DNA of 64,000 nt from Diplonema papillatum (Eukaryota; Euglenozoa; Diplonemea; Diplonemida; Diplonemidae), in assembly GCA_030068145.1 (NCBI GenBank), contig JAPJBO010000080.1, positions 371,958 through 435,957 on the forward strand. The letters are read 5' to 3'. A program made the position numbers and the translations under genes. Positions 1 to 64,000 of this stretch are shown here, piece by piece. The first letter of the stretch is position 1. Each line of letters opens with the position of its first letter. Under the pieces are notes generated by a model. That model ran no database searches, was not told the origin of the DNA, and saw nothing but the letters and a program-made list of their open reading frames with translations.

Positions 1-623
1 CCCTTCTTCCAACGCGGGGGAACTTTCACAGGGGGAGCAGAGGGGTCAAATGCGAGAAAGAGTGTGCCGTCGCCGCCTCTCTTGGCACTCCATTTCCCTC
101 CTGCCCCTTTCTCTGCCAGAACCTCCTCTCCGAGACGGCGCTGAAAACGAAAAAAAAAATATATATATATATATACAAATAAAGATCTCCGCAGCAAACA
201 CAAGCGAAGGAACAACCCAAGCAACAACTGTTTCAGGGCACTAGCCATCGGGGTAGCCTGACTTGTCCGACCAGGCGCACTAGGTCTGACACGCTGGGGT
301 CTGCGTGCCGATGGCATGAGTTTGCATCTCTAATACAATGCGCAGAATAGTTTGGAACCAGAGCAGTCCACCAGCTCACCAGGTCAGACAACTAGTGCCC
401 TTGAACTCTTTCCCCACTGCAAAGAAAACGCTGAAAAACAAAGAGAAAGAGCGGGCCGGCTTTGAAACTGAACGAGAGCTCCGCATTTGGAAGGCAAGAG
501 GGCAGCAATCAGAAAGGGGGGACGCTGTTCTCGAGCAGAAAACGACGTCGTCTTCGCAACCGAAGTGTTTTACTTATCATCGAGAGTTCTGGGTCAATGT
601 ATTGGTCTCGTTAAGTATGACAA
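1..623. other. No supported gene
   Basis: The stretch has only short open frames with no recognisable protein. An A-run passes into a short AT dinucleotide run near 150-175. I see no RNA gene. Confidence 0.5.
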
Positions 624-798
624 GCCGGTGGCGGCATGCTTTCAACTGCTCAATTGCAGCCGGTGGCGGCATGCTTTCAACTGCTCAATTGCAGCCGGTG
701 GCGGCATGCTTTCAACTGCTCAATTGCAGCCGGTGGCGGCATGCTTTCAACTGCTCAATTGCAGCCGGTGGCGGCATGCTTTCAACTGCTCAATTGCA
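624..798 (+). repeat. 35-bp tandem repeat, 5 copies
   Basis: Five almost identical 35-bp units follow each other exactly. Each contains GGTGGCGGCATGC and ends in CAATTGCA. The unit length is not a multiple of 3, and the open frames through it simply repeat the same peptide in three frames, so it is not taken as coding. Confidence 0.95.
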
Positions 799-1018
799 CA
801 AAGAGTTGGTCAAAGTAAGAACGCACCAGCGTTCAACAAAGCCTGTGGAAGTGCTCGCCTCGTTGATCCAAAACCTTGGCGTGGCAGCACGGGTTGATCT
901 AGCTAGACAACTGGCACCGAGGGAAACTTCCCGCGTTGGCAAGGTTGCGGCTCCATTTTAACCCGCGCGAATCTGTGGCTGTGGACCTACTCTTCCCCTC
1001 TTCCCAACCACGAGCACT

Positions 1019-1250
1019 CGTGACGGATTCGCCTGTGCTCTGGTAGCACGGGTGGTCCTGACTGACGAGCTACGAACAGCCGCGTGACAAACCAGACTCA
1101 CACCGCAGTCCTGTCTGCAGACACTCAGGTTCCGCGCTGATGATGGTCCGCCTTCTGTGTCCGTGGCTTAAAGGACCGAAACACGGCGCAGACGGGACCA
1201 GTGCGGTGTTGAGCACATACCCATTTCAAGCACGTTCTTGCAATCCCCCA
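1019..1250 (+). repeat. Dispersed repeat R1, copy 1
   Basis: About 230 bp nearly identical to 15611-15841. A diverged form lies at about 39806-39955. The copies share a run around a stated-order core (GGTTCCGCGCTGATGATGG) and end near TTCTTGCAATCCCC. No terminal repeats or coding capacity are visible. It is probably a non-autonomous mobile repeat or a fragment of one. Confidence 0.8.
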
Positions 1251-1584
1251 CACCCGAAGCGACGACAAGCGCGGCACACGCGACCCTTCCGGTCGAAGCT
1301 GGCGTTCGTTTCGTGCTCGTGTGTTGGCGAATCCGACGGTGACACCTTCCCCCCCGCCGTAGCTGCCTTTGGTGTAAATATGGTCCTTTGGCAGAGTGAG
1401 AGCCAATGCCCGCTCATCGCACCTTTAAGACACGGCTGCGCCGCGCGTGCTCTTGACAGTCGCTAGTGTGCACAGCCGTTGGGATTACAAGGGGTTTATC
1501 GGGCACTCGAGAGAGAGCTGTTCGTTCGACTACAGGAATCACTCGTTGTTTGCTTATAACAAGTGGACCGTGTACACCCTGTAG

Positions 1585-1685
1585 ACTCGGTCGAACAGCC
1601 TCCCTGGCCCTGCCCCGCGGCGTTTTGGCATGAGCCAGGAACCTCAAGGGGAGCAGCGCGAGAGGCATCGTCCACGCTTCATAAA
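1585..1685 (+). mobile_element. 3'-end fragment of a LINE A family element
   Basis: This stretch is a close match, in reverse complement, to the 3' untranslated end of LINE A at about 51010-51120, including GGCATGAGCCAGGAACCTC. It is therefore a severely 5'-truncated plus-strand copy, or a fragment, of the same non-LTR family. It shows that the family has more than one copy nearby. Confidence 0.7.
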
Positions 1686-1689
1686 GTTT

Positions 1690-2308
1690 ATGCATACGTG
1701 TGGTACGTTCATTCGCGTGCAAACTGACTCCCCGCTAAAACGCAACGAGAAGGATGTTCATGCTGACAGCGTGTGACATCGCATGTGGTCACGGCTTCTT
1801 CTACAATGCCACTGAGGAGGGCTTCTTTCCCGGTGCTGGCACGGGTAAGGACGGATAGGCAGCCGGTGACTGACTAATCGTGCGATCAACGAACAGAAAT
1901 AACAGAAAAGACAAAAGAAGCACCAACCAACCTTTTTCGGACGCCAAAGATAAAGCACAACGAACTCGTGTCGAACGGAGACTGAAAACTGTACCAGAAA
2001 CCTTAACTCGAAATTTTTGATTTCTTGACACAAGAAACAGTTAAAGGAAGGAACCCGGTTTCCCAGGATTGACAGCAACACAAATATACAGAACCGTCCC
2101 TTTGCACGTTCTTGAATCCCACCCCCCCCCCTGAGTATACCTGGTTCTTGGTGGCCGTACCACACGGAAATGAAGTTTTCTTTCCCGTCCGACGACTACC
2201 ATCACGCTCAACCAACCGGGTCTTTGGGTGGCTTGGCGGCTGTGTGTTCCTGCATGATGCACTAGTCAGTCACTTACTACTGATCTTACAAGTCATATAT
2301 CTTACTAC
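1690..2308. other. No supported gene
   Basis: Nothing recognisable was found on either strand. The open frames are short and overlap on opposite strands without a preferred frame. Confidence 0.4.
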
Positions 2309-2886
2309 GTATGACTACTGCAGTAGTCATGCTTACGAGGCAGTGCAAGTTCGCCTTACAAAGGGATTCCTTCACAAAAATGCGGTCGTATGACTACTGC
2401 AGTAGTAATGCTTACGAGGCAGTGCAAGTTCGCCTTACAAAGGGATTCCTTCACAAAAATGCGGTCGTATGACTACTGCAGTAGTAATGCTTACGAGGCA
2501 GTGCAAGTTCGCCTTACAAAGGGATTCCTTCACAAAAATGCGGTCGTATGACTACTGCAGTAGTAATGCTTACGAGGCAGTGCAAGTTCGCCTTACAAAG
2601 GGATTCCTTCACAAAAATGCGGTCGTATGACTACTGCAGTAGTAATGCTTACGAGGCAGTGCAAGTTCGCCTTACAAAGGGATTCCTTCACAAAAATGCG
2701 GTCGTATGACTACTGCAGTAGTAATGCTTACGAGGCAGTGCAAGTTCGCCTTACAAAGGGATTCCTTCACAAAAATGCGGTCGTATGACTACTGCAGTAG
2801 TAATGCTTACGAGGCAGTGCAAGTTCGCCTTACAAAGGGATTCCTTCACAAAAATGCGGTCGTATGACTACTGCAGTAGTCATAGG
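2309..2886 (+). repeat. 79-bp tandem repeat, 7 full copies plus a partial
   Basis: Units start at 2309, 2388, 2467, 2546, 2625, 2704 and 2783, with a partial eighth at 2862. They are nearly identical. Each unit contains the 16-bp palindrome GACTACTGCAGTAGTC or a one-base variant of it. The array ends in a poly-A run at about 2889-2902. Confidence 0.97.
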
Positions 2887-3139
2887 TAAAAAAAAAAAAA
2901 AACCCCACCGATCACCACAAGCACGCACTAAGCTGAACTTCACAAGCATCCAAAAGGTCGAAAGACACCAATCTGTACGTCCATTCGGATCGTCGGAAAC
3001 ACAAAACAGTAGGAATATTGGACCCCTAGTAAGAATGACTACTAAAAATAGTAAGGACTTTTCAGACTAGTCACGTCAAATCAGTAGCAAGCACTTTTTC
3101 AGTAGCAATATGGCTAGTCAGAACGCTGTTCTTTTTGCA

Positions 3140-3300
3140 TAAGCACCTGCTTTGTAGGAAATACTTGAGGAGGCTGCCAGCTGCAAAAGATCAAAGGAAG
3201 TAAATGTGCTGTACCCACACGAAACACGGTGAATCTGGGTTCAGTGGCGGGCGTAAGCGTTCAACAAAAAAGACCCATTTTGTAGTTGTATTGTTTCTCC
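3140..3300 (+). repeat. Dispersed repeat R2-like copy
   Basis: The segment from the phrase CATAAGCACCTGCTTTGTAGG through AAGCGTTCAACAAAAAAGACC is repeated at about 4243-4400. It is a diverged relative of the R2 copies at 15962, 38558 and 63350, which carry CATAAGCGCCAGCTTGAAAGG. It has no coding capacity of its own. Confidence 0.65.
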
Positions 3301-4242
3301 CCCTCTAGCCTCCTTCGAAGTAAGCACAAGGCAGCCCCTCGAGTATTTCCGAAGACTTTGTGCACCGTGTGGGCTGCAGATTCCCCAAAGAAAACTGCCC
3401 ATCGGAGGTTTCTTTTCGGGCAGCAGCAAGGAAACACAGGCCACCCAGCTGGTAACCAACCGCCTCCGGGGCGGCCTAGTTTGACACCCTGCTGTCGTTG
3501 GGTCGTTGGGGGAGGGAGAAAAAGAAGGAAAAAATAAATTCAAATACCAAAACAAAAGCGAAAGCGAAAAAAAAAAAAAAAAAAAAAAAAAAAACCCAGT
3601 CGGACAACCCGTTACAAGCGTTCACCGCCGACAACACACAAAACGGACGGCCTGACACACGCAGGCCTCGCCGGCTCCTCCGTTTGCTTAGTGTTCACCC
3701 CGTTCATTTTCTCTTTTTCTGTTTGCCCCTCACCTGTTTTCCCCCGTTTCCTTTCATTTTCCTGTGCCGTTCCTTTCTCGCTCTTTCCGTTCGACGGCAA
3801 ACCTCGCACACAAGCAAAGCCTGCGTAAGTCGAGACCGTTCCTATCCCATGGACTCGTTCCAGATCCGAGTTAGCATACTCGTACGCGCTCGATCAAATG
3901 GTCTGAGATGCAAAAAAAGGCTAACCCAAATTTGCGGAAAAGGAGAGGCCTCACCTCAGTCCAAAGTTCTGGAGGGGAGCCCAGCTGCCGGACAGAAGCC
4001 AAAGCCGAAGACGGCCACGCCCGATACAGGGGCACACAACGAAGGAAGAGAGAGAAGATCCCGAAAACGGGATAATAACAGAGGCGCCCAACGGCCTCAA
4101 GCACACCCGTGCTCCAGTATTTTTTCGAGACTGGAGGTCCTATGAACAAGCAATGTGAATAGCCTCTATTCGACCAACCCGGCTTTTCTTGGTGCAAAAA
4201 GTGTATTGTTTTTTGGAAAGCGCCGAGCTAGCTTTTTTTCTT

Positions 4243-4400
4243 TTGTATAAGCACCTGCTTTGTAGGAAATGCTTGAGGAGACAGTTGCGATAGATCAAAG
4301 GAGGTAAATGTGCTGTGGGCTGACGAAACACAGGTAAATCTGGGTTTAGTGGCGGGCGTAAGCGTTCAACAAAAAAGACCCACTTTGGTACCTTGGGGCT
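4243..4400 (+). repeat. Dispersed repeat R2-like copy
   Basis: A second copy of the 3140-3300 repeat. It is directly followed by the separate repeat R4. Confidence 0.65.
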
Positions 4401-4402
4401 TG

Positions 4403-4535
4403 GCGCTCGCGCTGAACACAAGCTCGTCGAGACGGTCAGCCGCAGGGCAGAGCGGACGGGGTTGTAGCACTGTGCTGCCTCCGATTCAAGCTTTGCAAGC
4501 TGTGGTTGACCGTCACGTTCCTGGACCAGGAGCGG
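4403..4535 (+). repeat. Dispersed repeat R4 (inverted partner at 33183-33300)
   Basis: This GC-rich stretch, with GACGGTCAGCCGCAGGGCAG, occurs in reverse complement at about 33183-33300 with few changes. Function unknown. The two copies lie in otherwise different surroundings, which suggests a mobile repeat. Confidence 0.75.
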
Positions 4536-4585
4536 CCTTTTTCTTTTTTCTTCTTCTTCTTTCTGAGGTTTTTGTGGTGGGCGCA

Positions 4586-4752
4586 ACCATGCGCAACTAT
4601 GCGCAACAGCCCAAAGAACTACGCGCAACTATGCGCAAGTATGCGGAACGACCCGAAAGTATGCGGAACAGCCCAAAACAACTATGCGCAACTATGCGGA
4701 ACGACCCGAAAGTATGCGGAACAGCCCAAAAAAACTAACTATGCGCAACTAT
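4586..4752 (+). repeat. Imperfect short tandem repeat (GCGCAACTAT type)
   Basis: Irregular repeats of ATGCGCAAC, ATGCGGAAC and GACCCGAAAGT run through the stretch. The short open frames across it have biased composition and are not counted as genes. Confidence 0.75.
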
Positions 4753-4849
4753 ACCGGTTTGGTGGTGTGACCTCCTGGGCTAGCCTGGTTCTCTAGCCTC
4801 CTTCGAAATGAGCACAAGGCAGTCCCTCGAGTATTTCCTTCCAAAAGGT

Positions 4850-4918
4850 ATGCGGGTGGCAGAGTGACCGGGCGCCAGCCTTCAGGCCGGTGGGCCCGGG
4901 TTCGAACCCCGCCCATGA
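4850..4918 (+). repeat. tRNA-like sequence, probable SINE head
   Basis: A good RNA polymerase III A box (TGGCAGAGTGAC, about 4857-4868) is followed by a perfect-looking B box (GGTTCGAACCC, 4899-4909) at tRNA-like spacing. The acceptor ends do not pair well and the anticodon stem has mismatches. I therefore read it as a tRNA-derived SINE head or a tRNA pseudogene rather than a working tRNA. The following 120 bases could be the SINE body. Confidence 0.5.
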
Positions 4919-5109
4919 CACTTTTCCGGTCGATGATTGTTTTCGAGGTTTGTTGCGTTTCCGGTCCAATGTGCCCGAAATTTGCGTTTCTTGCGGAGTT
5001 TCTCAGTATCTCGCGGTGTTTGGGGTCACCACGGGAAACGGAGTCGGGGGGGGGGTCCCAGCGCTCTTGTTAAGGATCAGCCACTTTGGCCGGATGGCCG
5101 GATAAACCA

Positions 5110-5412
5110 GACCCCCCCCCCCCCCCCCCTCCCCCCCCTCTACAGTGCAGTTGCCTTGGAGGCTGGGTGGTCAAATTCTCTAAGGTGAAATGGTCAAAAT
5201 TCCCTGCCAAAAGTGGGCCCACAAAAATTTTCCAAAGTGTGGTATTTGGGGTATTTGGGGCAAAAAAAAAATTTTTTTTTTCTGACCGCCCACCGTGGTG
5301 ACCACCTTAGAGTGTGACAGGTAGCGTCTCCCCCCTCCACAGTGAAAATAGCCTGAGGGGGGGGGGGGAGGGCCGGGGGATGGATGGGGGGGGGAGGGGG
5401 GGGGGGGGTCAG
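5110..5412. repeat. Poly-C and poly-G tracts
   Basis: A C-run at about 5113-5140 and G-rich runs at about 5357-5409 flank a unique stretch. Opposed C and G tracts could pair with each other. No gene is supported here. Confidence 0.8.
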
Positions 5413-5544
5413 CCGGCTGATGGCTGGATGGATGGTTCTTAACAAGATGCCTGGGGGGTCCGGGGGGGTCTCCCCGGGTACTGGCGCCGCACTTGCCGTC
5501 ACAGGCTAAACTTGCTACCACACCACACCGTGCCACACGCCGAA

Positions 5545-5660
5545 CTCAGCATCACCAGAACCCGAACTTTGCTTTGCTTCACCGGAACTTAGCTTCGCCC
5601 GGACTCAGCTGCCCGAACTTTGGTTCACTGGAACTTGGCTTCGCCCGAACTTTTCCGGAG
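5545..5660 (+). repeat. Short irregular repeat (TTCGCCCGAACTT type)
   Basis: Repeated CGAACTTTGCTTCGCCCG-like phrases occur here and again at 6175-6315, on both sides of the zinc-finger fragment and the hairpin. The two blocks may be ends of one decayed element. Confidence 0.6.
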
Positions 5661-5841
5661 ACGAAGAAGACACGGTCCGACCAGGATGTTGATAAGACAT
5701 CTCGGTAACGCTCAGCCACTGGAATGTTCCCACTGTGGGGCAACCGAAAAACTGAGCGGCGGATCTTTTGCCAACGCACGGGGTGTCGAAATCCACGAGC
5801 GCACCTGTGCAAAAAACCCCGCATGCCACCAAAGTACCTAG
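5620..5841 (+). pseudogene. C2HC zinc-finger fragment
   Basis: A 73-codon frame encodes one finger-like module near its end: CSHC, then 15-20 residues with a hydrophobic core, then an H-x3-C pair (HERTC). The same layout (CPHC ... THLRYC) is seen twice in the frame at 43621-44310. Such modules occur at the N terminus of several non-LTR retrotransposon proteins and in transposases, so a mobile-element origin is likely. No start, partner domain or downstream frame is preserved, so I treat it as a remnant. Confidence 0.35.
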
Positions 5842-6020
5842 CCCAGTCCTATCTGGAGCGCTGGCCCGGCGAGCTACGAGGGCACAAACCTTTTCCTTTT
5901 CCCCCGTCTCTTTTCCATTCTTGCATATCAGGCCTGCATGCCCTATCAAAAGCATTCGAAAAGAAAACAAACGAGCGTTTTACCACCTTGCGCGGTGTCA
6001 CGGGATGTTTGGCAGCCGCT

Positions 6021-6063
6021 AATGGTGTCAGCCGAAGCTTTACCAGCTTCGGCTGACACCATT
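6021..6063. repeat. Perfect hairpin, 19-bp arms
   Basis: The left arm is 6021-6039, the loop is TTACC, and the right arm is 6045-6063, with no mismatch. The arms start with AATGGTGTCAGCCGAAGC. It lies between the two CGAACTT repeat blocks. Confidence 0.95.
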
Positions 6064-6174
6064 TGCGCACTTAACCATGGTTAAGAAGACGACTGAAAGC
6101 ACAGACACGAAGATAGCTCAAAGCATTTGCAAAATAACACGAAAAGCCTCTAGGCAAAAACCCGTTTTCACATT

Positions 6175-6315
6175 TCTTCGCCCGAACTTTTCTTCGCCCG
6201 AACTCAGCCGTGCTTCACCCGAACTTTGCTTCGCCCGAACTTTGGTTCACCAGAAATTTGCATCACCCAAACTCAGCTGCGCCCGAACTTACTGTTTCCC
6301 GAACTTTAACAGCTG
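6175..6315 (+). repeat. Short irregular repeat (TTCGCCCGAACTT type), second block
   Basis: Same phrases as at 5545-5660. See that entry. Confidence 0.6.
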
Positions 6316-6766
6316 CCTCCAGTCTCGCCCCGCGCCGGCCTTTAGCCGAGCGCACGTACTTCCTGTGTGGCTAAAAAACCTTTTTCCACGACAATGGGGT
6401 TGGCTCAAAAACTTTTTTTTCGCCACAGGACCATCAAAGCCGGAAGCCACAACCTGCCGACCCTCCTAACACCATGCAAAAAGATCGGTCGAGAGGAAGT
6501 TTTTTGACCTCTTCTGTGAACCGTGATATTTTTTAGCCAACCAATCTCATTTTGTTGGCTAAGCGGAAAACCACTGCCGTGCTCTCGAAAACACACAGCC
6601 GCGAGCAACACGAAACCACCCAGAAGAAAAGCCAGGCACCAGGATCTTCCTGACGAGCACGCAACCCGGTGAACATAATCAAGAGTCGAAGATTAGCGTC
6701 GAAACCTCTTGGCTTTTCACGCCGTAGCAGAACGACCTTACCCTACCCAATCCCAAACACCCCCTA

Positions 6767-7868
6767 GATAGGTATACATAGCAGTGTATACCATAGATAG
6801 GTATACATAGCAGTGTATACCACAGATAGGTCTACATAGCAGTGTATACCACAGATAGGTCTACATAGCAGTGTATACCACAGATAGGTCTACATAGCAG
6901 TGTATACCACAGATAGGTCTACATAGCAGTGTATACCATAGATAGGTCTACATAGCAGTGTATACCATAGATAGGTATACATAGCAGTGTATACCACAGA
7001 TAGGTCTACATAGCAGTGTATACCACAGATAGGTCTACATAGCAGTGTATACCACAGATAGGTATACATAGCAGTGTATACCACAGATAGGTCTACATAG
7101 CAGTGTATACCACAGATAGGTCTACATAGCAGTGTATACCATAGATAGGTATACATAGCAGTGTATACCATAGATAGGTATACATAGCAGTGTATACCAT
7201 AGATAGGTCTACATAGCAGTGTATACCATAGATAGGTATACATAGCAGTGTATACCATAGATAGGTATACATAGCAGTGTATACCATAGATAGGTCTACA
7301 TAGCAGTGTATACCATAGATAGGTCTACATAGCAGTGTATACCATAGATAGGTATACATAGCAGTGTATACCATAGATAGGTATACATAGCAGTGTATAC
7401 CACAGATAGGTATACATAGCAGTGTATACCATAGATAGGTCTACATAGCAGTGTATACCATAGATAGGTCTACATAGCAGTGTATACCATAGATAGGTAT
7501 ACATAGCAGTGTATACCATAGATAGGTATACATAGCAGTGTATACCATAGATAGGTCTACATAGCAGTGTATACCATAGATAGGTCTACATAGCAGTGTA
7601 TACCATAGATAGGTCTACATAGCAGTGTATACCATAGATAGGTATACATAGCAGTGTATACCATAGATAGGTATACATAGCAGTGTATACCATAGATAGG
7701 TATACATAGCAATGTATACCATAGATAGGTATACATAGCAGTGTATACCATAGATAGGTCTACATAGCAGTGTATACCATAGATAGGTCTACATAGCAGT
7801 GTATACCATAGATAGGTCTACATAGCAGTGTATACCATAGATAGGTATACATAGCAATGTATACCATA
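6767..7868 (+). repeat. 29-bp minisatellite, block 1 (38 units)
   Basis: The span is exactly 38 x 29 bp. The unit reads GATAGGTATACATAGCAGTG and then TATACCATA. Variants are mainly TAC/TCT at the sixth to ninth bases and CAT/CAC near the end. The reverse strand lacks stop codons in all frames, which creates long artificial open frames. The block ends where the 5' flank of PL4 gene 1 is repeated (7869). Confidence 0.97.
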
Positions 7869-8150
7869 CAGGGACCCTTTTGACGAAGGCTACCCGACAA
7901 CTTTCACTCTGAAAACGACAGGATATACAAAGCAAAAAAGAAAAGAAAAAAGGACGATGGTTGCGCAGTGGCTGTTCGCAGCGAGCCTCGCCGCGGCGGC
8001 GAGTGGATTCGGCCTCACGACGAGCGAAACCTACTGTGTTCCAGGTGCGCCGCACCGGAGGCGTCTCATCATCAACTGGCGGTATCAACTCGATACTGTG
8101 GAAGGGGGAAGAGTACGTGGAGACCCCACGTTTCTACACACGCACATGCT
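7869..8150 (+). pseudogene. Broken duplicate of PL4 gene 1 5' flank and exon 1
   Basis: Bases 7869-7956 match 10456-10545, the leader of gene 1. Bases 7957-8138 match the start of its exon 1: the signal peptide beginning MVAQWLFAASLAAAA is kept. The copy has lost an internal stretch just after the TTSE residues, is frameshifted, and stops being similar after GAGACCCCA. It lies between the two minisatellite blocks, so block, flank and exon 1 were probably duplicated together and the left copy decayed. Confidence 0.85.
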
Positions 8151-8164
8151 TTGTTACTACCACA

Positions 8165-10455
8165 GATAGGTATACATAGCAGTGTATACCATAGATAGGT
8201 ATACAGAGCAGTGTATACCATAGATAGGTAGACATAGCAGTGTATACCATAGATAGGTATACAGAGCAGTGTATACCATAGATAGGTATACATAGCAGTG
8301 TATACCATAGATAGGTATACAGAGCAGTGTATACCATAGATAGGTATACATAGCAGTGTATACCATAGATAGGTATACATAGCAGTGTATACCATAGATA
8401 GGTATACATAGCAGTGTATACCATAGATAGGTATACATAGCAGTGTATACCATAGATAGGTATACATAGCAGTGTATACCATAGATAGGTATACATAGCA
8501 GTGTATACCATAGATAGGTATACATAGCAGTGTATACCATAGATAGGTATACAGAGCAGTGTATACCATAGATAGGTATACAGAGCAGTGTATACCATAG
8601 ATAGGTATCCAGAGCAGTGTATACCATAGATAGGTATACATAGCAGTGTATACCGTAGATAGGTATCCAGAGCAGTGTATACCATAGATAGGTATCCAGA
8701 GCAGTGTATACCATAGATAGGTATACATAGCAGTGTATACCATAGATAGGTATACATAGCAGTGTATACCATAGATAGGTATACATAGCAGTGTATACCA
8801 TAGATAGGTATACATAGCAGTGTATACCATAGATAGGTATCCAGAGCAGTGTATACCATAGATAGGTATACATAGCAGTGTATACCATAGATAGGTATAC
8901 AGAGCAGTGTATACCATAGATAGGTATACAGAGCAGTGTATACCATAGATAGGTATCCAGAGCAGTGTATACCATAGATAGGTATACATAGCAGTGTATA
9001 CCGTAGATAGGTATCCAGAGCAGTGTATACCATAGATAGGTATACATAGCAGTGTATACCATAGATAGGTATACAGAGCAGTGTATACCATAGATAGGTA
9101 TACAGAGCAGTGTATACCATAGATAGGTATCCAGAGCAGTGTATACCATAGATAGGTATACATAGCAGTGTATACCGTAGATAGGTATCCAGAGCAGTGT
9201 ATACCATAGATAGGTATACATAGCAGTGTATACCATAGATAGGTATACAGAGCAGTGTATACCATAGATAGGTATCCAGAGCAGTGTATACCATAGATAG
9301 GTATACATAGCAGTGTATACCATAGATAGGTATCCAGAGCAGTGTATACCATAGATAGGTATCCAGAGCAGTGTATACCATAGATAGGTATACAGAGCAG
9401 TGTATACCGTAGATAGGTATACAGAGCAGTGTATACCGTAGATAGGTATACATAGCAGTGTATACCATAGATAGGTATACAGAGCAGTGTATACCATAGA
9501 TAGGTATACAGAGCAGTGTATACCATAGATAGGTATCCAGAGCAGTGTATACCATAGATAGGTATACATAGCAGTGTATACCGTAGATAGGTATCCAGAG
9601 CAGTGTATACCATAGATAGGTATACATAGCAGTGTATACCATAGATAGGTATACAGAGCAGTGTATACCATAGATAGGTATCCAGAGCAGTGTATACCAT
9701 AGATAGGTATACATAGCAGTGTATACCATAGATAGGTATCCAGAGCAGTGTATACCATAGATAGGTATCCAGAGCAGTGTATACCATAGATAGGTATACA
9801 GAGCAGTGTATACCGTAGATAGGTATACAGAGCAGTGTATACCGTAGATAGGTATACATAGCAGTGTATACCATAGATAGGTATACATAGCAATGTATAC
9901 CATAGATAGGTATCCAGAGCAGTGTATACCATAGATAGGTATACAGAGCAGTGTATACCGTAGATAGGTATACAGAGCAGTGTATACCGTAGATAGGTAT
10001 ACATAGCAGTGTATACCATAGATAGGTATACAGAGCAGTGTATACCATAGATAGGTATACAGAGCAGTGTATACCATAGATAGGTATCCAGAGCAGTGTA
10101 TACCATAGATAGGTATACATAGCAGTGTATACCGTAGATAGGTATCCAGAGCAGTGTATACCATAGATAGGTATACATAGCAGTGTATACCATAGATAGG
10201 TATACAGAGCAGTGTATACCATAGATAGGTATCCAGAGCAGTGTATACCATAGATAGGTATACATAGCAGTGTATACCATAGATAGGTATCCAGAGCAGT
10301 GTATACCATAGATAGGTATCCAGAGCAGTGTATACCATAGATAGGTATACAGAGCAGTGTATACCGTAGATAGGTATACAGAGCAGTGTATACCGTAGAT
10401 AGGTATACATAGCAGTGTATACCATAGATAGGTATACATAGCAATGTATACCATA
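8165..10455 (+). repeat. 29-bp minisatellite, block 2 (79 units) with higher-order structure
   Basis: The span is exactly 79 x 29 bp. Three variant sites (TACATAG, TACAGAG or TCCAGAG, and CCAT or CCGT) mark the units. Using the CCGT and CAATG variants as markers, the order of variants between about 9408 and 9895 repeats with an offset of 551 bp (19 units) up to the end of the block. The block therefore grew recently by duplicating a 19-unit segment. It ends directly at the leader of PL4 gene 1. Confidence 0.95.
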
Positions 10456-10545
10456 CAGGGACCCTTTTGACGAAGGCTACCCGACAACTTTCACTCTGAA
10501 AACGACAGGATATACAAAGCAAAAAAGAAAAGAAAAAAGGGGACG

Positions 10546-13500
10546 ATGGTTGCGCAGTGGCTGTTCGCAGCGAGCCTCGCCGCGGCGGCGAGTGGATTCG
10601 GCCTCACGACGAGCGAAAACTACTACACCGTCGACACCGGCACGGACTTGGTGTTCCAGGTGCGCCGCACCGACTTGGGAGACACCTCAACGTCAATCGG
10701 CGGTATCAACTCGATACTGTGGAAGGGGGAAGAGTACATGGAGACCCCAGGCCGCGACAGCCACATTAACTCCGGGTTCGACTGGCTGTACTTGGACACC
10801 ACGGAAGTGTCCGTGGATGCTGAGACCATTGGCGACGACATCATCAAGATCACCGTCGTCGGCGGGCAGCTTACGCACTACTACATCGTCAAGAAAGGCG
10901 AGTCGAAGATCTACATGGGTACCCACTGGTCGCTCATGAGCACCGTCAAGACTGGGGTATCGCCTTCCGTCTTCACCCCCCGCACTTAGGGACCCCTCAG
11001 GCCCAGTTTCTTTGTTTCGATCTTCTACTCTTCAGGATGGGGGACACATATTTCCGTAAAAAAGCCAGAAAACAACCCGAGCTGGTAATCAGACGCTGGA
11101 CCTCCCAGAGCAAATGCACGTCGAAATACGGTCCATGTTTGCTGCTGTGAAGAGATGCTGTTACGAAAACCTTTCCCCCCGCACTTAGGGACCCCTCAGG
11201 CCCAGTTTCTTTGTTTCGATCTTCTACTCTTCAGGATGGGGGACACATATTTCCGTAAAAAAGCCAGAAAACAACCCAGCCGGTAATCAAACGCTGGACC
11301 TCCCAGAGCAAATGCACGTCGAAATACGGTCCATGTTTGCTGCTGTGAAGAGATGTTGTTACGAAAACCTTTCCCCCCGCACTTAGGGACCCCTCAGGCC
11401 CAGTTTCCTCGGTGGCTTGATCCTCTACTCTTCAGGATGGGGGACACATATTTCCGTAAAAAAGCCAGAACCCGAGCTGGTGTTCAGACGCTGGACCTCC
11501 CAGAGCACAGGCACGTCGAAATAGGATTCATGTTTGCTGCTGTGAAGAGATGCTGTTACGAAAACCTTTCCCCCCGCCCTTTGGGACGCCTCAGGACTCA
11601 GTTTCTTCAGTTTCCTGATCCTTAACCCGTTACGGACGTGGGACACATATTTACGTCGAAAAAGCCATAACCCGTTTGGGTTAGAATGCAAAGAATCTGT
11701 GGCGATAATCTGCATCGCCGACGCCATGACCCGAGCTGGTGTTCGGGGCGCTGGGCTTCCCAGAGCAAAGGCACGTCAAAAAGGATCCATGTTTGCTGTT
11801 GTGAAGAGATGTGTTGAGAAACCTTTCCTAAGCTTAACCCTTCACGGACGGGGGGACATATTTATGCCGAAAAAGCCAGAACCCGAGCTGGATTTAGGAC
11901 GCTGGGCCTCCTAGAGCAAAGGCACGTCAAAAAGGATCCATGTTTGCTGCTGTGAAGAGATGTATTACAGCCCTTTGGATGGAAGGTGATCGTCTTGGTG
12001 GGCGGGTTGATACGCCCAAACCATTCCATTCATCCCGTTCGGAAGTTCGTTAGTTGTTAGGTGGAATTGGCTTCACACTTTCCCTTTTGATGTCATGCGT
12101 GTTGTGTGCCTCAGCATTTGGTGAAAATCTGACCAACCAAGCAAAGGACAAGGAGAGTTCGTGACAATTCCTTGCTCTAAGAGAACCCATTCACTAAAAC
12201 CCCGGAATTTCAAGCGAACTTTAACTCTAAAAACAACCCCCCCGCAGATCCGATACTTGTTCAGACTCAACGCGTACAAGGTGGGGGACGGCCCGATCGA
12301 GGGAGACGTGCGAGACCCGAGGAACGAGTCGGTTCAGTTGCCGTTCATCGAGGCGAGCGACGTGTTCGGCGTCCACGACGGCACCACCCGCTCGAAGCAC
12401 TACACCAACGACCGGATGATGGACTGGAAGTACATGGGCTCGAAGGGCGACAACGTCGGGATGTGGGTAGTGCGGGCAACCCACGAGGGCGGCTGCGGCG
12501 GACCGTTCTTCCGGTCGACGCAGATCCAGATCCGTCCGGACACGTGCGAGATCACGTACATCCTCAACTACAACCACGCGAACATGGAGGACTTCAGGGT
12601 CGGCAGCCTCTACCAGTACACCTACGTCGTCAACGACGGAGAAGCTCCGGACACAGACATCGACTACACTTTCTACAAGGACCTCAACCTCGTCGGCTTC
12701 GTCGGCGCGGAAGGCAGAGGTGCCGTCTCGTGCCCCTCAGTTGAACCCCGAGCCGCCGACAGAGACTACGTCGCACACATCCGCAACGAGCACGCTCAGT
12801 ACTGGGCCTACGTAAACGCCGCCACGGGTGGGTTCGACATCGAAGGTGTTGTTCCGGGGGAGTACGAGTTGATCGTGTACCGTGTGGAGTTCGAAGTGTA
12901 CAAGACGCAGAGGATCGTCGTCGCCGCCGGTACGACGACAACCCTGGAGGCGATCTCGATCCCGGTCGACCCGAACGACAGGGAGAACATTTGGCGCATC
13001 GGCGAGTGGGACGGGACGCCGCAAGAGCTGCGCAACGGGCTCAACGTGACGAACATGCACCCCAGCGACGTTCGATTGGAGAGCTGGGAACCGGACACGT
13101 ACGTCATCGGCGTCGACACCCCGGCTAAGTTCCCGTGCTACATGTGGAAGGCCATCAACAACTACAGATACATCCAGTTCAAGCTCACGCCAGACCAGGT
13201 GACCCAGAGGCTGGTCGTCCGCATCGGGACCACGACCGCGTACAACAGCGCTAGGCCGACGGTCATCGCCAACACGAAGCAAATGCCTTCGTTGGAGGTC
13301 GGACCGCACCCGGCGACTCGCTCGTTGACCACGGGATCCTACAGGGGGCTCAATGCGATGTACGAGTACGAAATTCCGGCGTCGGCTTGGAACCCAGCCG
13401 ACGAGGACCAAACGGTCATCATCGTGCTGACGGGGGGCAACAGCAACGCGGGGTTCCTCAGCCCGGGGATGAGCATTGATGCCATCGACCTAGTGTACTA

Positions 13501-13771
13501 CGTCGAGCCGACTGCGGCGCCGGCGACGTACGTGCCGACGGCCGCTCCAGCCACGCCTGTCCCGAAGACGTCTGCACCTGCCACCAAGGCGCCGAGCACC
13601 TTGTCTCCGGAGACCGAAGCGCCGGTAGTCGAGGCGACGCTCGCCCCGGCCGCGGCCGCGACGCCCGAACCGGTGACGGCGTCGCCCAGCACCGACGCGG
13701 CGGCGCCCGCCGCCGCCGCCTTCCTCCAAGCAGCGCTGCTCGTCGTCGCAGCGGTCGCCCTCGCGTGGTGA
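10546..13771 (+). CDS. PL4 gene 1: rhamnogalacturonan lyase-like, two exons (10546-10956, 12248-13771)
   Basis: Predicted 644-residue secreted polysaccharide lyase family 4 protein. PL4 enzymes cleave the rhamnogalacturonan I backbone of pectin by beta-elimination. Exon 1 starts at ATG 10546 with a clear signal peptide and begins the N-terminal beta-sandwich. The intron runs from GTATCG to CCCGCAG and the exons join in phase 0. Lys187 (in GTTRSKHY) and His247 (in NYNHANMED) are 60 residues apart, the same spacing as the catalytic Lys150 and His210 known for Aspergillus aculeatus RGL4. A middle beta domain (YWAYVNAATGGFDIEGV) and the C-terminal family signature (WRIGEWDG) follow. The tail is a Pro/Ala/Thr-rich stalk and a hydrophobic end (LLVVAAVALAW), suggesting GPI or membrane anchoring at the cell surface. 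Stop is TGA. Family call is firm; exact substrate is not shown. Confidence 0.9.
10957..12247 (+). other. Intron of PL4 gene 1, filled by about five diverged ~198-bp repeats
   Basis: The repeats begin almost at the donor site (about 10976) and run to about 11960. Starts are near 10977, 11176, 11375 and 11572, with a more diverged copy after 11800. Each carries GGGGGACACATATTTCCG and CATGTTTGCTGCTGTGAAGAG. The last 280 bases are unique and hold the acceptor-side motif CGAACTTTAACTCTAAAAA shortly before exon 2. Confidence 0.85.
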
Positions 13772-13789
13772 GCCGGGTCACCAGCCTCC

Positions 13790-14060
13790 CCCCCCAACCC
13801 CCCGCCCCGTAGTTACACGGTGCACGTAAACCCCAAACTGCAGCTGGGTTTGAAACCCCAAAAAAATAAAAACAGAAAAAAAATAGAAACACAAACCGAC
13901 GGTGACCCCCAAAACCTTTTTCAACCTTTCCAATACCCTTCAAGCTAGAACCATTCTACAACGACCCCCCACCCCCCCGCCCCGTAGTTACACGGTGCAC
14001 GTAAACCCCAAACTGTAGCTGGGTTTGAACACCGGAAACCCAAACCCATGTTGCCACGGT
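13790..14060 (+). repeat. Duplicated 3' flank of gene 1
   Basis: A roughly 65-bp stretch with CCGTAGTTACACGGTGCACG occurs at about 13795-13860 and again at about 13966-14035, separated by A-rich sequence. GTTACACGGTGCACGTAAAC-type phrases could form a small stem. Role unknown; it may be a 3' UTR repeat. Confidence 0.6.
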
Positions 14061-14786
14061 CAAGAATTCCCGGAATGTCCAGCAAAAACCTTTTTTCTCC
14101 TGCCGCCGTCGATTCCTCGGGTGTTCCGCACGAGGGGCCGCCACCGGCTCGGGAACGGTTGACCTGACTGCACGAACGTTGCATGACCCCCCTCCCCCCT
14201 TCAACGCCAAAGCCGTATTCCTTGGCACATCCGTGCGAGCGTCGTTGAAATGATTCCATCAACGGTGGGAACTCCAGCCGCAAGACAATGAAAAAAAAAT
14301 CAAAGTGCATCTTTTTTTGAAAAAAAGATATAAAAAGAAAAAAAATTGCACTCTAAATTCCAACACTTTTTTTTTTTAGCCACATGCAATGTGTGAGGAA
14401 ACTGAACCGCTCAAGCAGGACCTTCTGATCATGATCATTTGCCAAATTTGCCACCTGAAACCACCAGTCCAGGATTTGGGCTCAGGGTAGTGCGGTTTTT
14501 TTTTTTTGTACCTGCCGACACTCGCTAGCCGTCGACACACATGACGGCAGCCCCATCCTGAAGTGCAAAATACTGCCGACGCGTCACTGCTGCTGTGTGC
14601 GCTCGGATTGGCACCGCTCAAGCGGCCACCTATGTCACTCGTTTGTTTGTAAAGATTGCTCCGTTCTTCTCCCTGACTTGTTCCCGGATTAGGATGACGG
14701 AATAGGAGAAGGGCTAGGTCAGAGGGGAGTGCTACCTTTTACCGGAATATTACTAGTCGAAAGAAGCCAGCTCCAGGGAAAGGGGA
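14061..14786. other. No supported gene
   Basis: AT- and A-rich stretches (about 14290-14380, and a T-run near 14500). No recognisable coding or RNA feature was found. Confidence 0.4.
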
Positions 14787-15525
14787 CCGGCTTACTGGGG
14801 GGGGTCGAATACAGGAGGTACCTTGAATAGAAGAGGTACCTTGAATACAAGAGGCATTTTGGAAATCTGGAAAAAGTTGGATTTTTTCTTCGTCCGCATA
14901 ACAGACCTTTTTCGACGGTCTTCTGATCGCGATGAGCTCCGATGAAGAGAACCGCAAAAAATAGACCCGGGGACCAAGAATTATGTGCGTGGTTCGTGGG
15001 TCTTTACCAGATGCGGGGCACCGGGCGTGGAACCCACAGGTTTTCAATGGAAAGGACGGGAATCGACCCACTGGTTGGTGACATTTGTTTGCTGGCCCGT
15101 GTAACAGACCTTTTTCGGCGAATTGGTGTTCGCGTTCAGCGCCGATGAAGAGAACCGTGAAAAATAGACGCGGGGACCAAGAATTGTGTGCGTGGTTCGT
15201 GGGTCTTTACCAGATGCGGGGCACCGGGCGTGGAACCCACAGGTTTTCAATGGAAAGGACGGGAATCGACCCACTGGTTGGTGACATTTGTTTGCTGGCC
15301 CGTGTAGCAGACCTTTTTCGGCGAATTTGTGTCGCGTTCAGCTCCGATGAAGAGAACCGTGAAAAATAGACCCGGGGACCACAAATTACGTGCGTCTTTC
15401 AAGAAGAAGGGAGTTCCCGCGGTTTCCGGGTTTGCGGTACTTCTTTTCCATTTTTTTTTCGGGAAAATTGCAGGATCGGACGCCGAATAGAAGAGGTACC
15501 TCTTGTATTCGACCCCCCCCCCAGT
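14787..15525. repeat. Inverted-repeat-bounded block with 203-bp tandem units
   Basis: Units beginning GATGAAGAGAACCG start at 14941, 15144 and 15346 (the last one partial), a period of 202-203 bp. The block is bounded by opposed copies of a G-run/GTCGAATACA phrase: 14797-14850 on the left and its complement at 15488-15525 on the right, together with AGAGGTACC. The layout resembles a small composite element with inverted ends. Confidence 0.75.
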
Positions 15526-15610
15526 AAATACATAAAATTTACCCCCCCTCGCCCCCACTCCCGCCCCCAATTGCAGATTGCTCAGACACGGTTGTAGGGG
15601 CCTTCTCCCC

Positions 15611-15841
15611 GTGACGGATTCGTCTGTGCTCTAGTAGCACGGGTGGTCGTGGCTGTGACGAGCTACGAACAGCCGCGTGACAAACCAGACTCACACCCGC
15701 TGTCCTGTCTGCAGACACTCAGGTTCCGCGCTGATGATGGTCCGCCTTCTGTGTCCGTGGCTTAAAGGACCGAAACACGGCGCAGACGGGACCAGTGCGG
15801 TGTTGAGCACATACCCATTCCAAGCACGTTCTTGCAATCCC
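15611..15841 (+). repeat. Dispersed repeat R1, copy 2
   Basis: Nearly identical to 1019-1250. The sequence on both sides differs, so the repeat itself spans about 230 bp. Confidence 0.85.
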
Positions 15842-15961
15842 CACTCCCGCCCCCCCCATTTCCGAGCTCCCGCGGCTCACCCTCTGCCCTCCTCCCTTAT
15901 GCGATATCTGCTTCCTTTATCACTACTGTTCCATCGAATCCCCGTCGTGTTTAGGTGCGAT

Positions 15962-16170
15962 CGGTTTTTACATAAGCGCCAGCTTGAAAGGAAATGCTCG
16001 ACGATGCTGCCCGACAAAGAACAGAAGGGATCCAAAGTGCTGTAACTACCGAACCACGTGTTGAACTGACGTGAGGTCATGCGGGTCTACCCCTACACAA
16101 CAAATCACACAAACACAACAGGTCAAAAGTCCTGAGTGAGAAAACAACACACGGTGGTGTAAGCGAAGAA
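15962..16170 (+). repeat. Dispersed repeat R2
   Basis: Starts near ACATAAGCGCCAGCTTGAAA and ends near GGTGTAAGCGAAGAACAAA. Near-identical copies lie at 38558-38670 (shorter) and 63350-63560, and on the minus strand at about 47495-47680. It is always preceded by a T-run or T-rich sequence, so a SINE-like or other non-autonomous element is possible. Confidence 0.85.
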
Positions 16171-17089
16171 CAAATCAGATTGTGTTTGTATTGTATTTGC
16201 CCCTTACCTCTATATTTCCCCCCTTCCATTCGGAGTCGAAGCAGCTACGTCGAGTATTTCCCAGTTCCCCTGTGTGCCTGACAACAGACCCCTGGGGAGA
16301 GGTTGCCTCAATCGGCCTCCCCCCGATCCCCACACGGGCATTTCTTCGAAGGACCTTTCAAGCTGTTCTTCGTGAAACTGCCCAGCCCAGGTTTGAGGGA
16401 CAATTCCAACGAGGAACCGTGTTTCGTAGTTGTCGCCGCGAGGTGACCGATCGCACCTAGTTCTGTATTGTTTTTCTTTCGCCAAACATGCAAATGATGC
16501 ATTGTTGGAGGAAATAGGAACGCGTCACAGACCATCCACGGCGTTACCGTACGCCCTGTACCAAGAAACAAACGCCGAGGGCAAAGCGCCTAGATCAACC
16601 AAGGCCCGAAAGCAGCTCACCATGTAGGGCACACAAAATCGGCACTCGAAATTCATTCTTGACGCTGGAGACAACGACGGCCGGATGCTTGGCCTTTTAG
16701 CCGTTATGCTTGTTGACGGTGGTGTAAATGACTCGCACACGCGCTTTCGAAAACGAAGTCACATGTTCTCTAACTGCTTCCGCCTGTTTATGATTTCAAC
16801 GGAAGACAATTCCCTCGTCGCGTTCTGGTTTCAACCGTGGTTAGCCTGGTAGTAACGCGTCTTATTTTTGACCAGTACATTTATGAAAGGGAACCTTTCC
16901 GGTGTGGGGCCAATTAAATAAACGTATTCCGTATCTTTCTTATGGTAACAGGCTTGCTTGCTGAAAAAAGGGGTTTCACACACAACCAAAATTAATGTTA
17001 TATATATATATATATATAGAATTATTATTCTTGTTAAGCAGGCTTTTTGACGCAGGTCAGTGCTTAGCCCCAAACACCGGAATTGTTCT
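16171..17089. other. No supported gene
   Basis: The open frames are short and conflict between strands. A TA dinucleotide run lies at about 16998-17018. Confidence 0.4.
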
Positions 17090-17406
17090 CCTTCTTCTTC
17101 TTCTTCTTCTTCTTCTTCTTCTTCTTCTTCTTCTTCTTCTTCTTCTTCTTCTTCTTCTTCTTCTTCTTCTTCTTCTTCTTCTTCTTCTTCTTCTTCTTCT
17201 TCTTCTTCTTCTTCTTCTTCTTCTTCTTCTTCTTCTTCTTCTTCTTCTTCTTCTTCTTCTTCTTCTTCTTCTTCTTCTTCTTCTTCTTCTTCTTCTTCTT
17301 CTTCTTCTTCTTCTTCTTCTTCTTCTTCTTCTTCTTCTTCTTCTTCTTCTTCTTCTTCTTCTTCTTCTTCTTCTTCTTCTTCTTCTTCTTCTTCTTCTTC
17401 TTCTTC
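17090..17406 (+). repeat. Pure CTT/AAG microsatellite, about 105 triplets
   Basis: An uninterrupted trinucleotide run. The long frames through it (poly-Phe, poly-Ser, poly-Leu, poly-Lys, poly-Glu, poly-Arg types) are artefacts of the repeat. The polypurine/polypyrimidine strand bias could form triplex DNA. Confidence 0.98.
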
Positions 17407-17944
17407 CAAAGTATGCAAATGCTGCTGGGAATAGTTGAGGCCAGACCTCTTGGGGTTGTGTTGCTCAACGGTCTGCGGGTAGACTAGTTCGAAAGAGCTC
17501 CCTTTCGGTGAGAAAAAAACGCATCGTACAAAAGCATTCCCACGAGTTGCTGGTCAGCTTCCGCTTCGGACAAGGAGAGCTTCAACTCAACTATTCCTCC
17601 TCTCCCTTCTGAGTGCATGTTTCTGACTGTCAAAGGATTGCGACCATTCGCGCACAACTTGTCTAAACGCAAGTCAAGTTCTTCTTTATACAACCACGCA
17701 CCCGTCCCACCCCCCATTCAGCTCGGAACCTTCTGCTTCGGAGGAAGAAACGCGAGAGAAATTCAGGCAGGGCAAAAACAAAAGAAAGAAGGAAAAAAAC
17801 AAAATCGAAGCAAAATGGGGAGGGGGGGTGGGTCCGGGGGGAGGACAGGAGGTGAGCGGTGAAAGGAAAATTCGCCCCGAAGAAGCTACGGGTGCTTCGC
17901 TTTTGTTCAATGAAAGGTAGGTGCCGTGGGATATTAATGTTGAA

Positions 17945-18009
17945 CCGGGTAAAACCTGGAACACCCCCCCCCCCGAAAAATGGGTCTGGGTGTTCCAGGT
18001 TTTACCCGG
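17945..18009. repeat. Perfect inverted repeat, 22-bp arms
   Basis: The left arm 17945-17966 (CCGGGTAAAACCTGGAACAC...) and the right arm 17988-18009 are exact complements around a C-rich 21-base loop. Confidence 0.95.
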
Positions 18010-20440
18010 CTCGGCTTTTTCTTTCGGGGTTTGCGACTTCGCGTAGTTTGCAGAATATCACGACCCCCTGGTGTTCGCCCGCGCCTTGGGGTGCTCAATA
18101 CTCAGCTCGACCCCTAGCTGCCGCTGTCTTAGGAGGCTTTTCTGCAGGACCACTGAGGGACCGCCACTAATGCAGTCACGCCGGTGACTACCTGCGGGTG
18201 TCCCAGGTTGTACCTGGTCTGTCATTTACCCGTTTCAGCTTTAGTCCAGTTCAACATCAATCCAATTACGGTATTACCATGCAGGGTCAAAACCTTGTGT
18301 CTTTTCGGAAAACGCTGCCGCGGGGCCGATGGCCCCCAAGAAACTTTTTTGGAAGAAAAAGTTTTCGCTCAACATTCATCAAACATCACCGCAGTTTTCG
18401 TTCCAAATTTATTTTTTTCAAAAACCCAATTTTTTCCAGAAAAAATGGGTGGCCATTTTTTTTTTCTTCTTTTTTGGGTCCAAATCACTCTTACCAAAAA
18501 GACACAAGGTTTTGACCCTGCATGTTACAGGCATGGGCATGTGCCATGCTCAAGATGAAAGGTTATACCAGTTGTCGAGCTCGTGCGGCTGGAGAATACG
18601 GGCACTGCCTCAGGGATAATCCCAGAGTCCCGCGAGGCGAATGCGAGCAGCCAGGCATCGTGAGCCGGCCCGCCGCAGCCAGTTGTGTTAGATTGAAGCC
18701 AACTCAGGCCTTCGCCAGTCGAGCTGTGTGACTGATGCGGTGGCCAGGAGGACCGATCTCCCCAACTGAGGCAGTCGCCGGGCAGCCAACTTCGCCGGTC
18801 AGCTCGTTCCCAAGGTACCAGCAAGCCAGCTAAGGAGAGCTAACCGTGAATGAATTAAACGATTGTTAAATTTGGCGGATGGAGAAGGAACAACGGCTCC
18901 GAGTGGCTCTCTCCAAGGAGGCAATTTAAGAAAGGTTACACCAGTTGTTGAGCCCGTTCGGCTGGAGAATACGGGCACTGCCTCACCTCAGCTCCCACCC
19001 CTCGGGCCCCTCCCCCCCTTCCAAACCCAGCCTGCTATTTCGCCACTCCGTTTGCACCTCCGGCGCAGACACGGAACCGGGAATCCTTTCTTGAAAACAT
19101 CAAAAAAAAAAAAAGAGGAAGAAAACCCCCCCTAAACAAGAAACAGTCTTGCGAAAGAAGGAAAAAACCATCCAAAACACAACCAACACCGAAGGAAAAT
19201 GAATATATACGGGTCTGGTGCTCGGACCAAGTCCGAGTAAGGGAAAAAAAAAAACAGGCACAACCCAATGAGGGGCCAGTAGCAGTAGTGGTACTACATT
19301 ACTACAGTGTACCACACGAGCAGTACTGCAGTACCGGGTACACACATACAGCTGACTCGCATCAAAGTTGCCACAGTCTTGGTGGACTACAAAGCGGCTA
19401 CGATAGTTCTTGCAGTGTGGCGCTACCATGAGCAAAACCCATGCACGTGCCGCAACTAGGATGTTTAGTAACTCGACAGTTTCGTGGGAGGAATTTTTAT
19501 ATATAAGGCCCTGGGTATGTTGTTCAGGGGATAAGCTTCTATATCCACATTTGGACCGTCGGTCAGAATTTGGAAAGGCCGCCGGAAAAAAAAAAAAAAA
19601 AATGGCACTACCGTGACTGCATCGTCCCCCAGGCGCCGGCAGCGGTGGCCAATGTGCAATTGGAGGGGCAACCACTGCACCAGCAAAGGCTACAGAAGGA
19701 GTGCACGCAGGGGGAATCCCACTTCCCAGCACCAGTAGAAGTGGCCAGTTTGGATGCAAGTTGGACGGGCACGGGGGAAAGAACAACAGCTCTGCATGAC
19801 ACATCACGTGCGACACCGGCAGGCGAGCCAACTCAGTGCAAAAATTGCAGAAAAACACTGAAAACGCAAAAAAGCCGTTATCGGTCCAAATTTGGAAAAT
19901 GGGCCGGAGACCAAGCTAATGCACTGATGTTGTTCCAAAAAAAAAAAAAAAACGCTAACCCAAACAACTTCCGCCGGCAGAGAAACCTTGCCTAAAGAAA
20001 TCAACTGCCTTCGGGTAGGCTAGTCTGACACTAGTTGTCGTCGGGAAAAAAAAAAAAAAAAAAAAAAAAATCGAAGAGGGAGAAGAACGATGCTTGCTTT
20101 TTTTTTCTTCTTTTTTTTTCTTCTCTTTTGCACTCCTTCTTTTCTTCTTCGCCCCTCCCGGGACCCCCGCATGTTTCCACCCCGCCGCCCTTGACCACGC
20201 TTTCATTCTGAGAATGTTTCCTCGTGAGACAAGCGACCTAACACCGACGAGCACACAAGCCAGCTGAGAACAGAATCCGATGGCCGAAGTCGACTACAGA
20301 CAGTGGCCGTCGTGTTGCTTAGTGCTCGCTGCCAACTACCGACCTTCCACCATCCAGATGCTCGGGTTTCCTTCATTGAACCCTGACGTAGAATCCTGGT
20401 TCTAAGTGGGCCACTTCCGCTGAGCAGGACTGGCGACGCG
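18010..20440. other. No supported gene; small duplications and homopolymers
   Basis: A roughly 50-bp phrase with CTGGAGAATACGGGCACTGCC occurs at about 18560-18615 and again at about 18936-18990. A-runs sit near 19106, 19587, 19938 and 20046. The open frames do not show recognisable protein. Confidence 0.45.
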
Positions 20441-21165
20441 GGATGAACCGAGAGCTGACTTAAGGTGTCCGAGTGATCGCTCATCAGATCCCACAAAGGG
20501 TGTCGGTTCATCTTGACTGCAGGACAACCGAGAGCAGACTTAAGGTGTCCGAGTGATCGCTCATCAGATCCCACAAAGGGTGTCGGTTCATCTTGACTGC
20601 AGGACAACCGAGAGCTGACTTAAGGTGTCCGAGTGATCGCTCATCAGATCCCACAAAGGGTGTCGGTTCATCTTGACTGCAGGACAACCGAGAGCTGACT
20701 TAAGGTGTCCGAGTGATCGCTCATCAGATCCCACAAAGGGTGTCGGTTCATCTTGACTGCAGGACAACCGAGAGCTGACTTAAGGTGTCCGAGTGATCGC
20801 TCATCAGATCCCACAAAGGGTGTCGGTTCATCTTGACTGCAGGACAACCGAGAGCTGACTTAAGGTGTCCGAGTGATCGCTCATCAGATCCCACAAAGGG
20901 TGTCGGTTCATCTTGACTGCAGGACAACCGAGAGCTGACTTAAGGTGTCCGAGTGATCGCTCATCAGATCCCACAAAGGGTGTCGGTTCATCTTGACTGC
21001 AGGACAACCGAGAGCTGACTTAAGGTGTCCGAGTGATCGCTCATCAGATCCCACAAAGGGTGTCGGTTCATCTTGACTGCAGGACAACCGAGAGCAGACT
21101 TAAGGTGTCCGAGTGATCGCTCATCAGATCCCACAAAGGGTGTCGGTTCATCTTGACAGCAGGAC
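20441..21165 (+). repeat. 80-bp tandem repeat, 9 copies
   Basis: Units start at 20441, 20521, 20601 and so on every 80 bp to 21081, and differ at only a few bases (GAGCTGAC or GAGCAGAC). Each carries AGTGATCGCTCATCAGATCC. The array is about 640 bp upstream of the gene 2 start codon. There is no coding sense. Confidence 0.97.
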
Positions 21166-21609
21166 GGTGGCCATGGAAGTCGGCATCCGATAATGAGTGT
21201 GTATCAACTCACCCGCCGAATGCACCGGTCCTGAAAATGGATGTTGCTCAAGCGATCCCATAGCTGGCCGCGTACTGGTATCACAAAGCCAGGCGTGCGC
21301 AGGAGTGCATGGTCCACGCCGCGAAGTCGTTGGCGTGAGCCTCGATGGAGCGTGGATGAGTGCAGATCTTGGTTGTAGTAGCGAATATTCAATGGAGAAC
21401 GTTGAAGGCCGAAGTGGAGAATTCCGTGTCAACAGCAACGACAGGACACGGGGCAGTCGGTCCAAAGGCAAGGTGTAATTGCTCTCGTCTCAAAGCTGCC
21501 ACTGACGAGCTTGCTCGGACCTCCTTGCTGTTGGCTCTTTGCTCTGCAAAGGGAGCGCTTGACTACAGGCCCCTAGACTCAAGTAAGTAAGGGGTCTGTG
21601 ACTATCCAG

Positions 21610-21720
21610 CAACAAGAAATGCACGGTCGCCACCAAGAGTTAGGAGTTGACAGCGTACTACGTGAAACTCACCAACGCAGATGATGAGTTTCTAGGTGGC
21701 TGGTGCGCACCAACAACAAC
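21610..21720 (+). repeat. R3-related leader block upstream of gene 2
   Basis: This block (GTTGACAGCGTACTACGTG and TTTCTAGGTGGCTGGTGCGC) is shared with 43005-43110 upstream of gene 3. It is homologous to the R3 repeats at 44920, 47218 and 49214. It may be part of the promoter or 5' UTR of the two paralogues, or an old insertion that was duplicated with them. Confidence 0.6.
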
Positions 21721-21802
21721 CGTTTACAGGACTGAACGTCTTTTGTCAAGAAGTCTGCGCTGCGCGTTGTGTGTGTGAGAGTGTGAAAGCACCGAATAAA
21801 AA

Positions 21803-24800
21803 ATGAAAAAAACAAGCATGCTGTGCCTGCTCGTCGCGGCGGTGGCCGTGCAGGGCGACTTCGGTGTCACTGAGACCGACGAGTTTTACACCATCGATTC
21901 GGAGGCGGGCCTGGTGTTCGACGTCCGCCGGTTGGACAACGGAAGCTCGGTCCTCTCGGTGGGGGCCATCTCTTCGCTGAAGCTGGACCGGGAGGAGTAC
22001 CTAGCCAGCGGAGAAGAAGCCCACCTCAACAGTGGGTTCGACCGATTGTACACGGCCGCTTTGGGTGCGACTGATGTCAACGTCACTGCTTCGGAAGCCA
22101 ACGATGCCATCACCGTCGAGATCCACGTCGGCGCGGCAGCCTACCTGACCCATTACTACATCGTGAGGAAGGGCGAGAGGACCATCTACATGGCCACGTA
22201 TTACACGCAGACGCCGGACATTGTCGATGCGTGGGTATGTATTTTTATTTTGCGACAGCAGGCGCAGGGGCAGCAGTCAGTTGTGAGACTGGCAGGTGAG
22301 CAGCGTCACCTCCCCTAGCGAGCTCTCAGATCAAGTTGCGTCTGATGCAGCTGTTGTAGGGATCGCCTACATACACTCAGCCGCGCGTGCCTTCATTGCG
22401 AAGGTTACTGCTGCGGCCTTCTGGGTGGCAGCTGTGTCAGATCAAGTAGCGAGATCTGAGGCCCTGTGATGGCTGAGTGCACACCTAAGCAGGGCTGCAT
22501 CTTCGTGTTGTAGCCGTGTTGTGTATAAGGCTTCGTGGGGGCCTGGTCAACCACCCAGCAGTTTGACCAGAACACACAGCAGGTTAAATCACACACAAAC
22601 AAAAGTAAGCTTGTTTCTTTGAGTCTTTGACGACTAATAACAATCGGCGGAACGACAGCAAGCGCCCACACGGGCCTCAAGCTCATCCGGTCAGTTGACC
22701 TCCGCCGGGTTAAAAACGTTCCCTCCCTCCCTCCCAGCTTGCGATGAGGGCATCGAGCCAGGTTCTCCTGCAAGGGAGAGCATCACCGGGTTCTAGCGCG
22801 TGCATTCTCCCTCCCCGTCGGGGATTTAACGGCTCGCTCCCGCCGCAGTAGGGCCCCTCCAGGGACGTATCTAAGCCCCCGCTTCCTCGGCAGAGGGGTT
22901 TCCCGGCGCGGGAAAAGACGTCCCGCTCCTTCCGCAGAGGAGAGACGTCCACAGCTTGCATCCTTCGCAGAGGGCTTCCCCGTGCGGGAAACGACGTTTC
23001 GTTCTCCACAGGGGGCCCCGCAGGGAGGCGTCTGAAGCATGCTCCCTCCGTAGAAGGCTCCCCAGCAGGGGAGGTGTATGCGTTTTCCCTGCAGAGGGCT
23101 GGCTTCCCCGTGGGAAGTGACGTCGCGTTCCCGCCGCAGAAGGCTCCCCAGCAGGGGAAGAGGGTCTCTGCAGGGGTGCTGACCCCAGCGAGTAAAAGGT
23201 TGCCTCTTCTGCGGCAGGATTTATCTAGCAAGGTGGCCGGTGCTTCTCACCGGTCCCGACGCACGCCAGCGTCCTCCTCCAAGCCCTCACTGTCTTCTCT
23301 GTGTCTCTCTCCCTCTTTTCTTACGTACACGGAAGCGAGTTTTGGCGGCAGGTTCTCCAAGAGAAGGGAAATAAAACTTCCCCCATGGCAATCCATCGAA
23401 ATGTTAATACGGATTTTGTGGGGTCGTTCCAAACACGGTTGCCTCGGTTTTACGACCTTTTAAGAAGGCCGCGGAGGGAAGTCGGCTGACCCGGGAGCTA
23501 CCGGAGAGCAGGCACAACAACCCGGTTCGATTGTGGGATAATAAGCTTCCTGTTAAATTCTTCCTTCGGTGCGGTTGCCTTCTGAGCCGTCGTCGCCGCT
23601 CCGACGTCCGAATTTAACTCTTGTTTAATAGCCTCTACCAAGCATACCTCGGCTACATTTCACAACTGTGCCTCGGTTGTGTTCCTTAACTGGATTGCTG
23701 GCGCGATTGGATGAGCTGCCCGGCGAAGATATGGCCGCCATGGCGGCTGCAGTTGCGGGCCTAGCCGGCGCGACCGCAAGCAGACGGCTGCGTGCGCAAC
23801 CACCGTTGCCAGCTCGACCGGCGTGTGAGCACGGACTTGCGCTGCCGTGGGCCCGGTCGCGCTCTCCACGCGGTACCATGGGATTGTCCCTTCGCCGGAC
23901 AGTGAAAGTACGTACGAACGCACCACCGTGAGTAGCCAGGCACTCTGAACACAGCTAGAGTGCTGCGCTCTTCGACTTGTACACATGTACCACGCCGCCG
24001 GGCAATAAAACCTGACCGCCTGGACCTACGCGGGTCATGGGGAGCCTCGCCGCACCTTCGAATCAGCGCCGCATCCGCCCAGTCGCCCTGTGACGACCTG
24101 GTCCGGATCCATTCCGACCCCCAAGAGGGTGCAGCACCTGCCCACTCTTGCAGTGGGTCCCATACCGGTTACCGTGCAGTCCAGCCCAGCTCAGCCTACT
24201 CAGGGTGTCCTGCACCTCTGGCCTCAGTTCCGCAGAGGACGCCGTAGTACTCGGTGTAATTTGGGGAAAAGGGCGCAGCAACTCGGCGCCTCGCCAGCGC
24301 CATTCTCTTCAGCAATGAGAAGACCTTACCGGGCAGTACCTGATACGAGCCGGGGTGTTATTGCAAAAGGCATCATGAAGGCGATCGGCGCGGAGACTTT
24401 GGCACGGGGCTTTGTCCTCCACGACCAGCGGGCGCTGAGAAACCGTCCCAAAGGACTCCATGGCGGAGGCTGTGAGTCGGCGGTCGTTATCCTTAGTGTC
24501 TTCCGCGTACTTCCTGTGTTTCAGCTCCTCGCCCACGCGCGCGGTGTAGCCCACCGTCTCCGCTGCGCCCTTCCGATACGACGCCGCCTGGGGGTTCATC
24601 ACCGTCACGTCGACCCATCTCGGTCTTCTCTCGTTCACCGGGAGGCTCCCGACGCGGTGTAGAAAGAGCCTCCGAATCAGGAGCTTTCGTGCAGCAGCGC
24701 GTGCTCCGCCGCCGCAGTTGCTCGGGGACCGCCCAGATCCTGCAGCATGCAGTCGATCATTACCGAGGATATTGGCCCAGCAAAGGTGGAGTGAAGCTCG

Positions 24801-27800
24801 TCTGGCACTGCTACAAGGGGAAGGGGAACGGTACAAGGGGGTCTGTCTCGACAGGATAAACCTGGTTCCCCCCTTTGCTGGGCGAATGCCCCAGACAATG
24901 ACGGCTCCAGCGCAGGCAGCCGCCAAAACCCCTCCAGGCGGCGAACAGAGGGTCGGATATAGCTCACCCCCGTTCTCGCCGCATACTCCGCTGTACTGGA
25001 GCTGTAGACGGCCTTCGTCCTCGCGGTTGTATTCGGGGACTCGCTGTGGTCCCGTGCGCGCTCCGGAGCGTGTGCTCTGAGCGCACTCAGCGTACGGCGC
25101 TGTGCCGTCACCTTCCCTTTCGCTGGTCTCCCCCGGGGCGTCCCCACGATCTCCCGGGTCTCTCGCGAAGCCTCCTCGAGACTTCCCACCCCCCGGAGAA
25201 GCGTTGAAGGCGAAGGTACACGTAAACCTTGAAGGGGGGGACCGGGCGATAGCTATAGGGAAGATTCCTGAGCGACAGGACCGGGAGCCCTGCAGCGACA
25301 CTGTCAGCTCTTCCATTCTTCATCAAAGAACTCACCTTTCACGAAGGAGAGCTGCCTGATACTCCTAGACATCCTCTTTCCTTCCATTTCCTGGGTGGGT
25401 GGGTGGGAAAATCGGAGGAAGGTGCTTGGTAGATCTCGCTCCTGCCGGCGCTTGCGCGAAATTAGCTGAATTAAACGCCCATTAAATTCTTCCTTCGGTG
25501 CGGTTGCCTTCTGAGCCGTCGTCGCCGCTCCGACGTCCGAATTTAACTCTTGTTTAATAGCCTCTACCAAGCATACCTCGGCTACATTTCACAACTGTGC
25601 CTCGGTTGTGTTCCTTAACTGGATTGCTGGCGCGATGGGATGAGCTGCCCGGCGAAAATATGGCCGCCATGGCGGCTGCAGTTGCGGGCCTAGCCGGCGC
25701 GACCGCAAGCAGACGGCTGCGTGCGCAACCACCGTTGCCAGCTCGACCGGCGTGTGAGCACGGGCTTGCGCTGCCGTGGGCCCGATCGCGCTCTCCACGC
25801 GGTACCATGGGATTGTCCCAATGGCTTCTATCCCAATGGTCCCTAGCCAGCAGACCGAGTAGGGAGGAACAGCAGACTGGAATACATCTCCCTGCAGAGG
25901 CCACACGCGGAAACGCTGCGACAAGTCGTTTCTTCCCGACCAGGTGAGCCACTTTCTTCTCAGCCACACGTTGTTCGAGGACGCGCCCCCGCGGCTTACA
26001 GAAGCCAACTTCTGACCACCTGAGCTCCAAATGCGAGAGCAAGAGTGCCACCAATTGCAGAGCGTTCTGGCACTTGCTAAGGGACTACAGGCATCAACGG
26101 CCCTGGGATGCAGCCCGTGAGCTGCAGTGCCTTGCTGGCACCCTAGAGCGTCAGCCTCTATAGACTAGGAGTCGGTGTCGACGAAAAGACTGTGGCTGAC
26201 CATCTTGCTCCCACACACAGCCAACATGGCTCGTCGAGGAAATACGAGACACTCACATAGCGCCCACGTAGCGTTTATTGTGTTGAGCATCCGCATTCAA
26301 ATGTGTTCATGAGAGTCAGCGACGACAAGAAAACTGGCCGCGGCATACGAAACTTCATCTCGTGCTCAGACGCACCATGCAACTACTTCGCAGCGTCATT
26401 TCCATCGTTTACCCAGCGCGAGCGAGGCCAGAAGGGACATTCCTAAATGCGGAAGGACTTCGGAAAAATCGTTGTGCCTGCAGAGCGTGTGACAGGAGCC
26501 ACAAGCTGCCTCGTCCTCGACTCCGCTCGAATCAAGCTCCCAAGTACCTAAGTACATGGATCGGCAGACTGACCCCTGCCGAAATGCATGTTGACATCCA
26601 CAGGACGATCGCCTTCTAGTTGCATACAGTGCCCTAGCCATTTCGGCAAGCATCCTACCTGACAGCGCAGCCACGTGGAGCGCCTTCCCAGCACCGACCT
26701 TTGGAGGAACTGCCGGGCCGCCTCCACCGGGGTCCTTGCACAATACACGACCGCACTTTACAACGAGTCATCCATCTGCGCCATCTCTGTTGCCACGGCC
26801 TCGCCTCCGGGGCATACTCCTTATCAACTTGCAGCTATCACGTCATGAACATCTGCAGGGGAGGAACGCACTCTCAAGCCGGCCCACCCTCCGAACGTCA
26901 TTACATGCGCCCTACGCCACGCAGCACAGACACCTCTTTCACTTCGTCACTGCCGCCGCCGTGATGCTCGCCCACGTTTGACTGCCGAGACTCGGTCCGA
27001 GTCCTCAAGGAGTACGGCCTCGGGGTCCTTTTGCTACCGGACAGCGACACCAGCCCTGCCTTTCCAAACAAAAGAAGCTGTGCAATTTCAGACGCTTCTC
27101 TTACTACACCTGTGAAACAGTAGGAGGCCTCTCGCAGGGCAGTCCTACTGTATGTCAAAGCGGAGCACCATGGGACAGCCGAGGTTTTCTTACAGGGCCG
27201 CACAACCCGCTCCCGGAGAACCAGCGGAGGACAGTTTGTGGGACTCCAAGAGCATCCTTGTCTGGCAGCATGGCCCTTCACAGCAGAGGACGGTCTCTGG
27301 GACAGCAAAAAAAAGCTTCTCCTGCAGAGCACCGTGGCCCTCTCCCTGAAGGGCACCCTGGCTCTCTCGGAGAAGCAGTCGCGGAAGACAGTCTCTGGGA
27401 CTGCACGGGTCTTCCTGCCAGACAACTCGGTCCCATGTCCTCTTCCTGGGGCGCACGGCCATCTTCCGGAGTAGTCTCCGGGACAGGGCACAGCCCTCTT
27501 CCGGGAGGAGTCACGGCGACAGCCTCTGGGCAGGGCGCAAGACCCTCTTGGGAAGTCGCCTCGCTGGGTCCGGATCCGCGACTTCAACGTCGTCGATTGC
27601 CGTCTCGAATATGCGGAGCTCTTCTTCAAGCCGCGAAACGATCCTCTTTTGCCGACCTGCATTTACTTCACGCGCCGATTCGCATCGAGTAGGGCCGCCT
27701 TCATCTCTGCCGACTCTTCCGCGTCCACCTGAGATCGACGGTGCTCTGCAGCTCTTCCTGGTCGCCTTGTAACTGAGATCGGCATCCAGCCTAGCAACCT

Positions 27801-30800
27801 GTTTTTCAAGCGGCTTCCACTCTGCGCTGCGTTGTTCTTCAAGTCGATGATCAATTGCGCAGAGGTTGATTCTGCTTCTTGGCTGTCAGCTTTGCGACGT
27901 CGACAGGGCGCACGGGCCCTCTTCCGGAGGAGTCACGGACAGTCTCTGGGCAGGGCGCAACGCCCTCTTCCGGAGGAGTCACGGAGACAACCTCTGGGAA
28001 GGGCGCAAGGCCCTCTTCCGGAGAAGCCACATGGGCAGTCTCTGGGACAGGGCGCACGGCCCTCTTCCGGAGGAGTCACGGAGACAACCTCTGGGAAGGG
28101 CGCAAGGCCCTCTTCCGGAGAAGCCACATGGACAGTCTCTGGGACAGGGCGCACGGCCCTCTTCCGGAGGAGTCACGGAGACAACCTCTGGGAAGGGCGC
28201 AAGGCCCTCTTCCGGAGAAGCCACATGGACAGTCTCTGGGAAGGGCGCACGGCCCTCTTCCGGAGAAGCCACGGGCAGTCTCTGGGACAGGGCGCACGGC
28301 CCTCTTCCGGAGGAGTCACGGAGACAACCTCTGGGAAGGGCGCAAGGCCCTCTTCCGGAGAAGCCACATGGACAGTCTCTGGGAAGGGCGCACGGCCCTC
28401 TTCCGGAGAAGCCACATGGGCAGTCTCTGGGACAGGGCGCACGGCCCTCTTCCGGAGGAGTCACGGAGACAACCTCTGGGAAGGGCGCAAGGCCCTCTTC
28501 CGGAGAAGCCACATGGACAGTCTCTGGGAAGGGCGCACGGCCCTCTTCCGGAGGAGTCACGGAGACAGCCTCTGGGAAGGGCGCAAGGCCCTCTTCCGGA
28601 GAAGCCACATGGACAGTCTCTGGGACAGGGCGCACGGCCCTCTTCCGGAGGAGTCACGGAGACAGCCTCTGGGAAGGGCGCACGGCCCTCTTCCGGAGAA
28701 GCCACATGGACAGTCTCTGGGACAGGGCGCACGGCCCTCTTCCGGAGGAGTCACGGGGACAGCCTCTGGGAAGGGCGCAAGGCCCTCTTCCAGAGAAGTC
28801 ACATGGACAGTCTCTGGGACAGGGCGCACGGCCCTCTCACTGATTTTCCGAGGGAATCTACGAGGCTTGACGAATCTACATACAGGGGGTCGGTTGAAAG
28901 AAACCCGCTACAGCAATGCACGGCAATGCCGGACTGCATTGTCCAACTGCAATGCCCAACACTGCGGACAGCCGATAGATATTCTTCCGTCTCTGGGACA
29001 GGGCGCACGGCCCTCTTCCGCCGCGCCCGTACTCGCTTTTCGGTTCAAGTCAGTTTCGGGAAGCGACAGTCACGAGATACCAAACAAAATCGAAGGAAGG
29101 TGCATGGTAGATCTCGCTCCTGCCGGCGCTTGCGCGAAATTTGCTGAATTAAACTTTTTTCCCGTACAGAAACAAAAACATCGAAATTCCACCCATTTCG
29201 CACCGCAGTTCCGGTACGATGCCGTTCGGTGCTCGTTCAACATTCGGTTCGCCCCGGACAAGCTGACGAACGTGCCGAAGCACTCCGATATCCGCGGCTT
29301 CAACGGCACGATGGGCACGAACCAAGCAGACATCTACACGCTCGAGAACGGCGAAACGCGGTCGACGTGGTTCGCGACGAAGCGGTCGCGGGACTGGAAG
29401 GAATTCGGGGCGACCAACGAGGCGGAGACTCTTGGGGTGTACTTCGTGCGCGGGAAGCACGACGGCGACACGGGAGGCCCGTTCTACAAGGCGCCGCAGC
29501 AGCTGACGAGAGACGAGTACCACGAGATGACGTTCTACTTGTCGACCGCCGCCGGCATGTCGGACGTCGCCGGCGGCTGGCCCATGGACGTCCTGCGGAC
29601 GCACAACGTGTTCACGTACGCATTGAGCTTCACCTCCGGCTCGATTCCCGAAATTGAGGAGGAAACCCTGCATTTCCTCGAGGACTTCGGCATCCGTGGC
29701 TACGTCCCCGAGGCGGAGAGGGGCCAAGTGAAGCTTACCGAATTCGAAATGCAGATGCAGGACGTCCGCTACACCACCTGGATGTACAACGACCAGGCGA
29801 ACTACTTCGGCTCGAACCAGAACAACAAAGGGTACGTCCGCATCCCGAGCGTACTGCCGGGGGAATACACGGTGATCATCTACAAGTTGGAACTCGGAGT
29901 CTACAGGTCTGCCAGCCCCCTCCACTCTGGTTCTTTCAGTTTCTTTGTGTGTGGCGTAAGATCGCCGATCTTCGAAGAGTAAACATACCCGACGAATACG
30001 TAGCACTACCGCACGGTTTATGCCCCCGTCGCTATTCCGAAAACATCGTACCTTCACCCTCGCCTGCAGTCCCTCAAGGTTTCATACTTCACTTTGAAAG
30101 TCGTACGCTCCTCTTTTTCCCCTTTTTTCTTTGCATCTCCTTTCTAAACACTATCTTCTCGAAGAAGACGTGAATGCTAGCATCAAACATGCATGAGGGG
30201 CAGTGGTCCTGCCTAAACATTTTCAGCTAAGATTTTCCAGCACTTTAACATACATTGCATCCTGCAGAGTCTGGCAGAGTCTGACTGAGTCTCGCCAGAG
30301 TCCAGCCTGAGTCTGGGCGACTCAGGCAGACTCAGGCTGGACTCAGGCAAACTCGGGCCGGGCAGTGTATATGAGTGTTCGGGTCACTTCAGTGGAGCAG
30401 TGACGGCCAACAATCACAATCACAATCACAATTGCACACAATCACAAGGATTAAAACCCAGCCACCTGGAAGGGACTAGTGATCTGGTGCTTGGGTACCA
30501 CCTCAAGAACCACATCACAAAGCTGTCGAGCACGACGCACCCATGTAAAGCATACAGCGTTAGTATAGGTAATTACCTATAACCTTTCGCGATTTTTGCG
30601 GTTCAGCGTTACGTATAGGTAATTGCCTGTAGGTGGAAACTGGACCAGCTTTAGGGTCCAATTTCAGGTGTTCAAGTTTCGTTTGCATCACTCAAATTTT
30701 GTCTGGTTAGGAGCATTTTGATTAAAGTGTGTGGGGTCCCAATTTGTTGTTTGATACACCGTGCACATCTGCAAGCTTGCTGCCAGAACCTCAGCGACCA

Positions 30801-33800
30801 ACCACTGAGTAAGTGACCAGGTGCAGTAGTTCAATACCAGTACAGTAGTTCAACAGTGCAGCCCGCCCAGCCTGATTCTGGCTGAGTCGCACTGACTCAG
30901 GCTCGACTCAGGCTCGACTCAGGCTCGACTCAGGCTCGACTCAGTTTGAGTATTTCTTCTAGGAGGGAGTATTTCTCGCCAGACTCAGCCAGGATGCAAA
31001 ACATGATTTAAGCAAGGGAAAAGTGCCTTTGGGGACTAGTCCCAATGTGAAATGTGCCCTTAGGGGACTAGTCCCTATTTTGCATTACAATTCCTGGTAA
31101 GAATTTGCAAAAAAGTTGCTAAGGGCAGACTATTTTTATTTTTTGATCCGCGTCCCCCGACCCCTGAAGAATTTCCGCGCGCGCGCGCAAAAAAAAATAG
31201 TTTAAGAAAAAAAAAAATAGTTTGGCAAGTCACCTGGCCTGTGGGTTCCTGTGTGGGAGGGGGGTGGTCTTGGTGGCAAGCGGTCGGGGGGTGGGGGCCC
31301 GGATGGGGTACGCGTCCCTCACTTACTTTTTGCACTGGGAAATAACCGTCGTCTGCATGTGCTCAGGCTTTTTGTTGTACGGAGGGACCAGGTGAGCCTT
31401 CAGCGTAGCAGTAGTAGGCGTCTAGCGTGGGCCTTGCGACTGCCTGGGAGCAATGTTGTTCGGCGTACTCGGCCAGAATTGGATCGTATCCACGTTTCGG
31501 ACGGGACGTGGGCATCGGCCGGAAGCCGCTTCTGCACTTCTTCCATGAGAAGCCGGATGCTTGCGGGGACCTCAAACGTGAGGCGTGAAACTTCTCCATG
31601 ACGCCTCTCGTCCACGACAGTACCGCACTTCTCAAGAACGCGGCCCATGGCGTCCCAGTAGCCGTCGTATTTGGACTCTTTTGACGAGCTTCGGAATGCA
31701 ACCTCACTGGGTGAAATCAGTTGTGAGGCGTTCAGCCAGGTGGCTTTCGGTTGATGTGCGCAGGGGGTTCACATCTCCAGTCACGAACATGTACATCGTC
31801 TTGAGGATGGTACGCGGAACCCCAGATGACTTCCAGACCTCGACGATATTGAATTTCATCCTCATAGCCCGGGTGTGGAGCCTTTTCCCCGTCCCGACGC
31901 ACGACTTGAACGCCTTGACGACATCCTCCTGTAGGCGGCGGTCGCTCGGTGGCAGCTTGAATACCAAGCGCTTGCCCCCCAGCGTTGTATTTGTGGACAC
32001 CGAAGGGGAAACTCGTCGTTTCCCCTTGGATCTGAACCGAGCACGGCGATCGTCAGAGAGGCTGGGCACGGTGTCCAGTGAAAACGGCTCGAATTGCCTC
32101 GGCGAATTGCCCTTCCAGCTCTCCCCAAGAAGAAGACCCCTCCGCTTTAACGATGGACCCCAGTCGCAAACAGGGTTTCTGGATGGAACTCCCACACTGC
32201 GTTGCTCAGTGCGCTGTTGGTTTTGCGCTTGCTGCGTGACGATACGGGTACACACCACATCTCTCACTTCCTGCAGTTTCGTGCAGTGGATGCTGAGAAT
32301 ACCTCAGCTCTGCGACCCACGGCCAACACATTTCTCAGGCTACTTTCTTGTTCTTGCAGGTTCTGAAGGGTGCACCGGGGGATGTCGGCGGTACGGCGCT
32401 GGGCAATCACCTTGTTGGTGCCCTCATACTACTGCAACAGCTGCACAGAAAGTGGGAGCCCATCAAGTTTGAGAAGGGTCTTGGCCACTTCCTGATAGAA
32501 CGGATGCCCTTTTTCATCGACCAGGAGGCCCTGTCGAATTCTATGGGGTAGTCCTGGACTAGCCTGTTGAACAACACTATCCACGACTTCGTTTCACCCA
32601 CTTGCAGCGGCTTCACGCGGGCTTGGCTCTTAGTTCGAAGGCGTTGACAGGTGTTCGAGCTACGGGAACTTTTGCTTCACAACGTACCGAACCTCCCGGT
32701 ACTGCATGGAGTCTATGGCCTGCACAGACATCCCAAGAAGAGAAACATCTCTCTGCTATCAGCCCTAGCCGACACCATCATACTCGGCAGGCGTCTGGAG
32801 GTGACGGTCTTTTATGATCTGCTGAAACATCTCCATGAAGGACAACGACCTGATGATCTCAAGGAGGTGTCGATCCTTCACTGCACCAGTCTCAACATCG
32901 ATGGCGCAAAAACACGGCAGGGTCCCTGCCGTGTTTTTGCATTAGCATGCAACACTCACTTAGTCAAGGTGAAATTTGCCGGCGTCACAGCTTTTGTGGT
33001 GCTGCAGCAACAGATAGGTCAGGGGGTCAAAGCAAATTAGAGATTCGCAGCGAGCTGAGTTGTTGGTCCCACGAGCGGGGTTTGGTGTTTCCGCAGCCGA
33101 AGCGCGGACTTCAGTGACCATCTGGAGTCCCCCCATGGCACCCTGTTGTGCCCTTCCCACAGAAGAAAGAAGAAAGAAATAGGCCGCTCCTGGTCCATGC
33201 AAAGCTTGAGTCGGAGGCAGCACAGTGCCACAACCCCGTCCGCTCTGCCCTGCGGCTGACCGTCTCGACGAGCTTGTATTCAGCGCGAGCGCCAAGCCCC
33301 AAGGTGCGCCAAGCCTTGATGCTTTAGTTTGGGAAATCGGTAGCCACTTGACCCGTAGGCCCGTGGCTCTGCAGTACCGCCGAACACGTGAAGCTTGGCT
33401 CCCGTGTAGCAGGCCACAGCAAAAAAGAAATGTGAAAACGGGTTGAACCGTGGGAAAAAAAATAGTTGAATAAATATTTTTTTTTTCAACTATTTTTTTT
33501 CCCACGGTTTCCCAAAAATTTCCGCGCGCTAGGACGCGGATCAAAAAAAAAAAATCTCACAGCCTCAATGGTCAACCGGAGACCCTAAAACACCGAACCT
33601 CTAAACCACAATAAACGCTAAAAAATAGTCTGCCCTAAGTGCATTTCCCAGTACTTCCCAATGAAAATGTGCCCTTAGGGGACCAGTCCCCTAAGGGCAA
33701 ACAATTTCATTGGACTTTTTGCCAGGGAAGTGTACTTAGCAAATTTTTAGCAAGTTTTCGGAAATTTTCAGATTTTTCGGATTTTTCGGATTATGGCCAA

Positions 33801-35164
33801 CTTTGGCCGATTTTGCCAGATTTTGGCCATTCTTGGCCGATTTTTCCAGTATTTGGCCATTTTTGGCCATTTTTGCCGATTTCCAGTGGGACTAGTCCCC
33901 TAAGGGCACATTTCACGTTGGGACTAGTCCCCTAAGGCACCTTACCCTTTAAGCAAACTTTCACTCCAAAAAATGCATAGGACGACTCTTACCGTGAAGG
34001 GAGGAGTGAACAACGGGCCTCGAACCTTTCAAAGCAGAGGACCCGGCGTACATTCCCCACTTGTGGAGGATCGGCGAGTGGGACGGCCAACCGCTGGAGT
34101 TTTTGAACGGGAAAGAGATGCTGACGATGCACCCGGCGGACGTGTGGATCCCGCAGAGGAACTGGTAGTCCGGCGACTACTTCATCGGCGTGCAGTCCGC
34201 GGAGGACTTCACCGCCGCGTACTGGCAGGACATCAACGACCACCCGGCCTTCTATCTTTTTCTATTTTGCATCCCCTTTCTAGACAATATCTTCCTCGAA
34301 GAAGACTTGATGCTAGCATCAAACATGCATGAGGGGTGCCTAAACATTAAACTAAGATTTCCCCCCCCGACCCTCAAGCGAATTTTCCCTCCAAAAATGC
34401 ACAGGACGACTATTACCGTGAAGGGTGGAGCGAACAACGGGCTCCTAACTTTCAAAGCAGAGGACGACCCGACGTACACTCCCCACTTGTGGAGGATCGG
34501 CGAGTGGGACGGCCAGCCGCTGGAGTTTTTGAACGCGAAAGAGATGCTGACGATGCACCCTGCGGACGTGCGGATCCCGCAGAGGAACTGGTACTCCGGC
34601 GACTACTTCATCGGCGTGCACTCCGCGAAGGACTTCGCCGCCGTGTACTGGCAGGACATCAACGACCACCCGGCCATTTTCTTCACGCTCAAAGAAGCCT
34701 ACAGAACCCAAGATTTGACGCTGCGAATCGGCCTCACCGCGGCATTTGAAGGTGCGCGGCCGCAAATCACGTTGAACGGTTGGACACCCAGCGCGCCTGC
34801 GAAGACGCTGCAGCCGAAAGGGAGGCAGGCGATCTTGGGCACGTACAGAGGGGTCAACGCCGTGATCGAAGTCCCGATTCCGAAGGAGAACTGGGCGCAG
34901 TCGGACACGCTGCCCAACAAGATCACGATAAAGGTGGCCAGCGGGTCGTCCGGGGAAGGATTCATGAGCCCGCACTTCATCGTCGACTGCATCGACCTCC
35001 TCGGAACCCCGATCGAAGAGACAAGCGTACCGCCCACCATCGCCCCGACCTTCTCACCCACCAATGCACCGGCCACCATCGCGCCCGTCCGCGACGCAGC
35101 CGGAACTCTGTCCGCCCCCGTCCTCTTGTGCGCCGCCGCAGTCCTCGCGCACTTCGCCATGTAA
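21803..35164 (+). CDS. PL4 gene 2: rhamnogalacturonan lyase-like paralogue, three exons (21803-22234, 29209-29906, 34405-35164)
   Basis: The exons total 1890 bp and join in phase (0 and 2) to 629 residues ending in TAA. Exon 1 has ATG, a signal peptide (MKKTSMLCLLVAAVAVQG) and the N-terminal beta-sandwich. Exon 2 runs from ACCGCAG|TTCCGG to CTACAG|GTCTGC and carries GETRSTWF and TGGPFY. Exon 3 starts after GCACAG and carries WRIGEWDGQPLEF, a Pro/Thr-rich stalk and a hydrophobic tail like gene 1. Aligned to gene 1, catalytic Lys is Thr (about residue 197) and catalytic His is Ala (about 259). It may therefore be a binding protein or a lyase with altered chemistry. The introns are 7.0 and 4.5 kb and made largely of repeats. 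Gene 3 is its close paralogue. Expression is not shown. Confidence 0.85.
22235..23552 (+). other. Intron 1 of gene 2, left part
   Basis: No gene is supported. A degenerate repeat with GGGGAAGAGGG, GCAGAGG and GACGTC phrases spans about 22790-23190. At about 23200-23350 lies a reverse-complement piece of the 372-bp unit found at 48191-49140. At 23380-23500 lies a stretch homologous to 49180-49430 of gene 3 intron 1. Confidence 0.6.
23553..23890 (+). repeat. 338-bp direct repeat, left copy
   Basis: Matches 25482-25819 along its whole length with very few differences, at an offset of exactly 1929 bp. The ends (TTAAATTC ... TTGTCCC) are not TG...CA and no target-site duplication is visible, so these are not convincing LTRs. 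Confidence 0.95.
24309..25316 (-). pseudogene. Decayed retrotransposon fragment with nuclease-like C-terminal motif
   Basis: A 335-codon minus-strand frame without a credible N terminus. Near 24420-24640 it reads RWVDVTVMNPQAASY, then EELKHRKY, then SAMESFG. This D...E-x-K...E-x-x-G pattern looks like the endonuclease-like C-terminal region that I recall from some retrotransposon polyproteins. The rest of the frame is low in recognisable sequence. It lies between the two 338-bp direct repeats. Family assignment is tentative. Confidence 0.3.
25482..25819 (+). repeat. 338-bp direct repeat, right copy
   Basis: See 23553-23890. The 65 bases just before it (25412-25476, CTCCTGCCGGCGCTTGCGCG) recur at 29092-29153, directly before exon 2 of gene 2, so the region has been duplicated more than once. 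Confidence 0.95.
25820..27190. other. Intron 1 of gene 2, no supported gene
   Basis: The open frames are short and conflict between strands. No repeat shared with the rest of the window was recognised. Confidence 0.4.
27200..28850 (+). repeat. ~97-bp minisatellite (two ~48-bp half units), diverged to the left
   Basis: From about 27900 to 28835, units combine GGCCCTCTTCCGGAGGAGTC and GGCCCTCTTCCGGAGAAGCC halves separated by ACAGTCTCTGGGACAGGGCG-like spacers. Copies become diverged between about 27200 and 27900, and one isolated piece lies at 28985-29020. All three plus frames lack stops, giving long artificial frames. One of these (27832-29982) runs on into exon 2 of gene 2, but the true exon begins at 29209. 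Confidence 0.92.
30060..30470 (+). repeat. Intron 2 segment shared with gene 3; empty target site of LINE B
   Basis: The sequence after exon 2 of gene 2 is closely matched by 50580-50970 after exon 2 of gene 3. At about 30436-30465 the uninterrupted phrase AATCACAAGGATTAAAACCC is present. In gene 3 this phrase is split by the nested LINEs (50970 and 61884). This is the pre-insertion allele-like state. Confidence 0.9.
30471..31010 (+). repeat. Intron 2 segment shared with 61894-62550
   Basis: Continuation of the shared intron, with CCACCTGGAAGGGACTAGTG, GTATAGGTAATTACC-like and GGACCAGCTTTAGGGTCCA phrases. It ends in about four to five copies of an 11-bp unit (GGCTCGACTCA), compared with about 25 copies in gene 3. 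Confidence 0.9.
31390..32900 (-). pseudogene. Unrecognised decayed protein-coding segment
   Basis: Several adjoining minus-strand frames read like real protein but are broken by stops and shifts. From 5' to 3': DRHLLEIIRSLSFMEMFQQI (about 32870-32810), RDVSLLGMSVQAIDSMQYRE (about 32740-32680), GHPFYQEVAKTLLKLDGLPL (about 32510-32450), ESHLAERLTTDFTQ (end near 31704) and RRHGEVSRLTFEVPASIRLL (about 31610-31550). I do not recognise the family. A transposase or other element protein is a reasonable guess given the setting inside a repeat-filled intron, but a retro-copied host gene is also possible. Confidence 0.4.
32906..32940. repeat. Perfect hairpin, 17-bp arms, 1-base loop
   Basis: Left arm 32906-32922 (GCAAAAACACGGCAGGG), central T, right arm 32924-32940, exact complements. 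It lies inside the decayed coding segment. Confidence 0.97.
33183..33300 (-). repeat. Dispersed repeat R4, inverted copy
   Basis: Reverse complement of about 4403-4535 (CTGCCCTGCGGCTGACCGTC). Confidence 0.75.
33446..33509. repeat. Perfect hairpin, 25-bp arms
   Basis: Left arm 33446-33470 (AACCGTGGGAAAAAAAATAG...), right arm 33485-33509, exact complements around a 14-base AT-rich loop. Confidence 0.97.
33556..33630 (+). repeat. Short dispersed repeat (CTCACAGCCTCAATGGTCAA type)
   Basis: The same roughly 75-bp phrase, with CAACCGGAGACCCTAAAACA, recurs at 35580-35652. A diverged form is at 49597-49665. Confidence 0.8.
33665..33695. repeat. Palindrome GCCCTTAGGGGAC / AGTCCCCTAAGGGC
   Basis: Exact inverted repeat around one base. 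Related AGGGGACTAGTCCC phrases occur near 31035, 31065, 33890 and 33925, so this is part of a small family of palindromic inserts in intron 2 of gene 2. Confidence 0.85.
33983..34250 (+). pseudogene. Broken copy of PL4 exon 3 in intron 2 of gene 2
   Basis: Homologous to the first 270 bases of true exon 3 (34405 onward) and preceded by the same acceptor phrase (ATGCATAG|GACGAC). A one-base insertion (GGGCCTCG) shifts the frame, and AACTGGTAGTCC puts a stop where exon 3 has TGGTACTCC. Similarity ends at about 34250. The same stop is found in the copy at 62590-62862, so this degenerate exon existed before genes 2 and 3 duplicated. Confidence 0.9.
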
Positions 35165-35655
35165 AAAAGATTTCCGGAGTCCGATTCCGGATCCTCCCCC
35201 CAGCTGTTTTTTGCCCAAGAGAAAGCACGCAAAAAGAATTTTTTTTTCTCCAACAACAAGCAGTGCACACATAAACCACAGCTAGGTCTACAACCAGTTG
35301 CTGAGTTTTCACCACTACTACTACACCTTCTGTTGTCAATCTTTCTCTTTCTACTACCCGACCCTCCCCACCGCACGTCCTCCTCAACCCAACGGAAGTA
35401 AAAACGCATATTACAGACCGATACGAGCTGCATGGCAACCCCTGCTCAACATGCATGCGCGTGGAGAGCCCAAGACTAAATTCAAAGCGAGTTTCTTCTT
35501 GGTGCCGGTCGCAACACTTACAATCATGGCTAGCCGTAGTTAAAGTGGATAAGCATACCTACTGCCCTCATACTACCCGCCTCACAGCCTCAATGGTCAA
35601 CCGGAGACCCTAAAACACAGAACCTCTAAACCACAATAAACGCTAGAAATAGCTA
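35165..35655. other. 3' flank of gene 2, no further gene
   Basis: The segment includes the 75-bp dispersed repeat at 35580-35652. No other coding or RNA feature was found. Confidence 0.5.
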
Positions 35656-35782
35656 TTTATTCTCGAGAGAAAAGTTGTTTTCTGGCACGAGTCGTTTTCC
35701 GGTGTGCCACGAGTGGCCGTAGGCCACGAGTGGCACACCGGAAAACTACGAGTGCCAGAAAACAACTTTTTCGAGTGAATAA
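35656..35782. repeat. Foldback element, ~60-bp arms
   Basis: The left part (TTGTTTTCTGGCACGAGTCG..., 35674 onward) and the right part (ending GTGCCAGAAAACAAC) are nearly exact complements from TTATTCTCGAG to CTCGAGTGAATAA around a centre at about 35721. Related single arms occur at 36385-36425 (AAGTTGTTTTCTTGCACGAG) and short inverted GTGCCAC phrases at 36050-36180, so it belongs to a small foldback/MITE-like family. Confidence 0.9.
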
Positions 35783-35989
35783 GATGGCTGTTCTACCGCA
35801 GAGCGCGACTTTTCTGAACTCGAGGGGTGCGCACACTTTTTGGAAACACAACGATTCAGGCCGGTCTGTAGCAGCACTTCGGAGTTTGTGCGGCTGGTCA
35901 AGCCCCAAGACTTGTCCAACAGCACATTGATCAAAAGCCTTGTGCCGTTTCCAAAATTGCGAGACTTTGGCAAGCAAGTCAACAGTGGG

Positions 35990-36460
35990 GGCAGGTGATG
36001 TTCGTGGCGTCCAAAACGGAGTCGCACCCAGCCAGCAGTTGTCTACATCATCGGTGGCACGGTTTTCTGCTATTCACTCTCAAAACTGACCCGTGCCACA
36101 GGCATCTAGACTTGTTCTTGCCTCTTTCTGTGTCATTTCGCAGGTGGCACTATTCACTCTCAAAAACAAGCCATGCCACGGCCTAATGCCAGCAAAAATT
36201 GCCTACTTTGCTCTTTTGCCACTGAAATCCTGTGTTCTTGTGCTGCATTATACCGGAAAACAGCATTGGCCTGGAGTGTAGAAAAGTAAGTCTGGTGTGT
36301 AGGAAAGTAGGTCTGGAGTGTAGAAAAGTAGGTCCAGAGTGTAGAAAAATAGCACCCCGAGAGTGCAGAAAAGTCGCGTGCCAGGTAGAAAAGTTGTTTT
36401 CTTGCACGAGAGTTTTCCGGATTGCCACTCGGGCCCCCCCGGGGGCCCGAGTGAGCCGAT
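35990..36460. repeat. Foldback-related region with 20-bp tandem repeat
   Basis: About four copies of GTCTGGAGTGTAGAAAAGTA lie at about 36290-36355. They are followed by a foldback-arm phrase and the palindrome CACTCGGGCCCCC/GGGGGCCCGAGTG at about 36426-36452. No gene is supported. Confidence 0.7.
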
Positions 36461-37255
36461 ACGGGATGGGAAAAAAAAAAGAAGAAAAAAAATCGCCGGG
36501 AAACACAAAAAAAAAAAGGCAGATTTCTTCTTGAGCCCTAAGGTGTTTTTGACTTTCTCCTAACTAGGGATATAAGGTAAAATAGCTAGGGATACAAGGA
36601 GAAAACAACTAGGGATGTAAGAGAACCTATTAGAGTTTGAGTACCTTGTTGGCACATGCGGCAGTGGCAGATGTGTCCAGCGTCGTTTCTGCGCTAAAGG
36701 AAGTACCAGGAGTGGTACTGGCGACACTGCGCAACATATTTGCATCCACCGCCAGTCTGCCGAAAGAAGCAAGTCCGCCGAATTCGTCCTGTTACCACCG
36801 CAGGCAAATGCTCCAGCCCCAGCCCCAACTGTTCCAGGCACACCCACACGGCGGATGACAGATGCGTGTTCCTGAAGACACGCGTGAGACGGGGTGCGGC
36901 AGGATGCAAACTGAGGTTGTGTCACGCCAGATTCGATCCCATGTGGCGGCAAACTCACAGACCACAACGAAGGCTTTGGTCTCCCTTCTTCGCACCCGAA
37001 GGAAACCGATGGCGTATTCGAGTTTGCTTTTGTGTCATTCGCAGCTTGTGCATGCTGCAGAAAAATCCCTCTCGTGTCTGTTGATAGATCTCACCTAACA
37101 CATGGGGGCATCTTGTTCACCGCAATGACGGTGGACGCAGAACAGAAGAGCCCAAAATTCCGACCCAAATTCCAGCCCAATTGTACTCAATTTTACTCAG
37201 GACTTCTTTCTCTTATATCCCTAAAGAGTTTCTCTTCTATCCCTAATGCCATTCC
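36461..37255. other. No supported gene
   Basis: A-rich start, several AGGGATATAAGG-like phrases around 36565-36620, then unique sequence with no recognised protein. Confidence 0.4.
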
Positions 37256-37540
37256 CTTCATCGAAATTTTAGGTCCAATTTTTTGGGGTCGAAATTTTGG
37301 GTCCAAATTTTGGTCGAGATTTTTGGTCCAATTTTTTGGTCCAAATTTTTGGTCGAAAATTTGGGTCCAATTTTTTGGTCGAAATTTTGGGTCCAAATTT
37401 TTGGGGTCCAATTTTTTGGTGTCGACATTTTTGGTCGAAATTTTTGGTGGGTCCAGATTTTTGGTCAAAATCTTGTTGGGCAAAAATTTGTGGGCAAAAT
37501 GTTGGGGCAAATTTTGGTCGAAAAATTTGCCCTGGAATTT
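37256..37540 (+). repeat. Low-complexity repeat (TTTTTGGTCCAAATTTTGG type)
   Basis: Irregular short repeats of AATTTTTGGTC, GGTCGAAATTT and GGGTCCAA. Open frames here only mirror the repeat. Confidence 0.85.
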
Positions 37541-37626
37541 TTGGACGTTGTGGCCGAGTCAAAGCACGCACGCCACCGGCACCACAGGTGGCCGGTTCGG
37601 TTCCCTCAAAAGACTTTTTACACGAC

Positions 37627-37790
37627 CAAACAAATTTTGTGCCCTTATATCCCACTTCAAACAAATTTTGTGCCCTTATATCCCAATCTGGGATATAAGG
37701 GCACAAAATTTGTTTGAAGTGGGATATAAGGGCACAAAATTTGTTTGAAGTGGGATATAAGGGCACAAATTTGTTTGGGGTGGGATATAA
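37627..37790. repeat. Perfect palindrome with 59-bp arms, built from a ~31-bp unit
   Basis: Left arm 37627-37685 and right arm 37689-37747 are exact complements around a 3-base loop (ATC). Each arm has two copies of a unit containing GGGATATAAGGGCACAAAAT. A further direct unit follows to about 37790. Such a structure is unstable, so it is probably young. Confidence 0.97.
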
Positions 37791-38557
37791 GGGAAATTTA
37801 CCGTTTTTTAATAGTACATCTGTACCAGGCTATTAGCTTCATTTTCCCTCAGTTTTCCAAATTCCGTCTCAACAGCCAGTTTGCTCTTCCCGCTCTGAAC
37901 TCGAGAAGCCTTTGTTTAGTGTGTGCTGGTAAATCATCGGCACGAGTAGATGCAGACCGGAGATGACACGGAACAAGGCACTTGTGTCAACTCGGAGAGA
38001 ATCTGTCAAGAATTCCGGGCTGCTTCTGAGCCTCGACTCTCTCACTCGGCTCAGAAGCAGCCCGCGGCAGCCCCAAACTTCTGCCAGCCCTCCATGCCCA
38101 GCGGCGACCCACCGATGGCCAGCCCTTGACCGCCAGCCAGCTTCCTGGCACAGCTGGCCTAACCGACGCCAGCTTCCTGGCACAGCTGGCCCAGACCCCC
38201 ACGACTTTTTTCATCGAAGGTCGTTTTTTGTACTTTTTTTTTTTTATATTTTTCGAGCCGCCCGGATTTCCAAATCCCGTCAGCTGACGGAATTTGGAAT
38301 GGGAAGCTAATGCCCTGATCTGTACTGACGGGAACAACGGTTGCGCATGAAAGAGAAAACGCAGCCAACGAAAACAGTGCTAATAACAGTGCGAACTTCA
38401 ACTCTAAAAAAACGGCTTTAACTCTAAAAAAAGAGGCGCCAGTCTTTTTAGTGTCCAGGAGTCCCTGCGAAACACTCCAAAATCCTACGTTGCCGCCCCT
38501 TGGGGGCCGCAACGGATCTGGGTTAGTTGAGCAGCGACATCTCTCGTTTTTTTTTTT
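37791..38557. other. No supported gene
   Basis: A short local repeat (GCCAGCTTCCTGGCACAGCTGGCC at 38139-38190) and a pair of opposed GAATTTGG/CCAAATTCC-like phrases at 38262-38300. No recognised protein. Confidence 0.4.
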
Positions 38558-38670
38558 TTACATAAGCGCCAGCTTGAAAGGAAATGCTCGACGATGCTGC
38601 CCGACAAAGAACAGAAGGGATCCCAAGTGCTGTAACTACCGAACCACGTGTTAAACGGAGCGAAGAACAA
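38558..38670 (+). repeat. Dispersed repeat R2, short copy
   Basis: Matches 15962-16060 and is preceded by a T-run. It stops after CCGAACCACGTGTTAAAC. Confidence 0.85.
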
Positions 38671-39805
38671 ATTTTTTTATACCAAGCATGCAATGTTGGA
38701 GGAAATAAGAACGCGTCACAGGCCTTCCACGGCGTTTCCTTGCGCCCTGTACCAAGAAACAAACGTCCAGGGCAAAGCGTTCAACGAAATGTTGAAGGAA
38801 ATGAGAAGCTCGTCGCCGCAAACCGTGGCGTTTTCACTTGCGTCCTGAATCCAGCTTTACTGAAAAAAAAAAAAAACGATCAGGCACTGCGTTCAACGAA
38901 AATGACGAATCTTCCGGGGAGGGAGGGAATGCCTGCTTCGCGGAAGTCAAGCTTTCACGTGTCCGGCAGTGCTGCAGAGCCACGGGCCTGCGAGAGTCGA
39001 GTGGACTGACCAATCTGCGTAACCAAAGCATGAAGGCATTGCGTATCTTGTTCTTTGGCCCACGGCGAGGGTTCACCCCAGGGCAGAGGGGGGGACGGAG
39101 CTGCTGCACTGCGTGCTGAGGCTGCGAAAGGTCCCGGTCGTGGTTCCTGTTCCGGACCGAACCAATTTTTAAGAATAAAACAAAACTACGCATTTCTTCT
39201 TGTTGTTTATGTAGCAACACTGAATGGAGACCGAGAGAACAACAGGGTAGCTTTTACCGACGCCCAATTGTCAACCAACCAGTGACCTCCATTATCATCG
39301 CTATGAAATCCGGCATCGCGAACGCAAGGGAATATTCATCCTCGATATCTTATCTAGCATGCATGCCTGGCGGCGAGCCAGGTGTCTCACCTTCCGACGA
39401 TCTGAGCGGATGTGAGAAATCCTGGCAGGTAAAAGCAACACACTTCTTCGTTAGAGACGTCGCAATGCTGTTTTCATCTGTTTTACCGCAATTGCGTCCT
39501 ACTTGTCCGGCGGCCGGGGAAGGGAAAAATAACCAGGAAAGAGAATAGACAAGTTTCCAACTCAGAACCGAGGGGTTCGGTACATGCGGAATACTTGCAT
39601 CAGCCAATTGACCGACCCTTGGGGAAAAGAAGATGAACAGCGGGAAGAAAAAGTTACATCAGGTGAGCAAAGTAACACAACCAACGTGAAACGAAAACAA
39701 CTCAGTGCGTTCTCTAGGTGAGTTGGAGTCACGTGTGTGTGTGTGTGGCGAGTTCTTTTCGACTGTTTTTTGTTCACGCTTGCAGGGTCCTTTTCGCGAA
39801 GGACC
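38671..39805. other. No supported gene
   Basis: 38690-38760 resembles 16485-16580 (GGAACGCGTCACAG..., ACGCCCTGTACCAAGAAACAAACG), so it is repeat sequence flanking the R2 copies. The remainder is unrecognised. Confidence 0.45.
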
Positions 39806-39955
39806 TTTTTTGCCTGTGCTCTCGGAGCATGGGTATACCTGGCTGTGACAACAGGCAAACCACCGCCCACCACACATTGGCTGCAGACACCCAGATTCCA
39901 CGCTAAAGAAGGTCCCTGTTGTCCGTGGCATGAAGCACTACATCAAGGTGCCGAG
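39806..39955 (+). repeat. Dispersed repeat R1, diverged copy
   Basis: Keeps GCCTGTGCTC...GGAGCATGGGT, CTGCAGACACCCAGATTCCACGC and TGTCCGTGGCATGAAG phrases that correspond in order to the R1 copies at 1019 and 15611. Confidence 0.6.
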
Positions 39956-40192
39956 ATAGGGCACACCGAGCGCGCTCTTACATTTCCCCCCTATTCCCGT
40001 TCCTCTCCTTCTACCTTTTTTTTGATTAGTCTACTCGATACCTTTTGGCTGTCATCTTCGTTCACACGGCGTGTACACTAGAATCCGTGACGAAACACCA
40101 ACGCCTGCCAACAACCCAGCGAGACTCGAGGCAGCAGTTCAAAGTTCGGTAGTAAGTTTGGCCTGTGTGCCCTAATTGAACCATCCACCCCC

Positions 40193-40424
40193 CCCTAGGC
40201 ATAGTGGTCAAACGATTCGCATGCGATAATAATTATCGCATTATCGCACAAAATTATCGCATAATATTATAATCAGCGTGCGATAATGTGCGATAGTCCA
40301 TACTACTGTATTTGCCCAGGTTTTAAGCGTGCGATAATGCGAATGAAAATGCAATATTTGGCGCCAAACCCCCAAATGCGATAATATGCGATAATTGCGA
40401 ATCGTTTGACCACTATGCCTAGGG
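40193..40424. mobile_element. MITE-like element with perfect 29-bp terminal inverted repeats
   Basis: The ends CCCTAGGCATAGTGGTCAAA... (40193-40221) and its exact complement (40396-40424) bound 232 bp with no coding capacity. The interior is AT-rich and repeats GCGATAAT. This is a typical non-autonomous DNA transposon layout. No certain target-site duplication could be read, because the left flank is a C-run. Confidence 0.85.
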
Positions 40425-41038
40425 CAGTGATCATGGCAAACGTTGAACGTTTGAACGTTTGACAAACGTTTGCGTTTGCAAACCTTATGTCAAACGTGTA
40501 TCAAACGTGAGTGAGCGAGAGAGAGGCGCTTGCTACGCCACGGCCGGACGTCCGCGTCCGGGCGGACGTCCGCCCGGGTTTGCGGACGGCTGGTAGGCCG
40601 TGCACGCCGAGTACCCAAGGGCTATCGGGGTTGATCAAAGTAGCTGTGGTTCACTCAGCTTAGACTTTGGCGGGGTTCTGATTCTGACGAGGCTCTTGAG
40701 TGGAGGGACCGAAGCGTCCCTTCAGTGAGATCCTGTAACCGTGGGCTTTCTGACAGGCCGGGGAAGCATTGGAAGGAAGCGGCGTGGGTTCTTGGCCACG
40801 TGAAGCCGTCCGGTAGCAGTCGTGCGTTGGTTACCCTGTATTGAGACAGCAGCAGTCCGGCGGACGGCTGCGTCCGCCGGACGGGCGGTCGCGTCCGCAA
40901 GTACCAGTGCCCTAGGGGGTGCGACTCAAGCCATTTTACGTGGGGTTTTTGTACGTTTAATTATTTACGCTGTTCTTCTCCGTACTTTTGAGGCGAGCCC
41001 GGGTGTTTTCCACCTCAAAAACACGTATTTAGGGGCTT
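40425..41038. repeat. AACGTTTG repeats and GC-rich inverted repeats
   Basis: 40440-40510 has repeated CAAACGTTTG phrases. 40545-40590 holds a GGACGTCCGCGTCCGGGCGG inverted repeat, and 40855-40900 a related CGGACGGCTGCGTCCGCCGG stretch. The last two could be ends of one roughly 350-bp element. Confidence 0.6.
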
Positions 41039-41364
41039 ATGGCCCCAAGTCAGATGAGGGGGGCGCCTAGAAGCACGAAAAAAGGGCAAGAAATGGTGAG
41101 AAATAAGCATTCTGGCCAATCTGATGGGGTGGGAGAAATTGACCGAATCTCAGGAAAAATCTTGCAGCTGAGTCTTTCTGAACCGTTTCTGGGCATATAT
41201 ACCTTCCATAGGTACATCATCACTACTTTTTGGCGACGGTACGGGCGTGGCTCTGCAGATGCAGCAGCAGCAGGCGCCGTTATGCAGCACTGCAAGAAGA
41301 GGTCCTGGTTTTGCGATCTCAAACGGACTCTCTTAGGGTGCCGTTTGACATCGACCTGCGCTAG

Positions 41365-42480
41365 GTGCCTTTCCTGGGCTATCCCTCATCTGTGGATGAG
41401 ATACTCAACCGCCTTCGGCACAGGTACGGGCCTTTCCCGGAGAGACCAAAAAAACCGACGCAGCCACGAGTTGCGTGTGCTGTGGGTGCTCAGTCACTCT
41501 CGCAACGAGAAAGAGGCCTGGACCCGAGACCGCTTGCCGCGTTCCTCCACCAGCTGATGGTCCGGATGGAAGCTCTACGGATCGGTCGGGAGTCGAATGA
41601 GCACTCGTCAGTGGCGACGGCCTACCTGCACGGCGTGCGGTGGGACGAGTTCACCGACAAGGTGTTACGAATGGCCGTGAAAGCCACTTCGGACTCCGAC
41701 CGCGTCCAGGATGCGTCAAAGAAAGGGGAGGAAACGTGCCTTCCTACCCAGCTCGTTGCCAAAAAAGTTCGCAAAGAGGCAGTGACTACCGGACCCGTCC
41801 CCGTGCCCGGAGGACCCTGTGCACTTGTGGCGGGCGCACATCGCGGCAACGCAGACGCGAAAGCCGACGCTGATCGAGCCCGCAGCTATCCCGACCTTGC
41901 TGCAGAACACCCGAGGTACAATGGGCTGCGTTCAAAAAACGCACAATGCCCGCCTTCATCTCCGTGATCCGGAGGGCGGAAGAGTTTCGCCAACTAGTTC
42001 AGCGTCACAACCCGGAACTCACCCGCGGAGTGTTTCCTCATGTGGCTCCAAATCCTGAGGTCTTTGGACCAGATCTCGGTGGTTTCGGCAAGGCAGTACA
42101 TGGCGTACTACCACATGTCGCTGAAAAGTCCGTTCGAGGCTTACAGCCGAGCTCTGAAACTGAAGTGCAATCGGCGAAGCGAAGATGGCGAAGGTACCCA
42201 GTGTCAGGACCATCGTAATGGCTACGTTGAGAACGGAGCCAATCTTCGCCGCAGCCCTTGCCCTACAGCTGGCTCATGGTGCCCGTTGGGTGGACTTGGA
42301 ACTGCTCGAGCGCCAACATGTGCAATTGGATCGCCTCGATGTGCTACCGGGCACTTTCATGGTGACAATGGTGGGAGGGAAGACGGACCCCGAGTCAGGG
42401 ACAGTCTCTTCTGTTGCCGAAGAGCGGACACCTGTCCGCTGTCTTCCCCCAGTGGCTGCAGTCGATTCCTGCTGAGCCAA
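41365..42480 (+). pseudogene. Decayed tyrosine-recombinase-like protein
   Basis: Successive plus frames, broken by shifts, read as one protein. 41365-41967 gives an N-terminal region. 42040-42160 (VVSARQYMAYYHMSLKSPFE) resembles the helical core-binding part. 42185-42475 (ALALQLAHGARWVDLELLER, then VTMVGGKTDPESG) resembles box A of tyrosine recombinases, with the conserved Arg followed by a beta-strand pair. The box B HxxR and the catalytic Tyr are not visible. DIRS or Crypton elements carry such enzymes in eukaryotes. The assignment rests on pattern only. Confidence 0.35.
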
Positions 42481-42738
42481 CCCTGAGAATCTTCGAAGGT
42501 CTGACCCGTAAGTCCGCATAAACAAAGGAAGCGCCAGATCCGTTTTTGTACCAGAACACGCTTGTAACACCCTTCGAACACCCTTGGATCACCCTTGGAA
42601 CACCTTACGAGCACCCAAGGAGCACGGCTAGTACACCCTACATCGCTTCAGGCCAGTTCCGACTTCCTAAGGCACCTTTTCACTGTTGTTTGCACGCCTG
42701 GTGGTGTGACTACCACCAACCCTGGGACCGAATAAAAA

Positions 42739-42861
42739 TTGAAAAAAAAACAAGCATGCTTTGCCTGCTCGTCGCGGCGGCGGCCGCGCAGGGCGACTTC
42801 GGTGTCACTGAGACCGACGAGTTCTACATCATCGAATCGGGGGCGCGCCTTATATTGCAAG
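42739..42861 (+). pseudogene. Partial, dead copy of PL4 exon 1 (gene 3 upstream)
   Basis: Matches the first 120 bases of the exon 1 of genes 2 and 3, including the signal peptide and GVTETDEFY. The start codon is TTG instead of ATG, and two extra A in the A-run shift the frame. Similarity ends at GGGGCGCGCCTT. Confidence 0.9.
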
Positions 42862-43004
42862 GGGTTCCGAACGGGATCTCCACAGAGCGTATGGATGTGG
42901 CTCACTAGATATGTGGGGGTCGGACTACCTTCCTACTTTCGAGAGCCATATAGCAACCTCCCGGGCCTACCGAGACACTTTCCCTTTTTGTGTTTTTTTG
43001 TGCT

Positions 43005-43110
43005 AACAAATGCACGGTTGCCACCAGAAATTAGGAGTTGACAGCGTACTACGTGAAACTCACCAACGGAGATGATGAGTTTCTAGGTGGCTGGTGCGCA
43101 CCAACAACAA
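43005..43110 (+). repeat. R3-related leader block upstream of gene 3
   Basis: Same block as 21610-21720 upstream of gene 2. See the R3 entries. Confidence 0.6.
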
Positions 43111-43186
43111 CCGTTTACAGGACTGAACGTCTTTGTCTGCGCTGCGCGTTGTGTGTGTGTGAGAGTGTGAAAGCACCGAATAAAAA

Positions 43187-46100
43187 ATGAAAAAAACAAG
43201 CATGCTGTGCCTGCTCGTCGCGGCGGTGGCCGTGCAGGGCGACTTCGGTGTCACTGAGACCGACGAGTTTTACACCATCGATTCGGGAGCGGGCCTGGTG
43301 TTCGACGTCCGCCGGTTGGACAACGGAAGCTCGGTCCTCTCGGTGGGGGCCATCTCTTCGCTGAAGCTGGACGGGGAGGAGTACCTAGCCAGCGGAGAAG
43401 AAGCCCACCTCAACAGTGGGTTCGACCGATTGTACACGGCCGCTATGGGTGCGACTGATGTCAACGTCACTGCTTCGGAAGCCAACGATACCATCACCGT
43501 CGAGATCCACGTCGGCGCGGCAGCCTACCTGACCCATTACTACATCGTGAGGAAGGGCGAGAGGACCATCTACATGGCCACGTATTACACGCAGACGCCG
43601 GACATTGTCGATGCGTGGGTATGTATTTTTTGCGACAGCCAATTTCTGCTTCCCTGGAGACAGTATTTGTCACAGCTAAAAACTGCACTCCACTTCGACA
43701 CAAAACTACGCCGACAACGAAGTTTACCTCTGCGTCTACCAGCTGCAAAGACTACCCACAGACGGATGTCCCGCCACCCGTAGACGCATCATACCCAAAC
43801 CACTATGAACCCCCAAAGCCTGCCACGTCCAGAACCACAACACAAGAGCCGGACTCGACTCAAAGTATACTTAGAGCCATGCGCGGAGACGAGACATCTA
43901 CCGACACACCCACACAACGACACGACAGCACACCCCCCACACGAACAACCACAACACCAGGCACGTCACAGACCTCCAGTACCACCGCGGAAACAGAGAC
44001 CAGCAGTGAAGACGACTTACGATGTCCCCACTGCCACACACGCACAACAACAACCGGCCTCAAACTGAAGGGAAAACAAGGATTACGGACGCACCTACGT
44101 TACTGCAAGAAGAAACCACCCAGAACTAAGTCACAAGCAGAAACAACGCTGCGAAGCACCACCCAGAAACGAGAGAGATGTCCCTACTGCCACAGCGACG
44201 GACGAACCGTGGGGAAACCACTCTTCAAAAGTCTACGCCACCATAAGCCCTGGTGCAAAAAGAAGCACTGTAAGCGACGCACAGCAAAGACGACTCCATC
44301 AGACGAATAACCTCACGAACCACGGGTACCCAGTGTGCCCAGAGTGCCTTAACTGTGGCGAGCAACGAACAGTTTTACCCTGCAAATCTCCCCCAAAAAA
44401 AACCTTACATTAGGGCGGAAACAACCCGCACCACGTGAAGCACCGCAAGTGTCGCGAAACCCAAGCACCACACTGCGAGAAAATACATACAAACGCGGAC
44501 AACAGACCGGTACGGGCTACAAGGCAACCCCTGCTCAACTTGTAGAACGTGGGGGGCCCAAGACTACACTCCACGAAGGAATGTACTTGGTGTCGGTCAC
44601 AAACAGACCCGGACATATTATCATATATCTAGCCATAACCCATAAGGAAAGCGTGCACGCAATATACAACCCGTAACCACATAGCCCTTTCTTGCTCTAA
44701 GAGAACCCATTCATGAACGGTCACACGGAGACCCTAAACCCCCGGAATTTCAAGCGAACTTTAACTCTAAAAAGAACGTTGGCAGCGGTTTGACCAGAAC
44801 ACACAGCTGGTTAAATCACACACAAACAAAAGTAAGGGTAGTACTGGTGTGGTCGGTGGGCCAGTTCCCCGTAGTTCCCCCGTAGTTCAACATGGGGGGG
44901 GGTGTCTTTCTTTTTGTGTTAACAATGCATTGTTGGTACTAAAAATTAGTAGTTGGCAGCGTACTACATGAAACTTACCAAAGCAGGTGAGTTCCGCTAG
45001 TGCGCACAAAAAAGGAAACGCAAAATGCCCGCACCCACCAAGGAGGATCTGGACTTGTTTTTGCTGAGTGCTTCAGGGATGCAGCCTTGGGTCCTGGTGA
45101 GCGTTTCTAAGCTACTTTGCACTTTTTCGTCACAAAATATGGACAGTTTCGGGTTATTCGAGCGTATCAAGATCAAAGACCCCAGGAGACAAGCCACCTG
45201 GTCCGGGCCAAAATCGGTGAATTTCGGGGGGGAATTCCTTTGTGGCGACCACTTTCTGCAGTCGGCCCTGGCGAAGGTGGGGCGGAAGAGCTACAAAGGT
45301 GCAGTATTACGGCCCCAACTTGCGCAGAGCGCCATGTGCTATGCGTGCCCCGAAGAGGAAGGAATAGGATGAGAAGGAAGGACAGACTGGGAGTCACGGT
45401 TTGACAGGATCAGCTGCGGTAAGGAGAGCGGGAAATGTTCTATCAGAGGCCCCGCACCGGCCGGGTTTCGAAGCGATCGCGGGACCAGAGACCTTCGCGG
45501 CGGTCGGAGGAGAGAGGTGGTTCCGGGCGCTGCAGTATTGGCTGGATGGGATGTGCTGGTCGGTGGTGGGTGACGTCTCGATGGTGGAGCTCGCCGTCGA
45601 CTTTGAAGTGTGCACCAAACTGGATCTTCCGGGCAGTGTCGTAGCGACGACGGACGGGACACCGTTGAGCATGTGTGCGAGGGTACTCGCAAAACTTTTA
45701 AAAACCGTCGGGGATGCGCTGGAGCGAAACTGCCAGACAGGAAACAGGAGAAGATAGGTCGCTGAGCACGGTGGGAGCCCCGCCGTGCCTCACGAGGTAC
45801 GAGATGAGGCCGATCTTCCGTGGTGGTACGGAGACGATGGAAGTGCTCGAGACACAGCTGACGACGGCACGAGTTCAGCGGCGAGGCGTGAGGATGTATC
45901 TTTTCTCGACGTACGGAGGTGGAAGGGAAGAGCGTGCGGCGAGATGGGCGGTGTTCAAGCTACGGAACACGAAAAGTGGAGTGAGCCACGAGCACCAGGA
46001 AGTGAAGTGCGGCGTATGAAAGCGCCGGTGCAGCAACCGATAAACCTGGACGAGCAATCGAAGAAGAAGCGAGGCGCCAAACGTGCGCCTGAGCGCGACG

Positions 46101-49100
46101 ATCAAGTCGAGCTAAAGAGGCGAAAGCATGACGCATAACGTACAAAGAGATAACCGCGACACCGCAAATTGCCACAGAATATTTGCATTCTAACCCAAAA
46201 TATCAGAGGTCGCGGTCGAAGACGGCAACCCGAGCGAGGAGTAAGGTTGATAACCAGAATGACAGGCAGAATGGCCATGCTGAAGGCAAGGTTGCGTTGC
46301 AGGAGGAGAAACTGGTGCTTGGCCGAGGATAAGACGGCTGGCAGAACAGAGAGACAGCGAGTCCTTCTTGTGGGTAGTCAAGCCTTCGCAGTCCCAGGAC
46401 CTCCGCCCGCTCCGTCGACTGGCCTTTCCGACTAGTTGGAATGCAGGTACCATCTCCGGAGAGCTTCCGGTTTCTCCCAGAGTAGAGGAGCTGATGCAAA
46501 CGCCATCTGGCTTCTGAACGTGATTGCGGATCACCTTCTTGCCCAAACCCAGAGGGATTAGAGTGTCGGAATGGCGCCAAGGAGAGGCTCTGGCTTGTTT
46601 GCTTCTTTCGCTGGCGAGAGGGGGACTTCGGACATGTCAACGCCTTGGGCTCTTCGGGCTCTGCATCCTTCTGTTCCAGAGATCGTAGAGCAGTTTGCCC
46701 ACAACAACATAAACCGAATGGCATGCTTCGGGTGAGGGCATGCATTTTATCAAGAAGTAACTTCTTATCAGCTTCCCTTCCATGCAGACACAAGTTGGAC
46801 TCAAGCACATCCTTTCGTCTATCACCGGACTCTTGATTGCGTGATGCCAATTTTATCTGTGGGCTGTCCTAAATATCCTGCAGATCTCGATCAGGCCTCT
46901 GCCACCCGTCACGAAAACGCGATTATTTACAAGGACCAGTACAAGCACGCAATGGTAGCAACTGAGCTTTTCCTTCACCGTCGACCAACCTCTTGTCGAC
47001 CACACTCGATGCACAGAGCCGCGTTTCTGCACGAGCAAACAGCCAGGGAAGTCAACGGAAAAATATTAATAAAATATTATTTTGAATCTCGAATACTTCT
47101 GCATTATTTTGTATTATTTCTGAATTTATTTTGCCTATAAGCGCCTATATGCTATTATTTTGTTGCCTATATGCGCCTATAAAAAAATATATAGGCGTAC
47201 ATGTATGTACATGTATGGTTAACAATGCAATGTTGGTACTAAAATTTAGTAGTTGGCAGCGTACTATATGAAACTTACCAAAGCAGGTGAGTTCCGCTAG
47301 TGCGCACAAAAAAGGAAACGCAAAATGCCCGCACCCACCAAAGAGGATCTGGTCTTGACCCAGGTGAAGTGGAAAGACGTACCCGTTCCCGAGGAGCCTA
47401 TCGGTTCCGCTAGTGCGCACAAAACAAAAGAAAGCGCCATTATGGCCCATACAAAATTTTTGGGGGTCTTTCCAAACATGGTTACCCACCCGTTTTTCCA
47501 TCCCCCATTTTTGTTCTTCGCTTCCACAATCGTGTGTTGTTTTCTCACTCAGAACTTTGACCTGTTGTGTTCGTGTGATTTGTCGTGTAGGGGCAGACCC
47601 GCATGAACTCACGTCCGTTCGGTAGTTACAGCACTTGGAATCCCTTCGGTTCCCAAGTGTTCCGTCACTAAAAGGTATGAAAAGACGCTGAAAGTAAGTA
47701 ATGTTGTCGACAACGAAAAACAAAAGAATAAACCAAAACTATGCATTTCTGTGTCTGGCGTGCTCGTTCAACATTCGGTTCCCGGACAAGCTGACGAACG
47801 TGCCGAAGCACTCCGACATCCGCGGCTTCAACGGCACGATGGCCGTGAACGAAGCAGACATCTACACGTTCGAGAACGGCGAAACGCGGTCGACGAAGCG
47901 GTCGCGGGACTGGAACTCCTTCGGGGCGATAAAAAAGGCAAGAAGTTCATATGCAGGATAAAAGAGGGGACTTCACAAAATGCGTACTCTGGGAAACCGG
48001 GATGATGCGATTCAAAGACGCAGGCTTCCTACAGGAGCCTGGAACTGTCGTGCGCTTGCACGACGTATACATGGATCGGCATCCAGAACACGCAACTTCA
48101 GTACGAGGCGGAGACCCTTGGGGTGTACTTCGTGCTTCACCTTTGCCCCAAGCGGAACAGGAGCGGTGGACGAGAGCGACGGACACAGGAGCGCTCTGCT
48201 GCGGCTGCCGCGTTTGCGGAGCCAACTGCTCAGGAGGCTTTGGGGAGCTATTTTATTTCCCTTCTCTGGGGAAGAGCTGCCGCGCCAAACCTCGCTTCTT
48301 TGTACCACATGCGGAGAAAAGAGAAAGAGAGACATAAATAGAGACAGAGAGGGTCGCTGGCGTGCGTCGGGGCCAGTGGGAAGCACCGGCCACCTTGCTA
48401 GATAAATCCTGCCGCGGAAAAGGAGCCCTTTCATTCGCTGGGGTCAGCACCTCTGCGGAGGCCCTCTTCGGTGTGCCTTCACGCGGAAGGAAACAGTAGG
48501 AACTTTTTAACCCGGCGGACCGGAGCTACCGGGGAGAGTGTGCTTACGTTGTGCGGTGCGGAGCGCTCTGCTGCGGCTGCCGCGTTTGCGGAGCCAACTG
48601 CTCAGGAGGCTTTGGGGAGCTATTATATTTCCCTTCTCTGGGGAAGAGCTGCCGCGCCAAACCTCGCTTCTTTGTACCACATGCGGAGAAAAGAGAAAGA
48701 GAGACATAAATAGAGACAGAGAGGGTCGCTGGCGTGCGTCGGGGCCAGTGGGAAGCACCGGCCACCTTGCTAGATAAATCCTGCCGCGGAAAAGGAGCCC
48801 TTTCATTCGCTGGGGTCAGCACCCCTGCGGAGGCCCTCTTCGGTGTGCCTTCACGCGGAAGGAAACAGTAGGAACTTTTTAACCCGGCGGACCGGAGCTA
48901 CCGGGGAGAGTGTGCTTACGTTGTGCGGTGCGGAGCGCTCTGCTGCGGCTGCCGCGTTTGCGGAGCCAACTGCTCAGGAGGCTTTGGGGAGCTATTATAT
49001 TTCCCTTCTCTGGGGAAGAGCTGCCGCGCCAAACCTCGCTTCTTTGTACCACATGCGGAGAAAAGAGAAAGAGAGACAGAAATAGAGACAGAGAGGGTTT

Positions 49101-50442
49101 TGGAGGGCGCTGGCGTGCGTCGGGGCCAGTGAGAAGCAGGCATAGGAGTGAGGATTTTATTACGGGTTTTTCTTTGCCCCATGGCAATCCATCGAAATGT
49201 TAAAACGGATTTTCTTGTGTTAACAATGCATTGTTGGTACTAAAAATTGGTAGTTGGCAGCGTACTACATGAAACTTACCAAAGCAGGTGAGTTCCGCTA
49301 GTGCGCACAAACAAAACGTTCCAATTTGTCACTTCCAAACATGCTTGCCTCGGTTTTACGACCTTTTAAGAAGGCCGCGGAAGTCGGCTGAGCCGGGAGC
49401 TACCGGAGAGCAGGCATTACAATTCGTTTGTGGGATAATAAACTTCCTGGCTTTTCACGCCGTAGCAGAACGACCACACCCTACCCAATCCCAAACACCC
49501 CCTAAACGCGTTAGGGGACTTCACAAGGTTTCACAACGGAACGACACATCACCCGAAACGAGCGGCACCCTCTCACTTTTTCCCAACCCCCTCCCTACCC
49601 AAGCCTCTACGGTCAACCGGAGACTTTAAAATACCGACCTTCTAATTCACAAATAACGTTAATAAAACCTCGGGGATTAAACGACTGCGTGTTTTTCCCG
49701 TCCGAAAAAAAAAACATCGAAATTCCACCCATTTCGCACCGCAGTTCCGGTACGATGCCGTTCGGTGCTCGTTCAACATTCGGTTCGCCCCGGACAAGCT
49801 GACGAACGTGCCGAAGGACTCCGATATCCGCGGCTTCAACGGCACGATGGGCATAAACGAAGCAGACATCTACACGCTCGAGAACGGCGAAACGCGGTCG
49901 ACGTGGTTCGCGACGAAGCGGTCGCGGGACTGGAACGAATACGGGGCGACCAACGAGGCGGAGACTCTTGGGGTGTACTTCGTGCGCGGGAAGCACGACG
50001 GCGACACGGGAGGCCCGTTCTACAAGGTGCCCCAGCAGCTGACGAGAGACGAGTACCACGAGATGACGTTCTACTTGTCGACCGCCGCCGGCATGTCGGA
50101 CCTCGCCGGCGGCTGGCCCATGGACGTCCTGCGGACGCACAACGTGTTCACGTACGCGTTGAACTTCACCTCCGGCTCGTTTCCCGACATTGAGGAGGAA
50201 ACCCTGTATTTCCTCGAGGACTTCGGCATCCGTGGCTACGTCCCCGAGGCGGAGAGGGGCCAAGTGAAGCTTCCCGGCTTCGAAATGCAGATGCAGGACG
50301 TCCGCTACACCACCTGGATGTACAACGACCAGGCGAACTACTTCGGCTCGAACCAGAACAACAAAGGGTACGTCCGCATCGGGAGCATACTGCCGGGGGA
50401 CTACACGGTGATCATCTACAAGTTGGAACTCGAAATCTACAG
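43187..50442 (+). CDS. PL4 gene 3: paralogue of gene 2, exons 1 and 2 (43187-43618, 49745-50442), 3' end not seen
   Basis: Exon 1 (432 bp) and exon 2 (698 bp) have the same lengths, phases and splice sites as gene 2 (GCGTGG|GTATGT, ACCGCAG|TTCCGG, CTACAG|GTCTGC). They encode 376 residues plus two bases without stops. The signal peptide and PL4 N-terminal sandwich are kept. Exon 2 has GETRSTWF and STAAGM, so, like gene 2, it lacks the expected catalytic Lys and His. Exon 2 encodes ETLYFLEDFGIRGYVPEAER and a middle beta domain. A copy of exon 3 at 62590-62862 is broken. In gene 2 the intact exon 3 follows the broken one, so an intact exon may lie past base 64000. The open frames and silent-looking differences suggest that exons 1-2 were under selection, but the gene may be dead. 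Confidence 0.75.
43621..44310 (+). pseudogene. Two-finger C2HC protein fragment in intron 1 of gene 3
   Basis: An open frame of about 230 codons starts within the intron just after the exon 1 donor. After a long Thr/Pro-rich, low-complexity part come two modules: CPHC...THLRYC and CPYC...RHHKPWC, each C-x2-C, about 15-20 residues, H-x3-C, followed by a Lys/Arg-rich tail. A similar module lies at 5620-5841. DNA- or RNA-binding by a mobile-element protein is the likeliest origin. No enzymatic domain is linked. It is also possible that it is expressed as an alternative 3' end of gene 3 by reading through the donor site in another frame. Confidence 0.4.
44700..44780 (+). repeat. Repeat of the acceptor-side motif region of gene 1
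   Basis: AGAGAACCCATTCA and CCGGAATTTCAAGCGAACTT followed by TAACTCTAAAAA match 12180-12233 just before exon 2 of gene 1, with a short insert. No exon follows here. Confidence 0.85.
44920..45010 (+). repeat. Dispersed repeat R3
   Basis: Contains GTGTTAACAATGCATTGTTGG, TAGTTGGCAGCGTACTACAT and AAGCAGGTGAGTTCCGCTAG. The last phrase includes a consensus-like 5' splice site (CAG|GTGAGT). Copies lie at 47218-47320 and 49214-49320. The one at 49214 interrupts a segment that is continuous in gene 2 near 23405, so it is mobile. Confidence 0.85.
45400..46135 (+). pseudogene. 3' fragment of a LINE B-like element
   Basis: Plus-strand frames align in order with the C-terminal part of LINE B ORF2. MVELAVDFEVCTKLDL corresponds to INIELALDFELFTGMDV. 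RPIFRGGTETMEVLETQL corresponds to RPVFAAGAETAAVLEACA. REERAARWAVFKL corresponds to LRAERAQQWEVRR. At least two frameshifts separate these blocks and the rest of the element is absent, so it is a truncated, decayed copy. It does not carry an RNase H domain. Confidence 0.75.
46203..46850 (-). other. Unrecognised 215-codon open frame
   Basis: A minus-strand frame free of stops, with a charged, Ser/Arg-rich composition and no motif I recognise. Part of the plus strand is also open. It may be chance or an eroded coding stretch. No start context or neighbour supports it as a gene. Confidence 0.12.
46851..47217. other. No supported gene
   Basis: Unique sequence passing into an AT-rich stretch with TATATGCGCCTAT phrases (47130-47200). 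Confidence 0.4.
47218..47320 (+). repeat. Dispersed repeat R3, second copy
   Basis: As at 44920. The following 40 bases (AATGCCCGCACCCACCAA, GAGGATCTGG) are also shared with 45020-45060, so the repeat may extend to about 47360. Confidence 0.85.
47495..47690 (-). repeat. Dispersed repeat R2, inverted copy
   Basis: Reverse complement of the R2 sequence (AACACAACAGGTCAAAGTTC..., GTAACTACCGAAC). Confidence 0.8.
47758..48133 (+). pseudogene. Broken copy of PL4 exon 2, interrupted
   Basis: 47760-47932 matches exon 2 from GTGCTCGTTCAACATTCGG to ACTGGAACTCCTTCGGGGCG. A 3-base loss lies near the start, and a 12-base loss removes the codons TWFA-equivalent after ETRST. About 165 unrelated bases follow. 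The match then resumes for 31 bases (GAGGCGGAGACCCTTGGGGT..., 48103-48133) and ends. The copy cannot encode the domain. Confidence 0.88.
48191..49140 (+). repeat. 372-bp tandem repeat, about 2.5 copies
   Basis: Units begin at 48191, 48563 and 48935 (GCGCTCTGCTGCGGCTGCCG) and are nearly identical. The third ends early, with a small insert (GGTTTTGGAGGGCG). A piece of the same unit is present in reverse orientation in gene 2 intron 1 at about 23200-23350. Confidence 0.95.
49214..49320 (+). repeat. Dispersed repeat R3, third copy
   Basis: Splits the phrase that in gene 2 reads ACGGATTTTGTGGGGTCGTT (23411 onward). This is an insertion after the two genes separated. Confidence 0.85.
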
Positions 50443-50948
50443 GTCTGCCAGCCCCCTCCACCCTGGTTCTTTCAGTTTGTGTGTGGCGTAAGATCGCCGA
50501 TCTTCGAAGAGTAAACATACCCGACGAATACGTAACACTACCTCACGGTTTATGCCCCCGTCGCTATTCCGAAAACATCGTACCTTCACCCCTCGCCTGC
50601 AGTCCCTCAAGGTTTCATACTTCACTTTGAGAGTCGTACGCTCCTCTTTTTCCCCTTTTTCTTTTGCATCTCCTTTCTAAACAATATCTTCCTCGAAGAA
50701 GACGTGATGCTAGCATCAAACATGCATGAGGGGCAGTGGTCCTGCCGCTAAACATTAAGCTAAGATTTTCCAGCACTTTAACATACATTGCATCCTGGCA
50801 GAGTCCGGCAGAGTCTGACTGAGTCTCGCCAGAGTCCAGCCTGAGTCTGGGCGACTCAGGCTGGACTCAGGCCAACTCAGGCTGGGCAGTGTATGTGAGT
50901 GTTCGGGTCACTTCAGTGGGGCAGTGACGGCCAATAATCACAATCACA

Positions 50949-50992
50949 ATTGCACACAATCACAAGGATTGTAAATTTGTTGCATTAGTGTG
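50949..50992 (+). repeat. 44-bp target-site duplication of LINE A, left copy
   Basis: Identical to 54180-54223 over 44 bases (starts ATTGCACACAATCACAAGGA, ends TTGCATTAGTGTG). It spans the host/LINE B junction, which shows that LINE A entered after LINE B. Confidence 0.95.
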
Positions 50993-53900
50993 TGGGCCTT
51001 TGAAACGTGGATGATGCCTCTCGCGCTGCTCCCCTTGAGGTTCCTGGCTCATGCCAAAGCGCCGCCGCCCGGGTTAAGGGGTTGCGGCATCAGGCGTGGG
51101 CCAGGGCCAGGGAGACTGTTCGGAGGGGTCACCACCCACCGTTCGCGGGCTTCGTTACTTCACTGCCCCCGGCTCTCCCCGGCCTTCGTCATCCCGGGGG
51201 AGGGTTCCACGGCCATCTCCCCCCGCGTGGGGAATGGACTGGTGCTGTGCCGCGGGTCCTTCCGTGCGTCCTCGCGACGTCGCCGCTGTCGATGTCACTG
51301 CCGCTGTTGCTGCCGCTGCAGCCGCTGTCGGGCGGTTGGTTGACGATCCCGGTCTGCACCCCGCCCGTTGCGCGTCGGCTTTCTTCTTCTCGGCGTTCGC
51401 TAGGACGTCCCAAAGGTGGCGGCTGCCGCCGCCGCGTGCGCGACGGTGCGTCGCCCGGTCGTGTCTTGCCCGTGCCTTCCACTTCTCGCCGCTGTGTTGC
51501 CACCCCCGTGGGTAATGGGCCTGGGGTCGGAAGCTGCCGGTCAGGACACCCGCCTTCTCCCAGTGGCCGCCCTGGTCGCCCCGTCCTTTGTTCGCCATCT
51601 TTTTGGGCACGTGCCGTACGGCGGCGACTTCGAACGCCCGCATCACCGCTTCGAAGGCCTCCCGGTTGTTGATCTGCGGCCGTTTGTTGAGGCCATGGAG
51701 GATGGGTCCCCCGAGGCTGGTGAGGTGGTTGACGCGCATCTCGAGGGCCGGGTGGACGGCTTTCACGCGCGCAATCTTGCCCAACCTGCTCAGCGCGGTC
51801 CTCATCGCCCACCCTTTCGCGGTCGCCGAGTCGCTGTAGGCCTGTGCCGCCTGTCGCTGTGCGGTGTCCATGGCGCGGTTCGACAGTTCGTCCGCATCCT
51901 TGTTGAGCTCGCGAGGAATGTGCACCGGCTCGATCGTCGTCCGTCGGTCGTGCAGCTTCGCCAACAGGTTCTGCGCCTGGTCGTAGTATCGCCGGAGTGT
52001 TTCGTTGCACCTCTTCGTGCCCTTTATCTGATCAATGACCAGTTCGCTGTCGCCCTTGACGACGATGGTGCGGGGTGTCGGCGGCACGGGGTCCCGCAGC
52101 AACCTCGCCAACACGCTGACGAACCCGACGTATTCCGCCACGTTGTTCGTCGCTCTCCCGGCAATGGGCTTCTCAACTTCCCACTGCTTGACGCCTTTGT
52201 CGTAGAAGACCGCCCCGGCTCCCGCGACCGCGCCGTTGGTCCCGTTCCCCCGACTGCCGCCGTCGAAGAACGCCGCCGTCTCCTCTCCCGGCAGCGTGTC
52301 CGCCACGGTCCAGCGCTCCTTCGGCTGCCGCTGCGCGATGTTCTCCTGCCTCCGCTGTGTGCCGGCCGGCGTGAGGGTCAGGCCGCTGTGCAGCTCAAAA
52401 TCGACAGCGAGCTCGAAATACGAGATGGAGGCCTGCTTGCCGGTTTCGGACCACCGCTTCGTCGAGCACCATTCTGCCAGCGCCAGGAGCATCTCGTGGG
52501 TGTCCTTCCATGCGTTGCGGTCCGGCCGCGCACCGTCGACGTTGATGGTCTGGCTGGCCGTCGGCCGTTGCGGCTCCCACCCCCACGGATATGTCGACAC
52601 CTTGAGCTCCTTGCGCCGGCAGTCCTGCTCGAGGATGCCGTCGGCCCGCTGCCTCCCGAGCAGGATCTCGACGCACATCAGCTGCATCCCGGCCGCCAGC
52701 TCCCTGCATTCGTCGAAGTCGAGTCCCATCGCGTCCTTGGGCATGACGCCGCATAGAGCCATGCACGGTTTCATCTCGGGCCGCCGAGCGAGCACATTCG
52801 GATACGCGCCGCGCACGTCGCTCCACTTGACGCAGTCCCACCACATGTGTTGTTCGTCCTCCGGGACACCCGCGTCGCAGAATCTGCAGGTTGCTTGCTC
52901 CCATCGCTTGCCGGTGTGTACCGCGTTGGCAATGACAGCTCTGACCAGGCCCTGCTGGTAGCCGGTGATGGCGCCCTTCTCCAGCAGGTCTCGCGTGGCA
53001 CCCCCGTCGATGCCGTCCTCGATGCCGAGGAGGGATGCCCTCGTCTTGACCACGTCCTTGTAGCGCATCGTCCGCCCGGCCTCCCGCAGCTCGTGCTGGA
53101 AGTTGTGCCGAGCGGTCTGCGCCCGCTGCCTCTCCTCTTTCGTCAGCGGCTCGACGTTCTGCACCACCGTCCATTCGCGCCGCCGGCCCGTTCCTTCCTG
53201 CAGGGTGTCGAACCTGGGCCACGTCCATCCGATGTCTGCGATCGCTCGCTCGAGCAGGAACACTGGCCCCTCCTTGCTTCGCCCCGGTGCCTCTGGAGCG
53301 CCGGGGGGGCGGTCCCGCCTTGCTTGTCGAGCTGCTCGGATGGCAACAACCAGCGGCGCCAAGTGCGACTGCTTCACCATCTGCTGCGAAAATGTGTTTA
53401 CCCGCCGATGAATCGCGGCGACACGCGGGTCCAATCTGTGCCCCCGACACAGCGTGTTCAGCACGACGGCATCGCACCTCCTGTTGCCGCCGGTCCACAG
53501 CCCCGCCAGGGTAGCAACTCGCAGGCCTTCCATGTACGTCCCCGCCGGTTGCCACACCGAGACGCCGTACAACGCCTTCGCTGTGGCCGACGCAGCCACG
53601 TAACCTTCCTTCTGGTCCATCGGGATCGGCAGGCTTCTCGCCCTTCTCGCGATGTTCTTCGCGGCCTCGAGCCGGGTTCGAATCCGCCTGCTGGGGGGCG
53701 GCGCACCCTTCCCGACCGTAAACATCGCCCCCAGAACGTCGAAGCTTGTCTTCCGCAGTACCTTGTTGCCCTGCACTGTGAGCGTTCCCGGAGCGTCCGC
53801 GTTCGTGGCGTAAAAGAACGACTTCCCAGCGTTGACGCCCCCATCGGTCGCGTTGGCGAAGTCCGTCGTGACTTCAGCCACGGCCTTGAGCCCCCTGAGG

Positions 53901-54179
53901 GACTCCGACATCGCATGAATGTCGTCCAGGTACGCCATCGCCTGGGCCGGTGTTGTCAACGCCCCCACGGCCCGCACCCAGACCGCGATGAGCGCGTTTA
54001 GGAACAGCACGCTGAGGGGGCATCCTTGTAAGATGCCATTCGTCGCAACGAAAGGCTCCCCGACTGCCCGCGCCGTCTTGAAGTGGCGCTGCATGCTTCC
54101 GTACACCGCCTTCATCGCCCTCAGTACCCCCGGGTCCAGCCCCATCACCTCCATCAAACGGAACATGATCTCGTGCGGC
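50993..54179 (-). mobile_element. LINE A: 5'-truncated non-LTR retrotransposon
   Basis: A 3187-bp minus-strand element bounded by a 44-bp duplication. Its 3' end lies at 50993 and has no poly-A (TTTCAAAGGCCCA-type end). Its 5' end stops abruptly inside the reverse transcriptase, as expected of incomplete target-primed reverse transcription. The single long frame is undamaged, so the insertion is young. A fragment of the same 3' UTR lies at 1585-1685. Confidence 0.95.
51155..54179 (-). CDS. LINE A ORF2, 5'-truncated: RT (partial), zinc knuckle, RNase H
   Basis: About 1008 codons without a stop, lacking the endonuclease and the first half of RT. It opens in RT block 4-5 (FRLMEVMGLDPGVLRAMKAV, NGILQGCPLSV), followed by the catalytic AYLDD at about 53921-53940, a variant of YADD. 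A CxxC...H...C module (CRFCDAG...QHMWWDC, about 52830-52890) follows, then a shared block FELAVDFELHSG. An RNase H domain at about 52280-51860 keeps the four acidic positions: D in FFDGGSRGNG, E in NNVAEY, D in VKGDSEL and D in NKDADEL. The end is basic and Ala-rich. As a truncated copy it has no start of its own. Confidence 0.92.
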
Positions 54180-54223
54180 ATTGCACACAATCACAAGGAT
54201 TGTAAATTTGTTGCATTAGTGTG
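54180..54223 (+). repeat. 44-bp target-site duplication of LINE A, right copy
   Basis: Partner of 50949-50992. Its last 22 bases (54202-54223) are the 3' end of LINE B. Confidence 0.95.
54192..54201 (+). repeat. 10-bp target-site duplication of LINE B, left copy
   Basis: CACAAGGATT, also at 61884-61893 and, as a second copy made by LINE A, at 50961-50970. The empty site in gene 2 has it once. Confidence 0.9.
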
Positions 54224-54273
54224 ATTGTCAGGCCTTCGACTACCCTGAGCAACGCACTATGCACACTCCGTGT

Positions 54274-57200
54274 CTACGTCACAGCAGATGGAACGCGTCT
54301 GTTACGTCGCCGCGGAGGCGGCCTACGAGTGGGTGTCATTGTGGCCTCCCGGCCGGAGCCATCGTTGGATGACCCTTCGCTCGTTTCTTCGCGTTTGCGT
54401 CGGTTCGCGCGTCGGATGGACGCAGCCGGGGGCTGCGCATTGGGCGGCGTTCGTCGGGCGGGGGTGTTGGCCCGGAGTTGCGGCGTTGGCAGTTGAGTGC
54501 GTCGGCGCCGCCGCGCTGGGGGGGTGCGTGGGACGGAAGGGTCCTCCGCAGCACGCCGCCGCAGCGGCGCAGCGCGATCGATCGTTGGTGAGTCTCCCTG
54601 GCCGGAGCCGGAGGATTCCTCGCTCGTCTCCCCGCGTTTGCGTCGGAGCCCGCGTCGGGGCGCTGCCGGTGCCGGTTGAGGTCCCGCCGGAGGTGCAGGT
54701 GCCTCGTTCTCGTCGTCGGCGTCGTCCGGCCGGTCTCCCGCCCGGTGGTGGCCACTCCGGCAGCACACGGAGGCATTGGCGCAGCCGCCGCAACGCGTCA
54801 GGTGGTGCGCTCCGCAGCATTGCGTGAGGACACCGTCACCGGGCTCGTGGTGGTCCCGGCAACACTGCTCCGGCGTGCGCTGTGAGCTCGAGGCGCACAA
54901 CGGACACTTCTTCTTCGCGCACTTGTCGCAGACCTGAAAACGCCCTCGCGTCATGGCCTGCGACGCGGGCACCAGCACTGGGTGCGCAGAGCGTGTCAGC
55001 ACCGGCCTCCGCACCTCCCACTGCTGAGCGCGCTCAGCGCGTAGAGCCGAGTCGTACTGCGGGAACACGTCCCTACCCCACACTTGGCTTGTCAGCCCAC
55101 CGACGGGCAGGGCACGCGTGGCACAGGCCTCCAGGACAGCCGCCGTTTCCGCGCCCGCCGCGAAGACGGGACGTACTTGCAGCCCGCCAATCACCCGCGG
55201 CACACCGAGCGTGTGGAGGCTCTTCACCCTCTCCAGTCTCGCCGTCGGCAGCGGCGAGGGCAGCTTCAGAGTCTCGCATAGGCGGCACAGCACTGCGAGC
55301 ATCGCTCCTAGCCGCTGACCCCGTTCGGCCACCGATACGGGGCCAGCGGGGCGCTGAACCTTCGGCCTCTTGGGGCAGTGCTTGACATCCATCCCTGTGA
55401 ACAGCTCGAAGTCCAGAGCGAGCTCGATATTGATGCAGCGCCGCCAACCAGCCCTTCAGAGCGCGCATCATCGGGGCGCCAAAGTTCCATTTCCGCGGCG
55501 CATCCGGTAGGTCGTTGTACCGAAATCTGTGGGCGGTCGCCTGTGTGGAGGCGGCGAGCACCCAGGCGTGGGTCACCGGCGCGGACTTCCAGCGCGCAAG
55601 GCTCGCCTCAGTCCTGGCTGCAAGGATCGTTCCCATCATGCGATGCAGGGCCGTGGCATCAATATCCAGTCCCACGGTGATGACACCGTGCACCCGGGTG
55701 CAGGAGGGCCAGCGCGAGCGGTCAGCCCGTATGAGGGCCGCGAAGCAGTCCATTCTCCGGATGTTGCCGTACGCGGGGCATGCCCACCACAGGTGCTCCG
55801 CGGTGTCGGGGACCCGCAGCTCGCAGTCGGGGCAGTCACGGCCACGGGCCCGGGGAGCGCTTTCGCTGCTCGAGGTCACCTCGTCGAAAGCATCAGCTGA
55901 TGCGGTCCGATCGTCTTCGCCGCCGGAGGAGGGCCCGGAGGACCCTTCAGCAGAGGAGGAGGAGGCGGCGGGGGACGCGGCCGAACCGTCACCGCCGTCG
56001 CCGGAGTCGCCCCGGCGGTCTCCGTTGCCGGCGCCGCGCCCCCAGCGCGTTGCGTAGTAGACGCCGCCGGCCAGGATGGTCGTGAGGGCCTTCCGCAGCG
56101 CAGCACTCGCCGTCGCTCGGCGGCGTTCCTCGTTGGTGCGAACGTAGTCTACACCGTGCTGCACCCCGTCAAAGGACGGGCGCTCCGCAGCAAGCTGCGT
56201 CCAGGCGGACTGTCGCAGCTGCCCCCGCAACACATGGTGCCGCTCGGCCCGTCGCATGTCCAGCAGGACCCGCCCTTGCACTTTCATGGTGCCGAGGTCA
56301 AACCCGTCGTATTCGGCCCCGACCGGGGGGAGCCCGTCGGTGATCGCGATACCGACGGGACCCAAACCCCGTCCGAGCATCCCGCCCCGTTCGCCATACA
56401 GCCGGCAGATGCGCTTCATGCGTTCGCGCACGTTCGGCAACCGCTCGCACGAGTCCAGCAGTGAGCATAGCACCCAGTAAGGGCGCGCCAGCACGGGGTC
56501 GACCCGGTGGCCCTTCGCCAGGACGGTCAGCACCGCGGAAACGCTCCGGGAGGTGCCCCTGTTTACCGGCCCAAAGACCCCTCGCGCAATCCTCGTGCGG
56601 AGACTCTTCAGGCCCGCTTTCGTGAAGGGTGTGTACTGACACCCAGACAGTGCGCTGCCCAGCGTGCTGGAGCTCGCGATCTCGCACCGCTCGTCGAAGG
56701 GGAGTGGCGACAGACCTAACGCGTCCATCAGCCCACTCTGGGCCTCCAGCCGTGCGTCGTTGGTGCGGTCGCACCTCTTGGTCGAGGTGTTCAACCTGCC
56801 ACTCAGCACCTTCGTGGACGACACGGTGGGGAAGACCTCCTTGCCGTCGCCCTCGCCAATGTGCAGCGTGGACCGGTAGGGGCGCTGCATGCGTTGCTGC
56901 GTCTTGCCTTCGAGGATCCCGAGCGCTACCGTCTTCTTCACGTTCAGGCGCATGCCCGTAACGTCGCAGAACCGGCTCACAACGTCGACCGCCTTCTGCA
57001 CAGCGGGCTCGTTGGACGCGTGCAGTGTGGCGTCGTCGGCGTACGACTCCGACGCCACCGGCACCGCCCTCAGCATCACTGACAACAGCGCGTTGATCAG
57101 AATGACCGAGATCGGGCAGCCCTGCAGGATGCCGTTGGTGACCTCAAAGTAGGCCCCAACGCCTAGCGGCAGCTTGAACCGCCGCTTCAGCCCGCGGTAC

Positions 57201-59734
57201 ATCGCCTGCAACGGCTTGTGGATGCGGGCGTCCAGCCCCATCTCCTCCGCAAGTCGCAGAACAATCCCTTGCGGCACCCTGTCGAAGCACTTGGCAAAGT
57301 CCAAGGCCAGGACGACGAGCGACTTCGTCTCGTCGAGCAGCGTCTCCTCGACGAGCGTCGCCATCTCCATGAGGGCGTCGTCGCAGCGGTGTCCCGTCCG
57401 GAAGCCATGCTGGGTGGGGAGCGCCCACTCCTCCTGCCACGCCATGATGTCACGCAGCCTGCGGCACGCCCAAAGGCGGTACACGCAGCTGGTGACCGTG
57501 ATGGGCCGCATGTTGGTGGGCGATGGATCCTCGCTCTTTGGAATGAGCGACACCAACGCCGTCAGCAGCCCTTCTGGCCACCGCCCCTCCTTTTCAACCA
57601 GGTTGAAGAAGCTGGCGAAGGCGTCCATCAGTGGGACGGGCAGGGCTTTCAGCTCGTCCATGCGCCACCCGTCCACACCGCACGCCGAGGACTTCTTCTT
57701 CCTCTCTCGAAGGATGGTTCGCAGCTCCTCACCAGTGATGTCGGTGACTTGCATCGGCCGGTGTTGGACGTGCTCCCCAAAGGCCTTGGCGAAGTCGTCG
57801 TAGCTGGGCTCGGGGGTCTCCGGCGAGTACAGCCTCAGGATGGGGCCCCAAGCTTGCTGGAGGACATCATCCATCTCGTCGAGGTTCGCCGTAAGGCGGC
57901 CGCCATCAGCTCTGAGAGTGTCCGCCGAGGGCTTGGTGTCACCCCTCAGCATGGAAACCAGCGATCTGCGGTCCGTGGCGTACCTCTCTCGGAGCCCCTG
58001 GCGGGCTTGCCGTTCGCGGCTCTGCCTGGCCGCCGCATTGTGCTGGGCGCTCCGGGCTCTGACTCGATGCAGCATAGCCCGGGCGGCCTCGGCAGGCGGA
58101 GGTTCAGCCGGCGGCGGAGGTTCCCCTTCACACGTCAGCACCGGGATGCACCGCGCCCAACAAGCGCGCAGATCCTGCGGCACGACGAACGGCCCGGACA
58201 CCTCCAGGCGGCTTCGTGCGTGCACGTAGTGCATCAGCCGTGTGATGGCCTTGCCGTATTTCAGCTCGGCCTCGCACGTAACGCCCTTCCCCGGGCAGCT
58301 CCGGGCAACCGCCCGGACCCGCCTCGGCTCCCTCGCGAGGCCACGGCCTACATACGGGCGTGCCTTTGCCGCCGGCACATCGCACCTGTCGAGGAGATGC
58401 TGCTCGCATGCCGCCGAAAGCTCACCCCAAGCCAGCTCTACGTCCCCGTCTGCCAGTGCCCCCTCGAACGCCTCCAGCGAAGGCACAGGGGCGTCGGGCT
58501 TGCTCACCGGAGGGAGCGCACGTGGCACGGAGTAACGCAGCGTCATTTGGTTGAACGCCGGTAGCGACAGCTGCACGCAGACGCAGCGGTGGCTACCGAC
58601 GCTACCAACATTGAAGGTGCTGCACCCGGCAAATGCAAGGGCCGCAGACCTGTTCATCAGCGCATAGTCGATGCGCGTCTCCGCCTTCGACGTCGTATAA
58701 GTCGGAGGAGGCCGCACCGCGCCGTCGTGCTGCGCCTGCAGTTGCGCGGCATCGACCCAGCCATTGCCGAGCGCGCTCCGCAGCGCCGGAGACCTGTCCG
58801 TGTCCGTGTTCAGGTCCCCGAGGACGACAGCCGGGGCCCCTCCCACCATTGCCTGCGCGTCGAAGAGGACCGCCTGGAGCAGGCGTTCCCTGGCTGCCAT
58901 CGTATTCGGGCCGCAGGGGGCGTACACCACGAAGCAGTGTAGGAAAGTCTTTCCTGCTCCTAGCGCCACCATCATGTGCAGGACCCGTTCGGATGATCCC
59001 GCGATGGCGCCGTTGTGCACCGCATGTACGACCCCCGGCCGCCGGTTGATGGCGCCAATACCTCCGCCCATCGTTCCGAAGTTGGGGTTACCACCCCTGG
59101 GAGGTCGCGGGGGCCCCCACAGCGATCCCCATCTTCCAGAGTCGGCGGGGCATGGTTCCGCCAGGTACCTCGACATCTCGCCCTGCTGCTTCTTCGACAT
59201 CGCCGTCTCCAGGATGCCGATGACGTCCGCAGGGATGAGGCTACGCACCTCATCAACGTGGTTCGGGAAGGCGGTGGTGTTGATCACCGCAAGAGAGATC
59301 GTCGGAGCGGGCCCCGGGTTGGGGTGCACATCCCCGCACCTTCTCAGACGGAGCCTGGCGGTACCGCTCGCGGTACGGGCACTGTGGCGCGAAGGCAGCA
59401 AGAGGAAGATCAACAAGCGCAAAGTGCGACGACGTCGGGGGCCCTTGGCCTCGCGGCGAAATCCGTCACCGTCAGTGCGGCGGCGAATCGCCAGGCGAGG
59501 AGCCGGACAGAGGGGCGGCAGGGGGCGAGCCCGCCGTCGTGGAGAGCAGGGGGCGTGCCCATGGTGCCGGCACCGGTCCCCTTGGGCGGCCAGGAACAGT
59601 GGGAACGAGGCCCCGCTGAGGGTCGCGAGGCAGACGGCGCGGGCCGGCCCTGGGTTGGGGTGGACGTCCCCGCACCTCAGAAGGCGCAGATTGGCGGCAT
59701 CCCCGCCGGCACTGGCGTCGTGGTGCGATGGCAG
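54274..59734 (-). CDS. LINE B ORF2: 2A - linker - 2A - AP endonuclease - RT - zinc knuckle - Cys-rich end
   Basis: The frame opens directly after the ORF1 TGA (59735-59737) and has no ATG before the endonuclease. The first 2A-like motif RCGDVHPNPGP ends at 59645. After a linker of about 100 residues comes an identical motif ending at 59309. AP endonuclease motifs follow: IN...LETAM, VVLGDLNTD, RIDYALMN and GSHRC. RT runs at about 57760-56900 with LDFAKCFD, NGILQGCP and SYADDAT (about 57028-57048). CPDC...EHLWWAC lies at about 55779-55850. Near 55430 the alignment with LINE A (INIELALDFELFTG) jumps to the +1 frame, which runs to the stop at 54274 and encodes a Cys/His-rich cluster (CDKCAKKKCPLC, CCGAHH, CGGC) and a basic tail. 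There is no RNase H. Full length would be about 1820 residues. Confidence 0.85.
59309..59341 (-). other. 2A-like ribosome-skipping motif 2
   Basis: Codon-by-codon reading gives RCGDVHPNPGP. The core fits the known 2A pattern D-(V/I)-x-x-N-P-G-P, in which the ribosome skips the last Gly-Pro bond. Skipping here would release a protein starting with Pro directly before the endonuclease. Confidence 0.8.
59645..59677 (-). other. 2A-like ribosome-skipping motif 1
   Basis: Again RCGDVHPNPGP, preceded by LRLL. It lies 20 codons after the ORF1 TGA in the same frame, so it is reachable only by readthrough or non-AUG initiation. Confidence 0.8.
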
Positions 59735-59737
59735 TCA
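59735..59737 (-). promoter_or_regulatory. In-frame TGA between ORF1 and ORF2, candidate readthrough site
   Basis: ORF1 ends ...LCSKC and then TGA CTG. The +4 base C and the CT following it resemble the leaky UGA-CU context (UGA CUA is the best known). ORF1 and ORF2 are in the same frame (61666 to 59422 is a multiple of 3), and no stop occurs from 59734 to the 2A motifs. Confidence 0.55.
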
Positions 59738-61736
59738 ACACTTGCTGCACAGTTGGCATGCGAAGATGTCGCAGCCTTTGCACGCCCTCCGCACCTGCTT
59801 CGGCAGCTTCTCCTCCTTGCAGATGGCGCAAGTGAAGCCGTTTTTCGGTTTGCTCACGCGGCTCGTGTCGAAGGAGTGACGGTGGCCGCCCTGCTCCTGC
59901 CCGCCCGCGGTCGCATCGATGGCCGGTCCCCCCGTCATCTCTTCGTCCTCCCCAGACACGCGCAGGCGCTGGCGGGGCGGGGAGAGGGCGTTCACCACTC
60001 CTTCAACGACCCGCTGGAGGATACCGGGCTCCACGGTCGCCGCCTTGGCGGGCTCCTCAGGCTCTCGCCCCTTCCGCTTCGTGCCTTGTGTAGCCGGGGG
60101 CGAAGTCGCTGGGCCTGCGCCCGCTTCAGCCGCCGGCAGTTTCACGCGGCGCGTCTTGGCAGGCCCCCCGCCGGCCAGCTTCTTGCGGGCCTCCCGCGGC
60201 AGCTCGCTCCTGTCGTAGTCGTTCACGACGAGCGGCGGCGCGTTCCCCCGCTCCAGCACCCGGAACGGCGGCGGCTCAATCGTCGCCACCACGCACGTCC
60301 TGCTACCGCCGCGGACGAACGCTGAGACGGGCTCCACAGCCCAACCGGCCCGTCTCAGGTCCGCCACGACGTCTGCCTCGTGCTCACGCGGCTTGGCCCC
60401 GGTCACCATGAACCGAGGCGCCAGAACGAGCGGCGCCGCGGCGTGCTTCCCCGCCGCGGCGCGCACCTGTTCCAGCCCGCCGGCACCGCGCACACGCACG
60501 AGGAGGCGCTTCGTGCCGAGCACGAGCCCGCACCCGGCCCTGCCCGCCTTCCCCAGAATCGCCATGGCGGCCTCTCGCGAGACGTCCTCGCTGAGAGCTA
60601 CCACGGGCATCGCGTCGCGGGCGGCCTTTTCGATAGGCCGCCAGAACCCGCCGTCTCTGCCGGAGCCTTCGACGACGCCTTCCGCGTGGGCGCACGACAG
60701 GCGCACCAGAAGCTCGCGGCGGCCTCGCTGCGAGGTCAAGCCCCACATCGCGCCGGCCTCGAGCCGCGCCTTGGGGTACGCCGTCGTGACAGCGCGGCGG
60801 CAGAGACGTGTCATCGCCGCCAGCGGGTCACGTTCGACGCACTCCCAGACGCCGGGGGGCGCGTGTTTCCGGGCCACCACAAACGCGAGGACGGTGGTAG
60901 CCGCCACCCGGGGTTCGCCTCCGTCGGCGACCGCCTTCTCCGCCCGGGCCGTCACCCTGCCCAGCTGGCGTGCCTCGCCCTTCGTCCAGGCGTGCATCGC
61001 GCGCACTTGCCCGTCCTTCATCAGCACGTGCCGTAGCGTGCTTCCTTCGAACGCGTCGCGGCACAGCACCGCGAACCGCGCGGCCTTCTCCGAGCCTGCC
61101 AGCTGATCGGCGGCGTCGGCTGCCGCACCTACCGCATCGACGGCTGCGTCTGCGTTAGGGGCGACAACAACGCCCTCCTCCTTCCCTTCGATGTCGCCGC
61201 TTCCCAAGACTGGCACGTTCCAGTCCTCGGGGCTGACGTCGAAGACGGGGCGGCGCCTGGCGACCTCCACCCACGTCCCCTCCTGTCGCTGCTGCTGGCG
61301 CTGGGGCGTCGGTTGTTCCCCTTGCAGGCGGCTGCGGTTGCTGTTGTTGCTGTTGCTGTTGCTGTGCGGCGGCTTGTTGTTGTTGTTGTTGTTGTTGCGG
61401 CTGTTGTTGCCGTTGTCGCTGTCGTCGCTGCTGTTGCGGCTGTGGTTGTTGCTGTTGCTGTTGCTGTTGTGGTCGCTGCTGCTGTTGAGGTTGCTGCTGA
61501 TGCTGTTTCTGCGGCTGACGCTGCTGCTGCGCTTGCTGTTGTGGTTGCTGCTGCTGTTGCTGTTGTTGCTGTTGTTGCTGTCGTTGTTGCGCCGGCTCCC
61601 CGCTGTTCGCCTCGATCTGACGCCGGAGCAGCGTCGTGGCGACGTCGAGGATGCCGAAAACGGCATCCAGCTGGTCGCGGTTGGCGCGTTCCGCCATCCC
61701 GCGCGCTTCCTGGATCAGGGCGTTAATCCTGTCCAT
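59735..61736 (-). CDS. LINE B ORF1: polyQ N terminus, basic middle, C-terminal zinc cluster
   Basis: The first ATG (61736) opens MDRINALIQEARGMAERANR, a helical start, followed by a long Gln-rich tract (about 61590-61330). In this frame the protein would end near 61155. The remaining protein-like sequence (EGTWVEVARRRPVFDV onward) is in the frame of ATG 61666, one base further on, which turns the same tract into Asn/Ser. A switch near 61290-61330 restores one ORF1 of about 665 residues. It has an Ala/Arg-rich middle, then a KR-rich stretch, and ends in CAICKEEKLP...CKGC...CQLCSKC, a cross-brace-like zinc site, before TGA. ORF1 proteins of LINEs bind the element RNA. This one shows no recognisable RRM. 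Confidence 0.8.
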
Positions 61737-61883
61737 TTTGACGGAGCTACGGGTAGCCCGCGTTCTCTTCGCGGATGGGTACCGCTGTTGTGTTATGTTG
61801 GGTGTTTGTCCTGGATGAATTCCGGGCGCACTTTACCGGCCGCGTGAGCAGCCAATAAAGTACAGAAACTGTAGCTTTTAAAT

Positions 61884-61893
61884 CGTTGGTGGG
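61884..61893 (+). repeat. 10-bp target-site duplication of LINE B, right copy
   Basis: CACAAGGATT followed by AAACCCAGCCACCTGG, which is continuous with 30466 onward in gene 2. Confidence 0.9.
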
Positions 61894-62205
61894 CACAAGG
61901 ATTAAACCCAGCCACCTGGAAGGGACTAGTGATCTGGCACCTCAAGAACCACATCACAAAACTGTTGAGCACGACACACACATGTAAAGCTTACAGCGTT
62001 AGGTATAGATAACTACCTATACTCAACGAACCGCGATTTTTGCGGTTCAGCGTTACGTATAGGTAATTGCATGTAGGTGGGCACTGGACCAGCTTTAGGG
62101 TCCAATTTCAGGTGTCAAGTTTCGTTTGCAACACTCAACTTTTGTCTGGTTAGGAGCATTTGATTTCAGTGTGTGGTCCCATTTTGTTGTCTGATACACC
62201 GTGCA
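61894..62205 (+). repeat. Intron 2 segment of gene 3 shared with gene 2 (30460-30890)
   Basis: Same order of phrases as in gene 2 (CCACCTGGAAGGGACTAGTG, GCGATTTTTGCGGTTCAGCG, GGACCAGCTTTAGGGTCCA). The copy here is slightly shorter before the 11-bp repeat. Confidence 0.9.
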
Positions 62206-62490
62206 CGGCTCGACTCAGGCTCGACTCAGGCTTGACTCAGGCTCGACTCAGGCTCGACTCAGGCTCGACTCAGGCTTGACTCAGGCTCGACTCAGGCTCG
62301 ACTCAGGCTCGACTCAGGCTCGACTCAGGCTCGACTCAGGCTCGACTCAGGCTCGACTCAGGCTCGACTCAGGCTCGACTCAGGCTCGACTCAGGCTCGA
62401 CTCAGGCTCGACTCAGGCTCGACTCAGGCTCGACTCAGGCTCGACTCAGGCTCGACTCAGGCTCGACTCAGGCTCGACTCAGGCTCAGTC
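62206..62490 (+). repeat. 11-bp tandem repeat GGCTCGACTCA, about 25 copies
   Basis: Nearly pure array (two units have GGCTTGACTCA). The homologous place in gene 2 (about 30895-30945) has four to five units, so the array expanded here or shrank there. Confidence 0.97.
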
Positions 62491-62589
62491 TGTCTGAGTA
62501 TTTCTTCTAGGAGGGAAGTATTTCTCGCCAGACTCAGCCAGGATGCAAAGCATGATTTAAGCAAACTTTTACTCCAAAAAAATGCATAG

Positions 62590-62862
62590 GACGACTCTTA
62601 CCGTGAAGGGTGGAGTGAACAACGGGCTCGAACCTTTCAAAGCAGAGGACCCGACGTACATTCCCACTTCTGGAGGATCGGCGAGAGGGACGGCCAACCG
62701 CTGGAGTTTTTGAACGGGAAAGAGATGCTGACGATGCACCCGGCGGACGTGCGGATCCCGCAGAGGAACTGGTAGTCCGGCGACTACTTCATCGGCGTAC
62801 AGACCGCGGAGGACTTCACCCCCGCGTACTCGCAGGACATCAACGACTACCCGGCCTTTTTA
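62590..62862 (+). pseudogene. Broken copy of PL4 exon 3 in gene 3
   Basis: Acceptor phrase ATGCATAG|GACGAC is kept. Compared with exon 3 of gene 2, one base is lost in TTCCCACTTCTGG, a codon is lost after GAGGAC, and AACTGGTAGTCC gives a stop. Similarity ends at TACCCGGCC, as in 33983-34250. Flanking sequence to 62934 (GACTTGATGCTAGCATCAAA) also matches the gap before true exon 3 of gene 2, but then diverges. Confidence 0.9.
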
Positions 62863-62934
62863 TCTTTTTCTATTTTGCATCCCCTTTCTAGACAATATAT
62901 TCCTCGAAGATGACTTGATGCTAGCATCAAACAT

Positions 62935-63349
62935 AGTATGCGAGCAAAGCAAATAATGCGCAAATCAACTTCTTTTGAGAAACAGCAAATCAGATTTGCC
63001 TTTATTTGCCTATTATCGCTTTATTCTGCAAAATAAACGCCCTCGACCCAAAACGTGTTGAGATGCGGGGCGGTAAATCGGCGTTTATTGTCCCGCATGA
63101 TTACATCCAAAACGTGTGGGAGCGTAAAAAAAAATGGGGTCTGCGGGGCAATAAATTCGTTTATGCCCCGACGCGTTTTTACACTGAGATACTCTCAGAA
63201 AAGTGCGTGTAATAAAGTCGTATAAGATCGAAGATCTTAGAAGATTAATACTATTCCGACGAGAACTAATACTTGTACAAAGGTTATTGCCCCGTCGCAC
63301 CCGAGAAAAACACCGTAATTTTACCCCTCGCTTGCCCACCCACCATTTT
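62935..63349. other. No supported gene; insertion relative to gene 2
   Basis: At the point where gene 2 continues to exon 3, unrelated AT-rich sequence begins, with partly inverted CCAAAACGTGT / GGGGCGGTAAATCGGCGTTTA phrases. It may be another insertion. Confidence 0.5.
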
Positions 63350-63560
63350 TTTTTACATAAGCGCCAGCTTGAAAGGAAATGCTCGACGATGCTGCCCGAC
63401 AAAGAACAGAAGGGAACCCAAGTGCTGTAACTACCGAACCACGTGTGGAACGGACGTGGGGTCATGCGGGTCTACCCCGACACGACAAATCACACAAACG
63501 CAACAGGTCAAAGTCCTGAGTGAGAAAGCAACACACGGTGGTGTAAGCGAAGAACAAAAA
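63350..63560 (+). repeat. Dispersed repeat R2
   Basis: Near-identical to 15962-16170 and preceded by a T-run. Confidence 0.9.
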
Positions 63561-64000
63561 AGGGATGAAGTGGAGCAGGGAGGCCGCGGTGGAGTGGGTG
63601 AAGCAGGCTACGGGGCTCTAGTGTCCGAGGCGTCACGAAGAAGTTCGTGGCATACACACGAGAATCTCTGCATGACCTTTCTACGTTTGTTACGCACCAT
63701 CAATCTGGCATCACGCAGCAGCAAGGACGAGAGCAGCGAGTACGGAGCAGCGAGACGGGCGAGGAGGAGAGTACTACACGTGTTTTGGGTTAGTCTAATT
63801 CAAAACAAATCTCGGCAACCCAAAAAATATCACCAAAAAAAAAAAAAACTCAAAAGAAATTGCGCGATTATCGCTGGAAACACAACATGATGATATCGAT
63901 GACCCGCTCAACGTCTCGGAAGCGACCGCGTTGTAGCCCTGACACTCAAGTTTACTTTCGGAAACTCCTAACACCAGTAAGGAAACCTACACTCTTTTTC
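63561..64000. other. No supported gene
   Basis: Unique sequence with a plus-strand frame continuing from R2 but no recognised motif. An A-run lies at about 63836-63848. Confidence 0.4.

What the first reader, a model, noticed from the sequence alone, without database searches (positions are those of the whole stretch)
59300..61736. LINE B joins ORF1 and ORF2 in one frame through a UGA, with no ATG for ORF2
ORF1 ends in TGA at 59735-59737. The next 1400-odd codons are open in the same frame. I read every codon from the TGA to the endonuclease and found no ATG before ETAMSKK, which is already inside the endonuclease. The stop context is TGA CTG. Together with downstream 2A motifs this suggests that the polymerase protein is made by UGA readthrough of ORF1 and then released by 2A skipping. 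LINEs more usually use reinitiation, internal entry or frameshifting. UGA is a normal stop in this genome, since PL4 gene 1 ends in it.
Basis: partly seen in the sequence, partly recalled or inferred. Interest (0 to 1): 0.85.

Follow-up and report, generated by a model that had tools for sequence, protein, structure and literature searches.

The report
LINE polymerase behind a conserved stop
A group of LINE jumping genes keeps one UGA stop codon between its two proteins in the same reading frame, with conserved coding sequence straight after it, so its polymerase is probably made by ribosomes that read through the stop and are then freed by a 2A skipping signal, a way of working that we did not find described for LINEs.

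Summary
LINE B (minus strand, 61893-54202) ends ORF1 in UGA at 59737-59735; ORF2 follows in frame, with no in-frame ATG for 178 codons and two 2A motifs. The window copy is damaged elsewhere (a one-base break in ORF1, 23 nt missing in ORF2), but the UGA is not damage: 23 of 23 loci holding the site have TGA CTG. Six ORF1 lineages of this genome, LINE B included, share the layout: ORF1 zinc finger, UGA, CUN, same-frame ORF2, 2A. One (F10) was expected from coordinates and then read: GTC TGA CTA. In 161-aa searches across the site, 106 of 108, 124 of 133, 32 of 32 and 111 of 115 spanning alignments contain a TGA (counted by eye). Between F6 and F9 the 31 codons straight after UGA are 77% identical in protein with saturated synonymous change, so that stretch is translated. 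Some lineages carry an AlkB-like domain between UGA and 2A. Best reading: UGA readthrough of ORF1, then 2A skipping frees the endonuclease-polymerase. Readthrough is inferred, not measured. The paper searches made listed no such LINE.

The parts
54202..61893 (-). LINE B (family F9), full-length element, 7.69 kb
   Evidence: empty paralogous site at 30443-30452 and target-site duplication
61894..61903 (-). target-site duplication AATCCTTGTG, 5' side
54192..54201 (-). target-site duplication AATCCTTGTG, 3' side
59738..61736 (-). ORF1 (ATG 61736-61734), polyQ region, then conserved body; this copy has a one-base frame break near the end of the polyQ run
59738..59836 (-). ORF1 C-terminal cysteine-rich (zinc-finger-like, by eye) end, homologous in six family variants
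59735..59737 (-). UGA stop codon, followed by CUG (59734-59732)
59645..59734 (-). module 1: LPS...RCGDVHPNPGP, first 2A-like sequence, starts directly after UGA
59399..59644 (-). spacer between the two 2A modules, poorly conserved
59309..59398 (-). module 2: second 2A-like sequence, 336 nt (112 codons) from the first; TTG just before it, at the place that is UGA before module 1
55073..59734 (-). ORF2 frame of this copy (1553 codons); 1827 codons in 14 of 22 loci
59198..59200 (-). first in-frame ATG after the UGA, at the start of the endonuclease
58622..59269 (-). APE-type endonuclease domain (PF03372)
56921..57544 (-). reverse transcriptase domain (PF00078)

Best explanation
LINE B belongs to a group of 2A-bearing LINEs in which ORF1 and ORF2 form one reading frame interrupted by a single conserved UGA in the context UGA CUN. 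Most ribosomes stop there and make ORF1p. A minority read the UGA as an amino acid and go on into the 2A module(s). The 2A sequence then skips a Gly-Pro bond, so the readthrough chain is released as ORF1p with a short tail (or with an AlkB-like domain in F1/F1b/F2), and the endonuclease-reverse transcriptase is made as a free protein that needs no start codon of its own. The UGA sets the ratio of ORF1p to polymerase; the 2A separates them. Shown by sequence: the conserved UGA, the shared frame, no ATG shared across families, selection on the codons after UGA (F6/F9), and the 2A motifs. Inferred: that decoding is by readthrough, its rate, and 2A activity.
For: UGA fixed: 23 of 23 F9 loci; a TGA inside 106 of 108, 124 of 133, 32 of 32 and 111 of 115 site-spanning alignments. 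Seven variants all read UGA CU(G/A/C). F10 was expected from coordinates and then read as GTC TGA CTA, in frame with its 2A. ORF1 ends are homologous and the UGA lies 0-12 codons from where the alignments end. Codons after UGA are translated: F6 vs F9, 31 codons, 77% identity, pN/pS 0.22, against 53% and 0.51 for the ORF1 body; of the 9 codons that differ between the two F9 2A cores 8 are synonymous (P 2.4e-4, core chosen after seeing the alignment). No TGA but 80 TGG in 5,327 codons sampled after the site in six families. F9 has no in-frame ATG before the endonuclease and four out-of-frame ATGs first. UGA followed by CU is a known leaky context (PMC4132726, PMC4359377, passages).
Against: No measurement of translation. 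The best human context is UGA CUA; here CUG is commonest, CUA is seen only in F1b and F10, and two UGA CUC contexts gave 0.26-0.31% in human cells against 1.55% for a UGA CUA one (PMC4359377, passages). No shared RNA structure follows the UGA: z F9 +0.91, F6 +1.26, F1 -0.55, F1b -2.07, F2 -2.41, F8 -2.20. F6, F1 and F2 have in-frame ATGs at codons 18, 16 and 31 (counted from 0) after UGA. Selection directly after UGA is weak or not seen outside F6/F9: first 40 codons pN/pS 0.44-0.52 among F1, F1b, F2 and 0.78 on 22 codons for F8 vs F1. F9 and F6 2As have H where the canonical motif has E. Copies within a family are near-identical, so independent evidence rests on about six related lineages.
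Confidence: 0.75

Rival explanations
1. Termination followed by restart at a non-AUG codon beside the UGA (AUG-independent restart as proposed for mammalian L1, or stop-start coupling as in SART1). ORF2 then starts near LPS and the 2A trims its N-terminus.
For: A review passage (PMC5972666) describes coupled restart in SART1 and an unconventional one in L1. CUG, a near-cognate start, follows UGA in F9, F6, F1 and F2. Conservation begins at the first codon after UGA.
Against: The codon is CTA in F1b and F10 and CTC in F8 and F8r, which are poor start codons (recalled). In F9 the CUG has U at -3 and C at +4, a poor start context. Restart does not need a shared frame, yet all variants read share it. 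There is no stop-start AUG overlap.
Confidence: 0.13
2. ORF2 is made from a separate shorter RNA (internal promoter or splicing), so the UGA never has to be passed.
For: In the LTR element Tca2, junction sequence alone did not direct UGA readthrough and held a minor promoter (PMC2194720 abstract).
Against: In F9 such an RNA would still have out-of-frame ATGs before the first in-frame one, and the first 2A would be pointless, yet it is the best-conserved stretch of those compared between F6 and F9. Coding runs close to the UGA on one side (cysteine pattern) and from it on the other, leaving little room for an intron. The 23 loci with the junction keep it unspliced.
Confidence: 0.06
3. UGA is decoded by another fixed rule: selenocysteine, an altered code, or RNA editing to UGG.
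For: F6 has Trp (TGG) before module 2 at the place that is TGA before module 1.
Against: No SECIS family matched in the window at gathering scores or in the element at E up to 5. No other in-frame TGA in 5,327 codons of six families.
Confidence: 0.04
4. A fused ORF1-ORF2 gene that took a chance nonsense mutation in this copy.
For: This copy carries two other lesions. Other 2A LINEs here look fused: 6 of 30 loci are open for the 500 codons held before the 2A.
Against: TGA in 23 of 23 F9 loci and in divergent families.
Confidence: 0.01

Closest known systems
2A-bearing APE-type LINEs (L1Tc, Ingi, CR1/L2/Rex1/Crack; Heras 2006, Odon 2013, known here from recall and from citations in papers seen)
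   Same: APE endonuclease and RT, 2A-like sequence just before the endonuclease, polymerase released by StopGo
   Different: As recalled, those have one fused ORF, or an ORF2 with its own start; here an in-frame UGA lies between ORF1 and the 2A, the 2A is doubled in F9/F6, and an AlkB-like domain sits between UGA and 2A in F1/F1b/F2
Gammaretrovirus Gag-Pol readthrough (MuLV, UAG; PMC5009743 passages)
   Same: Second frame continues the first across one stop; stop sets the product ratio
   Different: UGA instead of UAG, no shared stimulatory structure found, 2A in place of a protease; a LINE, not a retrovirus
Human UGA CUA readthrough genes, said there to resemble the alphavirus context (PMC4132726, PMC4359377)
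   Same: UGA followed by CU
   Different: Third base mostly G here, not A; long enzymatic product instead of a short tail
Candida Tca2 gag-UGA-pol (PMC2194720 abstract)
   Same: A UGA between two retroelement ORFs
   Different: LTR element; junction sequence alone did not direct readthrough in yeast; no 2A mentioned in the abstract
SART1 and mammalian L1 restart (PMC5972666 passages)
   Same: LINEs that must express ORF2 behind an ORF1 stop
   Different: They use stop-start AUG coupling or unconventional restart; here same frame and no AUG near

Membership tests
APE-type non-LTR retrotransposon (LINE) | endonuclease and RT in one ORF | tested here: met
   PF03372 and PF00078 in order; solved chains matched include L1 ORF2p
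APE-type non-LTR retrotransposon (LINE) | target-site duplication and 5'-truncated copies | tested here: met
   10-bp duplication and empty site; copies L018, L020, L024-L026 start inside the element
2A/StopGo sequences | D[V/I]ExNPGP motif | tested here: inconclusive
   F9 and F6 have DVHPNPGP (H for E); F1/F1b/F2 have DIEQNPGP or DVEQNPGP
2A/StopGo sequences | Gly-Pro bond skipping activity | not testable with these tools
   needs a translation assay
UGA stop codon readthrough | stop conserved while the downstream frame is under coding selection | tested here: met
   directly after the stop clear only for F6/F9
UGA stop codon readthrough | C directly after the stop (leaky context) | tested here: met
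   CU in the eight variants read
UGA stop codon readthrough | 3' stimulatory RNA structure (some classes only) | tested here: not met
   no consistent fold; z from +1.26 to -2.41 in six families
UGA stop codon readthrough | measured readthrough product | not testable with these tools
   none
SART1-type stop-start coupling | AUG overlapping the ORF1 stop | tested here: not met
   sequence is TGTTGACTG; first in-frame ATG is the 179th codon
Selenoprotein UGA | SECIS element in the RNA | tested here: not met
   no SECIS family listed

The most novel reading that the evidence does not exclude
A whole LINE group expresses its polymerase by programmed UGA readthrough of ORF1 and then frees it by 2A skipping. 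The stop sets dosage and the 2A does the work of a protease, a retrovirus-like Gag-Pol logic in a non-LTR element; in the AlkB-bearing lineages the same step also makes a minor ORF1-AlkB fusion that could go with the RNA particle and demethylate it.
Probability: 0.65. Interest if true: 0.85.

Novelty: new variant of a known kind. Interest (0 to 1): 0.78.

Why it matters
How LINEs make little ORF2 protein from a two-cistron RNA is an old open question, with restart, frameshifting and single-ORF 2A as known answers. This group offers a further answer, conserved stop readthrough plus 2A release, seen in six ORF1 lineages with many near-identical, hence young, copies. It can be tested with an ordinary dual reporter, and it combines two recoding events that are usually studied apart.

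Tried and rejected
Chance nonsense mutation: rejected by copies. A programmed frameshift in ORF1 polyQ: considered, set aside because the one sister copy read there (L064) keeps one frame. RNA structure after the UGA: no consistent signal. SECIS and other RNA families: nothing in the element. Relatives in viral contigs and bacterial/archaeal genomes: none by these queries. Fold of part of ORF1 without relatives: useless model, mean pLDDT 38.6, not searched further. Naming the host species: not achieved.

Rules and exceptions of the counts. Spanning means query residue 76 or lower to 86 or higher (site at 81); counts were made by eye, twice, from the listings; alignments, not sites, were counted; a TGA inside the stretch need not lie exactly at the site; the calls overlap in places matched; listings stop at 150 rows; two spanning alignments have no stop (C669:39063, C449:32831), one has an extra TAA, two have 2 TGA. 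A further 35 alignments start at residues 77-80 with no stop and are left out by the rule; most sit beside a TGA alignment of the same copy and are taken as the second 2A module, which has a sense codon there; nine of 133 lack a TGA: C34:552292 and C2366:1738 have only TAA, but overlapping alignments in another frame contain TGA; C35, C817, C7, C21 and C2455 are F8r-type chimeras that show a TGA with the F8 query; C2:403766 and C2630 have no stop. C10, C817:19702 and C1288:2442 have no stop (the last two overlap or adjoin TGA alignments), C495 has only TAG. In one search, 17 places at 42-43% identity (F10 type) end at residue 78; only one of them (C41) was read.
Full report
Anatomy. LINE B lies on the minus strand. 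Its ends are fixed by an empty, paralogous copy of the target inside the same window (30443-30452) and by the 10-bp duplication AATCCTTGTG at 61903-61894 and 54201-54192. The element is 61893-54202. A second, 5'-truncated LINE (LINE A) sits at its 3' junction. ORF2 has endonuclease and reverse transcriptase domains and no Pfam RNase H match; solved chains matched include L1 ORF2p.

The junction. ORF1 ends ...CQLCSKC-UGA-LPSHHDA. The frame continues for 1553 codons in this copy, with the first in-frame Met as codon 179. Two DVHPNPGP motifs follow; 100 shuffles gave none. They are a tandem duplication 112 codons apart that begins directly after the UGA; within the 16 codons of the two 2A cores 9 codons differ, 8 of them synonymously. 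At the place of the UGA, module 2 is preceded by TTG in F9 and by Trp (TGG) in F6.

State of this copy. ORF1's ATG at 61736 is in another frame than the UGA; codon use shows the switch in the polyQ region. The one sister copy read there (C172, L064) is continuous, and F9 places C1103, C1612, C146, C730 and two on C1169 have open frames of 2518-2627 codons counted through the TGA, longer than the window's 2213. So the break looks private, though only one copy was read base by base. A 23-nt gap relative to sister loci lies in ORF2. Of 22 loci with the junction in which a stop is reached, the window's own included, 14 have 1827 codons ending in TAG; the other 8 stop earlier.

Copies. The first own-genome search scored 30 candidates and listed 31 matches, 30 of which became loci. 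Of these 30 loci (one is the window's own copy), 23 hold the junction and all 23 read TGA CTG; 7 lack it. Aligned pieces are mostly 98-100% identical to the window's copy, so the copies are young and alone say little about selection.

Other lineages. A 2A pattern search of the own genome gave 889 matches against 1 for the reversed pattern; about the first 100 were listed and 30 became loci. Of those 30 loci (three pairs cover one copy each), 17 show an ORF1 cysteine-rich end followed by TGA CTN in the 2A frame, 6 are open for the 500 codons held upstream, and 7 have other stops, mostly in what look like truncated or decayed copies. The 17 fall into six variants: F6, F1, F1b, F2, F8 and F8r. 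With F9 they read UGA followed by CTG (F9, F6, F1, F2), CTA (F1b) or CTC (F8, F8r). F8 and F8r share one ORF1 and are not independent. The ORF1 ends are homologous in the 15 pairs of six variants tested (at most 1 of 200 shuffles reached the score).

An expectation met. In one search a further family (F10) matched only the ORF1 side, with the alignment ending three residues before the site; its 2A lay downstream in the same frame by coordinates. I asked for 51 bases of one copy (C41) and read GTC TGA CTA CGA. The other 16 places of this type were not read.

Counting the site. Queries of 161 aa centred on the UGA gave, among alignments spanning it, a TGA in 106 of 108 (F6 query), 124 of 133 (F1b), 32 of 32 (F8) and 111 of 115 (F2). 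The 26 places taken as F9 by their 46-50% identity all have it. Exceptions and rules are under Tried and rejected.

Selection. F6 against F9: ORF1 body 53% identical (474 codons, pN/pS 0.51); 31 codons after UGA 77% (pN/pS 0.22); the 21 codons before the motif 71% (0.31); spacer 36% (0.67); second module 65% (0.47); endonuclease side 55% (0.50). The last 33 ORF1 codons are only 27% identical (pN/pS 1.11) but keep the cysteines. Among F1, F1b and F2 the first 40 codons give pN/pS 0.44-0.52 on 25-37 codons, codons 40-100 0.71-0.93, and codons 100-180, leading into the AlkB-like domain, 0.22-0.34; F8 against F1 gives 0.78 and 0.93 for the first two segments. So selection directly after UGA is strong in F6/F9, weaker in F1/F1b/F2 and not seen between F8 and F1, where the segments may not be homologous. 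CTN codons make up 8.1% of codons in these frames; if lineages were independent, five with CTN in a row would have a chance of about 4e-6, but they are related, so this is only a guide.

AlkB. The F1 frame between UGA and 2A has a 2OG-Fe(II) oxygenase domain (PF13532, E 2.6e-12, residues 158-255). F1b and F2 align with it. In F1b the first in-frame ATG after UGA is codon 220 (counted from 0), which by that alignment falls inside the domain.

Mechanism. The facts fit readthrough with later 2A release best. Restart at a non-AUG codon is the main rival; the codon after UGA is not constant and the shared frame is not needed for restart. Structure prediction gives no shared stimulator. The context matches the UGA CU part of the human consensus, but the third base that matters in human cells (A) is seen only in F1b and F10 (PMC4359377 passages; PMC4132726 passages and one section). 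A low rate could suffice for a LINE polymerase; that is inference.

Literature. From titles and abstract beginnings, the searches listed no LINE with stop-codon readthrough between ORF1 and ORF2: 20 of 28 papers shown; 20 of 35; 25 of 305; 20 of 21; 10 of 77; 10 of 11; 15 of 267. One search (15 of 2,336 shown) listed no AlkB-bearing LINE, only an orchid Ty3/gypsy case (PMC9289625, passages). The library holds open-licence papers only; Odon 2013 on 2A in LINEs is not held and is cited from recall. PMC5972666, PMC4981915, PMC12846837, PMC5009743 and PMC12477816 were seen as passages, PMC2194720 as abstract.

Limits. One genome, unnamed host, no expression data. Family names F1-F10 are mine.

Noticed in passing
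50949-54223: LINE A (RNase H bearing, 5'-truncated) sits exactly at LINE B's 3' junction, between 44-bp direct repeats 54223-54180 and 50992-50949; either a 44-bp target duplication or a shared 3' tail at a reused site.
   Followed up: partly
L057, L048, L039 (post-UGA part): AlkB-like 2OG-Fe(II) oxygenase domain (PF13532 found in L057; L048 and L039 by alignment) between the UGA and the 2A of a LINE.
   Followed up: partly
L044, L060: Chimeric LINE: L044's ORF1 end is identical over 120 residues to family F8, while its ORF2 is of F1/F1b type; ORF1/ORF2 swapping near the UGA. F2 against F1 (ORF1 28% identical, ORF2 end 88%) hints at another swap.
   Followed up: partly
G000 genome; L034, L036, L037, L049, L053, L058, L063: The genome holds 889 2A-type motifs; six loci are open for the 500 codons held upstream of the 2A and L063 for the roughly 100 read; some carry further degenerate motifs such as GDVQRHPGP.
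   Followed up: no
21100-21262: Fragment of eukaryotic large-subunit rRNA (RF02543), the only Rfam match in the window at gathering scores.
   Followed up: no
6615 to about 10400: Long array of 29-bp tandem repeats (118 copies); long open frames in its second half.
   Followed up: no
L055, L040, L050 and other F6 loci: F6 has tandem 2As 84 codons apart (112 in F9); the spacer between them is poorly conserved, as if the duplication were old and only the 2As matter.
   Followed up: partly
G000:C1063 and C1128: An 88%-identical piece of the F1b junction with its TGA recurs nine times on two contigs, perhaps a segmental or satellite-like array.
   Followed up: no
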